Shown here: one piece after another, positions 1-64,000 of the stretch
Layout of the letters: the number at the start of each line of letters is the position of its first letter
Numbering within the stretch: position 1 is the first letter of the stretch
DNA from: Methanoculleus sp.
GTDB taxonomy: Archaea; Halobacteriota; Methanomicrobia; Methanomicrobiales; Methanoculleaceae
DNA length: 64,000 nt
Reading direction: 5' to 3'
Assembly (NCBI RefSeq): GCF_030019085.1
Contig: NZ_JASEFJ010000001.1
Span: 124,001-188,000, forward strand
The notes under the pieces: model-generated
Database searches by the model: none
The model's input: the letters and a program-made list of their open reading frames with translations, nothing else
What the model was told of the DNA's origin: nothing
Program-made: the position numbers and the translations under genes

Positions 1-249
1 CAGACTTCTCACACCGTTTTTGTGGTGCCAATCCTCATGCGCTGCACCCTCGATGAAGATCCCCGGTCGTGATGGCCCAGCGCTCGGGGGTAAACTCACC
101 TGAGGGAGGGACAGTGTGTTCTCTCCCTGCAGGTGGCGTGCCCGCTCCCTCAAAACCCGGCGTGGAACAAACCCTGGAAACACGTCATTCAGTCGCACGA
201 GACCGAGCCTTTTTCTGGAAGCAGCGACGATCACTGATCCGTGAATTCG
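1..249. other. Left-edge intergenic region
   Basis: No convincing coding region is seen before cofE. The short open frame here has no family resemblance and runs into cofE out of frame. A G/C-rich stretch near 100-160 could fold (GGGAGGGA... and ...CTCCCT), but no RNA family is recognised. The cofE promoter probably lies in the last 60 bases, without an unambiguous TATA box. Confidence 0.4.
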
Positions 250-1002
250 ATGGAGATCCAGGTATCCGCTGTTCGGGGTCTTCCCCTGATCCGGCAGGGC
301 GACGATCTGCCAGGCATGATCTGTGAACGTGTCGCGTTCGAGGACGGTGACATCCTGACGGTTGCCTCGTCAGTCTATTCTAAAGCAAAAGGGTTCACAC
401 GTGATCTTGAATCCATCGTCCCCGGCGCGGATGCCGTGCGGATAGCCAGAAAGACAGGAGAGGACCCGCGCTTTGTGCAGGCGGTGCTGGACTCCTCCGC
501 GTCAATACTGCTGGAAGAGCCGTTCATACTCTCCGAACTGCCATTCGGCCACATTGGTGTGAGGGCGGGTGTTGATCATAGCAACATAGAGGATGGTCGG
601 CTGATCCTCCTCCCTCCCGATCCGATGGCCGCCGCCGCCGAGATGAGGGACGAGATCCATCGAATCAGCGGAAAAGATGTCCGCGTGATAATTACCGATA
701 CCTGTGGTCGGGCGTTCCGCCGCGGGCAGACCGGTATCGCCATCGGTTGGGCGGGGATGACGGCTATCGACGACTACCGGGGCGACACCGATCTCTTTGG
801 CCATGTTCTCAAGATCACAGAAGAAGCGGTGGTTGACGAGATCGCCGCCTTCGCGAACTTTGTCATGGGAGAGAGCCACCAGGGCGTACCTGCAGTGGTC
901 TTCAAAAACTGCCGCACCTGGAAGGGGCACGATCTCATATACTTCACCGCGGAGGAGGACATAATCAGGGCTGCGCTGCTGAAGGAGAAGAAAAAAGATT
1001 AG
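250..1002 (+). CDS. cofE: Coenzyme F420-0:L-glutamate ligase (CofE)
   Basis: This cytoplasmic enzyme adds glutamate residues to F420-0 with GTP, making the gamma-glutamyl tail of coenzyme F420, the hydride carrier of methanogenesis. The 250-aa protein has the usual family length. The family signatures GVDHSNIEDG (about residues 100-110) and ITDTCGRAFRRGQTG (about 140-155) line the nucleotide and metal site. I chose the ATG at 250, where the product begins MEIQV. A GTG at 241 would add three residues. The stop codon overlaps by four bases the end of the convergent Sec61-beta gene. Other F420 genes are not nearby. Confidence 0.95.
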   Translation: MEIQVSAVRGLPLIRQGDDLPGMICERVAFEDGDILTVASSVYSKAKGFTRDLESIVPGADAVRIARKTGEDPRFVQAVLDSSASILLEEPFILSELPFGHIGVRAGVDHSNIEDGRLILLPPDPMAAAAEMRDEIHRISGKDVRVIITDTCGRAFRRGQTGIAIGWAGMTAIDDYRGDTDLFGHVLKITEEAVVDEIAAFANFVMGESHQGVPAVVFKNCRTWKGHDLIYFTAEEDIIRAALLKEKKKD

Positions 1003-1157
1003 AAGAGGAGATTTAATATATAAACTGCCACACCGGTCGCAACGGCTATCGCGAGAACGACAGTCGGGCTGATATGGATGGCCCGGTGATCGTCGCTGTC
1101 GTAATAATTTACCAGGCCGGCAGAGGATACGAGTCTCCCGCCAGATTTCTTTGCCAT
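999..1157 (-). CDS. Preprotein translocase subunit Sec61-beta (SecG)
   Basis: This 52-aa tail-anchored protein is a small subunit of the SecYE-beta protein-conducting channel. Read on the minus strand it starts MAKKSGGRLVSSAGLVNYY. A charged patch (SDDHRAIHISP) follows, then one hydrophobic segment (about residues 32-52, VVLAIAVATGVAVYILNLLF). This order of a Gly/Ser-rich N-terminus, a conserved N-Y-Y-D region and a single C-terminal membrane span is typical of archaeal Sec61-beta. The gene is tail-to-tail with cofE and shares four bases with it. It is short enough to be missed by automatic gene calling. Confidence 0.9.
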   Translation of the reverse strand: MAKKSGGRLVSSAGLVNYYDSDDHRAIHISPTVVLAIAVATGVAVYILNLLF

Positions 1158-1203
1158 ACCAGATGGTTATCATTTGCAATATATAAAATCGAGGTTGGAC
1201 ACC

Positions 1204-2250
1204 ATGCAACAGTCTTCAGAACGCGTCATCACCGGCCGGGCGCTTCTCGGTGAAGATCTCCAGGAAGAGGACGTCAGTATAACCGTCTCAGGTGGTATCA
1301 TCACCTCGATAGAGCCCGTCTCACGGCCCTCTGGACTCTGGATTGTGCCGGCTTTCTTCAACGCCCATACACATCTTGGGGACACTGTTGCGATGGACAT
1401 TCCTGCCCGTGGAAGCCTGGCCGACCTGGTCAAACCCCCCAACGGTTTGAAGCACCGGATCCTTGCAGAAACCCCGCGCGCCGACCTGGTCAGGGGGATG
1501 CGCGCAAGCATTAACGCCATGATAGCAACCGGGACGGCCGGGTTTGCCGACTTCAGGGAGGGCGGGGTTGATGGCGTTGCAGCGCTCCGTGAGGCGGCAG
1601 CGGGGCTTGACTGCCATCCGGTCATTCTGGGTCGCGATGGCGGCGAGATGGTGAGCGATGGGGCGGGAATCAGCAGTGTCCATGACATGAAAAATGCAGA
1701 AGAGGTCGTGAGAGGTGCGCGTGCCGCGGGAAAACTGGTCGCATTCCATGCCGGGGAGAAGAACCTGGATGATATTGACGATGCGCTCACTTTTGAGCCA
1801 GACCTGCTCGTCCACTGCACCCACGCAACGGAGGGGCAACTTCGGTGCATAGTAGATATGGGTATACCTATCGCCGTATGCCCCAGGTCAAACTGGGTGC
1901 TCGGTGTCACGGCATCGCCGGCATATCCGCCGATCGCGCGCATCCTCAAACTCGGCGGCACGCTTTACCTGGGGACTGACAACGTGATGTTTGTCCAGCC
2001 AGATCTGCTCCAGGAGATGGCGTTTACCTCGACAGTCTACCGTGTAACCCCCGAAGAGATCCTCCGCGCCGCGATCGCAGGCGCGAGGCTTGCCGGAATC
2101 TCCGGTTACCTGGAAGAGAGGCAAAGTGCACATTTCCTGGTAATAGATCCGTCGAGGGTCAACCTCTCCTTCAGCAGGGACATCCGTGCGACCATTGTAA
2201 AACGGCTGGATTCTTCATCGATCGGCCAAAATATTTTAACCCTGCAATAG
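1204..2250 (+). CDS. Amidohydrolase family protein (chlorohydrolase/deaminase-like)
   Basis: This 348-aa protein is a metal-dependent hydrolase of the amidohydrolase superfamily, close to the Atz/Trz, guanine deaminase and SAH deaminase group. The metal-site HxH is seen in FNAHTHLGD (about residue 55). A second His lies in AFHAGE, a third in HCTHAT, and the metal Asp in LGTDN near residue 255. The substrate cannot be read from sequence. A start at 1174 is possible, but the ATG at 1204 gives a normal N-terminal beta-sandwich (VITGRALLGEDL). It is probably transcribed alone. It is distinct from the clearer dadD gene at 28.6 kb. Confidence 0.8.
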   Translation: MQQSSERVITGRALLGEDLQEEDVSITVSGGIITSIEPVSRPSGLWIVPAFFNAHTHLGDTVAMDIPARGSLADLVKPPNGLKHRILAETPRADLVRGMRASINAMIATGTAGFADFREGGVDGVAALREAAAGLDCHPVILGRDGGEMVSDGAGISSVHDMKNAEEVVRGARAAGKLVAFHAGEKNLDDIDDALTFEPDLLVHCTHATEGQLRCIVDMGIPIAVCPRSNWVLGVTASPAYPPIARILKLGGTLYLGTDNVMFVQPDLLQEMAFTSTVYRVTPEEILRAAIAGARLAGISGYLEERQSAHFLVIDPSRVNLSFSRDIRATIVKRLDSSSIGQNILTLQ

Positions 2251-2286
2251 AAATCAAATACGCAGTATCTGTTCTGTGTGGTGTGT

Positions 2287-2715
2287 ATGTTCCGTAAGAT
2301 ACTTGTTGCTATAGATGGCTCAGAACAAGCGGACCGGGCTTTCGAGGCTGCTCTCGCTGAGGCTGGTGTCTGGAAAGCCGAGGCTCATGTCGTGTATGTG
2401 GTTGAATCGGGGCTTTTTTCATCTCTTCCGATGGACAGCACACTTGAGATAATATACAGTGTCCTGCAGAAAGAAGGCGAAGAGATCCTCGAAGCGGCCA
2501 GAAAGAAAGCAGATGCGGCAGGCATTCCGCTGACCACCCATATTCGCCAGGGGCACGTGGGGTCACAGATCGTCTCCATGGCAGAGGAACTTGGTGCCGA
2601 TCTCATCATCCTTGGTTCATACGGGAAGAGCGGCGTCGATCGTCTCCTGCTCGGAAGCGCAACCGACTACGTGGTGCGAAACAGTCCCGTCACGACTATG
2701 GTGGTGAGATCATAA
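2287..2715 (+). CDS. Universal stress protein, UspA family
   Basis: This 142-aa single-domain Usp protein has an alpha/beta fold that often binds ATP. It begins FRKILVAIDGSEQADRA and carries the C-terminal ATP-binding pattern G-x2-G-x9-G-(S/T), seen as LGSYGKSGVDRLLLGSATDYV (about residues 112-132). I chose the ATG at 2287. The GTG codons just before it add only three residues. The CBS-domain gene starts 14 bases downstream, so the two are probably co-transcribed, a common pairing in which both sense adenylate nucleotides. Confidence 0.9.
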   Translation: MFRKILVAIDGSEQADRAFEAALAEAGVWKAEAHVVYVVESGLFSSLPMDSTLEIIYSVLQKEGEEILEAARKKADAAGIPLTTHIRQGHVGSQIVSMAEELGADLIILGSYGKSGVDRLLLGSATDYVVRNSPVTTMVVRS

Positions 2716-2729
2716 CCTCGCCCGAGCAG

Positions 2730-3590
2730 ATGCTTGTCCGGGACTTCATGGTGACCGACGTTGTCTGCGTCGAAATCCCCGGTAACCGGGATGATGTCCT
2801 GCGCATATTAAAACGCACAGGCATCAGTGGTGTCCCGGTCCTGAAAGAGGGTGAACTCGTCGGTATTATTACTCGCAAAGATCTCCTCCGTAAAGCGGAA
2901 GAGACCCAACTTGGCCTCCTGATGACGCCGGATCCGGTTGTTATCCGACCGGATGCTCCCATCTCAGAGGCGGCACAGTTGCTTGTACGGCACAACATAA
3001 GGAGGCTCCCGGTCATGGAGGATGGGGCGCTTGTCGGGATCCTCAGCGTCGCTGACCTTATCAATGCCATAGCACAGATGCGTATAACCATCCCCATCAA
3101 GGACAACTTCGTCAGCAGGACGTATGCACTCTGGGAAGAGACCCCCCTCACGCTTGTCGGGAGGATCATGGAGATCTCGGGCTACGACGCCATACCCATC
3201 TTGAAGGAGGACGGCACACTCAGCGGAATCATATCAGAGCGCGACCTGATTCGGCATTCACGCATCGAGGACGGTATAGAGGTAAGCGACTTCTCAAACG
3301 GCACAGACGACGACGAATGGACATGGGAGAGCATCCGGGACCTGCACACCATCAGTTACGGGATCTCCAGGATCCAGTTACTCCCGATTCCAGTGAAGAA
3401 GGCGATGGTCAGTAACGTTCTTGCCGTCCCCCTCAACGCCGAGGTCAGCGAATGCGCCCTCAAGATGAGGCGGGCAAGGGTTGACCAGCTCCCGGTGATC
3501 AACGGGAACAGGCGGCTTGTCGGGATGCTATTTGACCGTGAGTTGATCAGGGTCCTGCTGCCGGAGCGGCAGGACCTGCGAAAGAGTTAA
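2730..3590 (+). CDS. Four-CBS-domain protein
   Basis: This 286-aa protein consists of four CBS motifs, i.e. two Bateman modules, which bind adenosyl ligands (ATP, AMP, SAM). Repeated signatures such as TGISGVPVLKEGELVGIITRKDL and IRRLPVMEDGALVGILSVADL appear at about residues 30, 90, 150 and 260. A less conserved acidic segment (about 190-205, DDDEWTWES) separates repeats three and four. There is no catalytic domain, so it is a sensor or regulator of an unknown partner. It follows the Usp gene closely. Confidence 0.85.
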   Translation: MLVRDFMVTDVVCVEIPGNRDDVLRILKRTGISGVPVLKEGELVGIITRKDLLRKAEETQLGLLMTPDPVVIRPDAPISEAAQLLVRHNIRRLPVMEDGALVGILSVADLINAIAQMRITIPIKDNFVSRTYALWEETPLTLVGRIMEISGYDAIPILKEDGTLSGIISERDLIRHSRIEDGIEVSDFSNGTDDDEWTWESIRDLHTISYGISRIQLLPIPVKKAMVSNVLAVPLNAEVSECALKMRRARVDQLPVINGNRRLVGMLFDRELIRVLLPERQDLRKS

Positions 3591-3627
3591 AATATAACGT
3601 CCATATACCTTATGGATGCCTATCTCT

Positions 3628-3651
3628 GTCGCATCGGGTTTACGGTGCGAC
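3628..3651 (+). terminator. Possible stem-loop after the CBS gene
   Basis: GTCGCA and TGCGAC form a six-base-pair stem with a 12-base loop in the 147-base gap between the CBS gene and psmB. It is followed by a weakly T-rich stretch. It could help end the usp-CBS transcript. Archaeal termination mainly relies on U-tracts, so this is tentative. Confidence 0.3.
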
Positions 3652-3737
3652 GATAAGTTTATGGTACAATCTATCTCTATACGCTTAACCGCTTTTAAGC
3701 GAGATAAAGCGTTTTAATGGTTTTAAGGGGTGTTTAA

Positions 3738-4382
3738 ATGCCTGATATTTCCCACGAGATTATGAAAGGTACAACAACCGTAGGATTGATCTTCGACCGT
3801 GGCGTGGTACTTGCAACCGAGATGCGGGCGACGATGGGGAACATGATCGCAAGCAAGCGAGCCAAAAAGATCTATCAGATCACGCCAAGAATAGGTTTGA
3901 CCACCGCAGGAGGTGTCGGCGATGCGCAGCAACTCGTCCGGATAATGCAGGTTGAGTGCAACCTCTTTGAGATGCGCCGCGGAAAGACCATGTCTGTTGG
4001 TGCGGCCTCGACGCTGCTCTCAAACTACTTAAACCAGAATCGCTACTACCCATACTACGTCCAGCTCCTGATGGGTGGGTTCGATGACGAGGGGCCGAGC
4101 ATCTACTCTGTCGACGCGCTTGGCGGCGCAACCAGGGAGGAAGAGATCGTTGCCACCGGTTCGGGGTCTCCCTTCGCCTACGGTGTGCTCGAAGACCAGT
4201 ATCGTTCGGACATGAAAGAGGATGAGGCAAAAGACCTGGCCGTTCGCGCCATTCGTTCGGCGATGCGCCGTGACTCTGCATCTGGCGAGGGTATCATGGT
4301 GGTTGTGATCACAAAGGAAAAATACGAAGAACACATCCTGAGCGGGCTGCATGAACCCTCTGTGGCCCGCACAGCAGCCTGA
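3738..4382 (+). CDS. psmB: Proteasome beta subunit
   Basis: This is the catalytic beta subunit of the 20S proteasome. The 214-aa precursor has a short propeptide ending ...IMKG before the threonine run TTT. Cleavage after Gly11 would free Thr12 as the N-terminal nucleophile. Asp/Lys/Ser partners are visible in [15 protein letters not shown] and [12 protein letters not shown]. The alpha subunit is 50 kb away, near 53.3 kb. fttA follows after 20 bases and is probably in the same transcript. The 147-base leader upstream is A/T-rich and holds the promoter. Confidence 0.97.
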
Positions 4383-4402
4383 CATTTTTCAGGACGGTCT
4401 TA

Positions 4403-6295
4403 ATGGTTATTGAAGACAAACTCCAGGAGCTCAAGGAGCAGATTAACAAGATTGTTCCTGGTGGTATTACGGTCTCTGACGTCGAGTTCGAGGGTCCAGA
4501 GCTCGTCATATATACCGATGATCCGAAGCAGTTCGCCGATCAGGCGGACCTGATAAAGATACTGGCACGTGATCTCAGGAAACGTATCGTTGTGCGCCCG
4601 AATATCCTTGAAGACCCTGAGCGGGCCGCGCAGGAGATCCGGGCGGTTGTCCCGGAGAACGCAGGGATCACCGATCTCTTCTTTGACCCGGAGACCGGTG
4701 AGGTGCTGATCGAGGCTGAGAAGCCGGGTGTTGTCATCGGGAAGAACGGGGCAACCCTCCGGGAGATCACAAAACAGATCGGCTGGACACCCAAAGTTGT
4801 CCGGACACCGCCCATTGAGAGTTCGACGGTCAAGCAGATCCGTGCCTATCTCCGCTCGGTTAAAGATGAGCGGAAAGTGTTCCTCCGTAAGATCGGGCGC
4901 CGCATTCACCGGGAGGTCACGAGCAAGGATCAGTGGCTGCGGGTTACCACCCTCGGGTGCTGCCGTGAGGTCGGTCGCGCCGCGTTCGTGATCTCGACGC
5001 CGGAGAGCAAGGTCCTGATTGACTGCGGGGAGAAGCCTGGCAGCACTTCAAACGGGACACCCTACCTTTACGTGCCCGAGATATATCCACTTGATACGCT
5101 CGATGCTGTGGTGGTCACGCATGCCCACCTTGACCACTGTGCGCTTGTGCCCCTCCTCTACAAGTATGGCTACGATGGACCGGTCTACTCGACCCCGCCG
5201 ACAAGGGACCTGGCGGCGATGCTTCAACTCGATTACATTGACGTTGTAAGGAAGGAGACGGACAGGGCCCCTTACTCTTCAAACGAGGTGAAGGCCTACA
5301 TAAAACACTCCATAACCCTCAACTACGGCAGTGTTACCGATATTGCCCCCGACATAAAACTCACCTTCCACAACGCCGGGCATATCCTTGGTTCGGCGAT
5401 CGCGCACTTCCATGTCGGTGACGGACTCTACAACATCGCGTTCACCGGTGACTTCAACTACCAGAAGACCAGGCTCTTCTCTCCAGCCGTCTCTTCATTC
5501 CCGCGTCTTGAGACGTTATTCATGGAGAGCACCTATGGTGGGTCGAACGATATCCAGCCCCAGAGGAAGGAGGCAGAAGAGAAACTCTATGAGACGGTCT
5601 CCGAGACTATAGGGCGCGGCGGTAAGGTGATCGTCCCTGCGTTCGCCGTCGGGCGGTCTCAGGAGGTCATGCTTGCCCTGGAGGAGGGGATCAGGCGGCA
5701 GAAACTCCCGCCGATGAAGATCTATCTTGACGGTATGATCAAGGAGGCGACGGCTATCCACACGACGTACCCGGAGTATCTCAACAGCGATCTTCGGAAC
5801 CAGATCTTCCGGGAGGGGCTGAACCCCTTCCTTTCTGAGGCCTTTGTCCAGGTGGACTCCCCCGATCTACGAGAGCGGGTGATCACCGGCGATCCATGTG
5901 TCATCATCACAACGAGCGGCATGTTGAACGGCGGGCCGGTGATGGAGTACCTCAAGGCGCTTGGCCCTGATGAGCGCAACTCGCTAATATTTGTGGGTTA
6001 TCAGGCGGAAGGAACGCTCGGGCGGAGAATCCAGAAGGGATGGCGCGAGATCCCGCTCGGCTGGCGCGATACGATACTGATAAACCTTGAGATAGTCACA
6101 GTCGACGGGTTCTCTGGCCACTCTGATCGCAAACAGCTGATGAACTACATCGCCCACCTCCAACCGCGGCCGGAGAAGATCTTCACCATCCACGGTGATG
6201 AGAACAAGACCCTCGATCTTGCAAGTTCTATCTACAAACGTTACCACATTGAGACTCATTCTCCATTGAACCTCGAGACTTACCGCATGATCTAG
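4403..6295 (+). CDS. fttA: Transcription termination nuclease FttA (aCPSF1, beta-CASP ribonuclease)
   Basis: This 630-aa enzyme cleaves nascent RNA and terminates archaeal transcription, as the homologue of eukaryotic CPSF73. Two N-terminal KH-type RNA-binding domains come first (residues 1-145, with the KH loop [11 protein letters not shown]). A metallo-beta-lactamase domain follows, with the zinc motif HAHLDH at about residue 240 and a second His motif in HNAGHILGS. The beta-CASP insert comes next ([16 protein letters not shown]), then the C-terminal metal ligands SGHSD and IHGDE. All expected active-site elements are present. It ends one base before the MFS gene. Confidence 0.96.
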
Positions 6296-6296
6296 G

Positions 6297-7364
6297 ATGT
6301 TGCAGCGACCCACCCTTCTGCTCGGGATATTTGTGGTGATGGCGCTTTCAAACGCCGTCGTCCCGGTTCTTCCCGATTTTGCTGTGGGGGCGGCACTTCA
6401 GGGTGCGGTCTACTCTGCCTACTTTCTTGGCGCTTTTATCTCTGTGCTCCCGGCTGGTTATGCAAGTGACCGTATAGGGAGCGTGCCGCTCATCCGTGCC
6501 GGACTCTTTCTGACGCTTGCGAGCGGCATCCTGATCCTGCTCTCTCCCTCCGGCCTGCCGCTCATCATCTTCCGGGTTATCGAGGGGATCGGCGGCGGAA
6601 TCTTCATATCGGCGACACTTGCATGGACAAACTCGCGGCCCTCAGCCGCCCGCGAGAGCGGTTACGTTATGGCGGCCCTGAACCTGGGCCTGGTAGTCGG
6701 GCTACTTGCAGCTGGTTGGCTTGATTCGGCATTTGGGAACCATCTTGCCGGGATTGCGGTCTTTACAGCGCTTGCCGTCCCAGTAACCGCGATGAGCGTC
6801 ACGGTCAGGGAGGGTGAACGTGCGGGTTTCGTGAGGGCGGATGTCACAGGGATCGTGCGGAACTACTTCTGGCTTTTTATCGCGGTGCTTGTTCTGGTGG
6901 GGTTGACCGGGGCGGTGGCTGCTATATATCCTGGCTACACCGGGAACGACTCAACCGTGCTTGCCCTGCAGCTTGCGACCATCAACATTGCAACCGTCGT
7001 TGCCGTTCTGGTTACACCACGCTTCAAATTCCGGCCGGTCACGGCCATCCGGGCATCCGCGCTATTGATGGCACCGGCGGTCGCTGCGGCATACGTCACG
7101 CCCTATGTCTTTCCGATCATCGGTGCTCTCTCCGGCGTGACCATTGTCGCGGTTCTTGCGTTCCTGGCGGAGACCGGAATCCAGCAGGGAGTGATGACCG
7201 GGCTCTTCAACACCGCCTCCTACGCAGGGTTCACCCTCCTCTCTGCCCTTGCAGGGGGATTCGCTGTATGGTTCGGGTTTTTAACGACGTTCCTCCTTCT
7301 GGCAGTAATAGTGGCGGCAGTGGCTATCCCCATCGGCAGGTGTCGTTGTGAATACCGTGGCTGA
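6297..7364 (+). CDS. Major facilitator superfamily transporter
   Basis: This 355-aa membrane protein has about 11-12 hydrophobic segments. The MFS loop-2/3 signature is seen as GYASDRIGSVPLIRAG (about residues 57-72), and a second-half equivalent is weak. At 355 aa it is at the short end for the family. The substrate is unknown. It begins one base after the fttA stop and overlaps a possible upstream GTG start of the aldehyde dehydrogenase, so it may be cotranscribed on both sides. Confidence 0.85.
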   Translation: MLQRPTLLLGIFVVMALSNAVVPVLPDFAVGAALQGAVYSAYFLGAFISVLPAGYASDRIGSVPLIRAGLFLTLASGILILLSPSGLPLIIFRVIEGIGGGIFISATLAWTNSRPSAARESGYVMAALNLGLVVGLLAAGWLDSAFGNHLAGIAVFTALAVPVTAMSVTVREGERAGFVRADVTGIVRNYFWLFIAVLVLVGLTGAVAAIYPGYTGNDSTVLALQLATINIATVVAVLVTPRFKFRPVTAIRASALLMAPAVAAAYVTPYVFPIIGALSGVTIVAVLAFLAETGIQQGVMTGLFNTASYAGFTLLSALAGGFAVWFGFLTTFLLLAVIVAAVAIPIGRCRCEYRG

Positions 7365-7404
7365 CGCGGAGCGCATATTACAGTCACCGTCGATAGGATC
7401 AGGT

Positions 7405-8832
7405 ATGAAGATGTTGATCAACGGCGAGTGGTGCGACTCGGCCTCCGGGAAGGTCTTTCCGGTGCATAACCCTGCCACGGGAGAGGTCGTTGACCAGGCA
7501 CCGCTTGGCGTGGAGGACGATGTCAGGGCCGCGGTGGAGGCGGCCGGAGAGGTGTTTTCAGACTGGGCCGCAAAGGAACCCAGGGTCAGGGCAAAGATCC
7601 TATTCCTGGCAGCGGAGGAGGTTCGTAGAAAGAATACCGAACTCGGGGCTCTCCTGACCGCCGAACAGGGAAAACCCATCCGTGAGGCGGTTGACGAGAT
7701 CAACGGGTTTGCCAACATCCTGGAATACTACAACGCACTCTCGGCAGATCTCCAGGGAGAGTTCATGGACCTCAGGGGATACGGTCGCACAACCGTCATC
7801 AGAAGGCCGCTCGGCATCTGCGGCGCGATCATCCCCTGGAACATGCCGGCGATCATCATGGGCTGGAAGATCGGTGCTGCGCTGACGGCAGGAAACACAA
7901 TGGTCGTAAAACCCGCCAGCACTGCGCCGCTGACCTGCATGCGACTCGCGAAGATCCTGGAGGAGGCCGGTCTCCCGCCCGGGGTTTTGAACGTCGTCAC
8001 GGGTTCCGGGGAGACGGTCGGCCGGGAGATCGCAAGAAATCCGGCAATCCGGAAGGTCTCGTTCACCGGCGCTGTTGAGACCGGGCGGCAGGTCGCGATG
8101 GATGCCGCCCCTGCAATGAAATATCTCACGCTGGAACTCGGGGGGAGCGACCCGATGATCGTCTGCGATGATGCCGATATCCCTGCAACCGTCGAGGGCG
8201 TCATCAGGGGACGGTTCTACAACTGTGGCCAGGTCTGCACCGCGGTAAAGAGGCTCTACATCTTTGAGTCAATCGCGGATGAGTTTATCCGCCGACTGAA
8301 GGCCCGGGTCGAGAAGATCGCTCTCGGAAACGGCATCGATCGGGGTGTCGATATGGGCCCGCTGAACAACCGCCAGGGTCTTGAGAGGATCACCGGTCTG
8401 GTGAATGCCGCCAGGGAAGGCGGGGGCGAAATTATCACAGGCGGTCGGTCGCCTGAGGCTGAGGCATTGAGGCACGGCAACTTCTACCTGCCGACACTTG
8501 TCACCGGTCTTCCACGCGACTCCGTCCTCTTCACCGAAGAGGTCTTCGGCCCGGTGCTGCCTATCGCCACCGTTCATGACCTGGATGAGGCGATTGAAGA
8601 CGCAAACAGCAGCCGTTACGGTCTCGGTGCGTCGATATGGACGCGGAACCCTGAGGCGATCGTCAGGGCAACGGAGGAACTCGATGCTGGAATAGTCTGG
8701 GTCAACCAGCACCTCAGGATTCCACCAGAGGTTCCGTTTGGCGGGACGAAGGCAAGTGGCATCGGACGGGAGAACGGCAGCAGGGCACTCGAGGACTACA
8801 CCGAGGGAAAGGCCGTGCTGGTGCGACTGTAG
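7405..8832 (+). CDS. NAD(P)-dependent aldehyde dehydrogenase
   Basis: This 475-aa ALDH-superfamily enzyme oxidises an aldehyde to an acid. Landmarks are IIPWNMPAIIMGWKIGAAL (cofactor entry), SFTGAVETGRQVA, the general base in LELGGSDP, and the nucleophilic cysteine in FYNCGQVCTAVKRLY. The end motif FGGTKASGIGRENG is also present. Its overall pattern resembles succinate-semialdehyde, lactaldehyde and non-phosphorylating glyceraldehyde-3-phosphate dehydrogenases. In methanogens one such enzyme (CofA) makes lactate for F420, but that role is only a possibility here. The ATG at 7405 gives the normal ALDH N-terminus. A GTG at 7348 would overlap the MFS gene. Confidence 0.88.
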   Translation: MKMLINGEWCDSASGKVFPVHNPATGEVVDQAPLGVEDDVRAAVEAAGEVFSDWAAKEPRVRAKILFLAAEEVRRKNTELGALLTAEQGKPIREAVDEINGFANILEYYNALSADLQGEFMDLRGYGRTTVIRRPLGICGAIIPWNMPAIIMGWKIGAALTAGNTMVVKPASTAPLTCMRLAKILEEAGLPPGVLNVVTGSGETVGREIARNPAIRKVSFTGAVETGRQVAMDAAPAMKYLTLELGGSDPMIVCDDADIPATVEGVIRGRFYNCGQVCTAVKRLYIFESIADEFIRRLKARVEKIALGNGIDRGVDMGPLNNRQGLERITGLVNAAREGGGEIITGGRSPEAEALRHGNFYLPTLVTGLPRDSVLFTEEVFGPVLPIATVHDLDEAIEDANSSRYGLGASIWTRNPEAIVRATEELDAGIVWVNQHLRIPPEVPFGGTKASGIGRENGSRALEDYTEGKAVLVRL

Positions 8833-8910
8833 CACCTTTCAAACCCTGGCATCCCCACGTGCGACAAAGACGGACAGTTTTGAGGTCTCAGATTGGCGGG
8901 ACTGAAGGAA

Positions 8911-8923
8911 AACTTAATGTTAG
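8911..8923. promoter_or_regulatory. Motif shared with the ArsR-gene operator
   Basis: AACTTAATGTTAG occurs 21 bases before the LSm start codon and is identical over 13 bases to the centre and right half of the palindrome at 10621-10637. The left half is degenerate here (GAAAAC instead of ACTAAC). A TATA-like CATATAAG lies just downstream at about 8931. It may be a second binding site of the ArsR-family regulator. Confidence 0.45.
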
Positions 8924-8944
8924 CAGATAACCATATAAGAGCAG

Positions 8945-9181
8945 ATGGTTAATGGCATTGTACTCCCCGTAAAGAAGGTTTTTTCGCTTGTGGACTCTAA
9001 AATCGTCGTCGAGATAAAGGATGACGGCAGGAAACTCAAGGGAAGGCTTGTGGCGGTCGACGAGCACCTGAACCTGCACATGGATGAGACGACAGAGTAC
9101 ACCGGAGATCAGCGGGGTCGCGCCCTGGGTACGGTTGTCATACGCGGCAACAATATACTGACCATTGCGCCCCTGCTCTGA
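8945..9181 (+). CDS. LSm/Sm-like archaeal protein
   Basis: This 78-aa Sm-fold protein forms ring oligomers that bind U-rich RNA. The Sm1 motif is seen as LVDSKIVVEIKDDGRKLKGRLVAVDEHLNLHM (residues 15-46) and the Sm2 motif as LGTVVIRGNNILTIAP at the end, with the RG pair that contacts uridine. The winged-helix gene starts six bases later. Archaeal LSm genes often sit beside rpl37e, but here the partner is a regulator instead. Confidence 0.93.
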   Translation: MVNGIVLPVKKVFSLVDSKIVVEIKDDGRKLKGRLVAVDEHLNLHMDETTEYTGDQRGRALGTVVIRGNNILTIAPLL

Positions 9182-9186
9182 TTACC

Positions 9187-9528
9187 ATGTCCGACCTGGA
9201 GGAAGAAGCACTCGGCGTCATCCAGTCCCACCGCGAAGGGGTTCTCCAGAGCGATCTCTGGAAACTCCTTGATATTGACAGCAGAAAGTGCTCCCGGATT
9301 GTAAAGCGGTTGCTGGATGCTGGTTTGATCGAACGGATCGAGTTTCGTAGTGACGGGATCAAGACATATCTTCTGAGGGCGAAGAAACGTGCCGTCGATC
9401 CCGGTCTCATCCTTGCCGGTGGGGAGGTTCTCCCGTGCATCGGTTGTGACCGGGAGTGCGACCCGGCAGGGTGCACCCTTCTTTTAGACTGGATATACCA
9501 GCTCGCCCTTGAAGAGTATAAGGAGTGA
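9187..9528 (+). CDS. Winged-helix protein with C-terminal cysteine cluster
   Basis: This 113-aa protein has a MarR/Lrp-like winged helix at residues 1-60 (GVLQSDLWKLLDIDSRKCSRIVKRLLDAGLIER). A conserved-looking cluster follows, CIGCDRECDPAGC (about residues 86-98). Its four cysteines (C-x2-C-x3-C-x4-C) could bind zinc or an iron-sulfur cluster. It is probably a DNA-binding regulator, perhaps redox-responsive. The fold is visible. The ligand and targets are inference. It lies six bases after the LSm gene, so the pair is an operon. Confidence 0.75.
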   Translation: MSDLEEEALGVIQSHREGVLQSDLWKLLDIDSRKCSRIVKRLLDAGLIERIEFRSDGIKTYLLRAKKRAVDPGLILAGGEVLPCIGCDRECDPAGCTLLLDWIYQLALEEYKE

Positions 9529-9593
9529 TCGCTCTTCGAAAAGCGTCATAGTGAAAAGTGGTCCTGGGGGATTTGCCCCCCCGTAAAATCGGT

Positions 9594-10013
9594 TCAGGAC
9601 AGGGAGGTCTCTCCTGGTATGTTCTTCTTCCGGCAGACAACATCGATCACACCGTGCTGCACGTTATAGGAACTGTGCACCAGATCTATCTCCCAATTGA
9701 GGTCTACTATCATCTCCTTCGCACCCCCGGTGCAGAGGGTCACAGATTTTTTATGGAACGTGACGTAGGGTGCACCGTCCGCCAGGGCGTTTGCAACCGT
9801 TGTTATGTAGATGCAGTCATCTCCCTCGATAACCTCAACCTCGGGGTCATCATAGTTGTCGTCGGAAAAATAGGGATAAATACCCTCTCCGGTCGGCCCA
9901 CTGATGATGGTGAACCCGATAATCTTCGGGTCGTAATCGGGTAGATCGCTCAGGATCCGCTCCATCAGTCGCTCTATCTTTCGAAACATCTCGTCGTAAG
10001 GGTTATCCGCCAT
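9594..10013 (-). CDS. Hsp20/alpha-crystallin-like (GvpH-like) protein
   Basis: This protein of about 139 aa begins MADNPYDEMFRKIERLMERIL. It has a mostly beta C-terminal half with alternating acidic strands (VEVIEGDDCIYITTVANAL) and a charged helical start, resembling small heat-shock proteins of the GvpH/Hsp20 type in methanogens. It overlaps the end of the ArsR-type gene by 11 bases and is its second cistron. The alternative start at 10022 adds three residues. The family call is tentative because the usual A-x-x-x-n-G-v-L signature is not clear. Confidence 0.6.
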   Translation of the reverse strand: MADNPYDEMFRKIERLMERILSDLPDYDPKIIGFTIISGPTGEGIYPYFSDDNYDDPEVEVIEGDDCIYITTVANALADGAPYVTFHKKSVTLCTGGAKEMIVDLNWEIDLVHSSYNVQHGVIDVVCRKKNIPGETSLS

Positions 10014-10620
10014 GTGTAACACTTATCCGGTATCGGTCGTTAGTCTTCTCGACAATCCCCATCTGCAAGAGGTTGCCCAGTCTTTGTTTCAGCTCATCCG
10101 TGGGCAGGCCACAAGCTTCCCTGAGTTCCCCGAGATTCAGATCGGCATGCGCGAGGGCGAGGATGATCCTCGCCTCCCCCTCGTTTGTGAAGATCCCCTC
10201 GCGCATGAACTCGGTGAACCGTGACTCGATGTCACGCTCCAGTTGTTCGAGGTTTTCCAGGAGTTCGTCATGGGCCCTGACCATCCTCCTGAACAACATG
10301 AGATCTCTTGCGATCCGTGCCTGCTGGTTCTCCTCAACGGTGGAGAGGATAACCTCATCCTGCTTCTGCAGGTTTATGATGAGATTGATGTCATGCGAGA
10401 GGTAGTAATACTTTCGCCTCCGTTCATCCTGGTATGATCCAAGGATCTGCTCTCGCTCCATCAATTGCAGATGCTCAATTACCGCTTTCGGGCTAAGCAG
10501 CAGGCGCTCGGAGATCTCTGTCACGAAACACGGCTTTTGTCTTAACAACTCAATTATTCGTCGTCTATTCCGGTTTCCCAGGATATCCAGGAGTCTGGAA
10601 ACCTCGCCCCTCTCAAGCAT
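10003..10620 (-). CDS. ArsR-family winged-helix transcription regulator
   Basis: This 205-aa DNA-binding protein has an N-terminal ArsR-type winged helix (residues 1-75, with recognition helix region VTEISERLLLSPKAVIEHLQLME). A charged coiled segment follows (about 95-150), then a second helix-turn-helix-like region (about 150-200, NLGELREACGLPTDELKQRLGNLL). No metal-binding cysteine pair is seen, so the signal is unlikely to be arsenic. A perfect inverted repeat touches its start codon, which suggests self-repression. The Hsp20-like gene is in the same operon. Confidence 0.85.
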   Translation of the reverse strand: MLERGEVSRLLDILGNRNRRRIIELLRQKPCFVTEISERLLLSPKAVIEHLQLMEREQILGSYQDERRRKYYYLSHDINLIINLQKQDEVILSTVEENQQARIARDLMLFRRMVRAHDELLENLEQLERDIESRFTEFMREGIFTNEGEARIILALAHADLNLGELREACGLPTDELKQRLGNLLQMGIVEKTNDRYRISVTHGG

Positions 10621-10637
10621 ACTAACTTAATGTTAGT
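10621..10637 (-). promoter_or_regulatory. Palindromic operator at the ArsR start
   Basis: ACTAAC-TTAAT-GTTAGT is a perfect six-base inverted repeat with a five-base spacer, immediately upstream of the ATG on the minus strand. The TATA-like box (about 10642-10652) lies just behind it, so a bound dimer would cover the transcription start. A partial copy lies before the LSm gene at 8911. Confidence 0.6.
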
Positions 10638-10657
10638 AATCACAATATAAAAATTTA

Positions 10658-12124
10658 TCATTCAAAGAGACGGTAGTTAGGCGCCTCATCTGTGATCATG
10701 ATGTTATGGGGATGGCTTTCGCCATATCCCGCAGGGGTTATCCTGATGAATTTACCGTTCCTCTTCAGATCTGCTATCGTCTTCGAACCCGTGTAGCCCA
10801 TCCCCGACTTCAGACCGCCAACAAGCTGGTAGATGACATCAGAGACCCGGCCGACGTAAGGGGTGACGCCCTCTACGCCCTCCGGAACAAATTTGGTCCT
10901 TCCAAACTCCTTTTTCTGGAAGTAACGGTCGCTGGACTCGCCGCTGCTCATGACACCGAGGGATCCCATCCCGCGGTACTGTTTGTAGCGTCGGCCCTTG
11001 ATCGTTGTAACCCTTCCAGGCGCCTCGTCCGTTCCGGCAAAGAGGCTGCCAGCCATGATACAGTCAGCACCCGCCGCGATTGCCTTTGCTATATCTCCAG
11101 AGTATCGGATGCCACCATCGGCGATGACCGGCACATCGGCCTCGCCCGCCACCTCTGCAACGTTTGCTATCGCCGAGATCTGCGGGACTCCCACACCAGC
11201 GACGATCCTGGTCGTGCAGATTGAGCCAGGTCCGATGCCTACCTTCAGTCCATCGACACTATCCAGAAGGGCCAGGGCCGCCTGTTTTGTTGCGATGTTC
11301 CCGGCAACCACATCCACGGTGACACTCCCCTTGATCTCGCCGACCGCCCTGACGACGTTCATGTTGTGGCCATGGGCACAGTCCACCACCAGTGTGTCGG
11401 CACCCGCATCGGCCAGCATCACAGCTCGATTGAAATCAAATGGCCCTACGGCGGCGGCGACACAGAGTTTACCGCTCGAATCGCGGGTTGCACGGGGGTA
11501 CTGCCTCTTCTCCAGGATGTCTCGCATAGTTATGATCCCGACCAGACACCCATCCCCATCAACGACCGGGAGACGCTCGACCTTGTTTGCGTACATCGTC
11601 TCAAGGGCGTTATCCGCCGTGATGTCCTCTGTTGCGGTGATCAACTTCCTTGTCATGTAGTCGCGGATCTTCGCATCGCCGTATTTAGGGAGGATCGCCC
11701 TTATGTCCCTTCGACTGACGATACCGATCACTTTATCGTTCTCGATGACGGGGACGCCGCCGACACCGTACTGGCGCATGATCCGCTCCACCTCGGTGAC
11801 TGTGGCTTCGGGACTGACCGCCACCACCTCGCGCTCGATAAGGTCCTCTGCCTGTTTGACTATTCTGACCTCAGCAACCTCGCTCTCGGGGGTCATGTTC
11901 CGGTGAATGACTCCGATACCTCCTTCCCGGGCGATGGCGATAGCCATCGCAGACTCGGTAACCGTATCCATGGCAGCGCTCACGAGAGGTATATTGAGGG
12001 GAATATTCCGCGAGAACCGCGACCTGACATCGGCCTCGTCGGGCTCGACCCACGACTCTGCGGGTTCGAGCAACACGTCATCGAATGTAAAGGTTGTTTC
12101 CATCTTCAGTTTCTCGATGTACAT
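10658..12124 (-). CDS. guaB: IMP dehydrogenase
   Basis: This enzyme oxidises IMP to XMP with NAD, the committing step to GMP. The 488-aa protein starts with a TIM-barrel strand ([13 protein letters not shown]). Two CBS repeats follow (about residues 95-205), then the barrel resumes with the catalytic loop [15 protein letters not shown], where the cysteine forms the covalent XMP intermediate. The flap motif [10 protein letters not shown] is also present. Both catalytic elements are intact. It lies three bases after mfnB, so the two are probably cotranscribed. Confidence 0.97.
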
Positions 12125-12127
12125 AAA

Positions 12128-12817
12128 TCACCCAATCATCATCTTTGCTCTCTCAACCAGTTCCGCCCTGATTGTGCTCGACCGGTCCCCACCACAGACC
12201 ATTCCCCGGACACCTATGATATCCGGGTTGATCCGTTTCAGGGCATCCAGGTCTTCAAATCTCAACGAACCGGCAAGGGCGGTCTGCAACCCGAGTTCAC
12301 GGTTATGTTCTACAAAGAGGGTAAGTGTCTCCTCATCCATGAACGTAAATAGGCCCTTACCATCTTTAACTCCTGTGTCGATCATTGCCACGTCAGCCCC
12401 GGCATCCGCAACCAGCGGACTGATGGCGAGTGGCGAGATCGTGCCAAGCCTATTAAAATCAGCGTAAGCCGCGATTACAACGTATCTCTCGGGAAACTCT
12501 CGTTTCACCGCGGTGGTTACCGCCTTGATGACCTCACGGGCACGTTCAACGCCGTCGAACATCAGGCCGACCTTGACATAATCGGCGCCGGCGTGGGCGG
12601 CACCGAATGCAGAAAGGGCTGCGGTTCCAGGTTTATACTCATTGTCCCCGATTGCAGCACTGACAGGTTTACCGCCGGCGATCTCCTTGATCTCATGGAT
12701 GATCCATGGAAAATTAGCGCCCAGAGAGCCTTCAGCAGGTCTTTTCACGTCAATGATGTCAGCGGAAAGCGAGGCTTTTGCCTCTTCGATACTGCTTGGG
12801 CTGACGAGTAATTGCAT
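12128..12817 (-). CDS. mfnB: (5-formylfuran-3-yl)methyl phosphate synthase
   Basis: MfnB makes the furan ring precursor of methanofuran, the first C1 carrier of methanogenesis, from two glyceraldehyde-3-phosphate molecules. The 229-aa TIM-barrel protein (DUF556) shows family blocks such as [22 protein letters not shown] with the Schiff-base lysine region. [12 protein letters not shown] and [11 protein letters not shown] are also present. It is the first gene of a minus-strand pair with guaB. The HisA-like gene is divergent, starting 45 bases away. Confidence 0.95.
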
Positions 12818-12861
12818 AGAAATTAATGATCCTTCACCCTAATAGTGATTACGTTGAGGAC

Positions 12862-13542
12862 ATGGAACTGATTCTTGCAGTAGATCTTGCCGGCGGAGTT
12901 GTGGTGCATGGTAAAGCAGGGAACCGTTCGACCTACCGGCCGCTGACATGGGGGCTGGCGCCATCGGCCGAACCTGAGGCCTACATATCCACCCTTTTGC
13001 CCCGGTACCTCTACATCGCAGACCTGGACAGTATCCAGGGCGGGAGACCACAGGACGACCTTGTCAGGCGCTGTGCTGCAATGGTTGAGCGGTGTTATCT
13101 GGACAGGGGTTGCCGGTCGCCTGCGGACTCCTCAGCGGTCGAGGGTGTGACGCCGGTCGTCGGTACCGAGACGGCGGCAGCGAGTATCGATGACCTTGCG
13201 GCCTACCCGGGTGGCTATCTCAGCATCGATATCAGGGGTGGTCGGGTGCTCCCCTGGGGGATAACTCCGGTGGAGATGTTACGTTTTGCATCGGAGTTCG
13301 CTTTCGAGGGCTGCATCATCCTGAATATCGGTGCTGTGGGGACGGAGAAGGGCCTCAACCGACCAGACCTGGAAGAGATGAGGGCATGCTACCCCGACCG
13401 CCTCCTGTATGGCGGGGGAGTAGCAGGGGTCGATGACATCCAACTCCTCACCGATATCGGGTTTGACGGTGCGATCGTCGCGACCGCCGTCCATCGCGGC
13501 ACCTTGCCGCTTGAGTGGCTTCGGAGGGGGCAGCCCTGCTGA
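12862..13542 (+). CDS. HisA-related TIM-barrel protein (COG1411-type)
   Basis: This 226-aa protein resembles the histidine-pathway isomerases HisA/HisF (LILAVDLAGGVVVHGKAG at the start, YIADLDSIQGG near residue 55, LYGGGVAGVDDIQLL near 190). The phosphate-binding elements are recognisable. It is the divergent archaeal type that accompanies mfnB in methanogens and lacks a proven function. The ATG at 12862 has a GAGG upstream. An earlier ATG at 12826 would add 12 residues. The tmk gene overlaps its end by 28 bases. Confidence 0.75.
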   Translation: MELILAVDLAGGVVVHGKAGNRSTYRPLTWGLAPSAEPEAYISTLLPRYLYIADLDSIQGGRPQDDLVRRCAAMVERCYLDRGCRSPADSSAVEGVTPVVGTETAAASIDDLAAYPGGYLSIDIRGGRVLPWGITPVEMLRFASEFAFEGCIILNIGAVGTEKGLNRPDLEEMRACYPDRLLYGGGVAGVDDIQLLTDIGFDGAIVATAVHRGTLPLEWLRRGQPC

Positions 13543-14153
13543 TCACCATCGAGGGGATCGATGGCAGCGGGAAGACCACACTTCTTGCACGTCTCCACGA
13601 TCTCCTTGTTGACCTTGACCCCCTCTTCACCCGCGAGCCCGGTGCAACCTGGGTCGGCGATGCGGTGCGACGGGCGGTCGCCGAGCGGCTCGACCCGATC
13701 ACCGAGGCGCTGCTCTTCTGCGCTGACCATGCCGCGCACATCGACACCGTGATCCGGCCCGCGCTCCGTGCGGGGCGGACTGTCATCTCCGATCGTTACG
13801 CCGACTCAAGGTTTGCATACCAGCCTGTCGTCCTGGAAGGCGTGCTGCCCGATCCGCGGGAGTGGCTGCTCCGGATCCACGATGGATGGTCGATCCGGCC
13901 AGACCGGACGTTCCTGCTGGTTCTCCCGGTTGAAGATGCTATATCGAGGCTCGATCCAGAAAAGAAGAGAGAATACTTTGAGAACGCCGGGATCCTTGCA
14001 CGTGTGCAGGAGAACTACCTGGAGATCGCCGCATCCGATCCTGCGCGGTTTGTCATCGTCGACGCGCTGCTCGAGGAAGAGGCGGTTGCCAGGTTCGTCG
14101 CAGACGAGATCAGGGCTTTTGCCCGATCGTCACGACGAGATCCCCGAGCGTGA
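13515..14153 (+). CDS. tmk: dTMP kinase
   Basis: This enzyme phosphorylates dTMP to dTDP. The 212-aa product has the P-loop GIDGSGKTT at about residues 14-22. The dTMP-binding DRY-type motif is seen as [14 protein letters not shown], and [13 protein letters not shown] is also present. The GTG at 13515 inside the previous gene gives the normal N-terminus [11 protein letters not shown]. Its 3' end overlaps the end of the convergent valS by 44 bases. Confidence 0.92.
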
Positions 14154-16707
14154 GGACGTCCACATCCTCTCCCGCCACCCGGTAGGTGACCTTCGGAGTG
14201 AAGGCATCGGGGGGCACTGCAACCTCCTCGCCATCGACCATAATGGCTGCAGGCGGGTTTTTAAGAACCTCCGGTGGAAGAGTTTTAACGGCCTCCATGA
14301 ACCCCCGGGCGCGACCACGGAGGGTCGGCCCGATGACTGCCATGTTGAACTCGACTCCTGTCACGACCTCCTCTAGTTGCGGCGTGCCGGTCACCCACTC
14401 CAGATTGGCGACGAGCGCCCGGCCGGCATCACCGGCATCTTCGAGCGGTTCTGGCGCGTAAGCGATCACGTGTCCGAGCGGGGCGTTCAGGGCCATGCCG
14501 CGGTCATGCTTGTACCGCCTGAGTTCTGCAACGGTCTTCACCAGAAGGTCGCCCTTACGCTGCGCATCCTCATCGGTGTACTCAAACTCCGGCCAGGTCT
14601 CTTTATGCACGCTCCTACCGGTGAGTGTATGGTAGCACTCTTCGGAGAAGTGCGGTATGATCGGGGCGAGGAGGCGGAGGAGAACATCCATGGTCGTCCT
14701 GAGCGCGTTGCAGGCGCTTGCTCTCCCCTTTTCATCATCCCCATACAGACGGCCTTTAACGATCTCGATGTAGTCGTCGGCAAGGGTGTTCCAGGTGAAC
14801 TCCCGTATAGCCCGGAGCGCCCGATCGAACTGGTAGCCCTCCATTGCAGCGGTTACATCCGCTACCGTCCCGGAGAGACGGACGAGCAACCAGCGGTCGG
14901 AGAGTTCGCTCACCGGTGCAGCAGGGTCGGCGCCCTTTTCGAGGTGCCCCATGACAAACCGGAAGATGTTCCATAGTTTAGTCTGGAACCTGGATGCGGC
15001 GATGACGTCGTTCCAGTTGAACATGATGTCCGAACCTGTCGCTGCGCCCGCTGCTCCCCACTGCCTGAAGGCGTCTGCACCGTATTGCTCGATGACGATC
15101 TCAGGGGAGATGATGTTGTTGCGGCTCTTGCTCATCTTGAACCCGTCTTCGCCGAGCACCATTCCGTTTATCAGGATCTGCTCCCAGGGGTGGCTCCCTA
15201 CCAGAGCCTTTGCCCGGAGGATGGTGTAAAATGCCCATGTCCTTATTATGTCGTGACCCTGGGGACGGATCTGGGCGGGGAAGAAGGGAGGTTTTTCTGC
15301 GGATCCGTCCCAGCCGGTGACGTGGAGCACAGATATCGATGAGTCCATCCAGGTATCGAGCACGTCCTTCTCGCCGACGAACTCGTTTCCGCCGCAGTTC
15401 GGACAGGGGTGTCGAGGTTTATCGATAGTTGGGTCGATCGGGAGCTCCTCTTCGGCTGGGAGAACAATCTCGCCGCAGGTGGTACAGAACCAGACGGGAA
15501 TGGGAGTCGCGAATATCCGCTGTCTGGATATACACCAGTCCCACTCCATGGATCTGACCCAGTTCTCCATCCGCGTGAACATGTGCTCCGGGATCCAGGA
15601 GATCTTCCGTGCCGCTTCCAGGATCTCGTCATGGTGGACCCGGACAAACCACTGCCGTTCCGAGAGGATCTCGATCGGGGTCTTGCAGCGCCAGCATGTT
15701 CCGACGCGCTGTTCGATCTCTTCCTGCCGTTTCAGTATCCCGGTTCTCTCCATATCGGCAAGGATCGCCTCCCTGCAGGCCTCCGAGCTCATGCCTGCGT
15801 ACGGCCCCGCGATCCCTGTCATGACCCCATTCCGGTCGATTGCTTTACGTAGTTCAAGGTTATGCTCTTTCCACCAGTAGACATCGGTCTTATCGCCGAA
15901 TGTGCATACCATCACTGCCCCGCTGCCAAACGAGGGGTCGACGGCGGGATCTTCGATCACCGGGACCTCGTGGCCGAAGATCGGGACGCTGAGTTTCTTC
16001 CCCCGAAGCCCGGTGTAGCGTTCGTCTTCGGGGTGGACTGCCACCGCAACGCAGGCTGCGAGCAGTTCAGGTCGGGTGGTGGCTATCTCGATGCCATCGA
16101 AGTCAAAGTAGTTGAGTCTGGTGTTGCGGGGAACGTAGTTTACCTCGGCAAACGCGATGGCCGTTTCACAGCGGGTACAGAAGTTAACCGGATGCTCGCT
16201 CTGATAGATGTCGCCGGCTTTGAGCATCCGCAGGAACGACACCTGGGTCTTCCTGTAGTACTCGGGGAGCATGGTGATGTACTCGTGGCTCCAGTCGATA
16301 GAGAACCCGAGACGTCGCATTGTCGCCCGCATCTTCTCGATGTTCCCGATGGTGAGGTCGTGGCACATCTCCCGGAACTTCTCCCGTGATACGTCGTTTT
16401 TTGTTATCCCGTGTGTCTCTTCGACTTTCACCTCTGTGGGTAGGCCGTGACAGTCCCACCCCTGCGGGAACATTACATTGTAGCCGCGCATGCGTTTGTA
16501 TCGGGCGATAAAGTCGATATAACACCAGTTTAACGCATTACCGATATGGAAGTTGCCGGTTGGGTATGGTGGGGGGGTGTCGATGATAAACCGGGGTGCG
16601 GGCGATGAAGTGTCGAAATAATTGTCTTCATCCCGCCAGATTGACTGCCAGCGCCTCTCCACTTCTTCGATATCGTAGTTTTTGGGTAGTTGATGTGACG
16701 GCGACAT
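14110..16707 (-). CDS. valS: Valyl-tRNA synthetase
   Basis: This class I synthetase charges tRNA-Val. The 865-aa protein has the HIGH motif as HIGN at residues 54-57 in [17 protein letters not shown]. The KMSKS loop appears as FKMSKSRNN, and a zinc-type pair [10 protein letters not shown] and CWRCKTPIE is visible. An anticodon-binding helical domain ends the protein. The sequence after HIGN fits ValRS ([14 protein letters not shown]) rather than IleRS or LeuRS. The frame stays open upstream to 17001, but the ATG at 16707 ([12 protein letters not shown]) gives the expected start. Confidence 0.94.
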
Positions 16708-16870
16708 TTTCAGCTTATAGTCTCTCTCTTCTCTCGGAAATATAATGTTCGACGTTACTTTCATCCCGCCGCGCCCTGTGCTGTCACCATACGGATTGGT
16801 GGTAAAAGCGCGGGAGACTTTGAGTGTCAACCCTAAAGGCTTTGTTCCTGTAGTTTCAACCATGTTATGA

Positions 16871-18067
16871 ATGACAAAGTGGCAGGGGCTGGTTCTTGCA
16901 TCGGTGCTCACTCTGGTCTTTATAGGCCTTGCCCCTCTGCTCCAGCCACCCTGGTTGCTCACGTTGTTTCTCGTTTTATTCTCGCTACTTCTCCTGCTCA
17001 TCAGGGATACTCGCTATATATCGCTGTCTATAATAGCACTTGCCGTGCTCTACTGTTTGGGCTGGCTCTCGACGTTTGTCTTCACCTGCACGCTTGGTAT
17101 CGTCGTCTTTGGTGAGGTGGCGTTCCGCCTCACAGGCGGTGGGCATGCCTCTTATATTTACCACATGCTTGCTGCAATCGTTCTGTCGATCGCGGTGATG
17201 TTCTACCTCAATTACACCGTGGCCCTTGTTGCCCTGATGGGTGTGGTTGCTGCGGTCCTCCTCCGGGCAGTTCTCGGCGGGCGGGACGACGCGTTGATGG
17301 TCGAGGCGCTCGGCGTCGCGATGACCATGTTCCTCTTTGAGGAACTCAAGTATGAAGTCGATCTGAGCATTCTCATCGCGGCGGTAGTTATTGCATTTGG
17401 ATTCGGATACACCTCCTACCACCTCAGAGTGGCCGATATCAGCGGCCTCTTCTCCGGAGCTATGATCGGGATCATACTGATAGTATTTGCGGACGTCCGC
17501 TGGTTCCTCATCATGCTCACCTTCTTCATAATCGGCGCAGGTGCAACCCGTTACCGCTACGCTGATAAGGAACGGTTCGGCGTCGCGCAGGAGCACGGGG
17601 GGGTGCGCGGATACTTTAACGTATTTGCAAACGGTCTTGTGGCAACAGGCGGCGCCATACTCTATGGTATATTCGGGAACCCGGCGTTTGTGGCACTATT
17701 CATGAGTAGCGTCGCCTCGGCCTCTGCCGATACCGCGGCAAGCGAGATAGGGGTGACTGGAAAGACGCCATACCTGATCACTACGTTCAAACCCGTGCCC
17801 AGGGGAACAAACGGTGGGGTGACCCTGCGCGGCGAGGTTGCGGCCATCCTGGCATCGGTCATCGTTGCTGCTGTTGCCTGGGCGATGGGCGTTGCCGACC
17901 CGAAACTTGCCCTGGTAACGCTCATTGCGGGGTTCATCGGCACCAATGTCGACAGTCTGGTAGGGGCAACGCTTGAAAACAGCGGCAGGATCGGCAACTC
18001 TGGCACAAACCTGACCGCCACGTTCTTCGGCGGGGTGGCGGGGATGCTGCTATATATGCTCTGGTAA
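16871..18067 (+). CDS. DUF92 integral membrane protein
   Basis: This 398-aa protein has about ten membrane segments. The C-terminal half shows DUF92 landmarks such as [13 protein letters not shown] (about residues 278-290), [13 protein letters not shown] and [16 protein letters not shown]. Plant and cyanobacterial members include the phytyl-phosphate kinase VTE6, so a role in polyprenyl phosphate handling is possible, for example in archaeal lipid salvage. This function is inferred. The N-terminal 150 residues are purely hydrophobic and less conserved. It is divergent from valS across a 163-base gap. Confidence 0.8.
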
Positions 18068-18358
18068 GCCCGATCCCGGGAATCTCCCCCGCTAGATCCC
18101 GATTCTGGAGAGAGGATGAAAAATAGCCCCCTCCAGAACTAACTGGATCTTCAGCCTTCTTTTGCCGTAGATCTGCACTTCAAGGCTCAAAGATCGCTCC
18201 CCTTGCAAAAGTACACTTGTTCCATGACCAGATATTAGATCCTGGTAACTTAAAACCGGAAACACGTGGGAGACTCTGGAGAAGACCCCCTGCACAGCCT
18301 TCCAGGGCGGTGTGGATGGTCAGCGAAGGCGGTTCGACCTGAGATGCATGAGACAGAG

Positions 18359-18386
18359 GCGATTATCCATGGATACCGTGCCGGGA
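18359..18386 (-). repeat. Dispersed intergenic repeat, short fragment
   Basis: GCGATTATCCATGGATACCG is the reverse of the core ...GTATC-A-TGGA-AATCGCC found at 50.7, 56.1 and 63.7 kb. Only the core is clear here. Confidence 0.45.
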
Positions 18387-18456
18387 AGGGCGTCTCTCCA
18401 GATCGTCTCGCTCACGCTCCCTGTCCACGGCCATCCAGGTCTATCGCCGATCACTG

Positions 18457-18498
18457 CCCGCCCCTTGAGGGGGCGGGAGGAGGCCGCGATAGCGGCCT
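18457..18498. other. Two strong tandem hairpins
   Basis: CCCGCCCC-TTGA-GGGGCGGG (18457-18477) and AGGCCGC-GATA-GCGGCCT (18481-18498) are perfect or near-perfect stems separated by three bases. They may belong to a structured RNA or to a mobile-element end. No promoter was identified. Confidence 0.4.
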
Positions 18499-19068
18499 GG
18501 AGGTGGGGGGATGGTCAGCGAATACTGTTCGTCGACACACTGCCATGGAGGTATCTACTGGTCTCAACACAACCCCATCATAGAGATCCTGTTTCTGCCC
18601 CCATGGTATGGCCCTCCCTGGCAATCACCCTGCACTGCTCCCACCCCCATGGGGTGGAGAAAGATAACCTTCGCTTTATGTGGAGTTACTGAACCGTGGT
18701 GCTCCGGGAGCAGAATATCTGCCGCAATGCCCGGGTTGGTGAGGATAAGGTCTCGCAAAATAAGTTTGAACGGCATGTTTACGAGGATTGTGCTGGTGTT
18801 TCTGAATAATTGTAAAGATACCGCTGTTGTGAGTGTACTTCTGGTATGGGTGACAATTACAGCTTCCGTTAACCAGAAGACAATGACCCGGAAGGTGGCT
18901 GAATGGTGAAATCTGCAGCAGGAGAGCAGACCACGGAGACATCTTCATTGGGAACCATCTACTGAGCATCAGGGTCACAGGTTGTGGGGATGTTCTACTC
19001 CCGGTCCGGAAAGGCGTTCCCGGTGAGATGCCAGGACAGTAGGGGACGTGCCCGGGTGAGATCTCTTC

Positions 19069-19125
19069 TCACTCAGGTTCACAGTGAAAGCATCCTGAAA
19101 CCCTGTCTCCGTCGCCGTGCACCAC
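19069..19125 (-). repeat. Dispersed intergenic repeat, partial copy
   Basis: The segment around CAGGTTCACAGTGAAAGCAT and CCGTGCAC matches the copy at 26085-26145 over about 50 bases with scattered differences. Both correspond to the GGTGAA-to-GTTTCC part of the copy at 56.1 kb. Confidence 0.45.
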
Positions 19126-19410
19126 CGGGCCGCGAGGCTGTTCAGCGAGAAAAAAACCATCCTGTGACCATGCGTGAGAGAGGGGGGAACGTTTCCGCCA
19201 CCCCGTCAACCACCACGTGACGATTCCATCAAGATACTGCGCCAGGAAGGTTACACACCTCCTCGGGGTCACTGTAAACCCCCTCAAAAGCCGTTTGCAC
19301 CTGTTGTTCCTCCAACTTTCGTATCCTTTTTTACTCCTTGGCGCCGAAGATTATAGAGAAATGGGTCAGGCAGTGTCAATATTCGGCGTTGCCATGGGAG
19401 GTTGAACATT

Positions 19411-20391
19411 ATGGGAGTCTGCGATCCAAGGCCTTTTTTGAAGTGGGCTGGTGGAAAAGGTCAGCTTTTGAGCGAGTTTGAGACCCGGTTTCCACAGGCT
19501 GTGAGAGAGGGTCGCGTTTCTACATACGTTGAACCTTTTGTGGGTGGAGGGGCCGTTTACTTCCACGTCACCAGTAAGTATGCCTTTGAAGATTGTCATA
19601 TCTTTGATATCAACGAAGATCTCATCCTGGCCTACATGGTTGTCAGGAATGACGTTGACGATCTGATTGAGATGCTGGGGGATTTGGAGACCACGTACCT
19701 TAATCTGGACGCCAAAAAGCGACATGAATTCTATTACACAGTTCGCCGCGACTACAATGAGCAGAGACCATCAATTCAGCTGAACAACTACAGCAAAGCA
19801 TGGATTCAGAGGGCAGCGGCCCTTATATTCCTCAACAGAACATGTTTTAACGGACTGTTCAGGGTCAACTCAGAAGGTTCTTTCAACGTCCCGTTTGGTC
19901 GGTACAGGAACCCAAAGATTCTGCGTGAGGAACTGCTGCGAAGCGATTCGGAACTCCTTGAAAACACAGTGATACATCATGGCGACTTCTCATCGTCTGC
20001 TCCCTATATCGATGATGACACCTTCGTCTACTTCGACCCGCCATACCGCCCGCTGAACCGGTCGTCGAGTTTCAACTCGTACTCAAGGGAGGGGTTTGGT
20101 GACGATGAACAGCGACGTCTTGCCGCGTTTTTCAGTGACATGGACGCCAGAGGAGCGAGGCTGATGCTCAGCAACTCCGACCCGAAAAACCAGGATCCCT
20201 CGGATAACTTCTTTGACGAACTTTACGCCGGTTATTGCATTGAGCGTGTTCCTGCCCGTCGTATGATCAACTCTAACGGTGACCGGCGGGGAGTGATTAA
20301 CGAGATCATAATCACAAACTACAGGCCCGTTTCCACCGATCGTCTGGCCTCCACCTTCAATTTTGAACCTGCACCATCCCTTGAGCCCTAA
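19411..20391 (+). CDS. DNA adenine-N6 methyltransferase (Dam/DpnM type)
   Basis: This 326-aa class alpha methyltransferase uses SAM. Motif I is FLKWAGGKGQ (residues 9-18). The VEPFVGGGAVYF block follows, and the catalytic DPPY sits at residues 209-212 in FDPPYRPLNRSSSFNSYS. The set FNGLFRVNS...FNVPFG plus DPPYRPL is typical of GATC-specific enzymes such as DpnM and Dam, so GATC is the predicted target. The ATG at 19411 is preceded by GGGAGGT. No restriction gene adjoins it. Base composition is lower in GC than its neighbours and the flank is gene-free, which suggests acquisition by transfer. Confidence 0.92.
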   Translation: MGVCDPRPFLKWAGGKGQLLSEFETRFPQAVREGRVSTYVEPFVGGGAVYFHVTSKYAFEDCHIFDINEDLILAYMVVRNDVDDLIEMLGDLETTYLNLDAKKRHEFYYTVRRDYNEQRPSIQLNNYSKAWIQRAAALIFLNRTCFNGLFRVNSEGSFNVPFGRYRNPKILREELLRSDSELLENTVIHHGDFSSSAPYIDDDTFVYFDPPYRPLNRSSSFNSYSREGFGDDEQRRLAAFFSDMDARGARLMLSNSDPKNQDPSDNFFDELYAGYCIERVPARRMINSNGDRRGVINEIIITNYRPVSTDRLASTFNFEPAPSLEP

Positions 20392-20500
20392 TCTCGTGGT
20401 TGCAACGCGCGATAGATCCGTTTGAGGATTGGTTATGCCTCAGAGTGGCCCTATCAGAGATGGGTCTCGCGGTACACTCCTGACCGCTCGCTCCCTCTCG

Positions 20501-22270
20501 CTACTTTGAGATCTCGGCGTAGTAATAATCACCGGCAGCGATCTGCTCGCGGTCAAGGAACGATCCTGGCTTGTTGATCCGCGGTCTCCCGCTCTTATCC
20601 CGGCGGAACGTGATCCCGAGCGCCTTGAGGAACCGGTTCATGCCCGCCGCCATATCAAACGGTCCGGCGGCCCTACCCTGCACCCCGGGTTCGCCCTCAA
20701 AGACCAGGATCCTGTCGCTGATCATATCGATGACGTAGATGTCGTGGTCGATCACGAGCGTGCTTGCCTCCCGGCTCTCAGCGTGTTTTCGGATCATTCT
20801 GGAGATCCTCACCCGCTGCTCCACATCCAGGTGGGCGCTCGGCTCGTCCAGGATGTAGAGGTCAGCGTCGCGCGAGAGGCAGATTGCTATCGCCACCCGC
20901 TGGAGTTCGCCACCGGAGAGAGTATTCACAGGCGCCTGGAGCATCTGGGAGAGGGAGAGAGGTTCCAGGATCTCGTGCTGGTAGTAGGAGGTATCAAACT
21001 TCGTCGTAGTCTGCCGGAGGATCTCCTCGACGGTTGCTTCAATATCTCCCTTGAGGTACTGCGGCTTGTAAGATATCCGCACCCTCCTGTCCATCGTTCC
21101 GGTATCGGGCTCGATCACACCAGCCAGGAGTCCTGCGAACGTGCTCTTTCCTATACCGTTTGCCCCGAGAACACCCAGAACCTCCCCCTTACGGATCTCT
21201 CCTCCTTCTACAGAGAGCATGAACCGGTCGAACCGTTTGGTCATCGCGGGGAACTCAAACAGAACCTCCCGGTTGGTCGCGGCGGTGTGCGCCCGGGTAT
21301 CGAAAGCAACCGCATATGAGCGGAACCTGACGTTCTCCTCCGGCAGGAACCCTTCAAGGTACTGATTGATCCCCACCCGGACACCCTTTGGGTGTGTGAT
21401 GACACCGAATACCGCCGGTTCACCGTAGGCAATATGCACCGTGTCGGCGAGCATGTCGAGTATGGCAAGATCGTGCTCGACTATCACAACCGGGCGCTCC
21501 ATCGCGAGTTCCCTTACAAGGTTTGCGGCAGCCATCCGCTGGTAGACGTCGAGATAAGGTGTGATCTCGTCCAGGAAATAGAAATCGGCGTCCCGTGCGA
21601 AACTGGCGGCAAGCGCTACCCGCTGGAGTTCGCCACCGGAGAGTGTCCTGATCGGCCGGTCGAGGAGATTCGTGAGCGATAGCCGCTCGATATAGTATCC
21701 CAATCTGCCGCGTTCGTCGGTGGTTGCCAGGAGTTCACGAACCGACCCTGAGAAGACTTTCGGGATCTGGTCAATGTACTGCGGCTTCACGGCAACCTTC
21801 ACACTCTTCTGTGAGAGTAGTTTGAGGTAATCGAAGAGTTCAGTCCCCTGATAGAGGTCAAGGACTTCGTCCCAGGTGACTTCTTCATCGCTCCTGCCGA
21901 GGTTTGGAACCAGCATCCCCGAGAGTATCTTGACCGATGTGCTCTTCCCGATACCGTTTGGTCCAAGGATGCCCGTGACCTTCCCCTCGACCGGGATCGG
22001 GAGACCGTAGAGGACGAACCCGTTCCTGCCGTAGCGGTGTATTGGCTGGTCGAGGTGCTCGGGGAGGTTGACTATATCGATGGCATCAAACGGGCATTTC
22101 TTCACGCAGATACCGCAACCGACACAGAGTTCCTCGGATATGACGGCTTTCTGGTCATCACCTATGATGACTGTCTCATCCCCCGTTCGGACGCGCGGAC
22201 AGTAGAGTACACACTCTGTTCCGCACTTAACGGGATGACATCTATCCCGGTGTACAACGGCAATGCGCAT
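20501..22270 (-). CDS. Ribosome recycling ATPase ABCE1
   Basis: ABCE1 splits ribosomes after termination or rescue, working with aPelota or aRF1. The 589-aa protein begins with two [4Fe-4S] motifs (residues 10-65, including CVGCGICVKKCPFDAI). Two nucleotide-binding domains follow. Walker A sequences are GPNGIGKST and GANGIGKST, and signatures are LSGGELQRVALAAS and LSGGELQRVAIAIC. Walker B appears as FLDEITPYLD and ILDEPSAHLD. All parts are intact. It is the last of four minus-strand genes linked to translation quality control. Confidence 0.97.
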   Translation of the reverse strand: MRIAVVHRDRCHPVKCGTECVLYCPRVRTGDETVIIGDDQKAVISEELCVGCGICVKKCPFDAIDIVNLPEHLDQPIHRYGRNGFVLYGLPIPVEGKVTGILGPNGIGKSTSVKILSGMLVPNLGRSDEEVTWDEVLDLYQGTELFDYLKLLSQKSVKVAVKPQYIDQIPKVFSGSVRELLATTDERGRLGYYIERLSLTNLLDRPIRTLSGGELQRVALAASFARDADFYFLDEITPYLDVYQRMAAANLVRELAMERPVVIVEHDLAILDMLADTVHIAYGEPAVFGVITHPKGVRVGINQYLEGFLPEENVRFRSYAVAFDTRAHTAATNREVLFEFPAMTKRFDRFMLSVEGGEIRKGEVLGVLGANGIGKSTFAGLLAGVIEPDTGTMDRRVRISYKPQYLKGDIEATVEEILRQTTTKFDTSYYQHEILEPLSLSQMLQAPVNTLSGGELQRVAIAICLSRDADLYILDEPSAHLDVEQRVRISRMIRKHAESREASTLVIDHDIYVIDMISDRILVFEGEPGVQGRAAGPFDMAAGMNRFLKALGITFRRDKSGRPRINKPGSFLDREQIAAGDYYYAEISK

Positions 22271-22276
22271 GGGTGA

Positions 22277-22642
22277 TCAGATAAGGACGGTGGTCGTAAG
22301 GAGGATCGTCCAGGTCATGAACCAGAGTGCAAACGTCATAAAACTCTGGTAGAACCAGTCCTTAGTGGATAGTTCCATGTAATCGACCCCGATGAACATG
22401 AAGACGTATTTCTGGAATACAACGCCCGCTGCGAGGAGGAGTATACCGATAATGGCGTTCTCCTGAAGACCTGTTGCTAGGTCGGGTGTGCCGGAGAGGT
22501 AGAATGATAGTCCCCCGACCAGGATACCCATGAAGCAGGCTACAAGCGTCCGTTTTATCCGATTCCTGTGTTCGACCTGTTTCTCGGCACGAGTCCGCGG
22601 CCGTGTCTTATCGGTATCTTCTTCTATCGGTTTCTCGCTCAT
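22277..22642 (-). CDS. EMC6-like membrane protein
   Basis: This 121-aa protein has a charged N-terminus (residues 1-30) and three hydrophobic spans (about 32-50, 62-82, 98-120). The layout and the motif NAIIGILLLAAGVVFQKYVFMFIG fit the archaeal relatives of EMC6, a subunit of the eukaryotic ER membrane protein insertase. It is six bases from ABCE1 in the same orientation. A role in membrane protein insertion is inferred from the family. The ATG at 22642 gives the length expected. Confidence 0.75.
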   Translation of the reverse strand: MSEKPIEEDTDKTRPRTRAEKQVEHRNRIKRTLVACFMGILVGGLSFYLSGTPDLATGLQENAIIGILLLAAGVVFQKYVFMFIGVDYMELSTKDWFYQSFMTFALWFMTWTILLTTTVLI

Positions 22643-22835
22643 CGTGACACCCGTCTTACGCCATTCCTGGAGATGAGACTCCCCCCGGGACGGCGACCCG
22701 GCGAGGGAAGAATTTCTTTCCCGGCCACTCTCCTGGATTGACAAATTACTACAGTACTGGGAGTTCTCCGGTTATAAAAGTAGGTAACACCATGACATAA
22801 GGGGCCCCCTCCTGACCGGGACTGTTCTCCAGGCA

Positions 22836-23864
22836 TCACTCGATCTTGTAGCGCAGGAGCGCCGCCACACCACCGATCGCCTCCAGGCGCTCTCCAGGCT
22901 CGAACTCGGTGCTCATAACCACTACAGTGGTGTTGATCTGCTCGGCCTGCTCGATAAGTGTTGAGATATCCTCATCACGGAGCAGGATGTCGGTGACCAA
23001 TACCGTATCTGCGGCGCCGTAGGTGACCGCTTTACGAACCTCATCTATACCGTAGGCTACGGCACCACCAGTGGCTATCCGGAGCAGGACCTCCTCCATA
23101 AGCGTGACCTCACGCCCAAGGTGGAGATCGCCGAGCAACCTCTCGATGACCCCCTGTCCGATGACCTCCTGCACAGCGCCCCGACCGACCCGGCGTGTCT
23201 CGACGGTGACCATACGCCCGGCCAGGTCGGGAGCGCGTGTCTTTACATAATCGACGAACTCGTCCTTCACGAACCCTGGCCCCGCGACGACGAGAGGCCC
23301 GGTGACCGCCGAGACCGCCTCGAGAGTCTTCTCAAAGAGCGCCGATCGGGTACTGCCTGTCTCGGCACCCTTGCTGCTGCCGAGTGTTATGGTGGTAACC
23401 CATTCAGGGCCGAACTGACGGAGACGGTAGACCTGGGCCTCACCCTCCTCGATGCTCACGACGTGGACAACACCGTATTCAGAGGCGGCGACGGCCCGTC
23501 GGATCCGCTCACAGTCGACGGCGCGCCAGTGTTTTATGACAGAGATCTCAAATCCGGTTTCGATATTCAGGGTATGGTGCGCGGATACGTCCACTCCGCT
23601 CTCGATGATGCCGGAGACCCTGAGGCGGTTTGTGTGCTGGTGGAACTCCACTCTCTCAACACGGATCCCGAGCCTGACCGGCCGTTTCTCAACCTTCTCT
23701 GGGCGGATCTTATCGGTTGCCGTCTCCACACCGCGGAAGGTCGTCGCAAAGACGAGATCCCCTGGCCGGATCAGGTGGGAGAGGTGCCAGAGGTCGTCGA
23801 GCGTCTCAGGGAATAGACGAATCTCGCCAAACTGTTTCTTCATCTCGCGGACTTCGGCCTTCAT
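22836..23864 (-). CDS. pelA: mRNA surveillance protein Pelota (aPelota/Dom34)
   Basis: aPelota enters stalled ribosomes like eRF1 and, with aEF1A and ABCE1, releases them. The 342-aa protein has the Sm-like N-domain (residues 1-125, FPETLDDLWHLSHLIRPGDLVF). The central domain has AVAASEYGVVHVVSIEEGEA and VVAGPGFVKDEF, and the C-domain ends EPGERLEAIGGVAALLRYKIE. As expected for Pelota there is no GGQ hydrolysis motif. Its ATG overlaps the rqcH stop (ATGA), so translation is probably coupled. Confidence 0.95.
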   Translation of the reverse strand: MKAEVREMKKQFGEIRLFPETLDDLWHLSHLIRPGDLVFATTFRGVETATDKIRPEKVEKRPVRLGIRVERVEFHQHTNRLRVSGIIESGVDVSAHHTLNIETGFEISVIKHWRAVDCERIRRAVAASEYGVVHVVSIEEGEAQVYRLRQFGPEWVTTITLGSSKGAETGSTRSALFEKTLEAVSAVTGPLVVAGPGFVKDEFVDYVKTRAPDLAGRMVTVETRRVGRGAVQEVIGQGVIERLLGDLHLGREVTLMEEVLLRIATGGAVAYGIDEVRKAVTYGAADTVLVTDILLRDEDISTLIEQAEQINTTVVVMSTEFEPGERLEAIGGVAALLRYKIE

Positions 23865-25759
23865 GACTCTACGAGATCTGATCCTCCAGGCGGGACAAAC
23901 GCAGCAACCGCCTCGGTGTTCAGGGCGTTCTTGAGCCCTTTCCACTCGTCCTCCGGGAGTCTCTCCCTGAGCGCCCGTACAACCTTTTTTGCTGTGTCGT
24001 TTGGCTCAAACTGCCCCGGCCGGAGTTCAACCCACGCCCTTGCACGCCCGGAGACGGCAGTGGGCGGACCGCCGATAACGGCTACTTCCGGTGAGACCTG
24101 AAGACCGATTGCCACGGCCAGGGGGACGTTCCTGAAGTACTGACGTTCACCCCGGACGACGAAAGCGCCTCTTGCCACGTACTCCCCGGACTCGGCAGTC
24201 TTGCTCACCTGTTCGGGCCTGGCGGCATAGACGTCGGTGGTAAAGTGTCCGGCTTTCCATGCGTTGGAATAGGATGCGGCGAACTGTGCCACCTCGTCCA
24301 TGCGTTCGGTCATGCCCTTCACGATGACCACGCTCCCACCATGGACATCGGCGTGGACAAAAAGGTCGCCGCCCTCCAAGTATTTCTTGACGAGTTCCTC
24401 GTTCTGAGAGGCGTCACGACCGCCGATGACAAGGACACCGTCGCTGGTGACGAACCAGCGGAACCGGTGGTACCACCGCTTCTTCTGGAGAGGGATATCC
24501 CGTTTTTGCCGGGTTTTCTCCGGGACAGCCCGTGCCATCGCCGCGACAGCACCTGCCTTCTTCTTCTTGAACTTCTTGATCTGGTCGTAGTAACGGCCGA
24601 GGTTCTGTTCGATAGTCTCGTGTACGTAGACCTTAACCCGCTCCCCCTCGAGGTCGAGTTCAACCGCTGCCTCGGCGGGATGCACCGCTCGGACCATCTT
24701 TGCTGCCGGGTTTTCGCGGTTTGACCTGAGTATTTGCTCGATCTCCTGCCAGGAGCGGGTTCTGCTGGCCTCACCGAGCGTTGCAAGGATCCCGGCAACT
24801 GTCTGGTAGTTCTCGTAGATCGCTTCAACGACCCGTTCGTAGCGCTCAATCTTCTTCTCAAATCCCCTGATCGCCTCGGCCTGGCGCTGCCGGATCACCT
24901 CTTCACGGGAGAGACGGGGTTTTTCGGGTGCAGCCTCTTTCCCCTCCCCCGTTACCGGCGGATAGAACTTATCCAGCGCCTCGCTGAAGGTCGAGAATCG
25001 CTTGAGAACCTCTTCGCCGGGGAGCACTATGGGCCAGCATCCCGTGGTTGTGATCACCGGTTGGCGGTGGCGTTCGGCATCGACCATGAGCCTTCCGAGT
25101 GCCTCCCTGACAGTGTCGGCATCAACCTCTGCGGCAGGGGCACTCTTATCCACCCCCGCCATCCGGCAGACCGCTTCGGCGTATGCGCCTCCGAGGAGAC
25201 AGTCTACAGCGAGCGTCCGGACGATATCGCGCTCAGACGCCGCAACCATCGCCCGGAACTCGTCAGGGGAGAGGGTTGAGCAGTCAGGCCCCCCTGTGAC
25301 ATAGACCGCGCCCGGAACCACCTCCCGGTTCCTGAACCTGTGGTGCCAGAGGGGTTTGATGATGGTATATGTTTCATCGCAGAGGACCACGTTCCCCTCA
25401 TCAAATAACTCAAAGATGAGGTGATAGGTCGTGTCCCTCTTCCCGATATCCAGGCATATCGCGCGTTCAAGCCCGAACTGATGTATGCAAAGCACCTTCC
25501 CGCCGTCCAGGTGCTTTCGAAGCAGCATCGCAAAGGCGGGAGGGTGTTTTGGGGGTGTCGGGAACTCTGCGGTGAAGTGAGCTCGTCTTCCGGCCTCCAC
25601 GATCAGCAGGTATTTCGCCCGATCCTCCCCGTTCAACCTGATACCCAGGGTCTTTGTGTCAAACTGGTAGATCTTGCCGACCCAGAGTGGGAGGCGTTCG
25701 GAGGCCTCTGCAACGAGAGCCCGGAGGTCGATCCCGCTCATGCCCTGTTGTGTCGCCAT
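23861..25759 (-). CDS. rqcH: Ribosome quality control protein RqcH (NFACT family)
   Basis: This 632-aa homologue of Rqc2/NEMF binds 50S subunits that carry stalled peptidyl-tRNA. The NFACT-N domain occupies residues 1-180 and a helical hairpin region about 270-400. The NFACT-R domain comes next (RWFVTSDGVLVIGGRDASQNEELVKKYL, near residue 440, then FVHADVHGGSVVIVKG). The residue pair equivalent to the D-R of yeast Rqc2 and bacterial RqcH, needed for tail synthesis, reads E98-R99. It is coupled to aPelota by a four-base overlap. Confidence 0.93.
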   Translation of the reverse strand: MATQQGMSGIDLRALVAEASERLPLWVGKIYQFDTKTLGIRLNGEDRAKYLLIVEAGRRAHFTAEFPTPPKHPPAFAMLLRKHLDGGKVLCIHQFGLERAICLDIGKRDTTYHLIFELFDEGNVVLCDETYTIIKPLWHHRFRNREVVPGAVYVTGGPDCSTLSPDEFRAMVAASERDIVRTLAVDCLLGGAYAEAVCRMAGVDKSAPAAEVDADTVREALGRLMVDAERHRQPVITTTGCWPIVLPGEEVLKRFSTFSEALDKFYPPVTGEGKEAAPEKPRLSREEVIRQRQAEAIRGFEKKIERYERVVEAIYENYQTVAGILATLGEASRTRSWQEIEQILRSNRENPAAKMVRAVHPAEAAVELDLEGERVKVYVHETIEQNLGRYYDQIKKFKKKKAGAVAAMARAVPEKTRQKRDIPLQKKRWYHRFRWFVTSDGVLVIGGRDASQNEELVKKYLEGGDLFVHADVHGGSVVIVKGMTERMDEVAQFAASYSNAWKAGHFTTDVYAARPEQVSKTAESGEYVARGAFVVRGERQYFRNVPLAVAIGLQVSPEVAVIGGPPTAVSGRARAWVELRPGQFEPNDTAKKVVRALRERLPEDEWKGLKNALNTEAVAAFVPPGGSDLVES

Positions 25760-25985
25760 TGATTCAGAATAGGTACGGCCCGCTACCTAAATAAGGACAC
25801 GGCCGGGATGCACGGGTCAGGGTGGAGACCGTCAATCCAATGCCTTATGTCAGGCCCCCGTCAGATGAACCTTTCCAGGGGCGTCTGGGGATATGCAATC
25901 ACCGTAGAAATAGAATTTCTGTTTCATGCAGGAGAGCCTGGTGAAGCTGCCTGGTGGTGCTGGTTTTCTGCAGGGTGTATAACTT

Positions 25986-26150
25986 TTAGGAGCATGTTGA
26001 GACATGGGATGGGGCGTTCCGCCCCCCACCGCCGGGGGGGGTGATACTCCGTCTATACGTCACCAGGGAGTTATCTCCTCTTACCCAGGTTCACGGTGAA
26101 ATCCTCCTGGAAAATCCCGTTTCCGTTCCGTGCACGTATCCCCTTCGGGG
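25986..26150 (-). repeat. Dispersed intergenic repeat copy
   Basis: The copy contains GCATGTTGAGACATGGGATG, a GGGGCGTTCCGCCCC stem, CCGGGGGGGGTGATACTCCG, and then GGTTCACGGTGAAATCCTCC with GTTTCCG. These elements recur in the same order at 55985-56155. It lies in the gap between rqcH and tRNA-Ala. Confidence 0.55.
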
Positions 26151-26515
26151 CAATCGGCACGCGCTGCCCCCGTCCCTCACAGGGAGTGGTCGACGAAAGG
26201 CGTTCAACGCGAGCGGTTCGATGTAGGGGTGAACGCTAGGGGGTGTGGTTTGACGATCCCCTGACCCCCTTTCGCTGAGGCTTCGGATCTCCCGACAGAC
26301 CTGATGCGGTGGCGCTGGCACATCTTGTAGGCCAGATAAGCGTAGGTAGCCCTGACTTAAGCGGTGAGGGCTTTTCCAAAAAGGCAACGGATTTAGCGAC
26401 AGCCCTGAAGACGATAGTATGCCCACCGTATCGCATTCAAGGAACTCCTCGAATGGTAGTTGTCCCGTGCAAGAACCGCTGAGTATGACCCCCTGGTTAA
26501 TTGGGGTTACGTAGA
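26151..26515. other. Unassigned stretch before tRNA-Ala
   Basis: About 365 bases between the repeat copy and the tRNA show no recognised gene. A frame of about 67 codons on the plus strand (from about 26281) looks protein-like but has no start and no family. Local stems such as AGGGC...GCCCT are present. It could be the remnant of a mobile element or an unidentified RNA. Confidence 0.35.
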
Positions 26516-26587
26516 TGGACCGAGCGGGATTTGAACCCGCGGCCTCTACCATGCCAAGGTAGCGATCTCCCCCTGATCTATCGGCCC
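26516..26587 (-). tRNA. tRNA-Ala (anticodon GGC)
   Basis: On the minus strand the 72-nt cloverleaf has acceptor GGGCCGA paired with TCGGTCC and an anticodon stem CTACC/GGTAG. The loop is TTGGCAT (anticodon GGC), and the T-arm is GCGGGTTCAAATCCCGC. The 3' CCA is not encoded. No intron. Confidence 0.93.
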
Positions 26588-26645
26588 GTCTTACTCTATA
26601 GCGTTGATCCCGATCACATAATAAGGGTTAGGGCAGATCGCCCCG

Positions 26646-27779
26646 CTATCTCCTCAAGGCAGGAGCCTGGAGGCGGGATAGCACCCGTTCCCGCGCATCT
26701 TCCATCTTCGGACGCACAACGGGCACACCATTCCTGACACACGGTATAAGGAGTGGCACCGCATCCTTCGGTGCAGGGGTCTGGGCAGGGAGTGTAAGGC
26801 GCTGGCCGTCGGTAAGTTCATAGACCTGTTTCACGCCGCTACGTTTTCCCCGCTTTGCAAACGGTCGGCCCTTGAGTTCCACAATATCCAGGGCAAAGTC
26901 GATTACAGGAGCGTTTGCAATCGCGCCGCCGATACCGAAGGCATCGACGATGTCGTGGTAGGCGGCGACATCCGCACGGGTTAGACCACCGGAGAGGAAG
27001 ATCTTCACCCCCGGGTATCCGTGAATATCCAGCTCCCAGCGCACCTCCGCAACTATCACCCTCAGATCACCCCGTCGAGACCGCGGCGTGTCAAGCCGGA
27101 CGGCCTCCGCCCCGCAGGCCGCCGCCCTGACGGCCTCATCTTTTTCATCGGAGAAGGTGTCTGCAAGCATCACCCGCGGCACATCGGGGCCCGCACCATG
27201 CGCAAACGCAAGCCAGGCATCCTCCGGCGTCGGGTAACACATCACAAATGCGTGTGGCATCGTCCCGGCAAGCGGGATTCCCTCCGGCGCAGCGGTGTTA
27301 CTCACGCCGTCCACCCCGCCGATCCAGGCCGCCCGCTCGATCATCGCCGCGATCGCCGGGTGTTGCCGGCGCGAGCCAAACGAATATACCGGTCGCCCCG
27401 CTGCGGCCACCTTCATGTGGGCGGCAGCCGTCGCCACCCCTGACGCATGGCAGAGAAAACCCAGGATTGCGGTCTCGTAGACCGCAAAGTCCCTGTAGCG
27501 CCCGGAGATCCGGATGACCGGCTCGTTCGGATAGAAGATCGAACCCTCCGGCATCGCGTCCACATCCACCGGGAGACCTTCGAGAAGATTGATCGCATCG
27601 TCAAGACCGCAGAAGACCGCCCATGGATCCGGGAGCGACGCCGCAGTCACCTCCATCGTGACCTGCGGGTTGACACCGTCCTGCTCCATAACCTTCACAA
27701 CACGCTGGAAGTAGACGTCTGTGCACTCACCGTTCCTTATCGCATCCTCTCCGACCACCTCAAACCGGCCCATGATCAT
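26646..27779 (-). CDS. Nicotinate phosphoribosyltransferase
   Basis: This enzyme converts nicotinate and PRPP to nicotinate mononucleotide for NAD salvage. The 377-aa product is of the archaeal/short type. It includes GRFEVVGEDAIRNGECTDVYF at the N-terminus, the phosphoribosyl-site histidine region FGSRRQHPAIAAMIERAAW, and VSNTAAPEGIPLAGTMPHAF. VRLDTPRSRRGDL and the phosphate loop FLSGGLT are also present. A second ATG six bases downstream is possible. The 14-base palindrome at 27799 covers the promoter. Confidence 0.92.
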   Translation of the reverse strand: MIMGRFEVVGEDAIRNGECTDVYFQRVVKVMEQDGVNPQVTMEVTAASLPDPWAVFCGLDDAINLLEGLPVDVDAMPEGSIFYPNEPVIRISGRYRDFAVYETAILGFLCHASGVATAAAHMKVAAAGRPVYSFGSRRQHPAIAAMIERAAWIGGVDGVSNTAAPEGIPLAGTMPHAFVMCYPTPEDAWLAFAHGAGPDVPRVMLADTFSDEKDEAVRAAACGAEAVRLDTPRSRRGDLRVIVAEVRWELDIHGYPGVKIFLSGGLTRADVAAYHDIVDAFGIGGAIANAPVIDFALDIVELKGRPFAKRGKRSGVKQVYELTDGQRLTLPAQTPAPKDAVPLLIPCVRNGVPVVRPKMEDARERVLSRLQAPALRR

Positions 27780-27798
27780 TCCGGTTGGCGCAGGGGAA

Positions 27799-27812
27799 AG
27801 TAAATATTTACT
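27799..27812 (-). promoter_or_regulatory. Palindrome over the nicotinate phosphoribosyltransferase promoter
   Basis: AGTAAATATTTACT is a perfect 14-base palindrome about 20 bases upstream of the start codon. It contains a TATA-like core, so it may act as promoter and operator together. The regulator is unknown. Confidence 0.4.
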
Positions 27813-27878
27813 AAACCTGACGCTCCGGTATCGTATGGTGAGCCTTTTTCAGCCAGGAGGTCCACCATTGTAGAGAGT

Positions 27879-27932
27879 ATGTCTGATGAAGAAACGAGTG
27901 CTGCAACGCCATCCGATCTGGAGCAGGTCTGA
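27879..27932 (+). other. Possible 17-codon leader frame
   Basis: An ATG frame encoding MSDEETSAATPSDLEQV ends in TGA. That TGA overlaps the next ATG (TGATG) of the phosphorylase gene. An AGGAGGT lies at 27855-27861, rather far upstream. It may be a translated leader that couples into the next gene, or chance. Confidence 0.25.
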
Positions 27933-28603
27933 TGCTCGGGATTATCGGGGGCACCAGCCTGCTATTTGCTGATCTACCTGCGCTTGAGAAGAGAGACGTA
28001 GCCACCCCATACGGCAAGGCGGAGGTGCATACCGGAGAGTTTGCGCTGCTGATGCGCCACCAGCACAACCTTCCGCCGCATAGGATCAACTACCGCGCCT
28101 GCCTTGCTGCGCTTGCGGTTCTGGGGGTGGATGAGATCGTCGCGTTCGGTTCGTCAGGGTCTCTGAAACACGAGATCGAGCCCGGCTCGATCGTCATCCC
28201 GACAGACTATCTCAGCTTCGCCGAGATCCCCTCCGTCTACGAGTCCACCATCGAACACGTCCGACCTGAACTCGACGCAGACCTTGTCCAAACCCTCGGC
28301 GGCCTGGTGCCGGAGGCGAGGGTCGGCGGGGTCTACGCCCAGACGCGTGGGCCAAGGATAGAGACCGTCTCCGAGGTACGGGCTCTTGCAAGTGTGGCGG
28401 ATCTCGTAGGGATGACCGTTGCAAGTGAGGCGACGCTCGCCCTTGAACTCGGGATGCGGTTTGCCGCCATCTGCACCGTGGATAATTACGCAAACGGTCT
28501 TGGGGGAGAGACCCTGACCTATGAACATATCCTCGCCACCTCCAGGGCGAACGCCCGAAGGACAGAGAGAATCCTTGAGAGGATTGTGGAGCAACTTGGA
28601 TGA
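27932..28603 (+). CDS. MTA/MTI phosphorylase family protein (6-oxopurine nucleoside phosphorylase)
   Basis: This 223-aa PNP/MTAP-fold enzyme cleaves a 5'-modified purine nucleoside to base plus sugar-1-phosphate. Visible elements are the phosphate loop IIGGTSL (residues 3-9), LMRHQHNLPPHRINYRA, FGSSGSLKHEI and YAQTRGPRIETVSEVRAL. GMTVASEATLALEL and CTVDNYANGL are also seen. The next gene is dadD, overlapping by four bases, so the substrate is likely the inosine product of DadD, such as 5'-methylthioinosine or 5'-deoxyinosine. This matches the salvage route known in Methanocaldococcus. Substrate choice is inferred. Confidence 0.88.
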   Translation: MLGIIGGTSLLFADLPALEKRDVATPYGKAEVHTGEFALLMRHQHNLPPHRINYRACLAALAVLGVDEIVAFGSSGSLKHEIEPGSIVIPTDYLSFAEIPSVYESTIEHVRPELDADLVQTLGGLVPEARVGGVYAQTRGPRIETVSEVRALASVADLVGMTVASEATLALELGMRFAAICTVDNYANGLGGETLTYEHILATSRANARRTERILERIVEQLG

Positions 28604-29910
28604 ATGATACCTTTTCCACCACAGGATCGACCCTGATCGCCGGGGTCACCACCATCGATGGTTCGGCCGCTGATATAGGGATCGACGAGAGCGGCACCAT
28701 CGTCGCGATCGGGAAGGACGCAAAAGGGGCGATCGACGCCGATATAATCATCGATGGTTCTGACAGGCTCGCAGTCCCGGGACTGGTAAACACCCATACT
28801 CACGCCGCGATGAGTCTTTTGCGGGGGTATGCGGACGATATGCTACTCCAGGACTGGCTCTCAGAGAAGATCTGGCCGCTTGAGGCCCACCTATCCGGCG
28901 ACGACGTCTACGCGGGGACGCGACTTGCCTGCCTGGAGATGATCAGGAGCGGCACCGTCGCGTTCAACGATATGTACTTCTTCATGGACAGGGCCACAGC
29001 GGCGGTCGATGAGATGGGAATGAAGGCAACGCTCGCCTACGGGTTCATCGACCTTGGCATGGAGGAGAAACGCGAGGCCGAGATCAGGGCGACGGAGGCA
29101 CTGGTCCGCCACATCGCCTCGCTCAACAACCCCCGAATTCAGGCGGCCGTCGGGCCGCACTCTGTGTACACCGTCTCCCCCGAGGGTCTAACCTGGTGTG
29201 CCGATTTTGCAAAAGAACAGAATATCGGCATCCATGTCCATCTCTCCGAGACCGAGAAGGAGGTCACCGACTGCCTGGCGCAGTATGGAAAACGCCCCGC
29301 GTATCTCCTCGACGAATGTGGTTGTCTCACCCCGCGGACGGTCGCCGCGCACTGCTGCTGGCTCGATGAGTCTGAGTGCCGTCTCCTCGGACAGCGCGGA
29401 GTCCACGTCTCCCACAACCCGGCGAGCAACATGAAACTTGCCGTCAACCGGGCGATGCCCTGCCACTGGCTGGAACAGTATGGGGCCGGTCTAACCCTCG
29501 GGACAGATGGCTGCTCCTCAAACAACAACCTGGATCTCTTTGAGGAGATGAAGTTTGCAGCACTGTTGCAGAAGTTCGCCTGGAACTCCCCGACCCTCCT
29601 CCCCGCTGGCAAGGTGCTCGCGATGGCGACGGCGGGGGGTGCCCGTGCTCTCGGCACAGGCCCCGGGTCGCTGACAGTCGGCACTCCGGCAGATATCGTC
29701 CTCATCGATACACGGGCGGTCTGCAACACGCCGCTATTCCACGCTGACTCAAACCTTGTTTACGCCTGTAACGGTGGAGCGGTCATGACCGTCCTCTGCC
29801 AGGGTAGGATCCTGATGCACGAGCGGGAAGTTCCGGGAGAGGAGGAGATCGTCAGGGAGGCCGCTGCTGCCGCCAGAGCGCTTGTTGAACGAGCAAGAGA
29901 TGGGGAGTGA
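28600..29910 (+). CDS. dadD: 5'-deoxyadenosine / MTA / SAH deaminase (DadD)
   Basis: DadD deaminates 5'-deoxyadenosine, methylthioadenosine and S-adenosylhomocysteine, clearing products of radical SAM and methyltransferase reactions. The 436-aa amidohydrolase has the metal motif HTHAAM (about residues 66-71) and GPHSVYTVSPE. IHVHLSETEKEV, AHCCWLDE and GTDGCSSNNNLDLFEEMKFA follow, all typical of the MTA/SAH deaminase group. It overlaps the phosphorylase stop by four bases (ATGA). Together they give a purine-and-sugar salvage pair. Confidence 0.93.
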   Translation: MNDTFSTTGSTLIAGVTTIDGSAADIGIDESGTIVAIGKDAKGAIDADIIIDGSDRLAVPGLVNTHTHAAMSLLRGYADDMLLQDWLSEKIWPLEAHLSGDDVYAGTRLACLEMIRSGTVAFNDMYFFMDRATAAVDEMGMKATLAYGFIDLGMEEKREAEIRATEALVRHIASLNNPRIQAAVGPHSVYTVSPEGLTWCADFAKEQNIGIHVHLSETEKEVTDCLAQYGKRPAYLLDECGCLTPRTVAAHCCWLDESECRLLGQRGVHVSHNPASNMKLAVNRAMPCHWLEQYGAGLTLGTDGCSSNNNLDLFEEMKFAALLQKFAWNSPTLLPAGKVLAMATAGGARALGTGPGSLTVGTPADIVLIDTRAVCNTPLFHADSNLVYACNGGAVMTVLCQGRILMHEREVPGEEEIVREAAAAARALVERARDGE

Positions 29911-30004
29911 ATCCCGGGGTTCCGGGGACTATCCACTATTATTTTTTCAGATCACCGACTCTGGAGGGCCTGTGGCTGAAAGATAAGTCGCAAAATCCTT
30001 CCCG

Positions 30005-30055
30005 GGGGGTGTATCGATGGAGAGTTGCCACCCGGGGAGGGCGGGAGGGGAAGAT
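30005..30055 (+). repeat. Dispersed intergenic repeat, partial copy
   Basis: GGTGTATCGATGGAGAGTTG, followed by a C/G-rich stem and GGAGGGCGGGAGGGG, matches the core of the copy at 50.7 kb. It sits between dadD and the convergent Fe-S gene. Confidence 0.45.
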
Positions 30056-30086
30056 ATCTCTGGAACGGCCAAAACCTGCTCTCCAA

Positions 30087-30962
30087 TCAGGGTCGTCTTG
30101 ACTCACAGGGGACACCCGTCTGGCAGAGACCGCAACTAGGGACCGGAAACCCAAGTTCGCCCTCTACGTGGGGTATTGCCGTCTTCCGGATATAGGCAAA
30201 GCATCGCTCTTTATCGTGCCCCGCCTCCGAGATCGCGCCTGCCGGACAGCGTCGGATACAGGCATCGCACTCTCCCCCGGCGAGACGTAGACAGTACTCT
30301 GTTCTGTTGTGATAGGGTCTCGGTGTTGCCGGAAGGTCTACGTCGGCCACAACCGAACCCAGGCGCACTGCTTTGCCCCGCTCCGTGATCAGCCCATCAC
30401 AGAGACCGAACGTCCCGAGACCTGATGCGTAAGCAGCGTGCCGTTCTGACCAGCGTGAAGCGATCCCAAACCGCTCCGAGACCTCGCGCCTGAACTCCGG
30501 CAGCCTGACCGGAGCGACGGCAGGGTGTCCGGCCTCGATAAGAACGCGGGTAAGGTGGTCGCGGATGCGGTCGTTTACAGCCTCCCCGTAGAGCCTGGCA
30601 AGGCTCCAGCGGCGTGAGGGAAACAAGGTGCATGTCCTATGCTCGCGCCGGGTCGCTTCGGTCTGCGGCAGCACCCAGACTATAACAGCAAGATCGGAGG
30701 CTGCAGTATCGATCCCGGGAAATCTGAGCTGGAACACCTCAAGGGGCGTCCAGTAAAACGGTCCGATCGTCTCCTTAAACTCAGCGTACAGCGGATCGTC
30801 CCCGCGCGAGACACCGATGAGCGGACTGTCCCAGACAGGTTCCGCAAGATCCGGGCCCAGCCTGTTCAGATCAGGATCGGCCAGGAGTGACTCGATCTCG
30901 TGTATGATCTCCTCGACACCAGATCCCCCGTGCATAACATAACCCGCTGAACTCGGTTTCAC
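30087..30962 (-). CDS. QueG-like [4Fe-4S] oxidoreductase (COG1600-type)
   Basis: This 291-aa protein ends with two cluster motifs, CDACIRRCPAGAI (near residue 235) and CGLCQTGVPCE (near 280), as in epoxyqueuosine reductase and reductive dehalogenase-like Fe-S proteins. A central block YASGLGTFGLCDGLIT matches the cobalamin-proximal part of QueG. Archaea make archaeosine rather than queuosine, so the real substrate is unknown. The ATG overlaps the stop of the acyl-CoA synthetase by four bases, so the pair is an operon. Confidence 0.72.
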   Translation of the reverse strand: MKPSSAGYVMHGGSGVEEIIHEIESLLADPDLNRLGPDLAEPVWDSPLIGVSRGDDPLYAEFKETIGPFYWTPLEVFQLRFPGIDTAASDLAVIVWVLPQTEATRREHRTCTLFPSRRWSLARLYGEAVNDRIRDHLTRVLIEAGHPAVAPVRLPEFRREVSERFGIASRWSERHAAYASGLGTFGLCDGLITERGKAVRLGSVVADVDLPATPRPYHNRTEYCLRLAGGECDACIRRCPAGAISEAGHDKERCFAYIRKTAIPHVEGELGFPVPSCGLCQTGVPCESRRP

Positions 30963-32659
30963 GCCGTCTCGATCTTTGACTCGTCCTCAAGACCGAGTTC
31001 CTTTATCGCGCTTTCTCGCATCTTGAACTTCATGATCTTGCCTGAGACCGTCATGGGGAAGTCGTCGACAAACTTGATATAGCGCGGGATCTTGAAGTGC
31101 GCAATCCGGCCGCGGCAGAACTCACGCACCTCCTCCTCCGTCAGTCTCTCGCCGTTATCGACCTTGATCCATGCCATAAGTTCCTCGCCGTACTTCCTGT
31201 CCGGCACCCCGATCACATAGGCGTCAGCGATCTTCGGGTGAGTGTGGAGGAACTCCTCGATCTCGCGGGGATAGATGTTCTCCCCGCCGCGGATCACCAT
31301 ATCCTTCAGGCGGCCAACGATCTTGAGATAGTTTTCTTCGTCCATCACCCCGAGATCTCCCGTATGGTTCCAGCCATTCTCGTCGATTGTTGCCCGGGTA
31401 GCGTTCGGATTGTTGTAGTAACACCGCATCACGCAATATCCGCGGGCACAGATCTCACCGGTCTCGCCCCGCGGTACAATCCTCTTCGTATTCGGGTCAA
31501 CGATCTTGACCTCGGTGTAGGGGAAGGGTCTTCCCACTGTCGATACACGCCGGTCCAGGGGGTCATCGGTCGTAGTCATCGTGATCCCCGGTGAGGTCTC
31601 GGTCTGGCCGTAGACGATCACGATCTCGGACATGTGCATCCTCCGGTTGACCTCCCGCATCACCTCGGTCGGGCATGGCGAACCTGCCATGATCCCAGTC
31701 CTTAGCGAGTCCAGCCGATAGTTCTCGAAATTAGGGTGCGCAAGTTCAGCGATAAACATCGTCGGCACCCCGTGGAGGGCTGTGCAGCGCTCGTCCTGCA
31801 CGGTTTTAAGGACGGCCTCCGCATCAAAGACTGGCGATGGCAGCACCATTGTGGTGCCATGTGTAACGCAGGCCATGTTGGAGAGGACCATGCCAAAACA
31901 GTGGTAGAATGGCACAGGGATACAGAGACGATCCGCCGGGGAGAACTTCATTCCCTCCCCGATGAAGAAACCGTTGTTCAGGATGTTGTGGTGTGTCAGG
32001 ACAACACCCTTCGGGAATCCGGTTGTTCCGCTGGTATACTGGATGTTGACCGGGTCGTCGAAGTCAAGCGACTCCTCCCTCTCCAGGAGTTCTTCTGGAG
32101 CGATGAGATCGGCCATCTCCATGAGATCGTCCCAGGTGTACATGCCGTTGTAGGGGATATCTCCCAGGAATATGACGTTCCTCAAGAACGGGAACCTGTC
32201 ACTATCTATCCGACCGGGCTTCGCCTCAAACGCTTCAGGACACGACTCATAGAACATCCCGACGTAGTCGGAGGTCTTGAACCGGCCCTGGATGAAGAGC
32301 GTCTGCACCTCGGACTGTTTCATCGCATACTCAAACTCGTATGTCCGGTATGCAGGGTTGATGTTCACCATTATAGCGCCGATCTTTGCTGTGGCAAACT
32401 GGACAAGCACCCACTCAGCGTAGTTCAGCGCCCATATGGCAACCCTGTCTCCACGCTCCACGTCAAGCGCCATCAGGGCGCGTGCCAGGGTATTGACACG
32501 ATCGAGAAACTCCGCATACGTCCACCTGATACCCTGTTGGACGGAAACGAGTGCCTCGTTATCGGGGTGCGCCGCGGCTATACGGTTCAACATTTCACCA
32601 ATGGTGACGCCGAGCAGAGGTATCTGCGAGGTTCCACATGTGTAACTGCCCTCAACCAT
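30959..32659 (-). CDS. Acyl-CoA synthetase (AMP-forming, medium/long-chain type)
   Basis: This 566-aa ANL-superfamily enzyme activates a carboxylic acid with ATP and CoA. It shows the P-loop YTSGTTGFPKGVVLTHHN (near residue 205), VYGQTETSPG, and the hinge region NHTGDLGVMDEENYLKIVGRLKDMVIRGGENIYP. The catalytic lysine is in FPMTVSGKIMKFKMRE. The adenylation set is complete. Methanogens use such enzymes for exogenous fatty or aryl acids, and the substrate is not clear. It is the first gene of a pair with the Fe-S reductase. Confidence 0.88.
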   Translation of the reverse strand: MVEGSYTCGTSQIPLLGVTIGEMLNRIAAAHPDNEALVSVQQGIRWTYAEFLDRVNTLARALMALDVERGDRVAIWALNYAEWVLVQFATAKIGAIMVNINPAYRTYEFEYAMKQSEVQTLFIQGRFKTSDYVGMFYESCPEAFEAKPGRIDSDRFPFLRNVIFLGDIPYNGMYTWDDLMEMADLIAPEELLEREESLDFDDPVNIQYTSGTTGFPKGVVLTHHNILNNGFFIGEGMKFSPADRLCIPVPFYHCFGMVLSNMACVTHGTTMVLPSPVFDAEAVLKTVQDERCTALHGVPTMFIAELAHPNFENYRLDSLRTGIMAGSPCPTEVMREVNRRMHMSEIVIVYGQTETSPGITMTTTDDPLDRRVSTVGRPFPYTEVKIVDPNTKRIVPRGETGEICARGYCVMRCYYNNPNATRATIDENGWNHTGDLGVMDEENYLKIVGRLKDMVIRGGENIYPREIEEFLHTHPKIADAYVIGVPDRKYGEELMAWIKVDNGERLTEEEVREFCRGRIAHFKIPRYIKFVDDFPMTVSGKIMKFKMRESAIKELGLEDESKIETA

Positions 32660-32754
32660 TCCATATAAATGGGTGTCGGTGGCGTTATATGATTACTGGT
32701 TTTTTCCAGACGCAATCATTATACTGCATTGCCTTCAATGTAGTAGAGGACAAT

Positions 32755-32908
32755 GGGGTCGTGGCCTAGTCCGGAATGGCGACGGGCTCCAGCGGTCTTT
32801 GCACATGATGAACAATGGGTCTCCTGATTGATGGATGATGACCCGTTGGAGCACTGATGCATGTTCGGAGAGACCCGTCGATCGTGAGTTCAAATCTCAC
32901 CGACCCCA
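32755..32908 (+). tRNA. tRNA-Trp (anticodon CCA) with intron
   Basis: The exons are 32755-32792 and 32873-32908. The acceptor GGGGTCG pairs with CGACCCC (32901-32907), discriminator A908. After splicing, the anticodon arm is ACGGG-CTCCAGA-CCCGT, anticodon CCA. The intron, after position 37, spans 32793-32872 (80 nt). The splice site is a bulge-helix-bulge: CTCC (32787-32790) pairs with GGAG (32867-32870), with bulges AG^C and AG^A. CCA is not fully encoded. Confidence 0.95.
32793..32872 (+). ncRNA. Box C/D guide RNA inside the tRNA-Trp intron
   Basis: Box C is ATGATGA (32805-32811), D' is CTGA (32824-32827), C' is ATGATGA (32835-32841) and D is CTGA (32854-32857). The fifth base before D (G32849) pairs with C34 of the tRNA within a six-base match (TGGAGC to GCTCCA). 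The fifth base before D' (G32819) pairs with C874, position 39, within GAGACCC. So it should guide 2'-O-methylation at 34 and 39 of its own pre-tRNA, as known for euryarchaeal tRNA-Trp introns. Confidence 0.92.
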
Positions 32909-33230
32909 CATTTTACAACTTTTGATGGGTAGGCCTGTCCACACTCTTCTTCTGCTGGCTAAATCTTCTTCTGCTGGCTAAAATCCCCAGAGCGATGAGA
33001 GTTACGCCGGGCGCGATCAACCCGCAGGTGTGTTCTCTCCTGGCCAACATGGTGCATCCCGCGCGCTCATCTGGACCCATCACGGAGATACTGGCGCGCA
33101 TAAATATGACTGTGGGCAGCAATCAGTCCTTACTCACCGGGGGTTTTTCCGTCCAGGATAGATACGGTCTAACCGGGAGGTCTTTAAACCAGTTCAACCA
33201 ACATTTCAGCACCTATCTGAGGGCACCTAT
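32909..33230. other. Intergenic region with a 19-base tandem duplication
   Basis: No gene is seen between tRNA-Trp and fae-hps. TCTTCTTCTGCTGGCTAAA occurs twice back to back (32945-32963 and 32964-32982). The fae-hps promoter is probably near 33183 (TTTAAACC), leaving a leader of about 25-30 bases. Confidence 0.5.
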
Positions 33231-34412
33231 ATGTATCTCATCGGAGAAGCACTGGTTGGTGACGGCGCAGAACTTGCGCACGTAGACCTTATCATGGGAA
33301 ACAAAGAAGGACCTGTAGGACAGGCGTTTGCAAACGCCCTCTCGCAACTCTCCAGGGGTCACACCCCGCTCCTTGCGGTCATAAGGCCAAACCTGCCTGC
33401 AAAACCCTCGACCATCATCATCCCGAAGGTCACCCTGAAAAAAGAGTATCAGGTGAACCAGATCTTCGGGCCTGTGCAGTCAGCGGTGGCAAAGGCCGTC
33501 GCCGACTCGGTTGAGGAGGGCGTCTTTGAAGGGGTCGATATCGAGGATACCGTCATCATGGTAAGCGTCTTTGTCCACCCGACTGCCGAGGACTACAACA
33601 GGTTATACCGGTTCAACTACGGCGCGACGAAACTCGCGATCCGCCGGGCACTCGATCGGTTCCCTGATCTCGATACGCTCCTTCACGAGAAAGATCGGGC
33701 AGCCCATGCTGTAATGGGATTCAAGGTTCAGCGTCTCTGGAACCCGCCCTACCTGCAGGTTGCGATGGACCTTGTTGACAGAAACCATATGCAAAAGGTC
33801 CTTGAAGAACTGCCGGAGAGCGACCACCTGATCATCGAGGCCGGAACACCTCTTATCAAGAAGTTTGGACTCTCGATCATCTCCGAGATCCGCAAGATCC
33901 GGCAGAGCGCGTTCATCGTCGCCGACCTCAAAACCCTGGATACCGGGAACCTGGAGGCCCGCATGGCCGCTGACGCCGGTGCTGACGCCGTTGTGATCTC
34001 CGGTCTTGCCCCGCCATCGACGATCGAGAAGGCCATCCAGGAAGCCCGGAAGACCGGTATCTACACTGTGTTAGACACGCTCAACGTCAGTGATCCGGTT
34101 GCTGTCATCGGGCAATTGAAGTTGAAGCCTGATGTTGTTGAACTACACAGGGCTATCGACATCGAGGATACCGATCACGCCTGGGGCGATATCCCGGCAA
34201 TCAGGAAGGCAGGCGGTGAGAGGATGCTGATCGCGACTGCGGGCGGCATCAGGCAGCATGTTGTGAAGGATGCTCTCAGGGCTGGTGCTGACATCGTGGT
34301 GGTTGGCCGGGCAATAACCGCAAGCAAGGACATCAAACATGCGGCTGAAGAGTTTCTGGAAGAACTGAACACCGAAGAGGTTGACCAGTTCAGGATAATG
34401 ACCGATTTCTAA
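33231..34412 (+). CDS. Bifunctional formaldehyde-activating enzyme / 3-hexulose-6-phosphate synthase
   Basis: The N-terminal Fae domain (about residues 1-165) joins formaldehyde to tetrahydromethanopterin. Its landmarks are GEALVGDGAELAHVDLIMG, GHTPLLAVIRPNLPAKPST and VFVHPTAEDYNRLYRFNYGA. The C-terminal Hps domain (about 180-393, LQVAMDLVDRN, ADLKTLD, VVELHRAIDIE) is an OMP-decarboxylase-like barrel. It forms or splits hexulose-6-phosphate. In methanogens the fusion supplies ribose-5-phosphate from hexulose phosphate and captures the formaldehyde released. At 393 aa it is full length. A terminator-like palindrome follows. Confidence 0.96.
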   Translation: MYLIGEALVGDGAELAHVDLIMGNKEGPVGQAFANALSQLSRGHTPLLAVIRPNLPAKPSTIIIPKVTLKKEYQVNQIFGPVQSAVAKAVADSVEEGVFEGVDIEDTVIMVSVFVHPTAEDYNRLYRFNYGATKLAIRRALDRFPDLDTLLHEKDRAAHAVMGFKVQRLWNPPYLQVAMDLVDRNHMQKVLEELPESDHLIIEAGTPLIKKFGLSIISEIRKIRQSAFIVADLKTLDTGNLEARMAADAGADAVVISGLAPPSTIEKAIQEARKTGIYTVLDTLNVSDPVAVIGQLKLKPDVVELHRAIDIEDTDHAWGDIPAIRKAGGERMLIATAGGIRQHVVKDALRAGADIVVVGRAITASKDIKHAAEEFLEELNTEEVDQFRIMTDF

Positions 34413-34433
34413 GGTTATATTATAACCCTTTTT
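34413..34433 (+). terminator. Palindrome and T-run after fae-hps
   Basis: GGTTATA-T-TATAACC is a perfect inverted repeat starting right after the stop codon. It is followed by CTTTTT, a likely transcription end. Confidence 0.55.
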
Positions 34434-34585
34434 CCTGTCCGGCAACGGTTCCTGGAGGAGTTCCCATTAAAGAGAGGGTATGTCTTCAAGTATCAATGGC
34501 AAAACAGTCGATACGTGTGCAGGCACCGACAGGGACGGAGCGGCAACTATTTTTGTCTGGATCTCCTATTTATGCTGATAAGTCC

Positions 34586-34660
34586 GGGGCAGTAGGGTAG
34601 CCTGGTCCATCCTAGAGCGTTTGGGACGCTTTGACGGCAGTTCAAATCTGCCCTGCCCCA
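34586..34660 (+). tRNA. tRNA-Pro (anticodon TGG)
   Basis: The acceptor GGGGCAG pairs with CTGCCCC. The anticodon arm is GAGCG-TTTGGGA-CGCTT (one G-T pair), anticodon TGG. The T-arm is GGCAGTTCAAATCTGCC. The 75-nt gene has no intron and no encoded CCA. The nth start codon is nine bases downstream. Confidence 0.93.
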
Positions 34661-34668
34661 TTTCTGTC

Positions 34669-35367
34669 ATGAACCGAAATACTGCCTGCGAGATCTACCG
34701 CCGCCTCCTTGCGCGCTACCCGATCATCGATGACAGGCGTCATTTCATAGAGTTTCATAACCCCTTTGAGGCTTTGATCCTGACGATCCTATCCGCGCAG
34801 ACGACAGACCGCGCAGTCAACGCCGTTCGCGACGAACTCTTTTCCCGTTATCCGACTCCAGAGACCCTCGCCAGCGCCGAACCAGAAGAGGTCGAACAAA
34901 TCATAAGGAGCATAGGTTTCCATCACATGAAAGCCCGCTATATCGTCGGCGCGGCAAAAAAGATTGTTTCTGAGTTCGGTGGCGAGGTTCCTCAGACCAT
35001 GGAAGGGCTGCTGTCCCTACCGGGCGTCGGCAGGAAGACCGCAAACATCGTCCTCTCACATGCGTTCGGGATCAACGCCGGTATACCTGTCGATACACAC
35101 GTTCGCCGGGTTTCAAGACGGTTGGGTCTCACCCTGAGGATAGACCCCGACGTCATTGAGAGAGATCTCATGACGCTCTTTCCGCAGGAGGTCTGGGGAG
35201 ACATCAACTACCTGCTGATCCGTCATGGGCGCGCTGTCTGCATGGCGCGGAATCCGAAGCACGACGAGTGTGTGGTAGCAGACCTCTGCCAGTATTACCA
35301 GGAGATGCGGACCGTAGAGGAAGAAGGCGGTATGAAGCGAGGATGTCTGCACAAAATGTTACGTTGA
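34669..35367 (+). CDS. nth: Endonuclease III (DNA glycosylase/AP lyase)
   Basis: Nth removes oxidised pyrimidines and nicks the abasic site. The 232-aa protein has the helix-hairpin-helix LPGVGRKTANIVLSHAFG (catalytic lysine in GRKT), and the catalytic aspartate in PVDTHVRRVSRRLGL. The C-terminal cluster region reads C-MARNPK-H-DE-C-VVADL-C. In most homologues the second ligand is cysteine, so the [4Fe-4S] site here would be three Cys and one His, or be altered. It probably shares a transcript with tRNA-Pro. Confidence 0.93.
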   Translation: MNRNTACEIYRRLLARYPIIDDRRHFIEFHNPFEALILTILSAQTTDRAVNAVRDELFSRYPTPETLASAEPEEVEQIIRSIGFHHMKARYIVGAAKKIVSEFGGEVPQTMEGLLSLPGVGRKTANIVLSHAFGINAGIPVDTHVRRVSRRLGLTLRIDPDVIERDLMTLFPQEVWGDINYLLIRHGRAVCMARNPKHDECVVADLCQYYQEMRTVEEEGGMKRGCLHKMLR

Positions 35368-35369
35368 AC

Positions 35370-36554
35370 TCAAAAAGTCCCACCGATCAAGGCCCGTGCA
35401 ATCAGGTAACAGCCTCCTGAAACCGCTGCCGCCGCCGGGATGGTCAGGATCCACGCGATCAGGATCTCGCGAACCACTCCCCACTTGACTGCCGAGTAGC
35501 CCCGGGTAGCGCCGACACCCATAATCGCACCTGTTGCCGCATGAGTCGTCGAGACCGGGATGCCGAATGCAGTCATCAGAGAGAGGACACCACCCGCCGC
35601 GGTTGATGCGGAGAAACCCTGGTATGGCCGGATCCGCGTGATCTTGTTGGCCATCCTGTCGATGACCCGCCACCCACCAAGGAGGGTTCCAAGTGATATG
35701 GCAAGTGAAGATGCAAAAATGACCCAGAGTGGGACAGAAAACTCGGCGATCAGTCCCCCTGCGAGGAGCATGGCGGTTATGATACCCATTGCATTCTGAG
35801 CATCGTTGCTGCCGTGGCCGATGGCCTGAAAGGATCCGGAAAAGATCTGGAGGATCTTAAAAAGCCTGGAGAGACGCCTTGGCGGGTAGTTACGAAAGAT
35901 GCAGGTTATAATGATGGCGATGACAAACGCTGAGAGAAAACCAAGCATTGGAGAGATAACAATGAAGATGATAACCGCAAGGAGGCCCCCGATTTTCAAA
36001 AAACCTGTTGCAATGGCGAGCGGGATTATCACCGTCACCCCGATGAGCCCGCCAACAATAACGTTCCAGGGTTTAAAGTCTTCCCTCCTGTGCGCAATTG
36101 CAACAGTGGCTACCACCCCGATAACGGCACCTGCAATGGCGTAAAGGGCAGTCTGCTTCATCAGCGCAAAAGGCGGCCAGAGGATCGCTCCTTGCCCGGC
36201 AGCAACCATCCCTGCCCCAAGCAACCCACCGATAAGAGCATGGCTGCTCGATACCGGAATCCCGAAGAATGATGTTATCAAAACCCAGAGCACAGCGCCG
36301 ATCATCGCCATCAAGATCATCAGCGGCGTGATAAAGACCGGATCGACTATCCCTTTACCGATAGTCGCTGCAATCGCAGTTGTAAAGAGCAGTGGCCCCA
36401 GAAGGTTGAATACACCGGCCAGGAGGACCGCCTGCAGAGGTGTCAGGGCTTTTGTCGCGACGATGGTGGCGATCGAGTTTGCAGCATCGTTCAGGCCGTT
36501 TGCAAAATTAAAGAGCAGTGCAAGAAGGATACCGAGAACGATGATCGGGTCCAT
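35370..36554 (-). CDS. PiT-family inorganic phosphate transporter
   Basis: This 394-aa permease has about ten membrane spans and the paired PiT signatures. The first is FANGLNDAANSIATIVATKALTP (near residue 17), the second GHGSNDAQNAMGIITAML (near 245). GIPVSSSHALIGGLLGAG and GIPVSTTHAATGAIMGVG are also paired. It imports phosphate coupled to H+ or Na+. The DUF47 gene lies six bases upstream, a standard pairing. It ends two bases from the convergent nth. Confidence 0.95.
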   Translation of the reverse strand: MDPIIVLGILLALLFNFANGLNDAANSIATIVATKALTPLQAVLLAGVFNLLGPLLFTTAIAATIGKGIVDPVFITPLMILMAMIGAVLWVLITSFFGIPVSSSHALIGGLLGAGMVAAGQGAILWPPFALMKQTALYAIAGAVIGVVATVAIAHRREDFKPWNVIVGGLIGVTVIIPLAIATGFLKIGGLLAVIIFIVISPMLGFLSAFVIAIIITCIFRNYPPRRLSRLFKILQIFSGSFQAIGHGSNDAQNAMGIITAMLLAGGLIAEFSVPLWVIFASSLAISLGTLLGGWRVIDRMANKITRIRPYQGFSASTAAGGVLSLMTAFGIPVSTTHAATGAIMGVGATRGYSAVKWGVVREILIAWILTIPAAAAVSGGCYLIARALIGGTF

Positions 36555-36559
36555 AGTGC

Positions 36560-37198
36560 TCAGGAGTGTCTGATGGCTATGTCGCTCAAAACGTTGGCGG
36601 CGTCCTCACACTTATCGGTCGCTATCTCAAGGTTTTCGTAGACATCTTTGAGCTTGATGATGGTGATGGCATCCCCCGTTCGGAAGAGGTCCATGATAGC
36701 GTGACCTAGAACCGTATCCGCAACGTTTTCCAGGCGGTTCACCTCTATGCACCGTTCCTCGATCTGGCTGGGGTTCTTTATGTTACGGATGCTGTTTACA
36801 GCTCTCTCGATCTCAATGACACTGAGCTGGATCAGTTTTGCGAGCTCGATCATTGAGTTGTCGGTCGCGGTGATGCCATAACTGTACATCTGCTGCATTG
36901 TACCGTCGATGTAGTCCAGGATATCATCGAGCGCTGATGCAAGTCGGGAGATCTCTTCGGGTTCAAGCGGGGTGATAAAAGTCAGGTTCAGTTGCTCGTA
37001 GATCTGATGTGCGATCTCATCCCCCTCGTGCTCGATCTCTTTCATCGTGCGACACTGCTCTTTTATGTTCTCGATCTTCTCGAAATTTTCGATGAACTCG
37101 ACAAGCATATCAGCTGCAGAGACAACCGTCCGGGCCATCCTGTCGAAAAGATCAAAAAACACCTTATCCTGCGGAACCACCCACTCCTTGATCCCCAC
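36560..37198 (-). CDS. DUF47 (PhoU-like) protein partnered with PiT
   Basis: This all-helical protein of about 212 aa is of the PhoU-like DUF47 family. It shows LFDRMARTVVSAADMLVEF, MKEIEHEGDEIAHQIYEQLN with the E-x3-D metal-binding pattern, and SALDDILDYIDGTM. Such proteins accompany PiT transporters and probably modulate them. I chose a GTG start at 37198. A TTG at 37207 adds three residues. A duplicated CTATAT-containing 12-mer in the promoter (37206 and 37230) includes the likely TATA box. Confidence 0.88.
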   Translation of the reverse strand: MGIKEWVVPQDKVFFDLFDRMARTVVSAADMLVEFIENFEKIENIKEQCRTMKEIEHEGDEIAHQIYEQLNLTFITPLEPEEISRLASALDDILDYIDGTMQQMYSYGITATDNSMIELAKLIQLSVIEIERAVNSIRNIKNPSQIEERCIEVNRLENVADTVLGHAIMDLFRTGDAITIIKLKDVYENLEIATDKCEDAANVLSDIAIRHS

Positions 37199-37207
37199 AA
37201 TGATCAA

Positions 37208-37535
37208 TATAGCGTTTTTTCTTCAAGGCCTATATAGCGTTCGATCGGATCAGTTTAATCGGCGGAGGAGACGCTGAACAGTGCCAAACATCCTGGATTT
37301 CATAAATCAGTTTTACAACATATCTTGATACACCGTGACAACGCGGCGGGATTATGTACTTATGAGTTTTGCTATGTTTGCAATTATATCAGGGCAAATG
37401 GGAGTATCACCCCCTCTGGACCACGGTTACGAGATCGCTACAGGGACTCCCATCAAAGATCTGGTGGTGGACTCTCCTCTCCAGGACGCAGGAGGGGGTG
37501 TTGAACGTAAAAACTGGCAGGATGTATGGTCCTGC
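37208..37535. other. Gap between pit operon and DUF1894-like gene
   Basis: About 330 bases hold the divergently read pit promoter on the left. On the right is a G/A-rich stretch with GGGAGTATCACCCCCTCTGG near 37397 that resembles the core of the dispersed repeat. No gene is supported. Confidence 0.4.
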
Positions 37536-37907
37536 TCATGGAATCCTCTCCCCGACTTCAGTCGGAGTGGTTGATGCTGACCCCGGAACACCTTCTTCAT
37601 CCGGGGCGCTCTTTAGCATGCTGCGGATGTAGTTAAGGTCGTCCTCATCTGCCACGATCTCATAAAGTATGGTTCCCAGATTTGGACAACGTTTTGTAAA
37701 GGGCAGTAATATCCGTCCTTTTTTAACCTGTAGTCCCACAAGCATCGGTTCTTTCAGGAGCATCCGGATACCTTTGAAGACAAAACCCGGAGGTATCTCG
37801 TAGTACTCTTTGCAGTGTCGCTTGACGTAACTGTTTACCTCCTCCGGTGTCGCGTCCATGAGGAGCACCTTCCCACCGAGGCTGTTTACGCAACAGGATG
37901 GCATCAT
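37536..37907 (-). CDS. DUF1894-like methanogen protein
   Basis: This 123-aa product has a central block EVNSYVKRHCKEYYEIPPGFVFKG, then VGLQVKKGRILLPFTKRCPNLGTIL. It follows the layout of the methanogen-specific DUF1894 family (a YEIPPG-type turn, then a GxxxPFTKxC strand). Function is unknown. The ATG at 37907 lies about 20-25 bases after a TATA-like TTCGTATAAAG, which favours it over the in-frame upstream start at 37988. The last 25 residues (SAPDEEGVPGSASTTPTE) look disordered. Confidence 0.6.
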   Translation of the reverse strand: MMPSCCVNSLGGKVLLMDATPEEVNSYVKRHCKEYYEIPPGFVFKGIRMLLKEPMLVGLQVKKGRILLPFTKRCPNLGTILYEIVADEDDLNYIRSMLKSAPDEEGVPGSASTTPTEVGERIP

Positions 37908-38024
37908 ATCCTGTTCGTCTTTATACGAATAAATACCTTGCCTTGTTCTGTTACCGTCACTGCGCGCACCAGGTGTTTTTAAGCCCATTCATAAGTTACC
38001 CGCCGGTCGACTTAATGCCTTAAG

Positions 38025-40682
38025 ATGCCAACCTATCTTAGCGTGGAGCACGAACCGGCGGTCAAAAAGGTCCTCTACTGGTGCGACCGGTGCAATGTTC
38101 CTCTCATCGGGCGCACCTGTGGCTGCAAGGCAAGTTCAAGAGAGGTAGCGTTGCTGCCACCGCATGATCTCCGGCCAGCGCTTGCGGCGGATATGGCCCT
38201 CATCAAACGCCTTCTTGCCGACCGATTTGGGGAGATACCTCTGCCGAGCGTTGTGCTGCTTAACAAGACCGGGGGAGTCGACAGGGCCGATCTTGTGATC
38301 GTGAACGGTGAGCGATTCGGGTGGCTCACGTTTGACCCCATCACACGACAATACAGCCTTGATATCGCGCCAGAAGCGATCGCCTGGATCCTCCCGCACG
38401 CAACCCGGGGTGTCGTTGACCTGGAGTCCGAGCCTGCCGTGCGCGCCCACAGGGGCCGTATCGGTGGGAAACGGTTTCCTCTCTCGACCCCCGTGAGAGA
38501 CGGGACGGTCATAGTCTCCTACAAAAACCGGTTCGGCACCGGGACGGTCAGGGACGGGCAGGTGCGGGTGAAGGAGCTCGTCTCTGTTGAGACGCGCGCC
38601 AGGCCTGACCCGGGATGGGATATAGTTATAGAGAGGAACCGATACCACTTGAAGAACCTGGAGCGTAACGCTGTTCGTACCATTAGAAAACACATGAACG
38701 ACCGGCCTTGCGTGAATGTCTCATTCTCCGGCGGCAAGGACAGCACCGCCGTCCTTCACCTCGCCAGAAAGGCCGGCGTGGAGAGGGCGTTCTTCATCGA
38801 TACCGGGCTCGAACTTCCGGAGACTGTTGAGTTTGCGGAGTCTCAGGGTGTCGAGATCATACGTAAGGGCGGCGATTTTTTCGAGGCCGTTGAGAAGGCC
38901 GGGCCACCAGCAAAAGATCGTCGCTGGTGCTGTAAACTCCTGAAGCTCCAGCCTTTGAAGATCTACCTGGCCGGGACGGGGCCATGTGTCACCATCCAGG
39001 GGAACCGCTGGTATGAGTCCTGGAACCGCGCCGATCTAGATGAAACCAGCCAGAACCCGGCTAACCCACTGCAGGTGAACGTCTCACCGATCCGGAACTG
39101 GCGCGCGCTTGAAGTCTTCCTCTACCTCTGGTGGCAGGGTGTTCCCCTAAACCCGCTATACGAAAAGGGACTTGAGCGGATTGGGTGTTACCTCTGTCCG
39201 GCGGTCCTGGAGAGCGAGTACGACACGCTAAGAGATTTGCATCCAGAACTTACGGGGCCGTGGGATGAATTCCTGGCCCGCTGGGCGGAGAGGAAAGGCC
39301 TGCCGGAGGCTTACTATCGCTGGGGGCTATGGCGGTGGCGGGCTCTGCCCCCGAAGATGCGGGAGGTCTGCAAGGAACACGGCATCTCCCTCAAAGATGA
39401 CTTCACCCTGAAAGCGGCCCCGGTGAATGATGTGACAGATATGGCAGCAAAGAAGAGATCAGCAACCCTTGAACCGGCACCGCCGGCAGAGATTGAGTTT
39501 AATCCGGACGAGATCCGGCGAGATTTTCCGGTTCTGGGCGACATAATCTACCTGGACAATGCGGCGACTACGTTTTCGCCAAAACCGGTCGTGGATGCGC
39601 TCGTCGAATTTGAGTACAATTACAGGGCAAATGTCGGCCGGGGCGTCCACAGGCTGACGCAGATAGCGACACAGCGTTACTGGCATGCTCACGAGAAGGT
39701 GGCCCGTTTTATCGGCGGCGAGGCGGGGGTCACGGTATTTACGAAGAACACCACTGAGGCTATCAACATGGTGGCGCAGGGTCTCTCCTGGAGATCGGGC
39801 GACCGTGTGGTGACCACCATCCTTGAGCACCATTCAAACCTCCTTCCCTGGAGGGCGCTTGCAAACCGTGGAGTTGCGCTCGATCTGATCGAGATCGATG
39901 CTGACTACGCACCAGATCTTACCGCGCTTGAGGAGAGCCTCTCCGGCGGCAGTGTCAGGCTCGTTGCTGTGACACACGCCTCAAACGCCCTTGGGGTTGT
40001 GACGCCTGTACCGGAGATCGCGCGGCTTTGCCGGGAGTACGGTGCGCTACTCCTGGTGGATGGGGCGCAGTCGCTCCCGCACATTCCGGTCGACGTCTCA
40101 ACATTGGATTGCGACTTCCTCTGTTTCTCGGGGCACAAGATCTTCGGGCCGACCGGTACCGGTGTCCTCTGGATGCGTTCAGCGCTTATCGAGCCACTGG
40201 TTCTCGGTGGCGGGATGGTCGCGAGCGTGACATCGGATGGTTACGTCCCGGCGGAGGGGTACCTCCGCTACGAGGCGGGGACGCCGAACATTGGCGGTGG
40301 TATTGCGCTCGGCGTCGCTGTGGACTACCTTTCGGCGATAGGGATGGATCGAATCCATAGACACGAAGAACGTCTTACCGCGCGGCTGATCGAGGGTCTC
40401 TCTGCGATTGATGGGGTCAGGGTCTATGCAGGGAAAAGACCCGATGCCCGGATAGGGGTCGTCTCGTTCACTATCGACGAAGTTCACCCACAGGAGGCCG
40501 CGCAGATGCTTGATGAGGAAGCGGACATCATGGTGCGCTCGGGGCACCACTGCTGTCAACCGCTGATGGATTACCTTGGACTCCCGGAGGGGACTGTTAG
40601 GGCGAGCATGGCAGCCTTCACCACAGAGCAGGAGATCGAGTTGCTCATTGCGACAGTCGCCGAGATCAGCAGGGGACGGTAG
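38025..40682 (+). CDS. Fusion of a PAPS-reductase-like protein and a cysteine desulfurase
   Basis: This 885-aa polypeptide has two halves. Residues 1-40 form a zinc ribbon (Cys20, 23, 32, 34). A PUA-like segment follows (about 120-200), then a PP-loop domain with SFSGGKDST (about 232-240). The cysteines in RWCCKLLKL, and C...C in GCYLCPAVLESEY, complete the archaeal PAPS-reductase-like part. From about residue 486 a SufS-type desulfurase begins (DFPVLGDIIYLDNAATTFSPK), with PLP lysine near 702 in SGHKIFGPTG and catalytic cysteine at 843-844 in RSGHHCCQPL. It could generate persulfide from cysteine and use it on an adenylated substrate, perhaps RNA. The function is inferred. The junction has no stop. 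Confidence 0.9.
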   Translation: MPTYLSVEHEPAVKKVLYWCDRCNVPLIGRTCGCKASSREVALLPPHDLRPALAADMALIKRLLADRFGEIPLPSVVLLNKTGGVDRADLVIVNGERFGWLTFDPITRQYSLDIAPEAIAWILPHATRGVVDLESEPAVRAHRGRIGGKRFPLSTPVRDGTVIVSYKNRFGTGTVRDGQVRVKELVSVETRARPDPGWDIVIERNRYHLKNLERNAVRTIRKHMNDRPCVNVSFSGGKDSTAVLHLARKAGVERAFFIDTGLELPETVEFAESQGVEIIRKGGDFFEAVEKAGPPAKDRRWCCKLLKLQPLKIYLAGTGPCVTIQGNRWYESWNRADLDETSQNPANPLQVNVSPIRNWRALEVFLYLWWQGVPLNPLYEKGLERIGCYLCPAVLESEYDTLRDLHPELTGPWDEFLARWAERKGLPEAYYRWGLWRWRALPPKMREVCKEHGISLKDDFTLKAAPVNDVTDMAAKKRSATLEPAPPAEIEFNPDEIRRDFPVLGDIIYLDNAATTFSPKPVVDALVEFEYNYRANVGRGVHRLTQIATQRYWHAHEKVARFIGGEAGVTVFTKNTTEAINMVAQGLSWRSGDRVVTTILEHHSNLLPWRALANRGVALDLIEIDADYAPDLTALEESLSGGSVRLVAVTHASNALGVVTPVPEIARLCREYGALLLVDGAQSLPHIPVDVSTLDCDFLCFSGHKIFGPTGTGVLWMRSALIEPLVLGGGMVASVTSDGYVPAEGYLRYEAGTPNIGGGIALGVAVDYLSAIGMDRIHRHEERLTARLIEGLSAIDGVRVYAGKRPDARIGVVSFTIDEVHPQEAAQMLDEEADIMVRSGHHCCQPLMDYLGLPEGTVRASMAAFTTEQEIELLIATVAEISRGR

Positions 40683-41078
40683 AGCCAGATCCCAACACCA
40701 CCACGCTGTCTGCGTGGGTGGACATACCCTGGTACGAGCGGCAAAAATGGGGTTTCTTTTTGTCAGGCTGGGGATGAGTTGTGCCCTCTGCTGAAGGTGG
40801 ACAGCAGGGAGTGGTGATGATCAACGGGCGATTAACTTTCCCCCAGGCATGTAGAGAAATAAGGGGGGGAAACCTCCTATTAGCCGCAGGTGGGATTGTT
40901 TCCGGGATAGTTCACCGTATCCACTGCCCATGGGGGTGGTGGGGGTGCCACGAAAAGGACGGCGAAAGTAGGCAGGTCCTGTCATTTCAGGCCATATCAT
41001 CAGTCAGCCCCTCGCCTTCTGCGCAAACCCTCTATGCGGATCGTTTTTGGCGGATAGAGGTCTCCCACGCCGAGAACC
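40683..41078. other. Gap between the fusion gene and fdhD
   Basis: Nearly 400 bases with no supported gene. GTATCCACTGCCCATGGGGG (near 40917) preceded by TTCCGGGATAGTTCACC resembles parts of the dispersed repeat, in weak form. CCACGCTGTCTGCGTGG near 40702 is a possible hairpin after the fusion gene. Confidence 0.35.
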
Positions 41079-41810
41079 CTACCTCTTAACCCCTGAGATT
41101 CTCTCAGCGTGCGTAAAGACGGCCATCTCGGGGGTTCCCACAGACCCAACCAGGCAAAGGCCCCCTCCCCTCGCGACATCCACCGCAAGCGCGGTAGGCA
41201 GATCGGTGGAGACCAGCACAGGTATGCCCGCCGTCAGACATTTCCTGACCATCTCTGTGGTTACCGTGCCGGTGCTGAGCACGGTTATCTGTGATAAATC
41301 AAGACCATCACGCAGCCCATGACCGATCACCCGGTCAAGGGCGTTATGCCGGTCGAGGTCTTCAGCGCAGGTAATAACACGGCCGTCATCCATAAGCGCC
41401 ACCACATCTAGAGGGGATGAAGGCCGAAGTGCAGCGAGGGCGGCCTGGAGATCCGTGATGCTGACCGTAAGGTCTGAATCGATCGCTGGCAGTCGTTCTG
41501 TGTCGATATAGGAGACCGAACCGCCACACCCCGATAGAATGGTCTTTTTCACGCTGCCCCTCCTGAATGGGTTCTTTGTGAGAACGCTAATCCGGTTGTC
41601 CTCGATCCTGATCGACTCTATCTCATCCGCGCTCCTGACGATCTCCTCGGTATACAGGTAACCCGTGATGAAGTCTTGAAACCCGCCCGGGCTCAGGATC
41701 ACGGTTGTAAGGTGGCGACCGTTGACAAAGACCGCTACCGGTGTCTCCTCAACGACTTTCCGAACGACCCGTCTGCCGTCGATCGTGACACACTGCATCT
41801 CCCTGAACAT
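41079..41810 (-). CDS. fdhD: Formate dehydrogenase accessory sulfurtransferase FdhD
   Basis: FdhD moves sulfur from a cysteine desulfurase to the Mo/W-bis-MGD cofactor of formate dehydrogenase. The 243-aa product has LSPGGFQDFITGYLYTEEI, SGCGGSVS, DLDRHNALDRVIG and LVSTDLPTALAVDVARGGGL. Only the first cysteine of the CxxC found in E. coli is present (SGCGG), which is common outside proteobacteria. An internal ATG at 41798 is an alternative. The neighbouring fusion protein encodes a desulfurase, a possible sulfur donor. Confidence 0.93.
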   Translation of the reverse strand: MFREMQCVTIDGRRVVRKVVEETPVAVFVNGRHLTTVILSPGGFQDFITGYLYTEEIVRSADEIESIRIEDNRISVLTKNPFRRGSVKKTILSGCGGSVSYIDTERLPAIDSDLTVSITDLQAALAALRPSSPLDVVALMDDGRVITCAEDLDRHNALDRVIGHGLRDGLDLSQITVLSTGTVTTEMVRKCLTAGIPVLVSTDLPTALAVDVARGGGLCLVGSVGTPEMAVFTHAERISGVKR

Positions 41811-41865
41811 CTGGAACTCCCGGTTTAGCCGCCTGGGGTGAAGGCTGAAATGATTCTCCTGAATG

Positions 41866-42351
41866 TGACTCCTCCCCCAGCTGAAGTTGGGGGGGCATCC
41901 TGGGATATCATCCTTGATATTGCAGTCCCAATCTCATAATATTGATCGCCGCGTTCTAGTCACAGTTCGTGATCAACCTAAATTGCGGGGCAGGAATAAA
42001 AACGGTCAGAAAGCGTCTTTCTGACGATAATCCCACACATGGAAGACTGCTGCGATGTATTCCTGGGATTCACCAGGATCGCAGGAGAACCAGCCTCTTC
42101 CGCTTTGTTCTCTGTGATAGTGATGAACTGATTCTAGCCGACATCTGGAATGCTATTTGTCAGAAGGTGTTCTGTTTTGTGATAAGATTATTAGTTTCGT
42201 ATAACAAAACCGATTCGCCCTTAGTTTCATAAAGATTTTTTCGATACGCTAAAGTATCATTATAGCCTTCCCGACAGATATCTTGACTTTGCTCGACTTT
42301 TGAGGCCCGTCGTTTCGTCGGATAGAGTTGATTCTGATACGTTTTATGCAT
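41866..42351 (-). pseudogene. Internally deleted, decayed tnpB of an IS200/IS605-type element
   Basis: On the minus strand the first 60 codons read like a TnpB N-terminus (MHKTYQNQLYPTKRRASKVEQ...CREGYNDTLAYRKN). The middle (RuvC-I and II region) is missing. A C-terminal part follows from about 42160: SIPDVG*NQF, KAEEAG, VNPRNTSQQSSMCG, YSCP, then after a frame change CD*NAAINIMRLGLQ, the RuvC-III motif. Two in-frame TAG codons stand where Trp is usual or tolerated. A hairpin (41874-41893, TGAA loop) followed by GGAGGAGTCAC on the minus strand is a typical right end. The A/T content is higher than its surroundings. Confidence 0.88.
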
Positions 42352-42652
42352 TGTATAATAATGGTTGTTAGTGAACTAACCCGCGCCTCTCCATCTCGCG
42401 TCAACAACCCCGGGCCATGCGTGCGGTCAGTCCGGGGGGGCGAGACGCCAGGCTGACCGGAAAGGTCTACATTGATGCCGATGGTGCTCCCCTCGATGAA
42501 AGTCACCAGGGGACGCTCGACCTTTTCTCGGCCGGCGCTGCCGGTGGCGATGTATGGCGTGAGCAAGGAACCGGCCCCGGGTTTTCTGCATCGTTAGAGC
42601 CGATCCCTTCGACCACCCCCTCGACACCATAAAGGAGTCACAGGGTCAAGGG
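42352..42652. other. Left flank of the tnpB remnant and following gap
   Basis: GTTAGT-GA-ACTAAC (42367-42380) is a perfect inverted repeat just upstream of the tnpB start and may belong to the element's left end. After about 42400 the DNA is GC-rich again. A 71-codon frame (42417-42632) beginning MRAVSPGGRDARLTG has no family and no clear ribosome site, so I do not call it a gene. Confidence 0.35.
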
Positions 42653-43219
42653 GTGTCACAGGAAAGAATGCTTCTCGAACACCTGGTCTACTCGACGGCG
42701 ATCGCGATCGTCCTTGGCATGCTCTACTACATAAGGTATGTGGGTGAGGAGAGGAATCACGCCTGGATCATTGTTGCGAGCGCGTATCTGCCGGATCTCG
42801 ATATAGTCGCGGATGACCTGTTGCAGAGCATCGGGATCACGGTCATGATACACGGGAGCCCCATCACGCACGGCAACTTCCACAACGTAGGGGTCATGCT
42901 GGCGTATGCGGTCTTCGTCGCGCTCCTGCTCCACCCTGCCGGGGTTAGACTGGTTGACTCTTTCTTCTTTGCCGCTGCAGGCTTCGGGGCGCACCTCTTC
43001 GAGGACGCCCTTGTATACAAGAGAGGATATGCGCTATTCTGGCCGCTCTCCACTCAGCGCTACAGTATCGGGGCATTTGAGTATACTCGTGACTGGTATG
43101 GAGTCGCGAATACTGAGGTCTTGATCGTCGGGGTCATTGCACTGCTCGGCGCTCTGTTGTTGTGGTGGGTGTGCGAGAAGAAGGGCTGGATCGGGGGTGG
43201 TGGAGGGATATCTGGATAG
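42653..43219 (+). CDS. YdjM-like membrane-bound metal-dependent hydrolase
   Basis: This 188-aa protein has four to five hydrophobic segments with histidine/aspartate pairs between them: ASAYLPDLDIVADD, SPITHGNFHN and GAHLFEDALVYKRG. The pattern (P-D-x-D, H-G-x-x-H, H-x-x-x-D) fits the DUF457/YdjM family of inner-membrane hydrolases related to phospholipase C-like zinc enzymes. The substrate is unknown. A GTG at 42653 follows AAAGGAG at about 15 bases. The ATG at 42668 is a good alternative. Confidence 0.72.
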   Translation: MSQERMLLEHLVYSTAIAIVLGMLYYIRYVGEERNHAWIIVASAYLPDLDIVADDLLQSIGITVMIHGSPITHGNFHNVGVMLAYAVFVALLLHPAGVRLVDSFFFAAAGFGAHLFEDALVYKRGYALFWPLSTQRYSIGAFEYTRDWYGVANTEVLIVGVIALLGALLLWWVCEKKGWIGGGGGISG

Positions 43220-43400
43220 GTGAAGATGGGGGTAGGTAGCCCATGAGACGAAGAGACAGGAATGGGAACGTCTTCACATCCCATGATCCTTGACCTTACG
43301 GCTCCTTTCCAGCCTGGATTTTCTTGAGCACCGCCCTACATCCTGCCCGCAGAACCCCCTGTAAGATCCTTTTTATTCCTATAAGCCCTCACCCTATGGT

Positions 43401-44471
43401 ATGATCCTCGAAGAGGTCGTCAACTTCACGGAAGAGCACGACGCGGCGGATTTTGTCGGTTTTCTGAAGAGCAAGGGCTGCCGCGCCAGAAGGGAGGTCC
43501 GGGGGTTCGCCAACGCCGATGAGGTGCTGGAGGGTTCGCTTGATGACCTGATAGCCTGTTTTGAGAAGGCTGCAGCACTGATTGAGGAAGAGGCTGAAGA
43601 AAAACCTGAAGAAGTGTCCGAAGAAGAGGCTTCAGAGGACGCCCTGTGGTTCCGGGAGAGAGCGGAGAGGTACCGGCGCCAGCGCGACCGGATCGTGGAA
43701 CTGCTGGAGGGGCATAAGCCTGGGGACACCCTCTACACCGAGGATGACCTCAAACGGTCGCAGGAGGAGTTGTTCACCAGGGCGGCGGAGAAGATCCAGG
43801 CATGGATTGATAAGAACAAGGACGCCAGCATGGAACTGGACGAAACGGTGCTGTTCGAGAGCATGATCGGTGACCATGATCTCCTTCCCGGAAAAGTTCC
43901 CCCCTTCATGCTTCATGCCATGCTGATGGCAAACGAGATCGTCGAGGAGACGCCCGAAGGCTACCGGCTGGTCAGGGAGATCCCCGCAGGGCAGATCGTG
44001 GCGGAGGTCTCGCCCGATAAAATGCCGGATATCGACACCGACCTTCTGGAGGAGTGCGGGCTGAAGATCAAGGCCGTCTACTGGATCGACCCTGTTTATC
44101 AGGTTATTATCGATCCCGCGGTTTACTTTGCCTGCGACCTGGACGAGGTGCTCGCCGCCCTTGAGGGCACAACGGTGGATATCGAATCCGTGGCCACCCT
44201 AGAAGAGAACCTCAGGGTGAAGGGTTTCATCATCGCGACACTCCTCGATGCGGTGATGCAGACACCAGGCATCTCGGTTGACGAACTTTCAGGCATTCTT
44301 AAGGTGGAGAGAGACGATGAGGATGGAAACTCCATGATGTTTGAGGTTGCCATCGACCGGCACACAACCTCAAACATCGTCGCCGAACTGCGCAAGCAGG
44401 GCATCCTTGCCGGGAGCGATCAGAAGGTTAAGATCGCGGGGACGCCCGCTGGCAGGAAGAAAAAGAGATAA
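43401..44471 (+). CDS. Unrecognised acidic 356-aa protein
   Basis: No family is recognised. The N-terminal 60 residues (ILEEVVNFTEEHDAADFVGFLKSKGCRA) look like a small alpha/beta domain. A very acidic linker follows (about 62-80, EEEAEEKPEEVSEEEAS). A charged helical stretch (about 82-140) and a mixed domain end with a winged-helix-like segment near 280-345 (LLDAVMQTPGISVDELSGIL ... NIVAELRKQGIL) and a basic tail (GRKKKR). It may be a cytoplasmic nucleic-acid-binding protein. The codon pattern and length support a real gene. It stands alone. Confidence 0.8.
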   Translation: MILEEVVNFTEEHDAADFVGFLKSKGCRARREVRGFANADEVLEGSLDDLIACFEKAAALIEEEAEEKPEEVSEEEASEDALWFRERAERYRRQRDRIVELLEGHKPGDTLYTEDDLKRSQEELFTRAAEKIQAWIDKNKDASMELDETVLFESMIGDHDLLPGKVPPFMLHAMLMANEIVEETPEGYRLVREIPAGQIVAEVSPDKMPDIDTDLLEECGLKIKAVYWIDPVYQVIIDPAVYFACDLDEVLAALEGTTVDIESVATLEENLRVKGFIIATLLDAVMQTPGISVDELSGILKVERDDEDGNSMMFEVAIDRHTTSNIVAELRKQGILAGSDQKVKIAGTPAGRKKKR

Positions 44472-44687
44472 GGCACCGGGAAAGGGAAGAGACGGGTTAC
44501 CGCTCTCATCTTTCCGCCATTCTACCCTGAAGATACACTGGTTTTCGGTTCTGGAGGCTGCCCTTAACCCCTGGTTCCATCTCCATAGGGTTCCTGCGGA
44601 GTTGCTGACCGTATTCCGATGACAACCCCCCACCCACCCGGCCGCTTTCTGGGGCTGCGGTGTGTGGGGCCTAGTGATAAGGCCCAC

Positions 44688-44812
44688 GGAGGCCGTGCAT
44701 GGGGGGGGTGGAAACGAGATATCGAGGGTATCGTAGAGGGTTTCACCGAGAAACCAGAAAGGTAGCCTCCTGGAGACCGTATCAACGGAAAAATCGCCTT
44801 CTCAGAAGGCAT
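44688..44812 (+). repeat. Dispersed intergenic repeat copy
   Basis: TGCATGGGGGGGGTGGAAAC, GTTTCACCGAGAAACCAGAA and ACCGTATCAACGGAAAAATC are aligned with the reverse of the 56.1-kb copy over about 110 bases. It lies in the 375-base gap between the 356-aa gene and the cupin gene. The rest of that gap (44472-44687) is C/G-rich with stems and holds no gene. Confidence 0.6.
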
Positions 44813-44846
44813 TCTCAGAAAAAGATTGGGTTCTGGTTTTTGAGGA

Positions 44847-45248
44847 TTATTCGGTCGTCTTTCCATCAAAGTGCTCGTTGTCGGCCATGGCCTCCTCACG
44901 AGTCCTGTGCACGACCCCATCGCGGTGCTCAGGCGGTGAGTATATCGTGTAGAGCTTGAGTGGAGCCTTCTTTGAGGTGTTGATCACGTTGTGGTTCGCG
45001 CCGTTTGGTACAACCACAGCGCTCCCGTCCTTTACCTGGTGCTCAACACCATCGATCACGACTACGCCCTCACCCTCTTCGAACCGGAAGAACTGATCGA
45101 CGTCCTCGTGCACCTCCGCACCGATCTCCTCGCCGGGTTTGAGGCACATCAGCACAACCTGACTGTGGTTCCCTGTATACAGAACCCGGCGGAAGTAGGT
45201 GTTCTTCTTCGTCTCGGACTCTATATCAGTTACAAATCCTTTCTTCAT
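44847..45248 (-). CDS. Cupin-domain protein
   Basis: This 133-aa protein is a single cupin barrel. The first metal motif is GEEIGAEVHEDVDQFFRFEEGEG (G-x5-H-x-H type with one position as E, x3-4-E, x6-G). The second is VVVPNGANHNVINTS (P-G-x2-H-x3-N). It is probably a small metal-binding enzyme or sensor. The reaction cannot be inferred. It appears monocistronic. A spaced inverted repeat sits between its TATA box and the start codon. Confidence 0.85.
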   Translation of the reverse strand: MKKGFVTDIESETKKNTYFRRVLYTGNHSQVVLMCLKPGEEIGAEVHEDVDQFFRFEEGEGVVVIDGVEHQVKDGSAVVVPNGANHNVINTSKKAPLKLYTIYSPPEHRDGVVHRTREEAMADNEHFDGKTTE

Positions 45249-45265
45249 TGCACAACCCCCTGAGT

Positions 45266-45285
45266 GTTATCGATAAACTGATAAC
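45266..45285 (-). promoter_or_regulatory. Inverted repeat upstream of the cupin gene
   Basis: GTTATC-N8-GATAAC is a perfect six-base inverted repeat between the TATA-like CATATAAG (about 45290-45297, minus strand) and the start codon. It is a likely operator. Confidence 0.45.
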
Positions 45286-45400
45286 ATTAATCTTATATGG
45301 AACTGCTGATACTTAACATTTGAGCCTTTTTATCGTCGTGACCCTCACGAAACCTTCTTTGGCACTGAGTATAGACCTTGAAGCGATATATCCCTGCACC

Positions 45401-45970
45401 ATGAGCCTTCCTCACTCTTTCTACGAACGCGATACTGTGGCCGTTGCCCGTGACCTGCTCGGTTGTCTGCTCATCCACCAGGAGGATGCCGGAACGACCG
45501 CCGGCAGGATCGTCGAGGTCGAGGCCTATCTACAGAACGACCCTGCGGCCCACTCCTACCGGGGGATGACAGAGAGGAACAGAGCAATGTTCGGCCCCCC
45601 CGGCCACGCTTACGTCTACCGGATCTACGGGCTCCACACCTGCGTCAACGTCGTGACCGGAGCGGAGGGCACGGGAGAGGCCGTCCTGATACGGGCGCTC
45701 GAACCGGTTGCCGGGATCGACCTTATGCAGGCGCGGCGGGGGAGAGATGACCCGATCTCACTTGCAAACGGCCCGGGAAAACTGACGGAGGCGCTCGGTA
45801 TAACGATCGACCTGGACGGAACCTCGCTCTCTGACGGTCCGCTGCGGGTCCACGCTGCAGTGGGCCGCAGGGAAGAGATCGTCCAGACGATCCGGGTCGG
45901 GATCACGAAGGCGGCGGACCTCCCTCTCAGGTTTTACCTGAAAGGGAACCCATACATCTCGCGGCGGTGA
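45401..45970 (+). CDS. 3-methyladenine (alkyladenine) DNA glycosylase, AAG/MPG type
   Basis: This 189-aa enzyme excises alkylated and deaminated purines. Family blocks are visible: ARDLLGCLLIH, the catalytic glutamate region GRIVEVEAYLQNDPAAHSYRGMTERN with MFGPPGHAYVYRIYGLHTCVNVV, then AVLIRALEP and LANGPGKLTEALGI. The ATG at 45401 removes an unrelated upstream extension. It is not clearly in an operon. Confidence 0.94.
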   Translation: MSLPHSFYERDTVAVARDLLGCLLIHQEDAGTTAGRIVEVEAYLQNDPAAHSYRGMTERNRAMFGPPGHAYVYRIYGLHTCVNVVTGAEGTGEAVLIRALEPVAGIDLMQARRGRDDPISLANGPGKLTEALGITIDLDGTSLSDGPLRVHAAVGRREEIVQTIRVGITKAADLPLRFYLKGNPYISRR

Positions 45971-46040
45971 TATCGGGGGAGCCCCACAACCCTTCCCCGA
46001 CAAAAGCAGTTATCCCTCACCGGAGAGATAACTTACGTTC

Positions 46041-47342
46041 ATGCCCCAAGCCCGCCATCCCGCCTCATCCTTCGACGTCTTCAACGTTTACTTCGAAAGG
46101 ATCTACGACCCGACGATGCACGTGGTCTTCACGTTCGACGGTGAGATCGAGGCAGAGATCATGCGAGAGGCGACGATGAGGCTGATCGCATCAGACCCCT
46201 ATCTTCGGTCGCGCTACACGGAGGTCGATGGCCTACCGGTCTGGGAGGAGATCCCACCAGAGTGCCGGGACGGCGCGTTCTTCATCGAAAAGCGCAGCTG
46301 GCCGCTCACGCCGCCCCCGCCGCCCCCGCCGCCGCTTGACGTCCGAAAGGGGCCGCAGGTTCGGGTCGGGCTATACCGGGGGGATGAGGGTGACCGTCTA
46401 GCGGTCACCTGCCATCACGGGTTCTGCGACGCCGGTGGCGCCCTTGCCATTGCCCGGGACGTCTTCTCGGTCTACCGGAGACTCATGGAGAGCCCCGACC
46501 ACCGGCCGACAGAGCGAAAGCCCTGTGACCGGAGCATAAAGAGAATCCTCACCCTCCACTCCGAGGAGGAGAAAAGAGGGGCGCTTGCCGAGGAGGAACC
46601 TTTCGTCGATCGCTGGAGTTTCCCGGCCGAGCATCCTGGCCGGGGAAGACCCAGGGTTGCGTTCAGGACTCTTGCGCCCGAAAGGCTCGAACTTATGAAA
46701 GCGTTTGGAAAGGAGCACGGGGCCACTGTTAACGACGTCCTGATCGCTGCGTTCTTCCTGGCCTTCCGAAATATCCGGGACGACCCTTCTGACATCGGGT
46801 CACCCCGCTCCATCCTGACATCGGCCGATCTCCGGCGGAGATACCCGGGGCTCTACGACGATTGCCCCATCGCGAACCTCTCCGCCGCCTACGAGATCAC
46901 CATCACCGCCGGGGAGGGGGCGGGGCTTGAGGATATCATAGATGACGTTACGACGATAACGGCACGCCGGAAGGCCGGACACCTCGGGCTTGCGGCAATC
47001 CTCTTCTACGAGGGGATCATGGCCCGCGGGATGCCAGCGGTGCTGGAGTTCTTTGACGATATGATCGAGCGTTACACTATCTCCGGGCTCAAGAACCCGG
47101 TCTTCTCCAACCTCGGGGTCTTTGACCCCGGCGAGTTTCTCCCCGTCCCGGGGAAGGGAAGGAGCAACCTCGACCTCCTGGATGTCCAGTACCTCCCCTG
47201 CGTCTGCTGGCCCTACGGGTTCCTGATGATAGCATCCACCTTCCGCGACCGCCTGACCCTCGCCACCGCGTACGAAGAAGGGCCCTACTCAGCGGCGGTG
47301 GTGGAGCGGTTCCTGGGCTATGTGGACGGCTACCTGCCGTGA
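46041..47342 (+). CDS. Condensation-domain / acyltransferase-like protein
   Basis: This 433-aa protein belongs to the superfamily of condensation domains, alcohol acetyltransferases and wax ester synthases. The HHxxxD-type active site is CHHGFCDAGGAL (near residue 130), and a second-half block reads PVFSNLGVFDP. Eight consecutive prolines occur at about residues 91-98, so translation should need aIF5A. The substrate is unknown. Without carrier-protein neighbours, a stand-alone acyl transfer role is more likely than peptide synthesis. It lies alone between the glycosylase and flavin reductase genes. Confidence 0.72.
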   Translation: MPQARHPASSFDVFNVYFERIYDPTMHVVFTFDGEIEAEIMREATMRLIASDPYLRSRYTEVDGLPVWEEIPPECRDGAFFIEKRSWPLTPPPPPPPPLDVRKGPQVRVGLYRGDEGDRLAVTCHHGFCDAGGALAIARDVFSVYRRLMESPDHRPTERKPCDRSIKRILTLHSEEEKRGALAEEEPFVDRWSFPAEHPGRGRPRVAFRTLAPERLELMKAFGKEHGATVNDVLIAAFFLAFRNIRDDPSDIGSPRSILTSADLRRRYPGLYDDCPIANLSAAYEITITAGEGAGLEDIIDDVTTITARRKAGHLGLAAILFYEGIMARGMPAVLEFFDDMIERYTISGLKNPVFSNLGVFDPGEFLPVPGKGRSNLDLLDVQYLPCVCWPYGFLMIASTFRDRLTLATAYEEGPYSAAVVERFLGYVDGYLP

Positions 47343-47401
47343 GGTGGTGGTGGGAGAGCTACCACGACCTCCAGAGGCTTTTCTGGCGCCAGGCGGGTGT
47401 T

Positions 47402-47965
47402 TCACTTTCGGATCAGGCTTTTCCCGGCGCTCCAGGCATTCCCGACGGTCTCGCCGAGACCGTGGTAAGCGTTGTCGACCATGGTCAGGATGAGCGGATT
47501 GATGGTCACGTAGTCGGGTTTCCCATCAACTATTACCCCTTCATCAGCATATGCTGCCACGATCTCGCCGATGAAGGCCGTGTGACTGGGCAACGGAACG
47601 GTCTGGAAGACACGGCACTCAAAATTGACCGGGCACTCTCTGATCATGGGTGCGTTCTTGAGTTTCCCGTAGAAGACATCAAAGACTCCTGATTTATCGA
47701 CCTCGGCCCCAGATACCAGCCCGCAGTAGTCAGTCTTATCCACAATGGCCGGTGACGGGACGTTCACAGAGAATGTTCCGGTCTCCAGGATCCCCTTTGT
47801 TGTATGGTGGTTCTTTGCAAGTGCACAGAGGATCATCGGCGGATTTCCGTTCACCTGCGAGCACCAGCCCGCGGCCATGAAGTTCACCTTTCCGCTAACC
47901 TCTGCCCCAACAAGCACGATCGGCATCGGGAGGGCAAAGTTTCTATTGATCTCTTTTTTCTCCAT
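47402..47965 (-). CDS. Flavin reductase / FMN-binding split-barrel protein
   Basis: This 187-aa protein is of the flavin-reductase-like family. FALPMPIVLVGAEVSGKVNFMAAGWCSQV gives the FMN-phosphate region. The block HHTTKGILETGTFSVNVP is also typical. Methanogen members bind FMN and some reduce iron or flavin. The specific role is unknown. It is divergent from the HxlR regulator, a pairing frequently seen when the regulator controls the reductase. An ATG at 47974 would add three residues. Confidence 0.86.
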   Translation of the reverse strand: MEKKEINRNFALPMPIVLVGAEVSGKVNFMAAGWCSQVNGNPPMILCALAKNHHTTKGILETGTFSVNVPSPAIVDKTDYCGLVSGAEVDKSGVFDVFYGKLKNAPMIRECPVNFECRVFQTVPLPSHTAFIGEIVAAYADEGVIVDGKPDYVTINPLILTMVDNAYHGLGETVGNAWSAGKSLIRK

Positions 47966-48104
47966 GGTTATCACCTCACCTGAGCGCGAAACACGGCAAG
48001 TCTGTCAGCTGCGATGAGACCTGGGGTCTCTTCATGCTACTGATGGACTCTCCGTTATGGTAAAATAGACTCTTTGAAGATATATATGGTATACAGGTGT
48101 TTTG

Positions 48105-48117
48105 GTAAGATACTTAC
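48105..48117 (+). promoter_or_regulatory. Inverted repeat in front of the HxlR gene
   Basis: GTAAG-ATA-CTTAC lies 12 bases before the hxlR start codon and downstream of a TATATATGG box (about 48080). A bound HxlR dimer here could block its own transcription and perhaps the divergent flavin reductase. Confidence 0.45.
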
Positions 48118-48129
48118 ATCGGTGTAACT

Positions 48130-48498
48130 ATGGCCTACACAAAGAACGGTAAGACCTTCCACTGCCCGATCGAGGCGGCCCTCGATGTCATCGGCGGTAA
48201 GTGGAAGCCGCTGATACTCTGGCACCTTTGCGACGGGATCAAGCGATTCTCTGAGCTGCAGCGCGAACTCCCCGGTGTCAACGCAAAGATGCTCACGCGA
48301 CAGCTCCGTGAACTCGAGGAGGACGGTCTTGTGATGCGGACGGTCTACCCGGAGGTGCCGCCACGGGTGGAGTACGCCATCACCGAGTTTGGAAAGACTC
48401 TGCTCCCGGTGATGGAAGCACTCTGTGCCTGGGGTCTTGATTACCTGGGTATCGAGGATGGGACCGCATGCCAGTGCACAAAAGATGGGGGAGGTTGA
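48130..48498 (+). CDS. HxlR-family winged-helix regulator
   Basis: This 122-aa protein has the HxlR fold: CPIEAALDVIGGKWKPLILWHL at residues 14-35, then FSELQRELPGVNAKMLTRQLRELEEDGLV, and the wing VPPRVEYAITEFGKTL. A cysteine at 14 plus C-terminal CQC could sense thiol stress. It is divergent from the flavin reductase gene, which is the likely target. Confidence 0.92.
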   Translation: MAYTKNGKTFHCPIEAALDVIGGKWKPLILWHLCDGIKRFSELQRELPGVNAKMLTRQLRELEEDGLVMRTVYPEVPPRVEYAITEFGKTLLPVMEALCAWGLDYLGIEDGTACQCTKDGGG

Positions 48499-48619
48499 AA
48501 CGGCAATGCAGGATGCCGGTCATGCTGAGAGGCTGAGAAGTCATCAAACCATCGAGCTGAGATCTCTCCTGAACCACTTACTTTTCCCATACCTCCCGCC
48601 CACCTGCAAGGGTCGGAGG

Positions 48620-48705
48620 TAGAGTATCGCGATGAGGGGTTGGGCTGATGGGGAAGGGGGATGAAAAATGCTCCACTACCATCCCCCGGTCTCTCCCTGG
48701 AATAG
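48620..48705 (+). repeat. Dispersed intergenic repeat, degenerate copy
   Basis: GAGTATCGCGATGAGGGGTT, GGGCTGATGGGGAAGGGGG and TCTCTCCCTGGAA follow the order of the 50.7-kb copy. The rest of the 430-base gap between hxlR and leuA shows no gene. Confidence 0.45.
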
Positions 48706-48930
48706 CGTCTTGCAAAAACCCGGCCGCACTCGCATCCAGATAGAGGGTGGTCCGCGGCGAAGGGCATCCACCGGAACCCGTCCCGTGAGGTTCATCAAAC
48801 CAGGACACAGCCAGACGGTAATGCTTGATGGCCTCTCCAGAAACTTCCGGCGGTTTGCCCAAATTCTTTATATGCCTCCGCTGATAATGTTTAGGTATGA
48901 AACCTACAAACGCTGAAGCACCTGGAAACG

Positions 48931-50475
48931 CTGAAGCGTACTGTCTTCTTCGCCGATAGCCATGCGAAAAAGAACGTAACTGTTTTCGACACCACGCTGC
49001 GCGACGGTGAACAAACACCGGGCATCTCGTTCACGCTCGAAGAGAAGCTCGCTATTGCCGAACAGCTCTCAAAAATAGGGGTCCATGCCATCGAGGCAGG
49101 GTTCCCTGCGTCCTCGGAGACCGAACGCCAGAGCGTCAGGGCCATCGTGGGTCTGGGCCTCTCGTCACAGGTCTGTGGACTGGCACGATCGCTCACCTCT
49201 GATGTGGATGCATGCATCGACTGCGATGTCGATATGGTTCATGTCTTCATCCCGACCTCAGACGTCCAGAGGGAGTACACCATCCGCAAGACGCGAGAAC
49301 AGGTACTTGAGACGGTCAACGAGATCATCACGTATGCGCGTGACCACGTCGACCTGTGCATGTTCTCGCCGATGGATGCCACCAGGACCGACTGGAACTA
49401 CCTGATCCAGGTCTGTCGCACCGCGGTGGATGCAGGAGCCACGATCGTCAACGTCCCGGACACCGTCGGTGTGATCACGCCGGCGGCGATGAAACGCCTC
49501 ATCGAGAGGATCAGGAGCGAGGTGAACTGCCCGATCGACGTCCACTGCCACAACGATTTCGGGCTTGCTGTGGCAAACACCCTGGCGGCGGTCGAGGCCG
49601 GAGCCTCGCAGGTCCAGGTGACGGTGAACGGCCTCGGGGAGCGGGCGGGGAACGCCGACCTCGCGCAGACGGTGATGGCCCTCACGTCCATCTACGGGAT
49701 CGATACAGGCATCCGGACGACAGGACTGGTTGAGACCTCAAGGCTTGTATCACGATATTCCGGGATCAGCATCCCGCCAACCCAGCCGATCGTCGGCGAG
49801 AACGCCTTTGCCCACGAGAGCGGGATCCACTCCCATGGCGTTATCACGCGCTCGGATACCTTTGAGCCCGGGATCATGACGCCGGAGATGGTCGGCCACC
49901 GGCGCAGGCTTAAACTCGGGAAACACGCCGGGAGACACGCTGTCAGACAGATGCTGACGGAGGTGCACATCGAGCCAACCGATGCGCAGCTCGACGAGAT
50001 CATCCAGCGGGTGAAGGCGATTTCCGGGAAGGGTAAGCGGGTGACAGACGCAGACCTCTACGAGATCGCGGAGAGCGTCATGCACCTTGTACCCGACGAG
50101 AAAGCCCTGGAACTCCAGGACGTCGCGATCATGACCGGGAACCATGTGATCCCTACAGCAAGCGTCAGGGCGCTGGTCGATGGGAAAGAGCACATCTTCT
50201 CGAGCGTCGGCAGCGGTCCTGTGGATGCGGCCGTGAAGGCGATTCTCGGGATCATGCCGGCCCCGATTCAGTTGAAGGAGTTCAATATCGAGGCAATCTC
50301 GGGGGGCACCGATGCAATCGGGCACGTCACGATCGCCGTCGAGGACGAGAAGGGCCGGGTATTTGACGCCACTTCGGCAAGCGACGACATCATCCTGGCG
50401 TCGGTCGAGGCTGTGGTCAACGCGATCAACCTGGTCTGCAGGATGCACAAACACGACCGGAACCAGGAAGACTGA
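48931..50475 (+). CDS. 2-isopropylmalate synthase family enzyme (LeuA or CimA)
   Basis: It condenses acetyl-CoA with a 2-oxo acid (2-oxoisovalerate for leucine, or pyruvate in the citramalate route). The barrel carries VFDTTLRDGEQTPG and VHCHNDFGLAVANT. NGLGERAGN and ENAFAHESGIHSHG follow, and a C-terminal regulatory domain (from about residue 390) excludes AksA. The start is abnormal: the frame is open from 48901 but has no ATG, GTG or TTG before 49147, which lies within the barrel. CTG at 48931 gives (M)KRTVFFADSH and 514 aa, a normal length. An ATG at 48897 is in another frame. Confidence 0.85.
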   Translation: MKRTVFFADSHAKKNVTVFDTTLRDGEQTPGISFTLEEKLAIAEQLSKIGVHAIEAGFPASSETERQSVRAIVGLGLSSQVCGLARSLTSDVDACIDCDVDMVHVFIPTSDVQREYTIRKTREQVLETVNEIITYARDHVDLCMFSPMDATRTDWNYLIQVCRTAVDAGATIVNVPDTVGVITPAAMKRLIERIRSEVNCPIDVHCHNDFGLAVANTLAAVEAGASQVQVTVNGLGERAGNADLAQTVMALTSIYGIDTGIRTTGLVETSRLVSRYSGISIPPTQPIVGENAFAHESGIHSHGVITRSDTFEPGIMTPEMVGHRRRLKLGKHAGRHAVRQMLTEVHIEPTDAQLDEIIQRVKAISGKGKRVTDADLYEIAESVMHLVPDEKALELQDVAIMTGNHVIPTASVRALVDGKEHIFSSVGSGPVDAAVKAILGIMPAPIQLKEFNIEAISGGTDAIGHVTIAVEDEKGRVFDATSASDDIILASVEAVVNAINLVCRMHKHDRNQED

Positions 50476-50734
50476 GAGAGACCCCCTATCACCTTTCCCC
50501 ATTTTACAAAACCTTTTCTTGAACCGCGGTAGAGATTCGATAACTGCCCGGGGCCGGATAGAGGTCTCGATGATAGTGTCTGCGTGGACCGGGTATGAGT
50601 GTCTCCAGCAGTCTGGACGGCCGGCCCGCCGGGAAAGTGGATTGGCGGTGGTTGGCGATTGGCCTGGAAGACCGTGAGATGGACGGGAAGAGGGTTTTCT
50701 GGAGCGATTCGCCGGGGCGGTGGTACAACCCTCT

Positions 50735-50850
50735 ACCGGACACTGTATCAATGGAGAATCACCCCCTTACGGGGGTGGGGCTGACAGGGAGGGGGCGGAA
50801 CGGCCCCGCACCTGTCTTTACAGGCTCCCGGGGCACCCCTACCACGATGG
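50735..50850 (+). repeat. Dispersed intergenic repeat, best-preserved plus-strand copy
   Basis: CACTGTATCAATGGAGAATC leads into the hairpin CACCCCC-TTAC-GGGGGTG (50760-50777). GGGGCTGACAGGGAGGGGGC, a CGGAACGGCCCCG stem and CTACCAC-GATG-GTGGTAG (about 50839) follow. The 490-base gap between the LeuA-family gene and pfdB holds no gene. Confidence 0.6.
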
Positions 50851-50968
50851 TGGTAGACCCCGCTGCCTCGCACCGTCTGCGGCCTCCCAGGTGGCAATGC
50901 AGAACAACGACAAAAAGAGCGGCAGGTCTCGCCGGAGTGGTTTATTCATGTGAAAACGATTGTTTGGT

Positions 50969-51334
50969 TCAGGCCGCGCCTGGAGGTTTCTGTTTACCTT
51001 CGAGCACATCCCGGATCTGGGACGAGAGCTGCTCGTACCTCTCCTGCAGCGCCTTCTCCTGCTTCTCAAGCGACTTGACTCTGAGTTCAAGCGTCTCGAT
51101 ACGCTCGTTTAGGGCTGCAACCACCTGCTCCTTGCTCTTCTGCATCATGACGCTGCCGACGTTCATGAAGACCGCCGCATCCTCCTGGACGTCGGCCAGA
51201 TCCTCGAGCGCACGCCTGGCCTCGCGGATCGTCATATCATACTGCGCCTTCTGCGTGATCACGGTCTGCAGCTGCTGCTGCATCTGCTGGAGCATCGCCA
51301 GCTGATTCTGTAGTTTTGGCGGAACGTTCTCCAT
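50969..51334 (-). CDS. pfdB: Prefoldin subunit beta
   Basis: This 121-aa protein forms the four beta arms of the archaeal alpha2-beta4 prefoldin, which hands unfolded proteins to the thermosome. N-terminal (residues 1-50, NQLAMLQQMQQQLQTVITQKAQY) and C-terminal (about 75-112) coiled-coil helices flank the beta hairpin YKNVGSVM-type turn (VFMNVGSVMMQ). It is the last clear gene of the large superoperon. Confidence 0.95.
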   Translation of the reverse strand: MENVPPKLQNQLAMLQQMQQQLQTVITQKAQYDMTIREARRALEDLADVQEDAAVFMNVGSVMMQKSKEQVVAALNERIETLELRVKSLEKQEKALQERYEQLSSQIRDVLEGKQKPPGAA

Positions 51335-51458
51335 ATTACATCTCCTCCTCGATTACAACAAAGATAGATAAATAACAGTTATCTCATCTGCGACAGGCAG
51401 GTTTCACCCTGCCACTCCTTTTACAGGTTAGAGCAGCGAACCCCATTAAATGTAGGGT

Positions 51459-51719
51459 TCAGGCTGGAGGACTCTCCCCTGAGGAGAGAGCGATCTCCCG
51501 CACCTCAACCGCTATATTGACCAGTCGAAGCCAGGTGTTCAGGGCCGCACGAAGCGCCGGGATATCCGCAGCACTCACCTCAAGAACTAGATTCTCCTCA
51601 TCCTCAAGTCTAACCCCTGCCGACGAACGCTCACCGACCTCCCCCTCCTCCTGGCAGACGGAGAGGTAGATTGCACGGGCATCGGGAACCGTAAACCGGA
51701 ATACCGCTGAATGTCTCAT
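51459..51719 (-). CDS. KEOPS complex subunit Pcc1
   Basis: This 86-aa subunit dimerises in KEOPS, which makes t6A at position 37 of ANN-decoding tRNAs. The alpha/beta fold shows ALRAALNTWLRLVNIAVEV near the C-terminus, matching the R-A-x-x-N-S/T-x-L-R helix of Pcc1. It overlaps the Brix-type gene by four bases (ATGA) and is followed by pfdB after a 124-base gap. Confidence 0.85.
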   Translation of the reverse strand: MRHSAVFRFTVPDARAIYLSVCQEEGEVGERSSAGVRLEDEENLVLEVSAADIPALRAALNTWLRLVNIAVEVREIALSSGESPPA

Positions 51720-52123
51720 GGCGCCACCGTCAGGGTATAGCGTCGCCGCTGCCTCCCGTCAAACACGATCCGGTGTTCCGGGAGCGTATCCGCCCAAAAG
51801 ACCATATCGACCAGACCCTCGAGCGCCGCGGCGACAGCATGGTCGGAGATCGTGAGCCCGCGAGAGATTGCACCTTCCCGCTCCTCGACCACAAACGAGA
51901 GAACCCGAACATCGGCAACAACCTCGCCGTCCGAAAAAACCTGAATAAGAAAATATTGACCGGACCTCGAGACGATCAGAACCGGCCCCTCATGGGACGA
52001 CAGGAGATCATCCATCCCCATCTTCCCACGGGTGGTATATTCGGCGCCGATCGCAAACGCCAGATCCCGTGCAAGTGACCGCACCTCGGGAGCCGGTTTG
52101 CGCGACGTCGTGACGACCTTCAT
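51716..52123 (-). CDS. Brix-domain rRNA-processing protein (archaeal Imp4-like)
   Basis: This 135-aa protein is the short archaeal Brix form, related to eukaryotic Imp4 and Brx1, and acts in rRNA maturation. Its start [36 protein letters not shown] and [14 protein letters not shown] are typical. It is squeezed between rpoP and pcc1 with four-base overlaps on both sides, consistent with translational coupling. Confidence 0.88.
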
Positions 52124-52251
52124 CGAGCCTTCAGGTCTTTTATCGCGGCCCCGCGCTCCTTAAAGAGGATGCGGTGCCCACAGTAGGGACAGCGTATATT
52201 GATATCTATCTCAACCTTCTGCTTACAGCGAGCGCACTTGTAGGCAACCAC
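52120..52251 (-). CDS. rpoP: RNA polymerase subunit P (Rpb12-like)
   Basis: This 43-aa zinc-binding subunit of the archaeal RNA polymerase has [10 protein letters not shown] and [16 protein letters not shown], giving C-x2-C and C-x2-C. A GTG start at 52251 has GGAGG 11 bases upstream, overlapping the end of the L37Ae gene. It overlaps the Brix gene by four bases. Its short length makes it easy to overlook. Confidence 0.93.
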
Positions 52252-52257
52252 GTCCGA

Positions 52258-52548
52258 TTAACCCTCCTTCTGCAGCGAACGCTCGATACTCCGCGCGGCG
52301 ACGCGCATAACCGGCGTCTCCGGAACGTAACTTCCGCCTGCGAACTTGAACCCGCACTTGCGGCACTCCCAGATCCCGGTCCCCACACGCCTGACCGCTT
52401 CCTGGTCACAGCGAGGACAGACATGAACCGCGCGGGAGATCTGCTCGATCTCGTTTACCCTCTTCCTGATGAACCTGCCATACCTCGGGCCGAATCGACC
52501 GGAACTCCCGACAACCCTGCCTTTTGCACTCTGCTTACGGCCTGCCAT
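52258..52548 (-). CDS. 50S ribosomal protein L37Ae
   Basis: This 96-aa protein has a C4 zinc ribbon, CPRCDQEAVRRVGTGIWECRKC (about residues 44-65). An N-terminal basic stretch (GSSGRFGPRYGRFIRKRV) precedes it. It lies 56 bases after SBDS, where exosome genes usually intervene, and six bases before rpoP. Confidence 0.95.
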   Translation of the reverse strand: MAGRKQSAKGRVVGSSGRFGPRYGRFIRKRVNEIEQISRAVHVCPRCDQEAVRRVGTGIWECRKCGFKFAGGSYVPETPVMRVAARSIERSLQKEG

Positions 52549-52604
52549 TTCGCCTACCTCTTGTATGTCCTTTAATCTTTGTGGTCTCGACTAATATTAG
52601 TTAC

Positions 52605-53309
52605 TCACGACAGACGCCCCACGATCCTGGTCTCAGCGCTCCCTCTCGAGATCTTGTTCACCAGGTCGTAGAACTCCTCCTGGATGCCGGCCGGGATCCT
52701 GACCACGGCGATCCAGGACCCGTCCTTCTGCCACTCGTTCTGCTCGATCGTTGTTGCGGACTGGAGTTCCCCGTAAGCCCTTGCAGCATGTTCCGGCGGG
52801 AACCTCACAGCGATCCGGACTTCCTCAAACCGGATGGGAAGGATCGGGCGGAGGGCCTTAACGACCTCTTTGACCTGTTCCTCGACCGACTTGAAGGGAT
52901 CGATGTTCACCTTCGCTTCCTCCATCGCAAGTTCGATCCGCTGCGGGGGGTGGGGGTAGCCAGATTGCGGGTTGACAGCGTTCCTGGCTATGAACGTTAT
53001 GACCCGGTTCCGTTTATCTGCGATGAGATGGCGTCGCTGCTCTGCCGTCAGATGGATCTCGCCTTTCTGGATGATCTTCGGCGCAATCTCTTCAAATTCG
53101 GTCGTTTTGAAGACCTTCATGAGAGCCTCGTCTGAGGCTCTCTCCCCGTGAGCAGCGTTCGAGAAGACGGAGTCGGCAGCAACGACATCCTCAATGTCCA
53201 GCGCTTCGCCTTGCCGAACACGCATCGCCTGATCGGGGTCGACAAGCACCTCAAACCGCTCCCCGTGACTCTCGAACCTCGCCACAACCGCACGGTCGAG
53301 TGGGATCAT
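52605..53309 (-). CDS. Ribosome assembly factor SBDS
   Basis: This 234-aa homologue of the Shwachman-Bodian-Diamond protein matures the 60S/50S subunit. Domains in order are the FYSH domain ([16 protein letters not shown] through residue 90), a helical central domain (about 95-165, containing [21 protein letters not shown]) and a ferredoxin-like end. The ATG overlaps the psmA stop by four bases. Confidence 0.95.
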
Positions 53310-54043
53310 TCTGATGGCACGCTCTCATCAAACTTCTCGACGTATGTCTGTACCTCGTCCCTCTCCATCTTCCGGAACTCTCCCTTCTCGATGGAGACGA
53401 CACCGATCTCGATTGCGCTCACGTCCAGTTTCCCTTCGGTCGCTGCATGGAGCGCCTTGATGCCAAGAGAGATCGCCTCCGAGAAGTCTGCATCCTCCCG
53501 ATACTCTTCTTCAAAGACCTGCATGACCGCCGGCCGGCCGGTCCCGATCCCGGTTGCCCTGTACTCGAGCAGCGTGCCGCTCGGGTCGGTCTCAAAGAGT
53601 CTGCCCTCACCGTCGCTGATCCCGGCGATCAGGAGCGCTGTGCCGTAGGGACGCGCACCGCCGAACTGGGTATAGATCTGCATATGGTCGCAGAGTTTCT
53701 TGGCCAGGGTCTCGACATCGATGGACTCGTTGTAGGAGACCCTGTTGATCTGGGCTTCGACCCGTGCCCTGTCCACGAGGGAGCGTGCATCTCCCACAAG
53801 CCCTGAGGAGGCCACGCCTATGTGTGTGTCAATCTTGAAGATCTTCTCGATGGAGGCCGGTTCAAGGAGACGTGATGTCACCCTTTTATCGACTATCAGC
53901 ACGACACCCTCGCTGCACTTGAGCCCAACGGCCGTTGTGCCCCGTTTTACCGCTTCTCTGGCATACTCAACCTGATACAGTCTTCCGTCGGGGCTGAAGA
54001 CCGTGATAGCCCGGTCATATCCCATCTGATATTGTGGTTGCAT
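53306..54043 (-). CDS. psmA: Proteasome alpha subunit
   Basis: The alpha subunit forms the outer rings of the 20S proteasome. The 245-aa protein has the gate N-terminus [29 protein letters not shown] (the YDR motif and HbYX-binding lysine region). The body is a typical proteasome fold without the catalytic threonine. It overlaps its neighbours on both sides (TAATG, ATGA). The catalytic beta subunit is encoded at 3.7 kb. Confidence 0.97.
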
Positions 54044-54525
54044 TATCGTTCCTCCAAATCGAGTTCGCTGAAAAAGAATCTTTTCTGATGCTTAATACCC
54101 TTTTCAATCAAATCAACCTTTTGACCCGGATACCGGCAGACGGCATAAACCGTCCCACCGACCACCATCTCCCCCTCCTCTGGACGGGGTCGGATCGGTT
54201 TCATCCGGCGCCGCAGCGCACGGATTGTCCCGGAGGTGGCGACCGTCCGGAGCGAGACCCGGTCATCGCCGACCGCCGTGACCGTTGCAAGCGCCGCGGC
54301 GATGTCCCTCTCCGTCCCGCGCCGGCACCGGATCACGGCATACCCCTCATCGCAGTATACCGCAGCGGGCTGAGCGAGACCGACGGCCGCATCCCCGAAG
54401 AGAGAGGTTGCGGCCTCGATGACGGATAGGTAAAGCTGTTTCTGGTCAACCGTCGCACCGGAGGGAATGATCCTGACCAGAATGTAGCGCTTTTTCGTCC
54501 GCATCGCAGGGGGTCTGGGTCTCAT
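54043..54525 (-). CDS. rnp2: RNase P protein component 2 (Pop5)
   Basis: Pop5 pairs with Rpp30 in archaeal RNase P, which trims tRNA 5' ends. The 160-aa protein has an RRM-like fold beginning KKRYILVRIIPSG. The blocks EGYAVIRCRRGTERDIAAAL and VGDDRVSLRTVATSGTIRALRR fit Pop5. The ATG at 54525 overlaps the rnp3 stop by four bases, and an ATG at 54504 is an alternative. Confidence 0.9.
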   Translation of the reverse strand: MRPRPPAMRTKKRYILVRIIPSGATVDQKQLYLSVIEAATSLFGDAAVGLAQPAAVYCDEGYAVIRCRRGTERDIAAALATVTAVGDDRVSLRTVATSGTIRALRRRMKPIRPRPEEGEMVVGGTVYAVCRYPGQKVDLIEKGIKHQKRFFFSELDLEER

Positions 54526-55169
54526 CTGACCACCCCCACGGGGCTGAAGGGCTCGATTATCCGGCCAACAGACGATAGTGCCTCGTTCACCTCGGCCCCG
54601 GTCATACCGAAGAGTTCGCAGAGCCCCCGGATCTCGCGAACCGAGCGTTGATCGAGTATAGAACGGGCAGCGCTCGATATGGTCAGCATAAACCCGTAAC
54701 GCCGATGCAGCGCCAGGATGTCCGCATACCGGTTCAGCGCCCGCTGGCGTTTCACCCCGCGAAGGTTGATCAGTGGGGCAAGCGAGATCTCCACCGCCAC
54801 ACCCCTTTCCGCCGCCGTCCGTGCGGCAACGTGGTCAAAGGCGTTCTGCCGGGTGGTATGGATCTTACTGATGACGTTCACCTCATTTATGCTGGCAAGA
54901 GCGCGGTTGAACGGGAGATCCCCGGCATCGACGTAGACGACGTCGGCGCGCCGGACGGCGGGGTCGCGCAGATCGCGGAGTACCTCTCTTATTGACTGGG
55001 CAGTGATGATAGTGCCCTGGAGGATCTCAACCCCTTGAAACGACTGATGCCCAACATCCCCAATGGCGACAAGACTATCGAACCCGAGTTCTCCCGCCTC
55101 GATCGCCATCCGCGCAACCGTCGAGTCACCGGCAGGATAGGGGAATATACGGGCATCTGTGATCTTCAT
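54522..55169 (-). CDS. rnp3: RNase P protein component 3 (Rpp30)
   Basis: Rpp30 has a PHP-like TIM barrel that binds the catalytic domain of RNase P RNA together with Pop5. The 215-aa protein shows LGFDSLVAIGD, VEISLAPLINLRGVKRQRAL and TISSAARSILDQRSVREI. It follows the L15e gene by 21 bases and is coupled to rnp2. Confidence 0.92.
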   Translation of the reverse strand: MKITDARIFPYPAGDSTVARMAIEAGELGFDSLVAIGDVGHQSFQGVEILQGTIITAQSIREVLRDLRDPAVRRADVVYVDAGDLPFNRALASINEVNVISKIHTTRQNAFDHVAARTAAERGVAVEISLAPLINLRGVKRQRALNRYADILALHRRYGFMLTISSAARSILDQRSVREIRGLCELFGMTGAEVNEALSSVGRIIEPFSPVGVVR

Positions 55170-55190
55170 TGTCGTATAAAAAAGGGATTT

Positions 55191-55781
55191 TTATTTGCCG
55201 CGGTTTGCATGCGAGCGGATGCTGGGGCGAGTCTTCTCAGTTCCGCGCCCGCGCTTCCGCATCCCGCGCCCCTTCATGCCGGCGGAGGTCTTGCCACGCT
55301 CCGCCCGGCCGCGATGAACCGGGTCGGCCAGCCAGGAGAGGTTCCGGTCGCTCTGGATGACCGGGTGGTGGCCGTCGACCATGATCACCTCAAACCACTT
55401 GTAGCGTCCGTCCTCGCCGACCCAGTAGGAGTTCAGGGCCTCCATGTTCGGGTACCTCCGGGACGCGCGCTCCTCAGCCATGCGCTGGAGACTCTTTGCC
55501 GGTGTCATCCGGCGCATACCCATGCGCGCAGACCTGCGCCCGCGAACGTAACGGGGCTTTCTCCGACCGCCGCGGCGGACCCTGACCCGCACGACGATTA
55601 TGCCCTGCTTGGCCTTGTAGCCGAGCGAACGGGCGCGGTCGATCCTTGTGGGGCGCTCAACGCGCACAACACTCCCCTCACGCCGCCAGACCTGGAGACG
55701 CTCCCAGAGGAGGTCTTTCACCTCGGACGTGTCAGGCTGTTTCCAGGCCTCACGTACGTAGGCATACATCGATTTTGCCAT
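55191..55781 (-). CDS. 50S ribosomal protein L15e
   Basis: This 196-aa basic protein of the large subunit starts [16 protein letters not shown]. Family blocks are [22 protein letters not shown], and [22 protein letters not shown]. The ATG at 55781 gives the family length. The open frame upstream is repeat DNA. It is the first gene of the superoperon that runs to pfdB. Confidence 0.95.
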
Positions 55782-55984
55782 GCTCTCAATCACCTCAGGT
55801 TCAGCGTTTCCGCCACATTCCTTTCCGGGACGTATCCCGTGGTTCCACATAGGTCGACTGGAGCGTAGATAAAGGATTCCGTCATCCCCTCCCTCTCCGT
55901 CTCGACACCGGGTGGTGGGTGTCCTGCCAGTAATATGCTGTGCCGGTGACATTTTCAAGCAGGGGGGCTGTTCGACGCTACGAG

Positions 55985-56155
55985 AAAGAGACTCTCCAGG
56001 GAGCAGCATGTCGAGACAGGGGGGGCGTTTCCGCCCCCTACCCGCCAGCCCCTCTCCTACGGGGCGATAATCCATAGATACAGTGCGGGGGGAGTATCTT
56101 TCTGGTTTCTCGGTGAAGCTCTCATCGATATTTTGTTTCCACCCCCTGCATCCCC
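55985..56155 (-). repeat. Dispersed intergenic repeat, longest clear copy
   Basis: In order on the plus strand: AGCATGTCGAGACAGG, the stem GGGGGCGTTTCCGCCCCC, CTACGGGGCGATAATCCATA, GATACAGTGCGGGGGGAGTA, TCTTTCTGGTTTCTCGGTGA, and GTTTCCACCCCCTGCATCCC. Each block recurs in at least one other intergenic gap in the window. It fills most of the 394-base gap between the L15e gene and moaC. Confidence 0.6.
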
Positions 56156-56175
56156 CCTGTCGGGTGGCCGGCCTC

Positions 56176-56676
56176 TCACCGTCCTTTTTTCTTCTCCAGA
56201 ACGCGGATGGCATCGATCCGGGTGACAGGATACTGACCGTTCTCATCCTTCTCGGCCGACTTTACCATGTCCCAGACCGTGAGCAGGGCAACAGAGACAC
56301 CTGTAAGCGCCTCCATCTCAACGCCCGTCCTCCCAAAAGACTTCACACGGGCGGTCGTCTCCAGGTAACCATCGCCCTCCTCAAAGTCTATGGTGACCCC
56401 TGCAAGCGGTATGGGGTGGCACATGGGGATTATGCGCGGCGTCTCCTTCACAGCCAGTGTTGCCGCCACCCGCGCGGTTGCAAGGACGTTGCCCTTGACC
56501 GTCGTCCCCTCCCTGATCGCCTTTAGGGTCTCCCTCCGGAGATAGATCCGGCCACTTGCAACCGCCTCGCGGGGAACCTCGGTCTTTGCCGAGATGTCCA
56601 CCATCCGTGCACGGTCGTTCTCGATGTGAGTGAAGACCGGGGTCATGCCGTCCTCACCGGACTCGTTCATATCCAT
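56176..56676 (-). CDS. moaC: Cyclic pyranopterin monophosphate synthase
   Basis: MoaC makes cyclic pyranopterin monophosphate in molybdopterin (Mo/W cofactor) synthesis. The 166-aa protein has [18 protein letters not shown], the active-site block [39 protein letters not shown] and the catalytic lysine region. This cofactor is used by formate and formylmethanofuran dehydrogenases, the same cofactor FdhD sulfurates. It follows nnr by 51 bases. Confidence 0.96.
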
Positions 56677-56727
56677 TGCAGGAGATCTTCTCTCCTGTCG
56701 GGGATAAATGTGGACGCCCGGGAAGTC

Positions 56728-58116
56728 TCACTCAGGCGACCGGGAGAGAAATATCTCCTGCGAGATAAAGTCCAGGATATCGGTGGCAAGGATACCGTTC
56801 CCCCTCTCCTCTGCCGCCCGCATCCCGGCCCTGCCGTTCACGTATGCAGCGATACAGGCCGCTTCGAAGGCCTGGAGGTGGCAGAATAGCGCGCCCGCAA
56901 CCCCGGCGAGCAGGTCGCCCGTCCCGCCGACGGTCATAGCAGGGGTGCCGGTCCGGTTGAACCGGACGCGGGTGCCATCGGATATCACGTCGACCGGGCC
57001 TTTGAGGAGGATCGTCCCGGTCGATGCGGCGGCCTTCACAGACCGGCCACGTGCCACAACCTCCGTAGGCGGTTCTGTCCCGGTCATCCGGGCAAACTCG
57101 CCGGTGTGGGGTGTGTAGATCGTCTCTTTAGCCGCTGGTAGCGGGCGGCGGAGAGCGTCGGCATCAAAGACCGCTCGCCCTGCCCCTTCCGCAACGCCAA
57201 GGACGACCTCGTGGCTCGCCTCCCCTAGCCCCATACCGCAGACGACAACATCGGCCCTGTCCACGAGTCGGAGGATGGTCTCCAGGTGGTCTGGGGTTAT
57301 CATCTCGCCATCCAGACGCTCGTAGATCAGGTCGGGGAATGGGATGTAAGCGGGGGAGGCGACCCGCACGATGTCCGCGCCGGCACGCAGCGCGCCGAGC
57401 GCCGCAATGTAGGGCGCACCCTGGTAAGGGCCGCCACCGATGACGAGAACCTCGCCGCCGGCGCCCTTGTGAGCCTCCCTCTCTCTTACCGGGATGAGCG
57501 TGAGATCGCCGGGACCGATGTAGACCTCAGCCTCGAGCGGGATTCCGATATCCACGAGATCTGCGCCGTGTGTCTTTAAACGGTGGAACGAGAGGATCCG
57601 GTTTGCACGTATGCCCGGCGTGGGGATATCGACGGCGATGACCGGCGCAGAGCTCGCGTTTGCGCGGGCAACAAGGGTTGCGAGCGGTTCACGAGGCACA
57701 CCGGACGCGCCTGTGCCAAGCATCGCATCGACGATGATCTCTGCCATCTCAAAGAGGTGCGAGAGCCCATCGATCTCGGCAGCGCACCTGATCGGGTGGA
57801 GACCGACAGAGCAGTGCCGGAGCAGACTGAGTTCCGAGGCGGTCGGGGCGGTCATCGAACCGCAGTCGGGGTAGATGACGTCGACCGCGTCGAGGTGCTG
57901 GAGGTAGCGTGCCGCTACCATACCGTCGCCGCCGTTATTCCCCCTCCCGCAGAGCACCAGGACGTGGGATGGGCTGAAAGACTCCACGGCGGCAGCAACC
58001 GCCCGCCCGGCGCTCTCCATCATCACAAGCGACGGCAGGCCGAGCGCGATCGCGTTCCCCTCAACTGCACGCATACGCCCGGCGTCGATCACGTCGGTCT
58101 CCAGAAACTCCCGCAT
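56728..58116 (-). CDS. nnr: Bifunctional NAD(P)H-hydrate epimerase / ADP-dependent dehydratase
   Basis: This protein repairs hydrated NAD(P)H. The N-terminal epimerase domain (about residues 1-205) has VLVLCGRGNNGGDGMVAARYL. The C-terminal ribokinase-like dehydratase has VLVIGGGPYQGAPYIAAL, IYTPHTGEFARMTG and TPAMTVGGTGDLLAGVAGAL. At 462 aa from the ATG at 58116 it has the bacterial/archaeal length. An ATG at 58131 adds five residues. Confidence 0.94.
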   Translation of the reverse strand: MREFLETDVIDAGRMRAVEGNAIALGLPSLVMMESAGRAVAAAVESFSPSHVLVLCGRGNNGGDGMVAARYLQHLDAVDVIYPDCGSMTAPTASELSLLRHCSVGLHPIRCAAEIDGLSHLFEMAEIIVDAMLGTGASGVPREPLATLVARANASSAPVIAVDIPTPGIRANRILSFHRLKTHGADLVDIGIPLEAEVYIGPGDLTLIPVREREAHKGAGGEVLVIGGGPYQGAPYIAALGALRAGADIVRVASPAYIPFPDLIYERLDGEMITPDHLETILRLVDRADVVVCGMGLGEASHEVVLGVAEGAGRAVFDADALRRPLPAAKETIYTPHTGEFARMTGTEPPTEVVARGRSVKAAASTGTILLKGPVDVISDGTRVRFNRTGTPAMTVGGTGDLLAGVAGALFCHLQAFEAACIAAYVNGRAGMRAAEERGNGILATDILDFISQEIFLSRSPE

Positions 58117-58400
58117 ACCTTTTCCGGTCATATATCCCCCCTCGTGGAATCTTGCAACTATCGGGTGCTATGGAGTTTCTCTCTTAGATATCTTTTGAAT
58201 GGGATCTATGGAGGCGGGGATGATCCGGCAGCAAAAGGATTACGCCAACGTAAAAATGGCAGATCCTTTCCCCTCATTGTAGGTTCCACAAAATACGGTG
58301 CCAGAAGTGGTATCGTCTTATGGCGTCCCCCCTGATCTCCGCATTAAAATCCCGTTCGCCCCTCCCTGCATGAATTTATTGAGTTGCACCACGCACAGAT

Positions 58401-59804
58401 ATGAAGATGAGTCTCGATAGCGATCTGCAGAGAGCGACTGACATCATCTCTGAAGCAGACTCGGTGACGATCATCTCCCACATCGATGCCGACGGTATCA
58501 GCACGGAGGCGATCCTGGCGCAGGCGCTCAGCCGAGAGGGCATACCGGTCGAATCGGTCTTCGTTCGCCAGCTCGAACCGATGGCGATGCGACACATCCC
58601 GGACGGCAATTCCCTCAAACTCTTTGCAGACCTCGGCGCCGGGCAGCAGACCCTCCTCGAGAGCCACGGTCTCCCCGGGGACGAAGTTCTGATCCTGGAT
58701 CACCACGTCAGCCAGCCCTGCGGCACGGCATACCCCATGATCAACTGCCTGGACCACGGCATCACCCGGATGAGCGCCGCCGGTCTCGCCTACATGGTCG
58801 CAAAGACGCTTGATGCGACGAACATCGACCTTGCTAAACTCGCCGTGATCGGGAACGTCGGGGACATGATGGCCCGCGAGAACTGCGGACTGGTCGGCCC
58901 CGCACGTGAGATCGTCCAGGACGGCGTCGAGTACGGTAACATCATCGTGCAGAGTAGGGACTTAAACTGTTACGGCCTCTCAACCCGGCCCGTCCACATC
59001 TGTCTTGGCTACTGCGACGAGCCCTACATCGACGGTATCTCAAACAACACCAGCAGCGCCCTCCGGTTCCTAGAACGCCTCGGCGTCGAACTGAAGAACC
59101 CCCGGGGCGGCTGGCTAGTCTGGGAAGAACTCCCATTCGACGACCGGCGCAGGATCATCAGCGCTCTGACCCAGCACCTCATCGCCCACGGCCGGGATAC
59201 CGACCGCCTCCTCGCCGAAACCTACACCTTCCCGGACGAACCGGAACGGACAGCCCTCAGGAACGCTTCGGAGTATGCCACCCTGCTCAACGCCTGCGGC
59301 AGGTGGGCAAAACCCCGAGTGGGGAGCAACATCTGCCGGGGGATGCGCGGCGAGGCCTACCGCGAGGCGGAGTACATGCTCGGCCACCACCGCTCCGTCA
59401 TACGCGACCTGCTCCGCTACATCCTTGACACCGGCGTCACTGAACTCTCCCACCTCCAGTATATCCACACCGGCGACCGGTTCCCAGACACCATCGTCGG
59501 GATAGGAGCGGGCATGGCGCTCTCAAGACTGAACTGGCGTAAACCCATAATGGTTCTCAGCGCAATGGTGGACGAACCTGACCTCACCAAGGTCTCGATG
59601 CGGACGAACGAGTGGGCGATCAGCCGGGGGGTCGACCTCCAGCAGGCGCTCGTTGAGGCTTCGGAGTCGGTGGGCGGTGCGGGCGGCGGGCACCGGATCG
59701 CCGCCGGGGCGTTCATCCCCCGCGATACAGAGGAGGAGTTTGTTGATGGTGTCAACCAGGTACTCAAAAGACAGTTTGCTACGGCGGATCAGGACGATAG
59801 GTGA
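58401..59804 (+). CDS. DHH-family phosphoesterase, RecJ-like (GAN-type)
   Basis: This 467-aa member of the DHH/DHHA1 family could be a 5'-3' single-strand nuclease or nanoRNase. Metal motifs are HIDADGIS (about residues 30-37), FADLGAG, LDHHVSQP and GNVGDMMA. The DHHA1 end is GGAGGGHRIAAGAFI. Archaeal RecJ-like proteins such as GAN bind the GINS replication factor, so a replication or repair role is likely but not shown. The PUA gene starts 59 bases before its end. Confidence 0.85.
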   Translation: MKMSLDSDLQRATDIISEADSVTIISHIDADGISTEAILAQALSREGIPVESVFVRQLEPMAMRHIPDGNSLKLFADLGAGQQTLLESHGLPGDEVLILDHHVSQPCGTAYPMINCLDHGITRMSAAGLAYMVAKTLDATNIDLAKLAVIGNVGDMMARENCGLVGPAREIVQDGVEYGNIIVQSRDLNCYGLSTRPVHICLGYCDEPYIDGISNNTSSALRFLERLGVELKNPRGGWLVWEELPFDDRRRIISALTQHLIAHGRDTDRLLAETYTFPDEPERTALRNASEYATLLNACGRWAKPRVGSNICRGMRGEAYREAEYMLGHHRSVIRDLLRYILDTGVTELSHLQYIHTGDRFPDTIVGIGAGMALSRLNWRKPIMVLSAMVDEPDLTKVSMRTNEWAISRGVDLQQALVEASESVGGAGGGHRIAAGAFIPRDTEEEFVDGVNQVLKRQFATADQDDR

Positions 59805-60246
59805 CTTCCAGTTCGGGAAAGGGGCAGGGGAGGCTATATTCCCCGACGGATGCACGTTCCAGTTATCAACGACGGGACGCATCCGCCAGGCGCATCTGGA
59901 CGGCGATAGGCTTGCGACCGTTCGTGCGCAGGATGGTCGCCTCACCCTGGGGATCGCCGGAGCGCTGCGTCTTGCCGCCCACATACCCCCGCCGTGCTAC
60001 CGGGTGACGGTGCAGGAGGATGTGGCGGCGTTTATCGCCGATGGGAAGAACACGATGGCGAAACACGTGGTCTCTGCCGACGAAGAGATCCGCGCAGGGG
60101 ACGAGGTGCTGGTGGTGACCGGGGAGGATAACTTACTTGCCACCGGCGCTGCCCTCCTCTCCGGTCGGGAGATGCTGGCATTTAATTACGGTGTAGCCGT
60201 AAAAATAAGGCAGGGGAGAGGATCCAAATGTATCCAGGAAAGGTAA
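59746..60246 (+). CDS. PUA-domain RNA-binding protein
   Basis: This 166-aa protein has a C-terminal PUA domain from about residue 85 (VAAFIADGKNTMAKHVVSADEEIRAGDEVLVV, then ATGAALLSGREML). It resembles the PUA module attached to archaeal tRNA-guanine transglycosylase. The N-terminal part (RRIRTIGDFQFGKGAGEAIF) also fits the small TGT-PUA stand-alone proteins. An AGGAGG precedes the ATG at 59746 by about nine bases, inside the DHH gene. The enzyme it helps is unknown. Confidence 0.82.
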   Translation: MVSTRYSKDSLLRRIRTIGDFQFGKGAGEAIFPDGCTFQLSTTGRIRQAHLDGDRLATVRAQDGRLTLGIAGALRLAAHIPPPCYRVTVQEDVAAFIADGKNTMAKHVVSADEEIRAGDEVLVVTGEDNLLATGAALLSGREMLAFNYGVAVKIRQGRGSKCIQER

Positions 60247-60569
60247 ACCCAAAGAAGATGAAGCAGATGATGAAGCAGATGGGTATGGAGATGGAGGAGA
60301 TCGAGGGCGTTGAGAGGGTCGTAATCCAGACGGTTGGTGGGGACTACATCTTCGACGAACCCCAGGTCGTCGCGACCAGGATGCAGGGGATCACAACCTA
60401 CCAGATCACCGGCGAACCCCGGTTCGAGGAGGCCATCCCGGAGATCCCGGACGAAGACGTCGCGCTCGTTGCATCCCAGACCGGAGCAACAGACGAGGTT
60501 GCACGGGCTGCGCTCATCGAGACCCGCGGCGATATTGCCGAAGCCATTCTGAAACTCAGCGAGCAATGA
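60228..60569 (+). CDS. nac: Nascent polypeptide-associated complex protein (aNAC)
   Basis: Archaeal NAC is a homodimer on the ribosome exit. The 113-aa product has a basic N-terminus MYPGKVNPKKMKQMMKQMGM, a NAC domain (VERVVIQTVGGDYIF ... ATRMQGITTYQITG), and a C-terminal UBA helix bundle (VALVASQTGATDEVARAAL). It overlaps the PUA gene by 19 bases and trmI by four. Confidence 0.95.
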   Translation: MYPGKVNPKKMKQMMKQMGMEMEEIEGVERVVIQTVGGDYIFDEPQVVATRMQGITTYQITGEPRFEEAIPEIPDEDVALVASQTGATDEVARAALIETRGDIAEAILKLSEQ

Positions 60570-61291
60570 TCGAGATCGGGGAACATCTCCTTCTCGTCGG
60601 AGAGGATCGGGAGTACTTCGTGACGGCGGGGGAGGGACAGTTCTCCACCGACCGCGGGATGATCGACCTCTCGGCACTCCCGGGGATGAGTCCCGGCGAC
60701 GAGGTCAGGACACACCTTGGCGTCCCATTCACCGTGTTGCGTCCACGGCCGACCGATTTTTTTGTCCACGCTAAGCGTAGCGGCGCCCCGATGCTCCCCA
60801 AAGACATCGGGATGGTTATAGCCTACACCGGGATGAACCGGGAGGATACCGTCCTCGACGCAGGGACGGGGAGCGGAGTCGCCGCGATCTATTTTGGAAA
60901 GATCGCCCGCGAGGTGAAGACCTATGAGGTGCGTCACGAGTTTGCAAGGCTTGCAGAGAAGAACATAAGAAACGCCAGACTTGATAACGTCGAGGTGATA
61001 GCGGGCGATATGCTCGAGGCGACCGGATGGTTCGACGTTGTCCACCTGGATATGACGATAACCCCGGCACACGTGGAGCACGCCTTCTCGCTCATCCGGC
61101 CCGGCGGCTACCTGGCCTGCTACACGCCGTTCCTCGAGCACACCTTCGTCGCGCTCGATGCCGCAACACCGATCTTTCGCGAGGTTCACTGTTACGAGTG
61201 TATCGAGCGTGAACTGACGCGTTCCGCCAGGGGGACGCGACCGTCAACCCGGGTCGCCCACAGCGGTTACATCACCATAGCGCGCAGGTAG
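60566..61291 (+). CDS. trmI: tRNA (adenine-N1) methyltransferase TrmI
   Basis: Archaeal TrmI methylates A57/A58 in the T-loop of tRNAs with SAM. The 241-aa protein begins with a small beta domain (residues 1-60). A Rossmann methyltransferase follows, with MLPKDIGMVIAYTG, motif I VLDAGTGSGVAAIYFG and the aromatic motif VVHLDMT. The end contains RVAHSGYITIARR. The ATG overlaps the nac stop. Confidence 0.93.
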   Translation: MIEIGEHLLLVGEDREYFVTAGEGQFSTDRGMIDLSALPGMSPGDEVRTHLGVPFTVLRPRPTDFFVHAKRSGAPMLPKDIGMVIAYTGMNREDTVLDAGTGSGVAAIYFGKIAREVKTYEVRHEFARLAEKNIRNARLDNVEVIAGDMLEATGWFDVVHLDMTITPAHVEHAFSLIRPGGYLACYTPFLEHTFVALDAATPIFREVHCYECIERELTRSARGTRPSTRVAHSGYITIARR

Positions 61292-61296
61292 AGAGG

Positions 61297-61500
61297 CTAA
61301 TACTCTTTCAGCGGGTGCTCCCAGCCGGTGTAGCCGCAGTAGATGCACCCGTCCCCGCTGCAGTGCCTGCATTTGCGTGAGGGCTGCTCCACCATCACGC
61401 TACCCTTTCCGTTGCAGTAGGTGCAGCCGAGCCCACCACAATGACAGCAGGTCTCGGCGGCATACTCCTCTTTATTTTTTGAGGCCGTTCTCTCCTTCAT
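61297..61500 (-). CDS. Small cysteine-rich DnaJ-type zinc-ribbon protein
   Basis: This 67-aa protein has two double CxxC clusters, CCHCGGLGCTYCNGKG (residues 18-33) and CRHCSGDGCIYCGYTG (44-59), like the central zinc domain of DnaJ. It has no J-domain. Its function is unknown, possibly a redox or chaperone accessory. It is convergent with trmI. Confidence 0.82.
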   Translation of the reverse strand: MKERTASKNKEEYAAETCCHCGGLGCTYCNGKGSVMVEQPSRKCRHCSGDGCIYCGYTGWEHPLKEY

Positions 61501-61650
61501 TGAGTATTACTGGACGGTCAGGGGTGAGAAAGGTTGTCATTGGATCACGCGCCTGGAAAAAAGGTATTTTCTTTCTGTGCGGTGAACCAGTATCCATGAG
61601 AGAGGAGGGGGCGAAAGGATTGATCGCGAGCCCCGGAAGGTAGCCGCACG

Positions 61651-62547
61651 ATGTACCACATTATCTCTATCCGGGATTTTGAGAGGAAAGACCTTGATTA
61701 CCTGCTGGATCGGGCAGAGGAGTTTGAGACCGGGCGTTACCCCCCCGGGTTGCTTGAGGGTAAACTTGTGGCGCTCCTCTTCTTTGAGCCCAGCACCCGC
61801 ACGAGGATGTCGTTTGCGGCCGCCCTGGCCAGGCTTGGAGGGCAGTCGATAAGCTTAGATTCTGTGGAGGCGAGTTCCATCGTCAAGGGGGAGACGCTCG
61901 CGGACACCATCCGGGTGGTGAGCGGGTACGTGGACGCCATCGTGCTTCGCCACCCGAGAGAGGGGGCTGCGCGCCTGGCTACCGAGTTTGCTTCGGTCCC
62001 GGTAATCAACGCCGGCGACGGTGCAGGGCAGCACCCGAGCCAGACGCTGCTTGACCTCTACACCATACGGAAGTCGATGCCGCTTGATGGGATCAATGTA
62101 GGCCTCCTCGGGGATCTTCGCTACGGCAGGACGGCGCATTCCCTGGCGCTCGCCCTTTCCCTCTACGGTGTCACCCTGCACACCATCGCGCCTGGAGGGC
62201 TTGAGATGCCGGTAAACATAACCCTGAAACTCCGGGAGCGCGGCGTGGAGGTGGTCGAGCACGCGAGCGTCGAAGAGGTGATAAGGGAACTCGACGTGCT
62301 GTATGTCACAAGGATCCAGCGCGAACGTTTCCCGGACACAGCGTCCTATTACAACGTCGCCTCAAGTTACCGGATAACAACACAACTGCTGGAGGGTGTC
62401 AGAGACAACCTGATGATCCTCCATCCCCTCCCGCGTGCCGGGGAGATCGATCCTGCGGTGGATCGGACGCCTTATGCGCGCTACTTTGAGCAGGCACGTA
62501 ACGGTGTTCCGGTCAGGATGGCGCTACTTCACGAGGTGATGAGATGA
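61651..62547 (+). CDS. pyrB: Aspartate carbamoyltransferase catalytic subunit
   Basis: PyrB makes carbamoyl-aspartate, the first pyrimidine-specific step. The 298-aa enzyme shows the carbamoyl-phosphate motif FEPSTRTRMSF (about residues 49-59), NAGDGAGQHPSQTLLDLYT and the aspartate-binding region HPLPRAGEID. The ATG at 61651 is the family start. It overlaps pyrI by four bases. Confidence 0.97.
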   Translation: MYHIISIRDFERKDLDYLLDRAEEFETGRYPPGLLEGKLVALLFFEPSTRTRMSFAAALARLGGQSISLDSVEASSIVKGETLADTIRVVSGYVDAIVLRHPREGAARLATEFASVPVINAGDGAGQHPSQTLLDLYTIRKSMPLDGINVGLLGDLRYGRTAHSLALALSLYGVTLHTIAPGGLEMPVNITLKLRERGVEVVEHASVEEVIRELDVLYVTRIQRERFPDTASYYNVASSYRITTQLLEGVRDNLMILHPLPRAGEIDPAVDRTPYARYFEQARNGVPVRMALLHEVMR

Positions 62548-63011
62548 GCAAGAAAGATACCGCACGAGGGTTGCTCGTCAGTCCCATCCGGAACGGTACC
62601 GTCATAGATCATATCACGGCCGGCGAGGCGCTGAACGTCCTGCGAATCCTTGGTATCACGGGGTCGACAACCGAGTGTCTGAGCATCGCGACAAACGTCG
62701 AGAGCAGGCGACTGGGGAAGAAGGATATTGTCAAGATCGAGAACCGGGAGCTCCGCAAGGAGGAGGTCGATCGGATCGCCCTGCTTGCACCGCAGGCAAG
62801 GATCAACATCATCAGGGATTATCAGGTCGTGGAGAAGAAGGGTGTGGAGATCCCCAGGATCCTCAAGGGTGTGGTCAGGTGTCCGAACCCCGGTTGCATC
62901 ACGAACACAAACGAACCAGTGGAGAGCACCTTTGAGGTGCTCGATAAAGGGCTGCACTGTCTCTACTGCGACTGGTTGATCAAGGACGATATAGCAAACC
63001 ATATCATCTGA
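62544..63011 (+). CDS. pyrI: Aspartate carbamoyltransferase regulatory subunit
   Basis: This 155-aa subunit binds nucleotides at its N-terminus (LLVSPIRNGTVIDHITAG) and PyrB through a C-terminal zinc domain. The four cysteines are in CPNPGCI and CLYCDW (C-x4-C ... C-x2-C). It is coupled to pyrB by ATGA. The end overlaps the coaD end by eight bases. Confidence 0.96.
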   Translation: MSKKDTARGLLVSPIRNGTVIDHITAGEALNVLRILGITGSTTECLSIATNVESRRLGKKDIVKIENRELRKEEVDRIALLAPQARINIIRDYQVVEKKGVEIPRILKGVVRCPNPGCITNTNEPVESTFEVLDKGLHCLYCDWLIKDDIANHII

Positions 63012-63465
63012 TCAGACGTCCGTGCGGGTCGATCTCGCCCCTGTATATCCGGGTGCTCGAGATCCGCCGCTCGTCCTCGGCAAGGACGCACGAAACTACA
63101 TACAGGTCTACCTTTGCCATCCCGCGTTGTCGCCGCAGTTCATTGATATCCAGAGCTACAGGAAGGGTCTCCTCGGAGACGACAAGGATATCAAAATCGG
63201 CGTCGATGGCGCTCCCGTAGCGGTCGGAGAGCGGTTCAACTGCCCAGGAGGCGGTATAACCCTTCTCCTGGATGAATGCCGTAACGTTGTCCAGTCTTTT
63301 CTGGTATGGTTGGACCGGGTGCACCTTTGTGCCGGCGAAGTCATCGGTTGTCAGCCCGATTACCACCTCACCGGCGGGCCCGGCAAGGTTAAATGAACGG
63401 GAGAGGAGTTTCCGGTGCCCGGCATGGAGGGGGTCGAACGTCCCCCCGACCATCACTTTCATCAA
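63004..63465 (-). CDS. coaD: Phosphopantetheine adenylyltransferase, archaeal type
   Basis: This enzyme joins phosphopantetheine to AMP in coenzyme A synthesis. The 153-aa product has the nucleotidyltransferase signature GGTFDPLHAGHRKLL (residues 8-22, with HxGH), and the end motif ERRISSTRIYRGEID containing the ISST-x-I loop. It belongs to the archaeal/eukaryotic (PPAT-like) branch. A second ATG gives one residue less. Confidence 0.94.
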   Translation of the reverse strand: MMKVMVGGTFDPLHAGHRKLLSRSFNLAGPAGEVVIGLTTDDFAGTKVHPVQPYQKRLDNVTAFIQEKGYTASWAVEPLSDRYGSAIDADFDILVVSEETLPVALDINELRRQRGMAKVDLYVVSCVLAEDERRISSTRIYRGEIDPHGRLIR

Positions 63466-63711
63466 GAGGCGTTTGCACTGATGGGTATTATGGGTAGTGG
63501 TCGGGAGAGATGGGGTGCTGGAGCATTCTCCAGCATCTTTTCTTCCGTATCCCCGGTCGGACGCCCTTCGTTGAACACACCACGCCGGCAGCTCCCTGGA
63601 GATGGATGTGGGCAGTGTGTGTGGCGATTGGCCCGGAGGACAGTGTCCCGGGACAGTAATGAGTTCTTCAGGACGTCTCTCACAGGGAAACCGGGTGAAT
63701 GAATCCCCATG

Positions 63712-63800
63712 GCACTGGACTTATGGATAATCGCCCCGCCATGGGTGGGGAGCTGACGGGGAGGGGACGGGACGTTCCCAGCCCCTGTCTCCTGCGTCTC
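63712..63800 (+). repeat. Dispersed intergenic repeat copy
   Basis: GGACTTATGGATAATCGCCC, then a CCCGCCATGGGTGGGG stem, GAGCTGACGGGGAGGGGACG and a GGGACGTTCCC stem match the 50.7-kb copy over about 75 bases. The whole gap between coaD and the final open frame (63466-63948) holds no supported gene. Confidence 0.6.
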
Positions 63801-63948
63801 CAGGAATACGGTCTTTCGCGGAAACACCGCCGCCTCCCACTCCCGGACCCGTCCACGAAAATGTTCACCGAACCGGGGGAATGTATGTTTTGATTCCCAC
63901 CGGAGAGGGAGAAGGTTTTGTATCGCCAGAACAAATGCTATATCTAAT

Positions 63949-64000
63949 ATGGAGAGCGGAACGGTTGTGGGAAACCGCGTCTTTATCGCAGAGAATGCAA
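63949..64000 (+). CDS. Start of a gene cut by the window edge
   Basis: The ATG at 63949 opens a frame encoding MESGTVVGNRVFIAENA up to the edge, without a stop. GNRVFIAENA is reminiscent of hexapeptide-repeat proteins such as gamma carbonic anhydrases, but 17 residues are too few. A TATATC box lies just upstream. Confidence 0.35.
   Translation, partial: MESGTVVGNRVFIAENA

Follow-up and report, generated by a model that had tools for sequence, protein, structure and literature searches.

In the analysed window, a stretch of 64,000 nucleotides from Methanoculleus sp., we found a single gene in which a PP-loop domain of the PAPS reductase fold is joined in frame to a complete SufS-type cysteine desulfurase. 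Taken as a whole, the evidence is best explained by a fused sulfur-trafficking enzyme, a reading that we hold to be fairly probable, in which the SufS half would serve FdhD and the PP-loop half would perform an ATP-dependent sulfur insertion of its own. The neighbours and partners of the gene suggest that the desulfurase half feeds tungsten or molybdenum cofactors, not sulfate reduction. The movement of sulfur in methanogens is poorly understood and some of them appear to be without any cysteine desulfurase; the cofactors concerned here belong to CO2- and formate-handling enzymes.

The gene consisted of one intact open reading frame, free of internal stops and frameshifts (Table 1). Many relatives start at the equivalent of residue 7, thus the true start may be the GTG 18 bases downstream. 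From the N- to the C-terminus the protein comprised a zinc ribbon, a middle segment, the PP-loop domain, a disordered linker and the desulfurase. C20, C23 and C32 of the zinc ribbon were invariant among 76 family members, and the zinc-ribbon cysteines, SGGKDS, C302/C303, C388xxC391 and C843 were conserved across 89 distinct fused homologues. In the C-terminal half, Pfam Aminotran_5 matched residues 508-874 (E 4e-122), and the best-scoring NCBIfam model was the SufS model TIGR01979 (E 5e-122), with a score of 407.6 bits that did not reach the cut-off of 475.1 bits. The linker spacing varied from 27 to 100 amino acids among the homologues. AlphaFold predicted the N-terminal half confidently (mean pLDDT 92); in the model of the whole protein a disordered linker separated two folded halves, whose mutual orientation was uncertain (pTM 0.71). 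The in-frame fusion that the preliminary description had read from the DNA is therefore real, being an intact frame that is conserved across Methanomicrobiales, and the zinc ribbon, the SGGKDS loop, the PLP lysine and the catalytic cysteine that it had named were all confirmed and are conserved among the fused homologues. A methanogen DUF1894 gene (window 37536-37988), a recurrent neighbour in Methanoculleus, lay divergently at a distance of 36 bp from the fused frame.

Table 1. Features of the fused gene and of the neighbouring fdhD, with their positions in the window.
Feature	Position	Strand	Remarks
Fused gene, 885 aa	38025-40682	+	Candidate alternative start GTG 38043
Zinc ribbon, C20xxC23...C32xC34	38082-38126	+	Kept in 97-99% of 89 fused homologues
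Middle segment, residues 116-187	38370-38585	+	PUA-like at best; mostly beta, well folded in the model
PAPS_reduct-fold PP-loop domain, residues 231-393	38715-39203	+	Pfam E 7e-34
SGGKDS PP-loop, residues 235-240	38727-38744	+	Invariant in 76 sequences; ATP-PPase type
C302-C303, CC of the CC...CxxC putative [4Fe-4S] site	38928-38933	+	Invariant; aligns with the CC of 2goy
C388xxC391, CxxC of the putative [4Fe-4S] site	39186-39197	+	Invariant; aligns with the CxxC of 2goy
Linker, residues 467-490	39423-39494	+	pLDDT below 50; least conserved part of the protein
SufS-type cysteine desulfurase, residues 496-882	39510-40670	+	TIGR01979 and Aminotran_5
PLP lysine K705 (FSGHK)	40137-40139	+	At least 90% conserved among 42 fused homologues
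Catalytic cysteine C843 (RSGHHC, SufS/group II loop)	40551-40553	+	97% conserved among 89 fused homologues
fdhD, convergent neighbour, Cys-loop class	41079-41810	-	PF02634 E 6.5e-51; loop KKTILSGCGG
FdhD sulfur-relay loop cysteine, residue 95	41526-41528	-	Corresponds to the Cys-121 loop in E. coli (PMC10609526)

The preliminary description had drawn attention to fdhD as a nearby gene that needs a desulfurase, and this hint turned into the strongest functional clue. Among 80 named loci with the fusion, 34 from many genera contained fdhD within 6 kb, upstream or downstream and on either strand; the other 46 were without fdhD nearby, some of them having short flanks. In seven loci with both genes in the same direction, the matches overlapped or almost touched, the distance between them being -16 to 29 bp. 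Other genes that recurred around the fusion were moeB-moaD-moaE, larE, nadA and thiM-thiE, the last pair mostly standing in place of fdhD in Methanoregula. A second module was found on a separate contig of the same genome (L132:6306-9198, G000:C22), with overlapping larE, sufS and fdhD frames and a divergent moaD; its SufS was 60% identical to the fused one. The pairing of FdhD with standalone relatives of this SufS was also detected in other families of the phylum, often together with LarE, MoaE/D, MoeB and NadA.

Two classes of FdhD could be distinguished. Those adjoining SufS or the fusion carried a loop cysteine (GCGG or GCGT) and the other class did not. The cysteine was present in the FdhD of all 34 named loci with fdhD beside the fusion, and four FdhD proteins beside SufS had the loop SGCGTG. 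In E. coli, sulfur from IscS reaches Mo-bisPGD by way of the FdhD loop cysteine, whereas in Methanococcus maripaludis an FdhD without this cysteine accompanies an apparent absence of cysteine desulfurase (PMC10609526); the pattern described here extends this link to another lineage. The cysteine-less class was observed at 18 loci, and in three of these, from Methanoculleus without the full-length fusion, it lay near an IscS-type desulfurase.

Across 61 genomes, in which FdhD classes were assigned by similarity and the loop was read directly only where DNA had been fetched, SufS and Cys-type FdhD occurred together in 44 (including one, G053, with its FdhD cut off at a contig end), SufS alone in 3, Cys-type FdhD alone in none and neither in 14. 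The association gave a Fisher p of 3e-11 with relatedness ignored. Corrected for the tree, it came down to four independent pairs, three of them agreeing (sign test p 0.25), and with only four independent contrasts the link stays suggestive. IscS-type desulfurases were found in some genomes lacking SufS of this type, thus the link concerns the SufS type specifically. It provides a testable rule, by which genomes with a Cys-type FdhD have SufS and genomes without SufS use a cysteine-less FdhD.

From the genomic association and the known pathway, sulfuration of Mo/W-bisPGD via FdhD is the most likely function of the SufS half. The C-terminal half would be a desulfurase derived from an older archaeal (larE)-sufS-fdhD module that stands beside molybdopterin genes. 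Sulfur from cysteine would form a persulfide on Cys843 and then pass to a Cys-type FdhD at its loop cysteine; this FdhD would in turn provide the Mo/W-bisPGD of formate dehydrogenases, formylmethanofuran dehydrogenases or both with its terminal sulfido ligand. The same half may also feed the MoeB/MoaD step of molybdopterin synthesis. Neither SufE nor a scaffold of the NifU_N or SufU/IscU type was found in the organism's own genome; with no standard acceptor in competition, direct transfer to FdhD and MoaD is plausible. Several organisms, the host included, also carry a standalone SufS-FdhD pair; the fused copy may therefore serve a further, distinct function.

For the PP-loop domain, the best Foldseek matches were APS reductase 2goy, CysD 1zun, TtuA and LarE. 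Its active site was mixed, combining the SGGKDS loop of ATP-PPases with cysteines in the CC...CxxC arrangement of APS reductases. The N-terminal half has two features expected of an ATP-PPase-type Fe-S sulfurtransferase, an SGGxDS PP-loop and invariant cysteines that could hold an Fe-S cluster; the cluster at C302/C303 and C388/C391 is putative. Motifs and fold make an ATP-dependent, Fe-S-assisted sulfur insertion the most likely activity of this half. It would be a sulfurtransferase-like domain of the ATP pyrophosphatase type, with [4Fe-4S] cysteines and an older role of its own, in which a substrate, RNA or the precursor of a cofactor, is activated by ATP for the insertion of sulfur. The fusion probably provides this domain with a tethered source, the SufS half, from which it may draw its sulfur.

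The preliminary description had gone further and proposed that persulfide sulfur is channelled directly to the substrate activated by the PP-loop. This part of the proposal was not supported in the form given. Orthologues of the PP-loop half without SufS were found throughout one family, in some Methanoculleus and, outside the order, in Methanosarcinales-like genomes, which have a 4Fe-4S ferredoxin domain where SufS stands, and the SufS half instead tracks the Cys-type FdhD. Since there are PP-loop halves that manage without SufS, channelling may refine their function but is not basic to it. At seven loci the ferredoxin-fused orthologues adjoined a conserved, two-subunit oxidoreductase-like pair and a ThrRS-like gene, often with ThiI; these neighbours may hint at the function of the PP-loop half. 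A stronger version of the cis transfer, which we put forward tentatively and regard as rather unlikely, makes the N-terminal half a new class of ATP-dependent [4Fe-4S] thiolase that takes its persulfide in cis from SufS, so that one polypeptide would provide both a thio-modification of RNA or cofactor and the FdhD-dependent sulfuration of Mo/W cofactors.

The middle segment raises the question of RNA. Pfam did not detect a PUA domain in the fused protein and a profile comparison of the segment gave weak similarity, so that a firm PUA domain is not supported here and the segment is PUA-like at best. A clear Pfam PUA was found in a PUA-PAPS_reduct paralogue of the same genome (L131:5104-7162, G000:C11). 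This paralogue directly adjoins hisH, a pairing also seen at five other loci and in several lineages. The whole protein could accordingly be imagined as a dedicated RNA thiolase, with the zinc ribbon and the PUA-like part binding RNA, the PP-loop adenylating a base, SufS giving its persulfide directly and the adjacency of fdhD reflecting a shared desulfurase. The PUA of the paralogue, a fold like that of the TtuA tRNA thiolases with Fe-S and the presence of ThiI near some loci are in line with such an enzyme, and desulfurases that serve tRNA thiolation as well as Moco synthesis are known (PMC5372717). We nevertheless consider it somewhat unlikely, because PUA is undetectable in the fused protein itself, many genomes keep the PP-loop half without SufS, and the presence of SufS follows the Cys-type FdhD instead.

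A single-pathway function in Moco synthesis is another candidate, which we judged unlikely. Here the PP-loop half would itself perform a step of Mo/W-cofactor sulfuration, as the counterpart of LarE in the larE-sufS-fdhD operons. The overlapping larE-sufS-fdhD frames of the organism's own genome fit this proposal, as does the position of moeB-moaD-moaE immediately upstream of the fusion in one locus (L081), and by fold LarE and the fused PP-loop half are both ATP-PPase sulfur enzymes. The PP-loop half is, however, retained in genomes that have neither SufS nor Cys-type FdhD, and the genes near its ferredoxin-type orthologues (the ThrRS-like gene, the oxidoreductase-like pair and often thiI) are not Moco genes. 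Two roles on one polypeptide, with the SufS half serving FdhD and the PP-loop half inserting sulfur on its own account, remain our preferred reading. In this reading the architecture, the motifs, the operon links, the co-occurrence, the loop cysteine and the single fused clade come directly from sequence, while catalysis, the Fe-S cluster, the passage of sulfur to FdhD, the enzymes served and any exchange between the two halves are inferences.

Reductases of PAPS and APS carry their nucleophilic cysteine in a C-terminal ECG-[LI]-H motif, and no such motif was found in the N-terminal half. C449 was present in 45 of 57 close homologues and in 1 of 12 ferredoxin-type orthologues, and is thus not conserved. 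At the position of SGGKDS, 2goy has SGAED. In the organism's own genome (99.6% complete) no ATP sulfurylase was detected, and the only matches to APS kinase were P-loop ones of approximately 48 residues. We concluded that, judged by these features, the N-terminal half is not a PAPS/APS reductase, given its SGGKDS loop, the missing conserved C-terminal cysteine and the missing ATP sulfurylase. The term PAPS-reductase-like in the preliminary description thus applies to the fold, as found by Pfam and Foldseek, and fails for the active site. Assimilatory (P)APS reduction by a CysH-SufS protein, as the annotation in PMC11237513 suggests, could appeal to the PAPS_reduct fold and Pfam family and to the APS-reductase-type CC...CxxC cysteines; against the intact ATP-PPase loop, the variable C449 and the lack of ATP sulfurylase and of more than short APS kinase matches, it is very improbable, and the existing CysH label is hereby corrected. 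A DndC-like role in DNA phosphorothioation was also considered and rejected, the match being marginal and partial (E 3e-4).

The same domain order was found in other genomes across Methanomicrobiales, in independent assemblies. Most of the 61 relatives searched contained the full-length fusion, among them eight single-contig genomes of several families. The 80 named loci, a few of which end at contig ends and which overlap with the genomes searched, came from Methanoculleus, Methanoregula, Methanocalculus, Methanospirillum, Methanogenium, Methanolinea and Methanocorpusculum. No frame spanning the junction was listed outside Methanomicrobiales among 247 genomes of the phylum. Some relatives had the PP-loop half only. 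Separate adjacent PP-loop and SufS genes were present in G025, with matches overlapping by 4 bp, and in G060; in G003 (L024:1498-4140) an in-frame TAG divided the fused frame into two, and in G004 (L033:5582-8455) an insertion of approximately 70 amino acids in the linker kept the frame. An artefact of assembly or annotation, or an accidental read-through, for which the split forms of G025, G003 and G060 might be quoted, was dropped as having a negligible chance, refuted by the high conservation of both halves and by full-length copies in single-contig genomes of several families and at the 80 named loci.

The PP-loop tree, for which the ferredoxin-type orthologues served as root, had a PP-loop-only group as its first branch and G060 with its adjacent genes as the next; then came the fused clade, within which the members from some Methanoculleus and from G037 were without the SufS half. 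In the SufS tree, a single clade among the FdhD-linked SufS proteins comprised the fused domains and the SufS encoded next to the PP-loop gene in G060 and G025; the sole member of this clade recorded as standing alone was that of G004, which is actually fused with the linker insertion. Both trees came from quick searches and contain some weak branches. They fit a single fusion of neighbouring genes in Methanomicrobiales followed by occasional fission or loss. The SufS half descends from an archaeal SufS-FdhD module. The findings also point to a widespread Fe-S ATP-PPase family (PRK13795-like), of which one lineage has members fused to a ferredoxin and another has members fused to a desulfurase.

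Two other features of the window were recorded. At 33231-34412 there is another fusion, of Fae with hexulose-6-phosphate synthase, which matches PRK13307, a known bifunctional enzyme. At 46041-47342 we found a Condensation-domain/PapA5-like acyltransferase, here in a methanogen.

The fusion itself is already known, since a study of archaeal fusions, PMC11237513 (mSystems 2024), lists evidently the same protein as CysH-SufS (cluster 536), exclusive to Methanomicrobiales. According to that account there are unfused sets in four assemblies, and the function and the direction of the event were left open; that study assigned the protein to assimilatory sulfate reduction as CysH and did not analyse its function. 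Literature searches, with the supplementary tables of PMC11237513 outside their scope, found no study on the function of the fusion. Relative to the cluster 536 account, the ATP-PPase active site, the linkage to FdhD and Moco and the single fused clade are added here.

Compared with known systems, the SufS half resembles, at the level of a proposal, the IscS-FdhD pathway of E. coli formate dehydrogenase, in which sulfur moves from the desulfurase to the FdhD loop cysteine and on to Mo-bisPGD (PMC10609526). It differs in being an archaeal SufS-type enzyme fused to a PP-loop enzyme, with one cysteine (GCGG) in the FdhD loop. The eukaryotic Moco sulfurase (PMC10609526) likewise connects Mo cofactor sulfuration with a desulfurase domain that is fused to a second domain. 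In that enzyme the second domain is the one that binds Moco; in the archaeal protein it is a PP-loop enzyme, and FdhD, as the Moco carrier, is a protein of its own. The N-terminal half is homologous to the PRK13795 family (NF010366 and relatives, named hypothetical protein at NCBI), sharing its zinc ribbon, middle domain and PAPS_reduct domain. The fused protein scored 395.6 bits with that family model, against a cut-off of 745, and has SufS where members outside the order have a C-terminal 4Fe-4S ferredoxin. With the Fe-S ATP-PPase sulfurtransferases TtuA/NcsA and LarE it has in common the PP-loop fold, the ATP-PPase loop and the putative Fe-S cysteines; it differs from them in belonging to the PAPS_reduct subfamily and in its four-cysteine CC...CxxC pattern.
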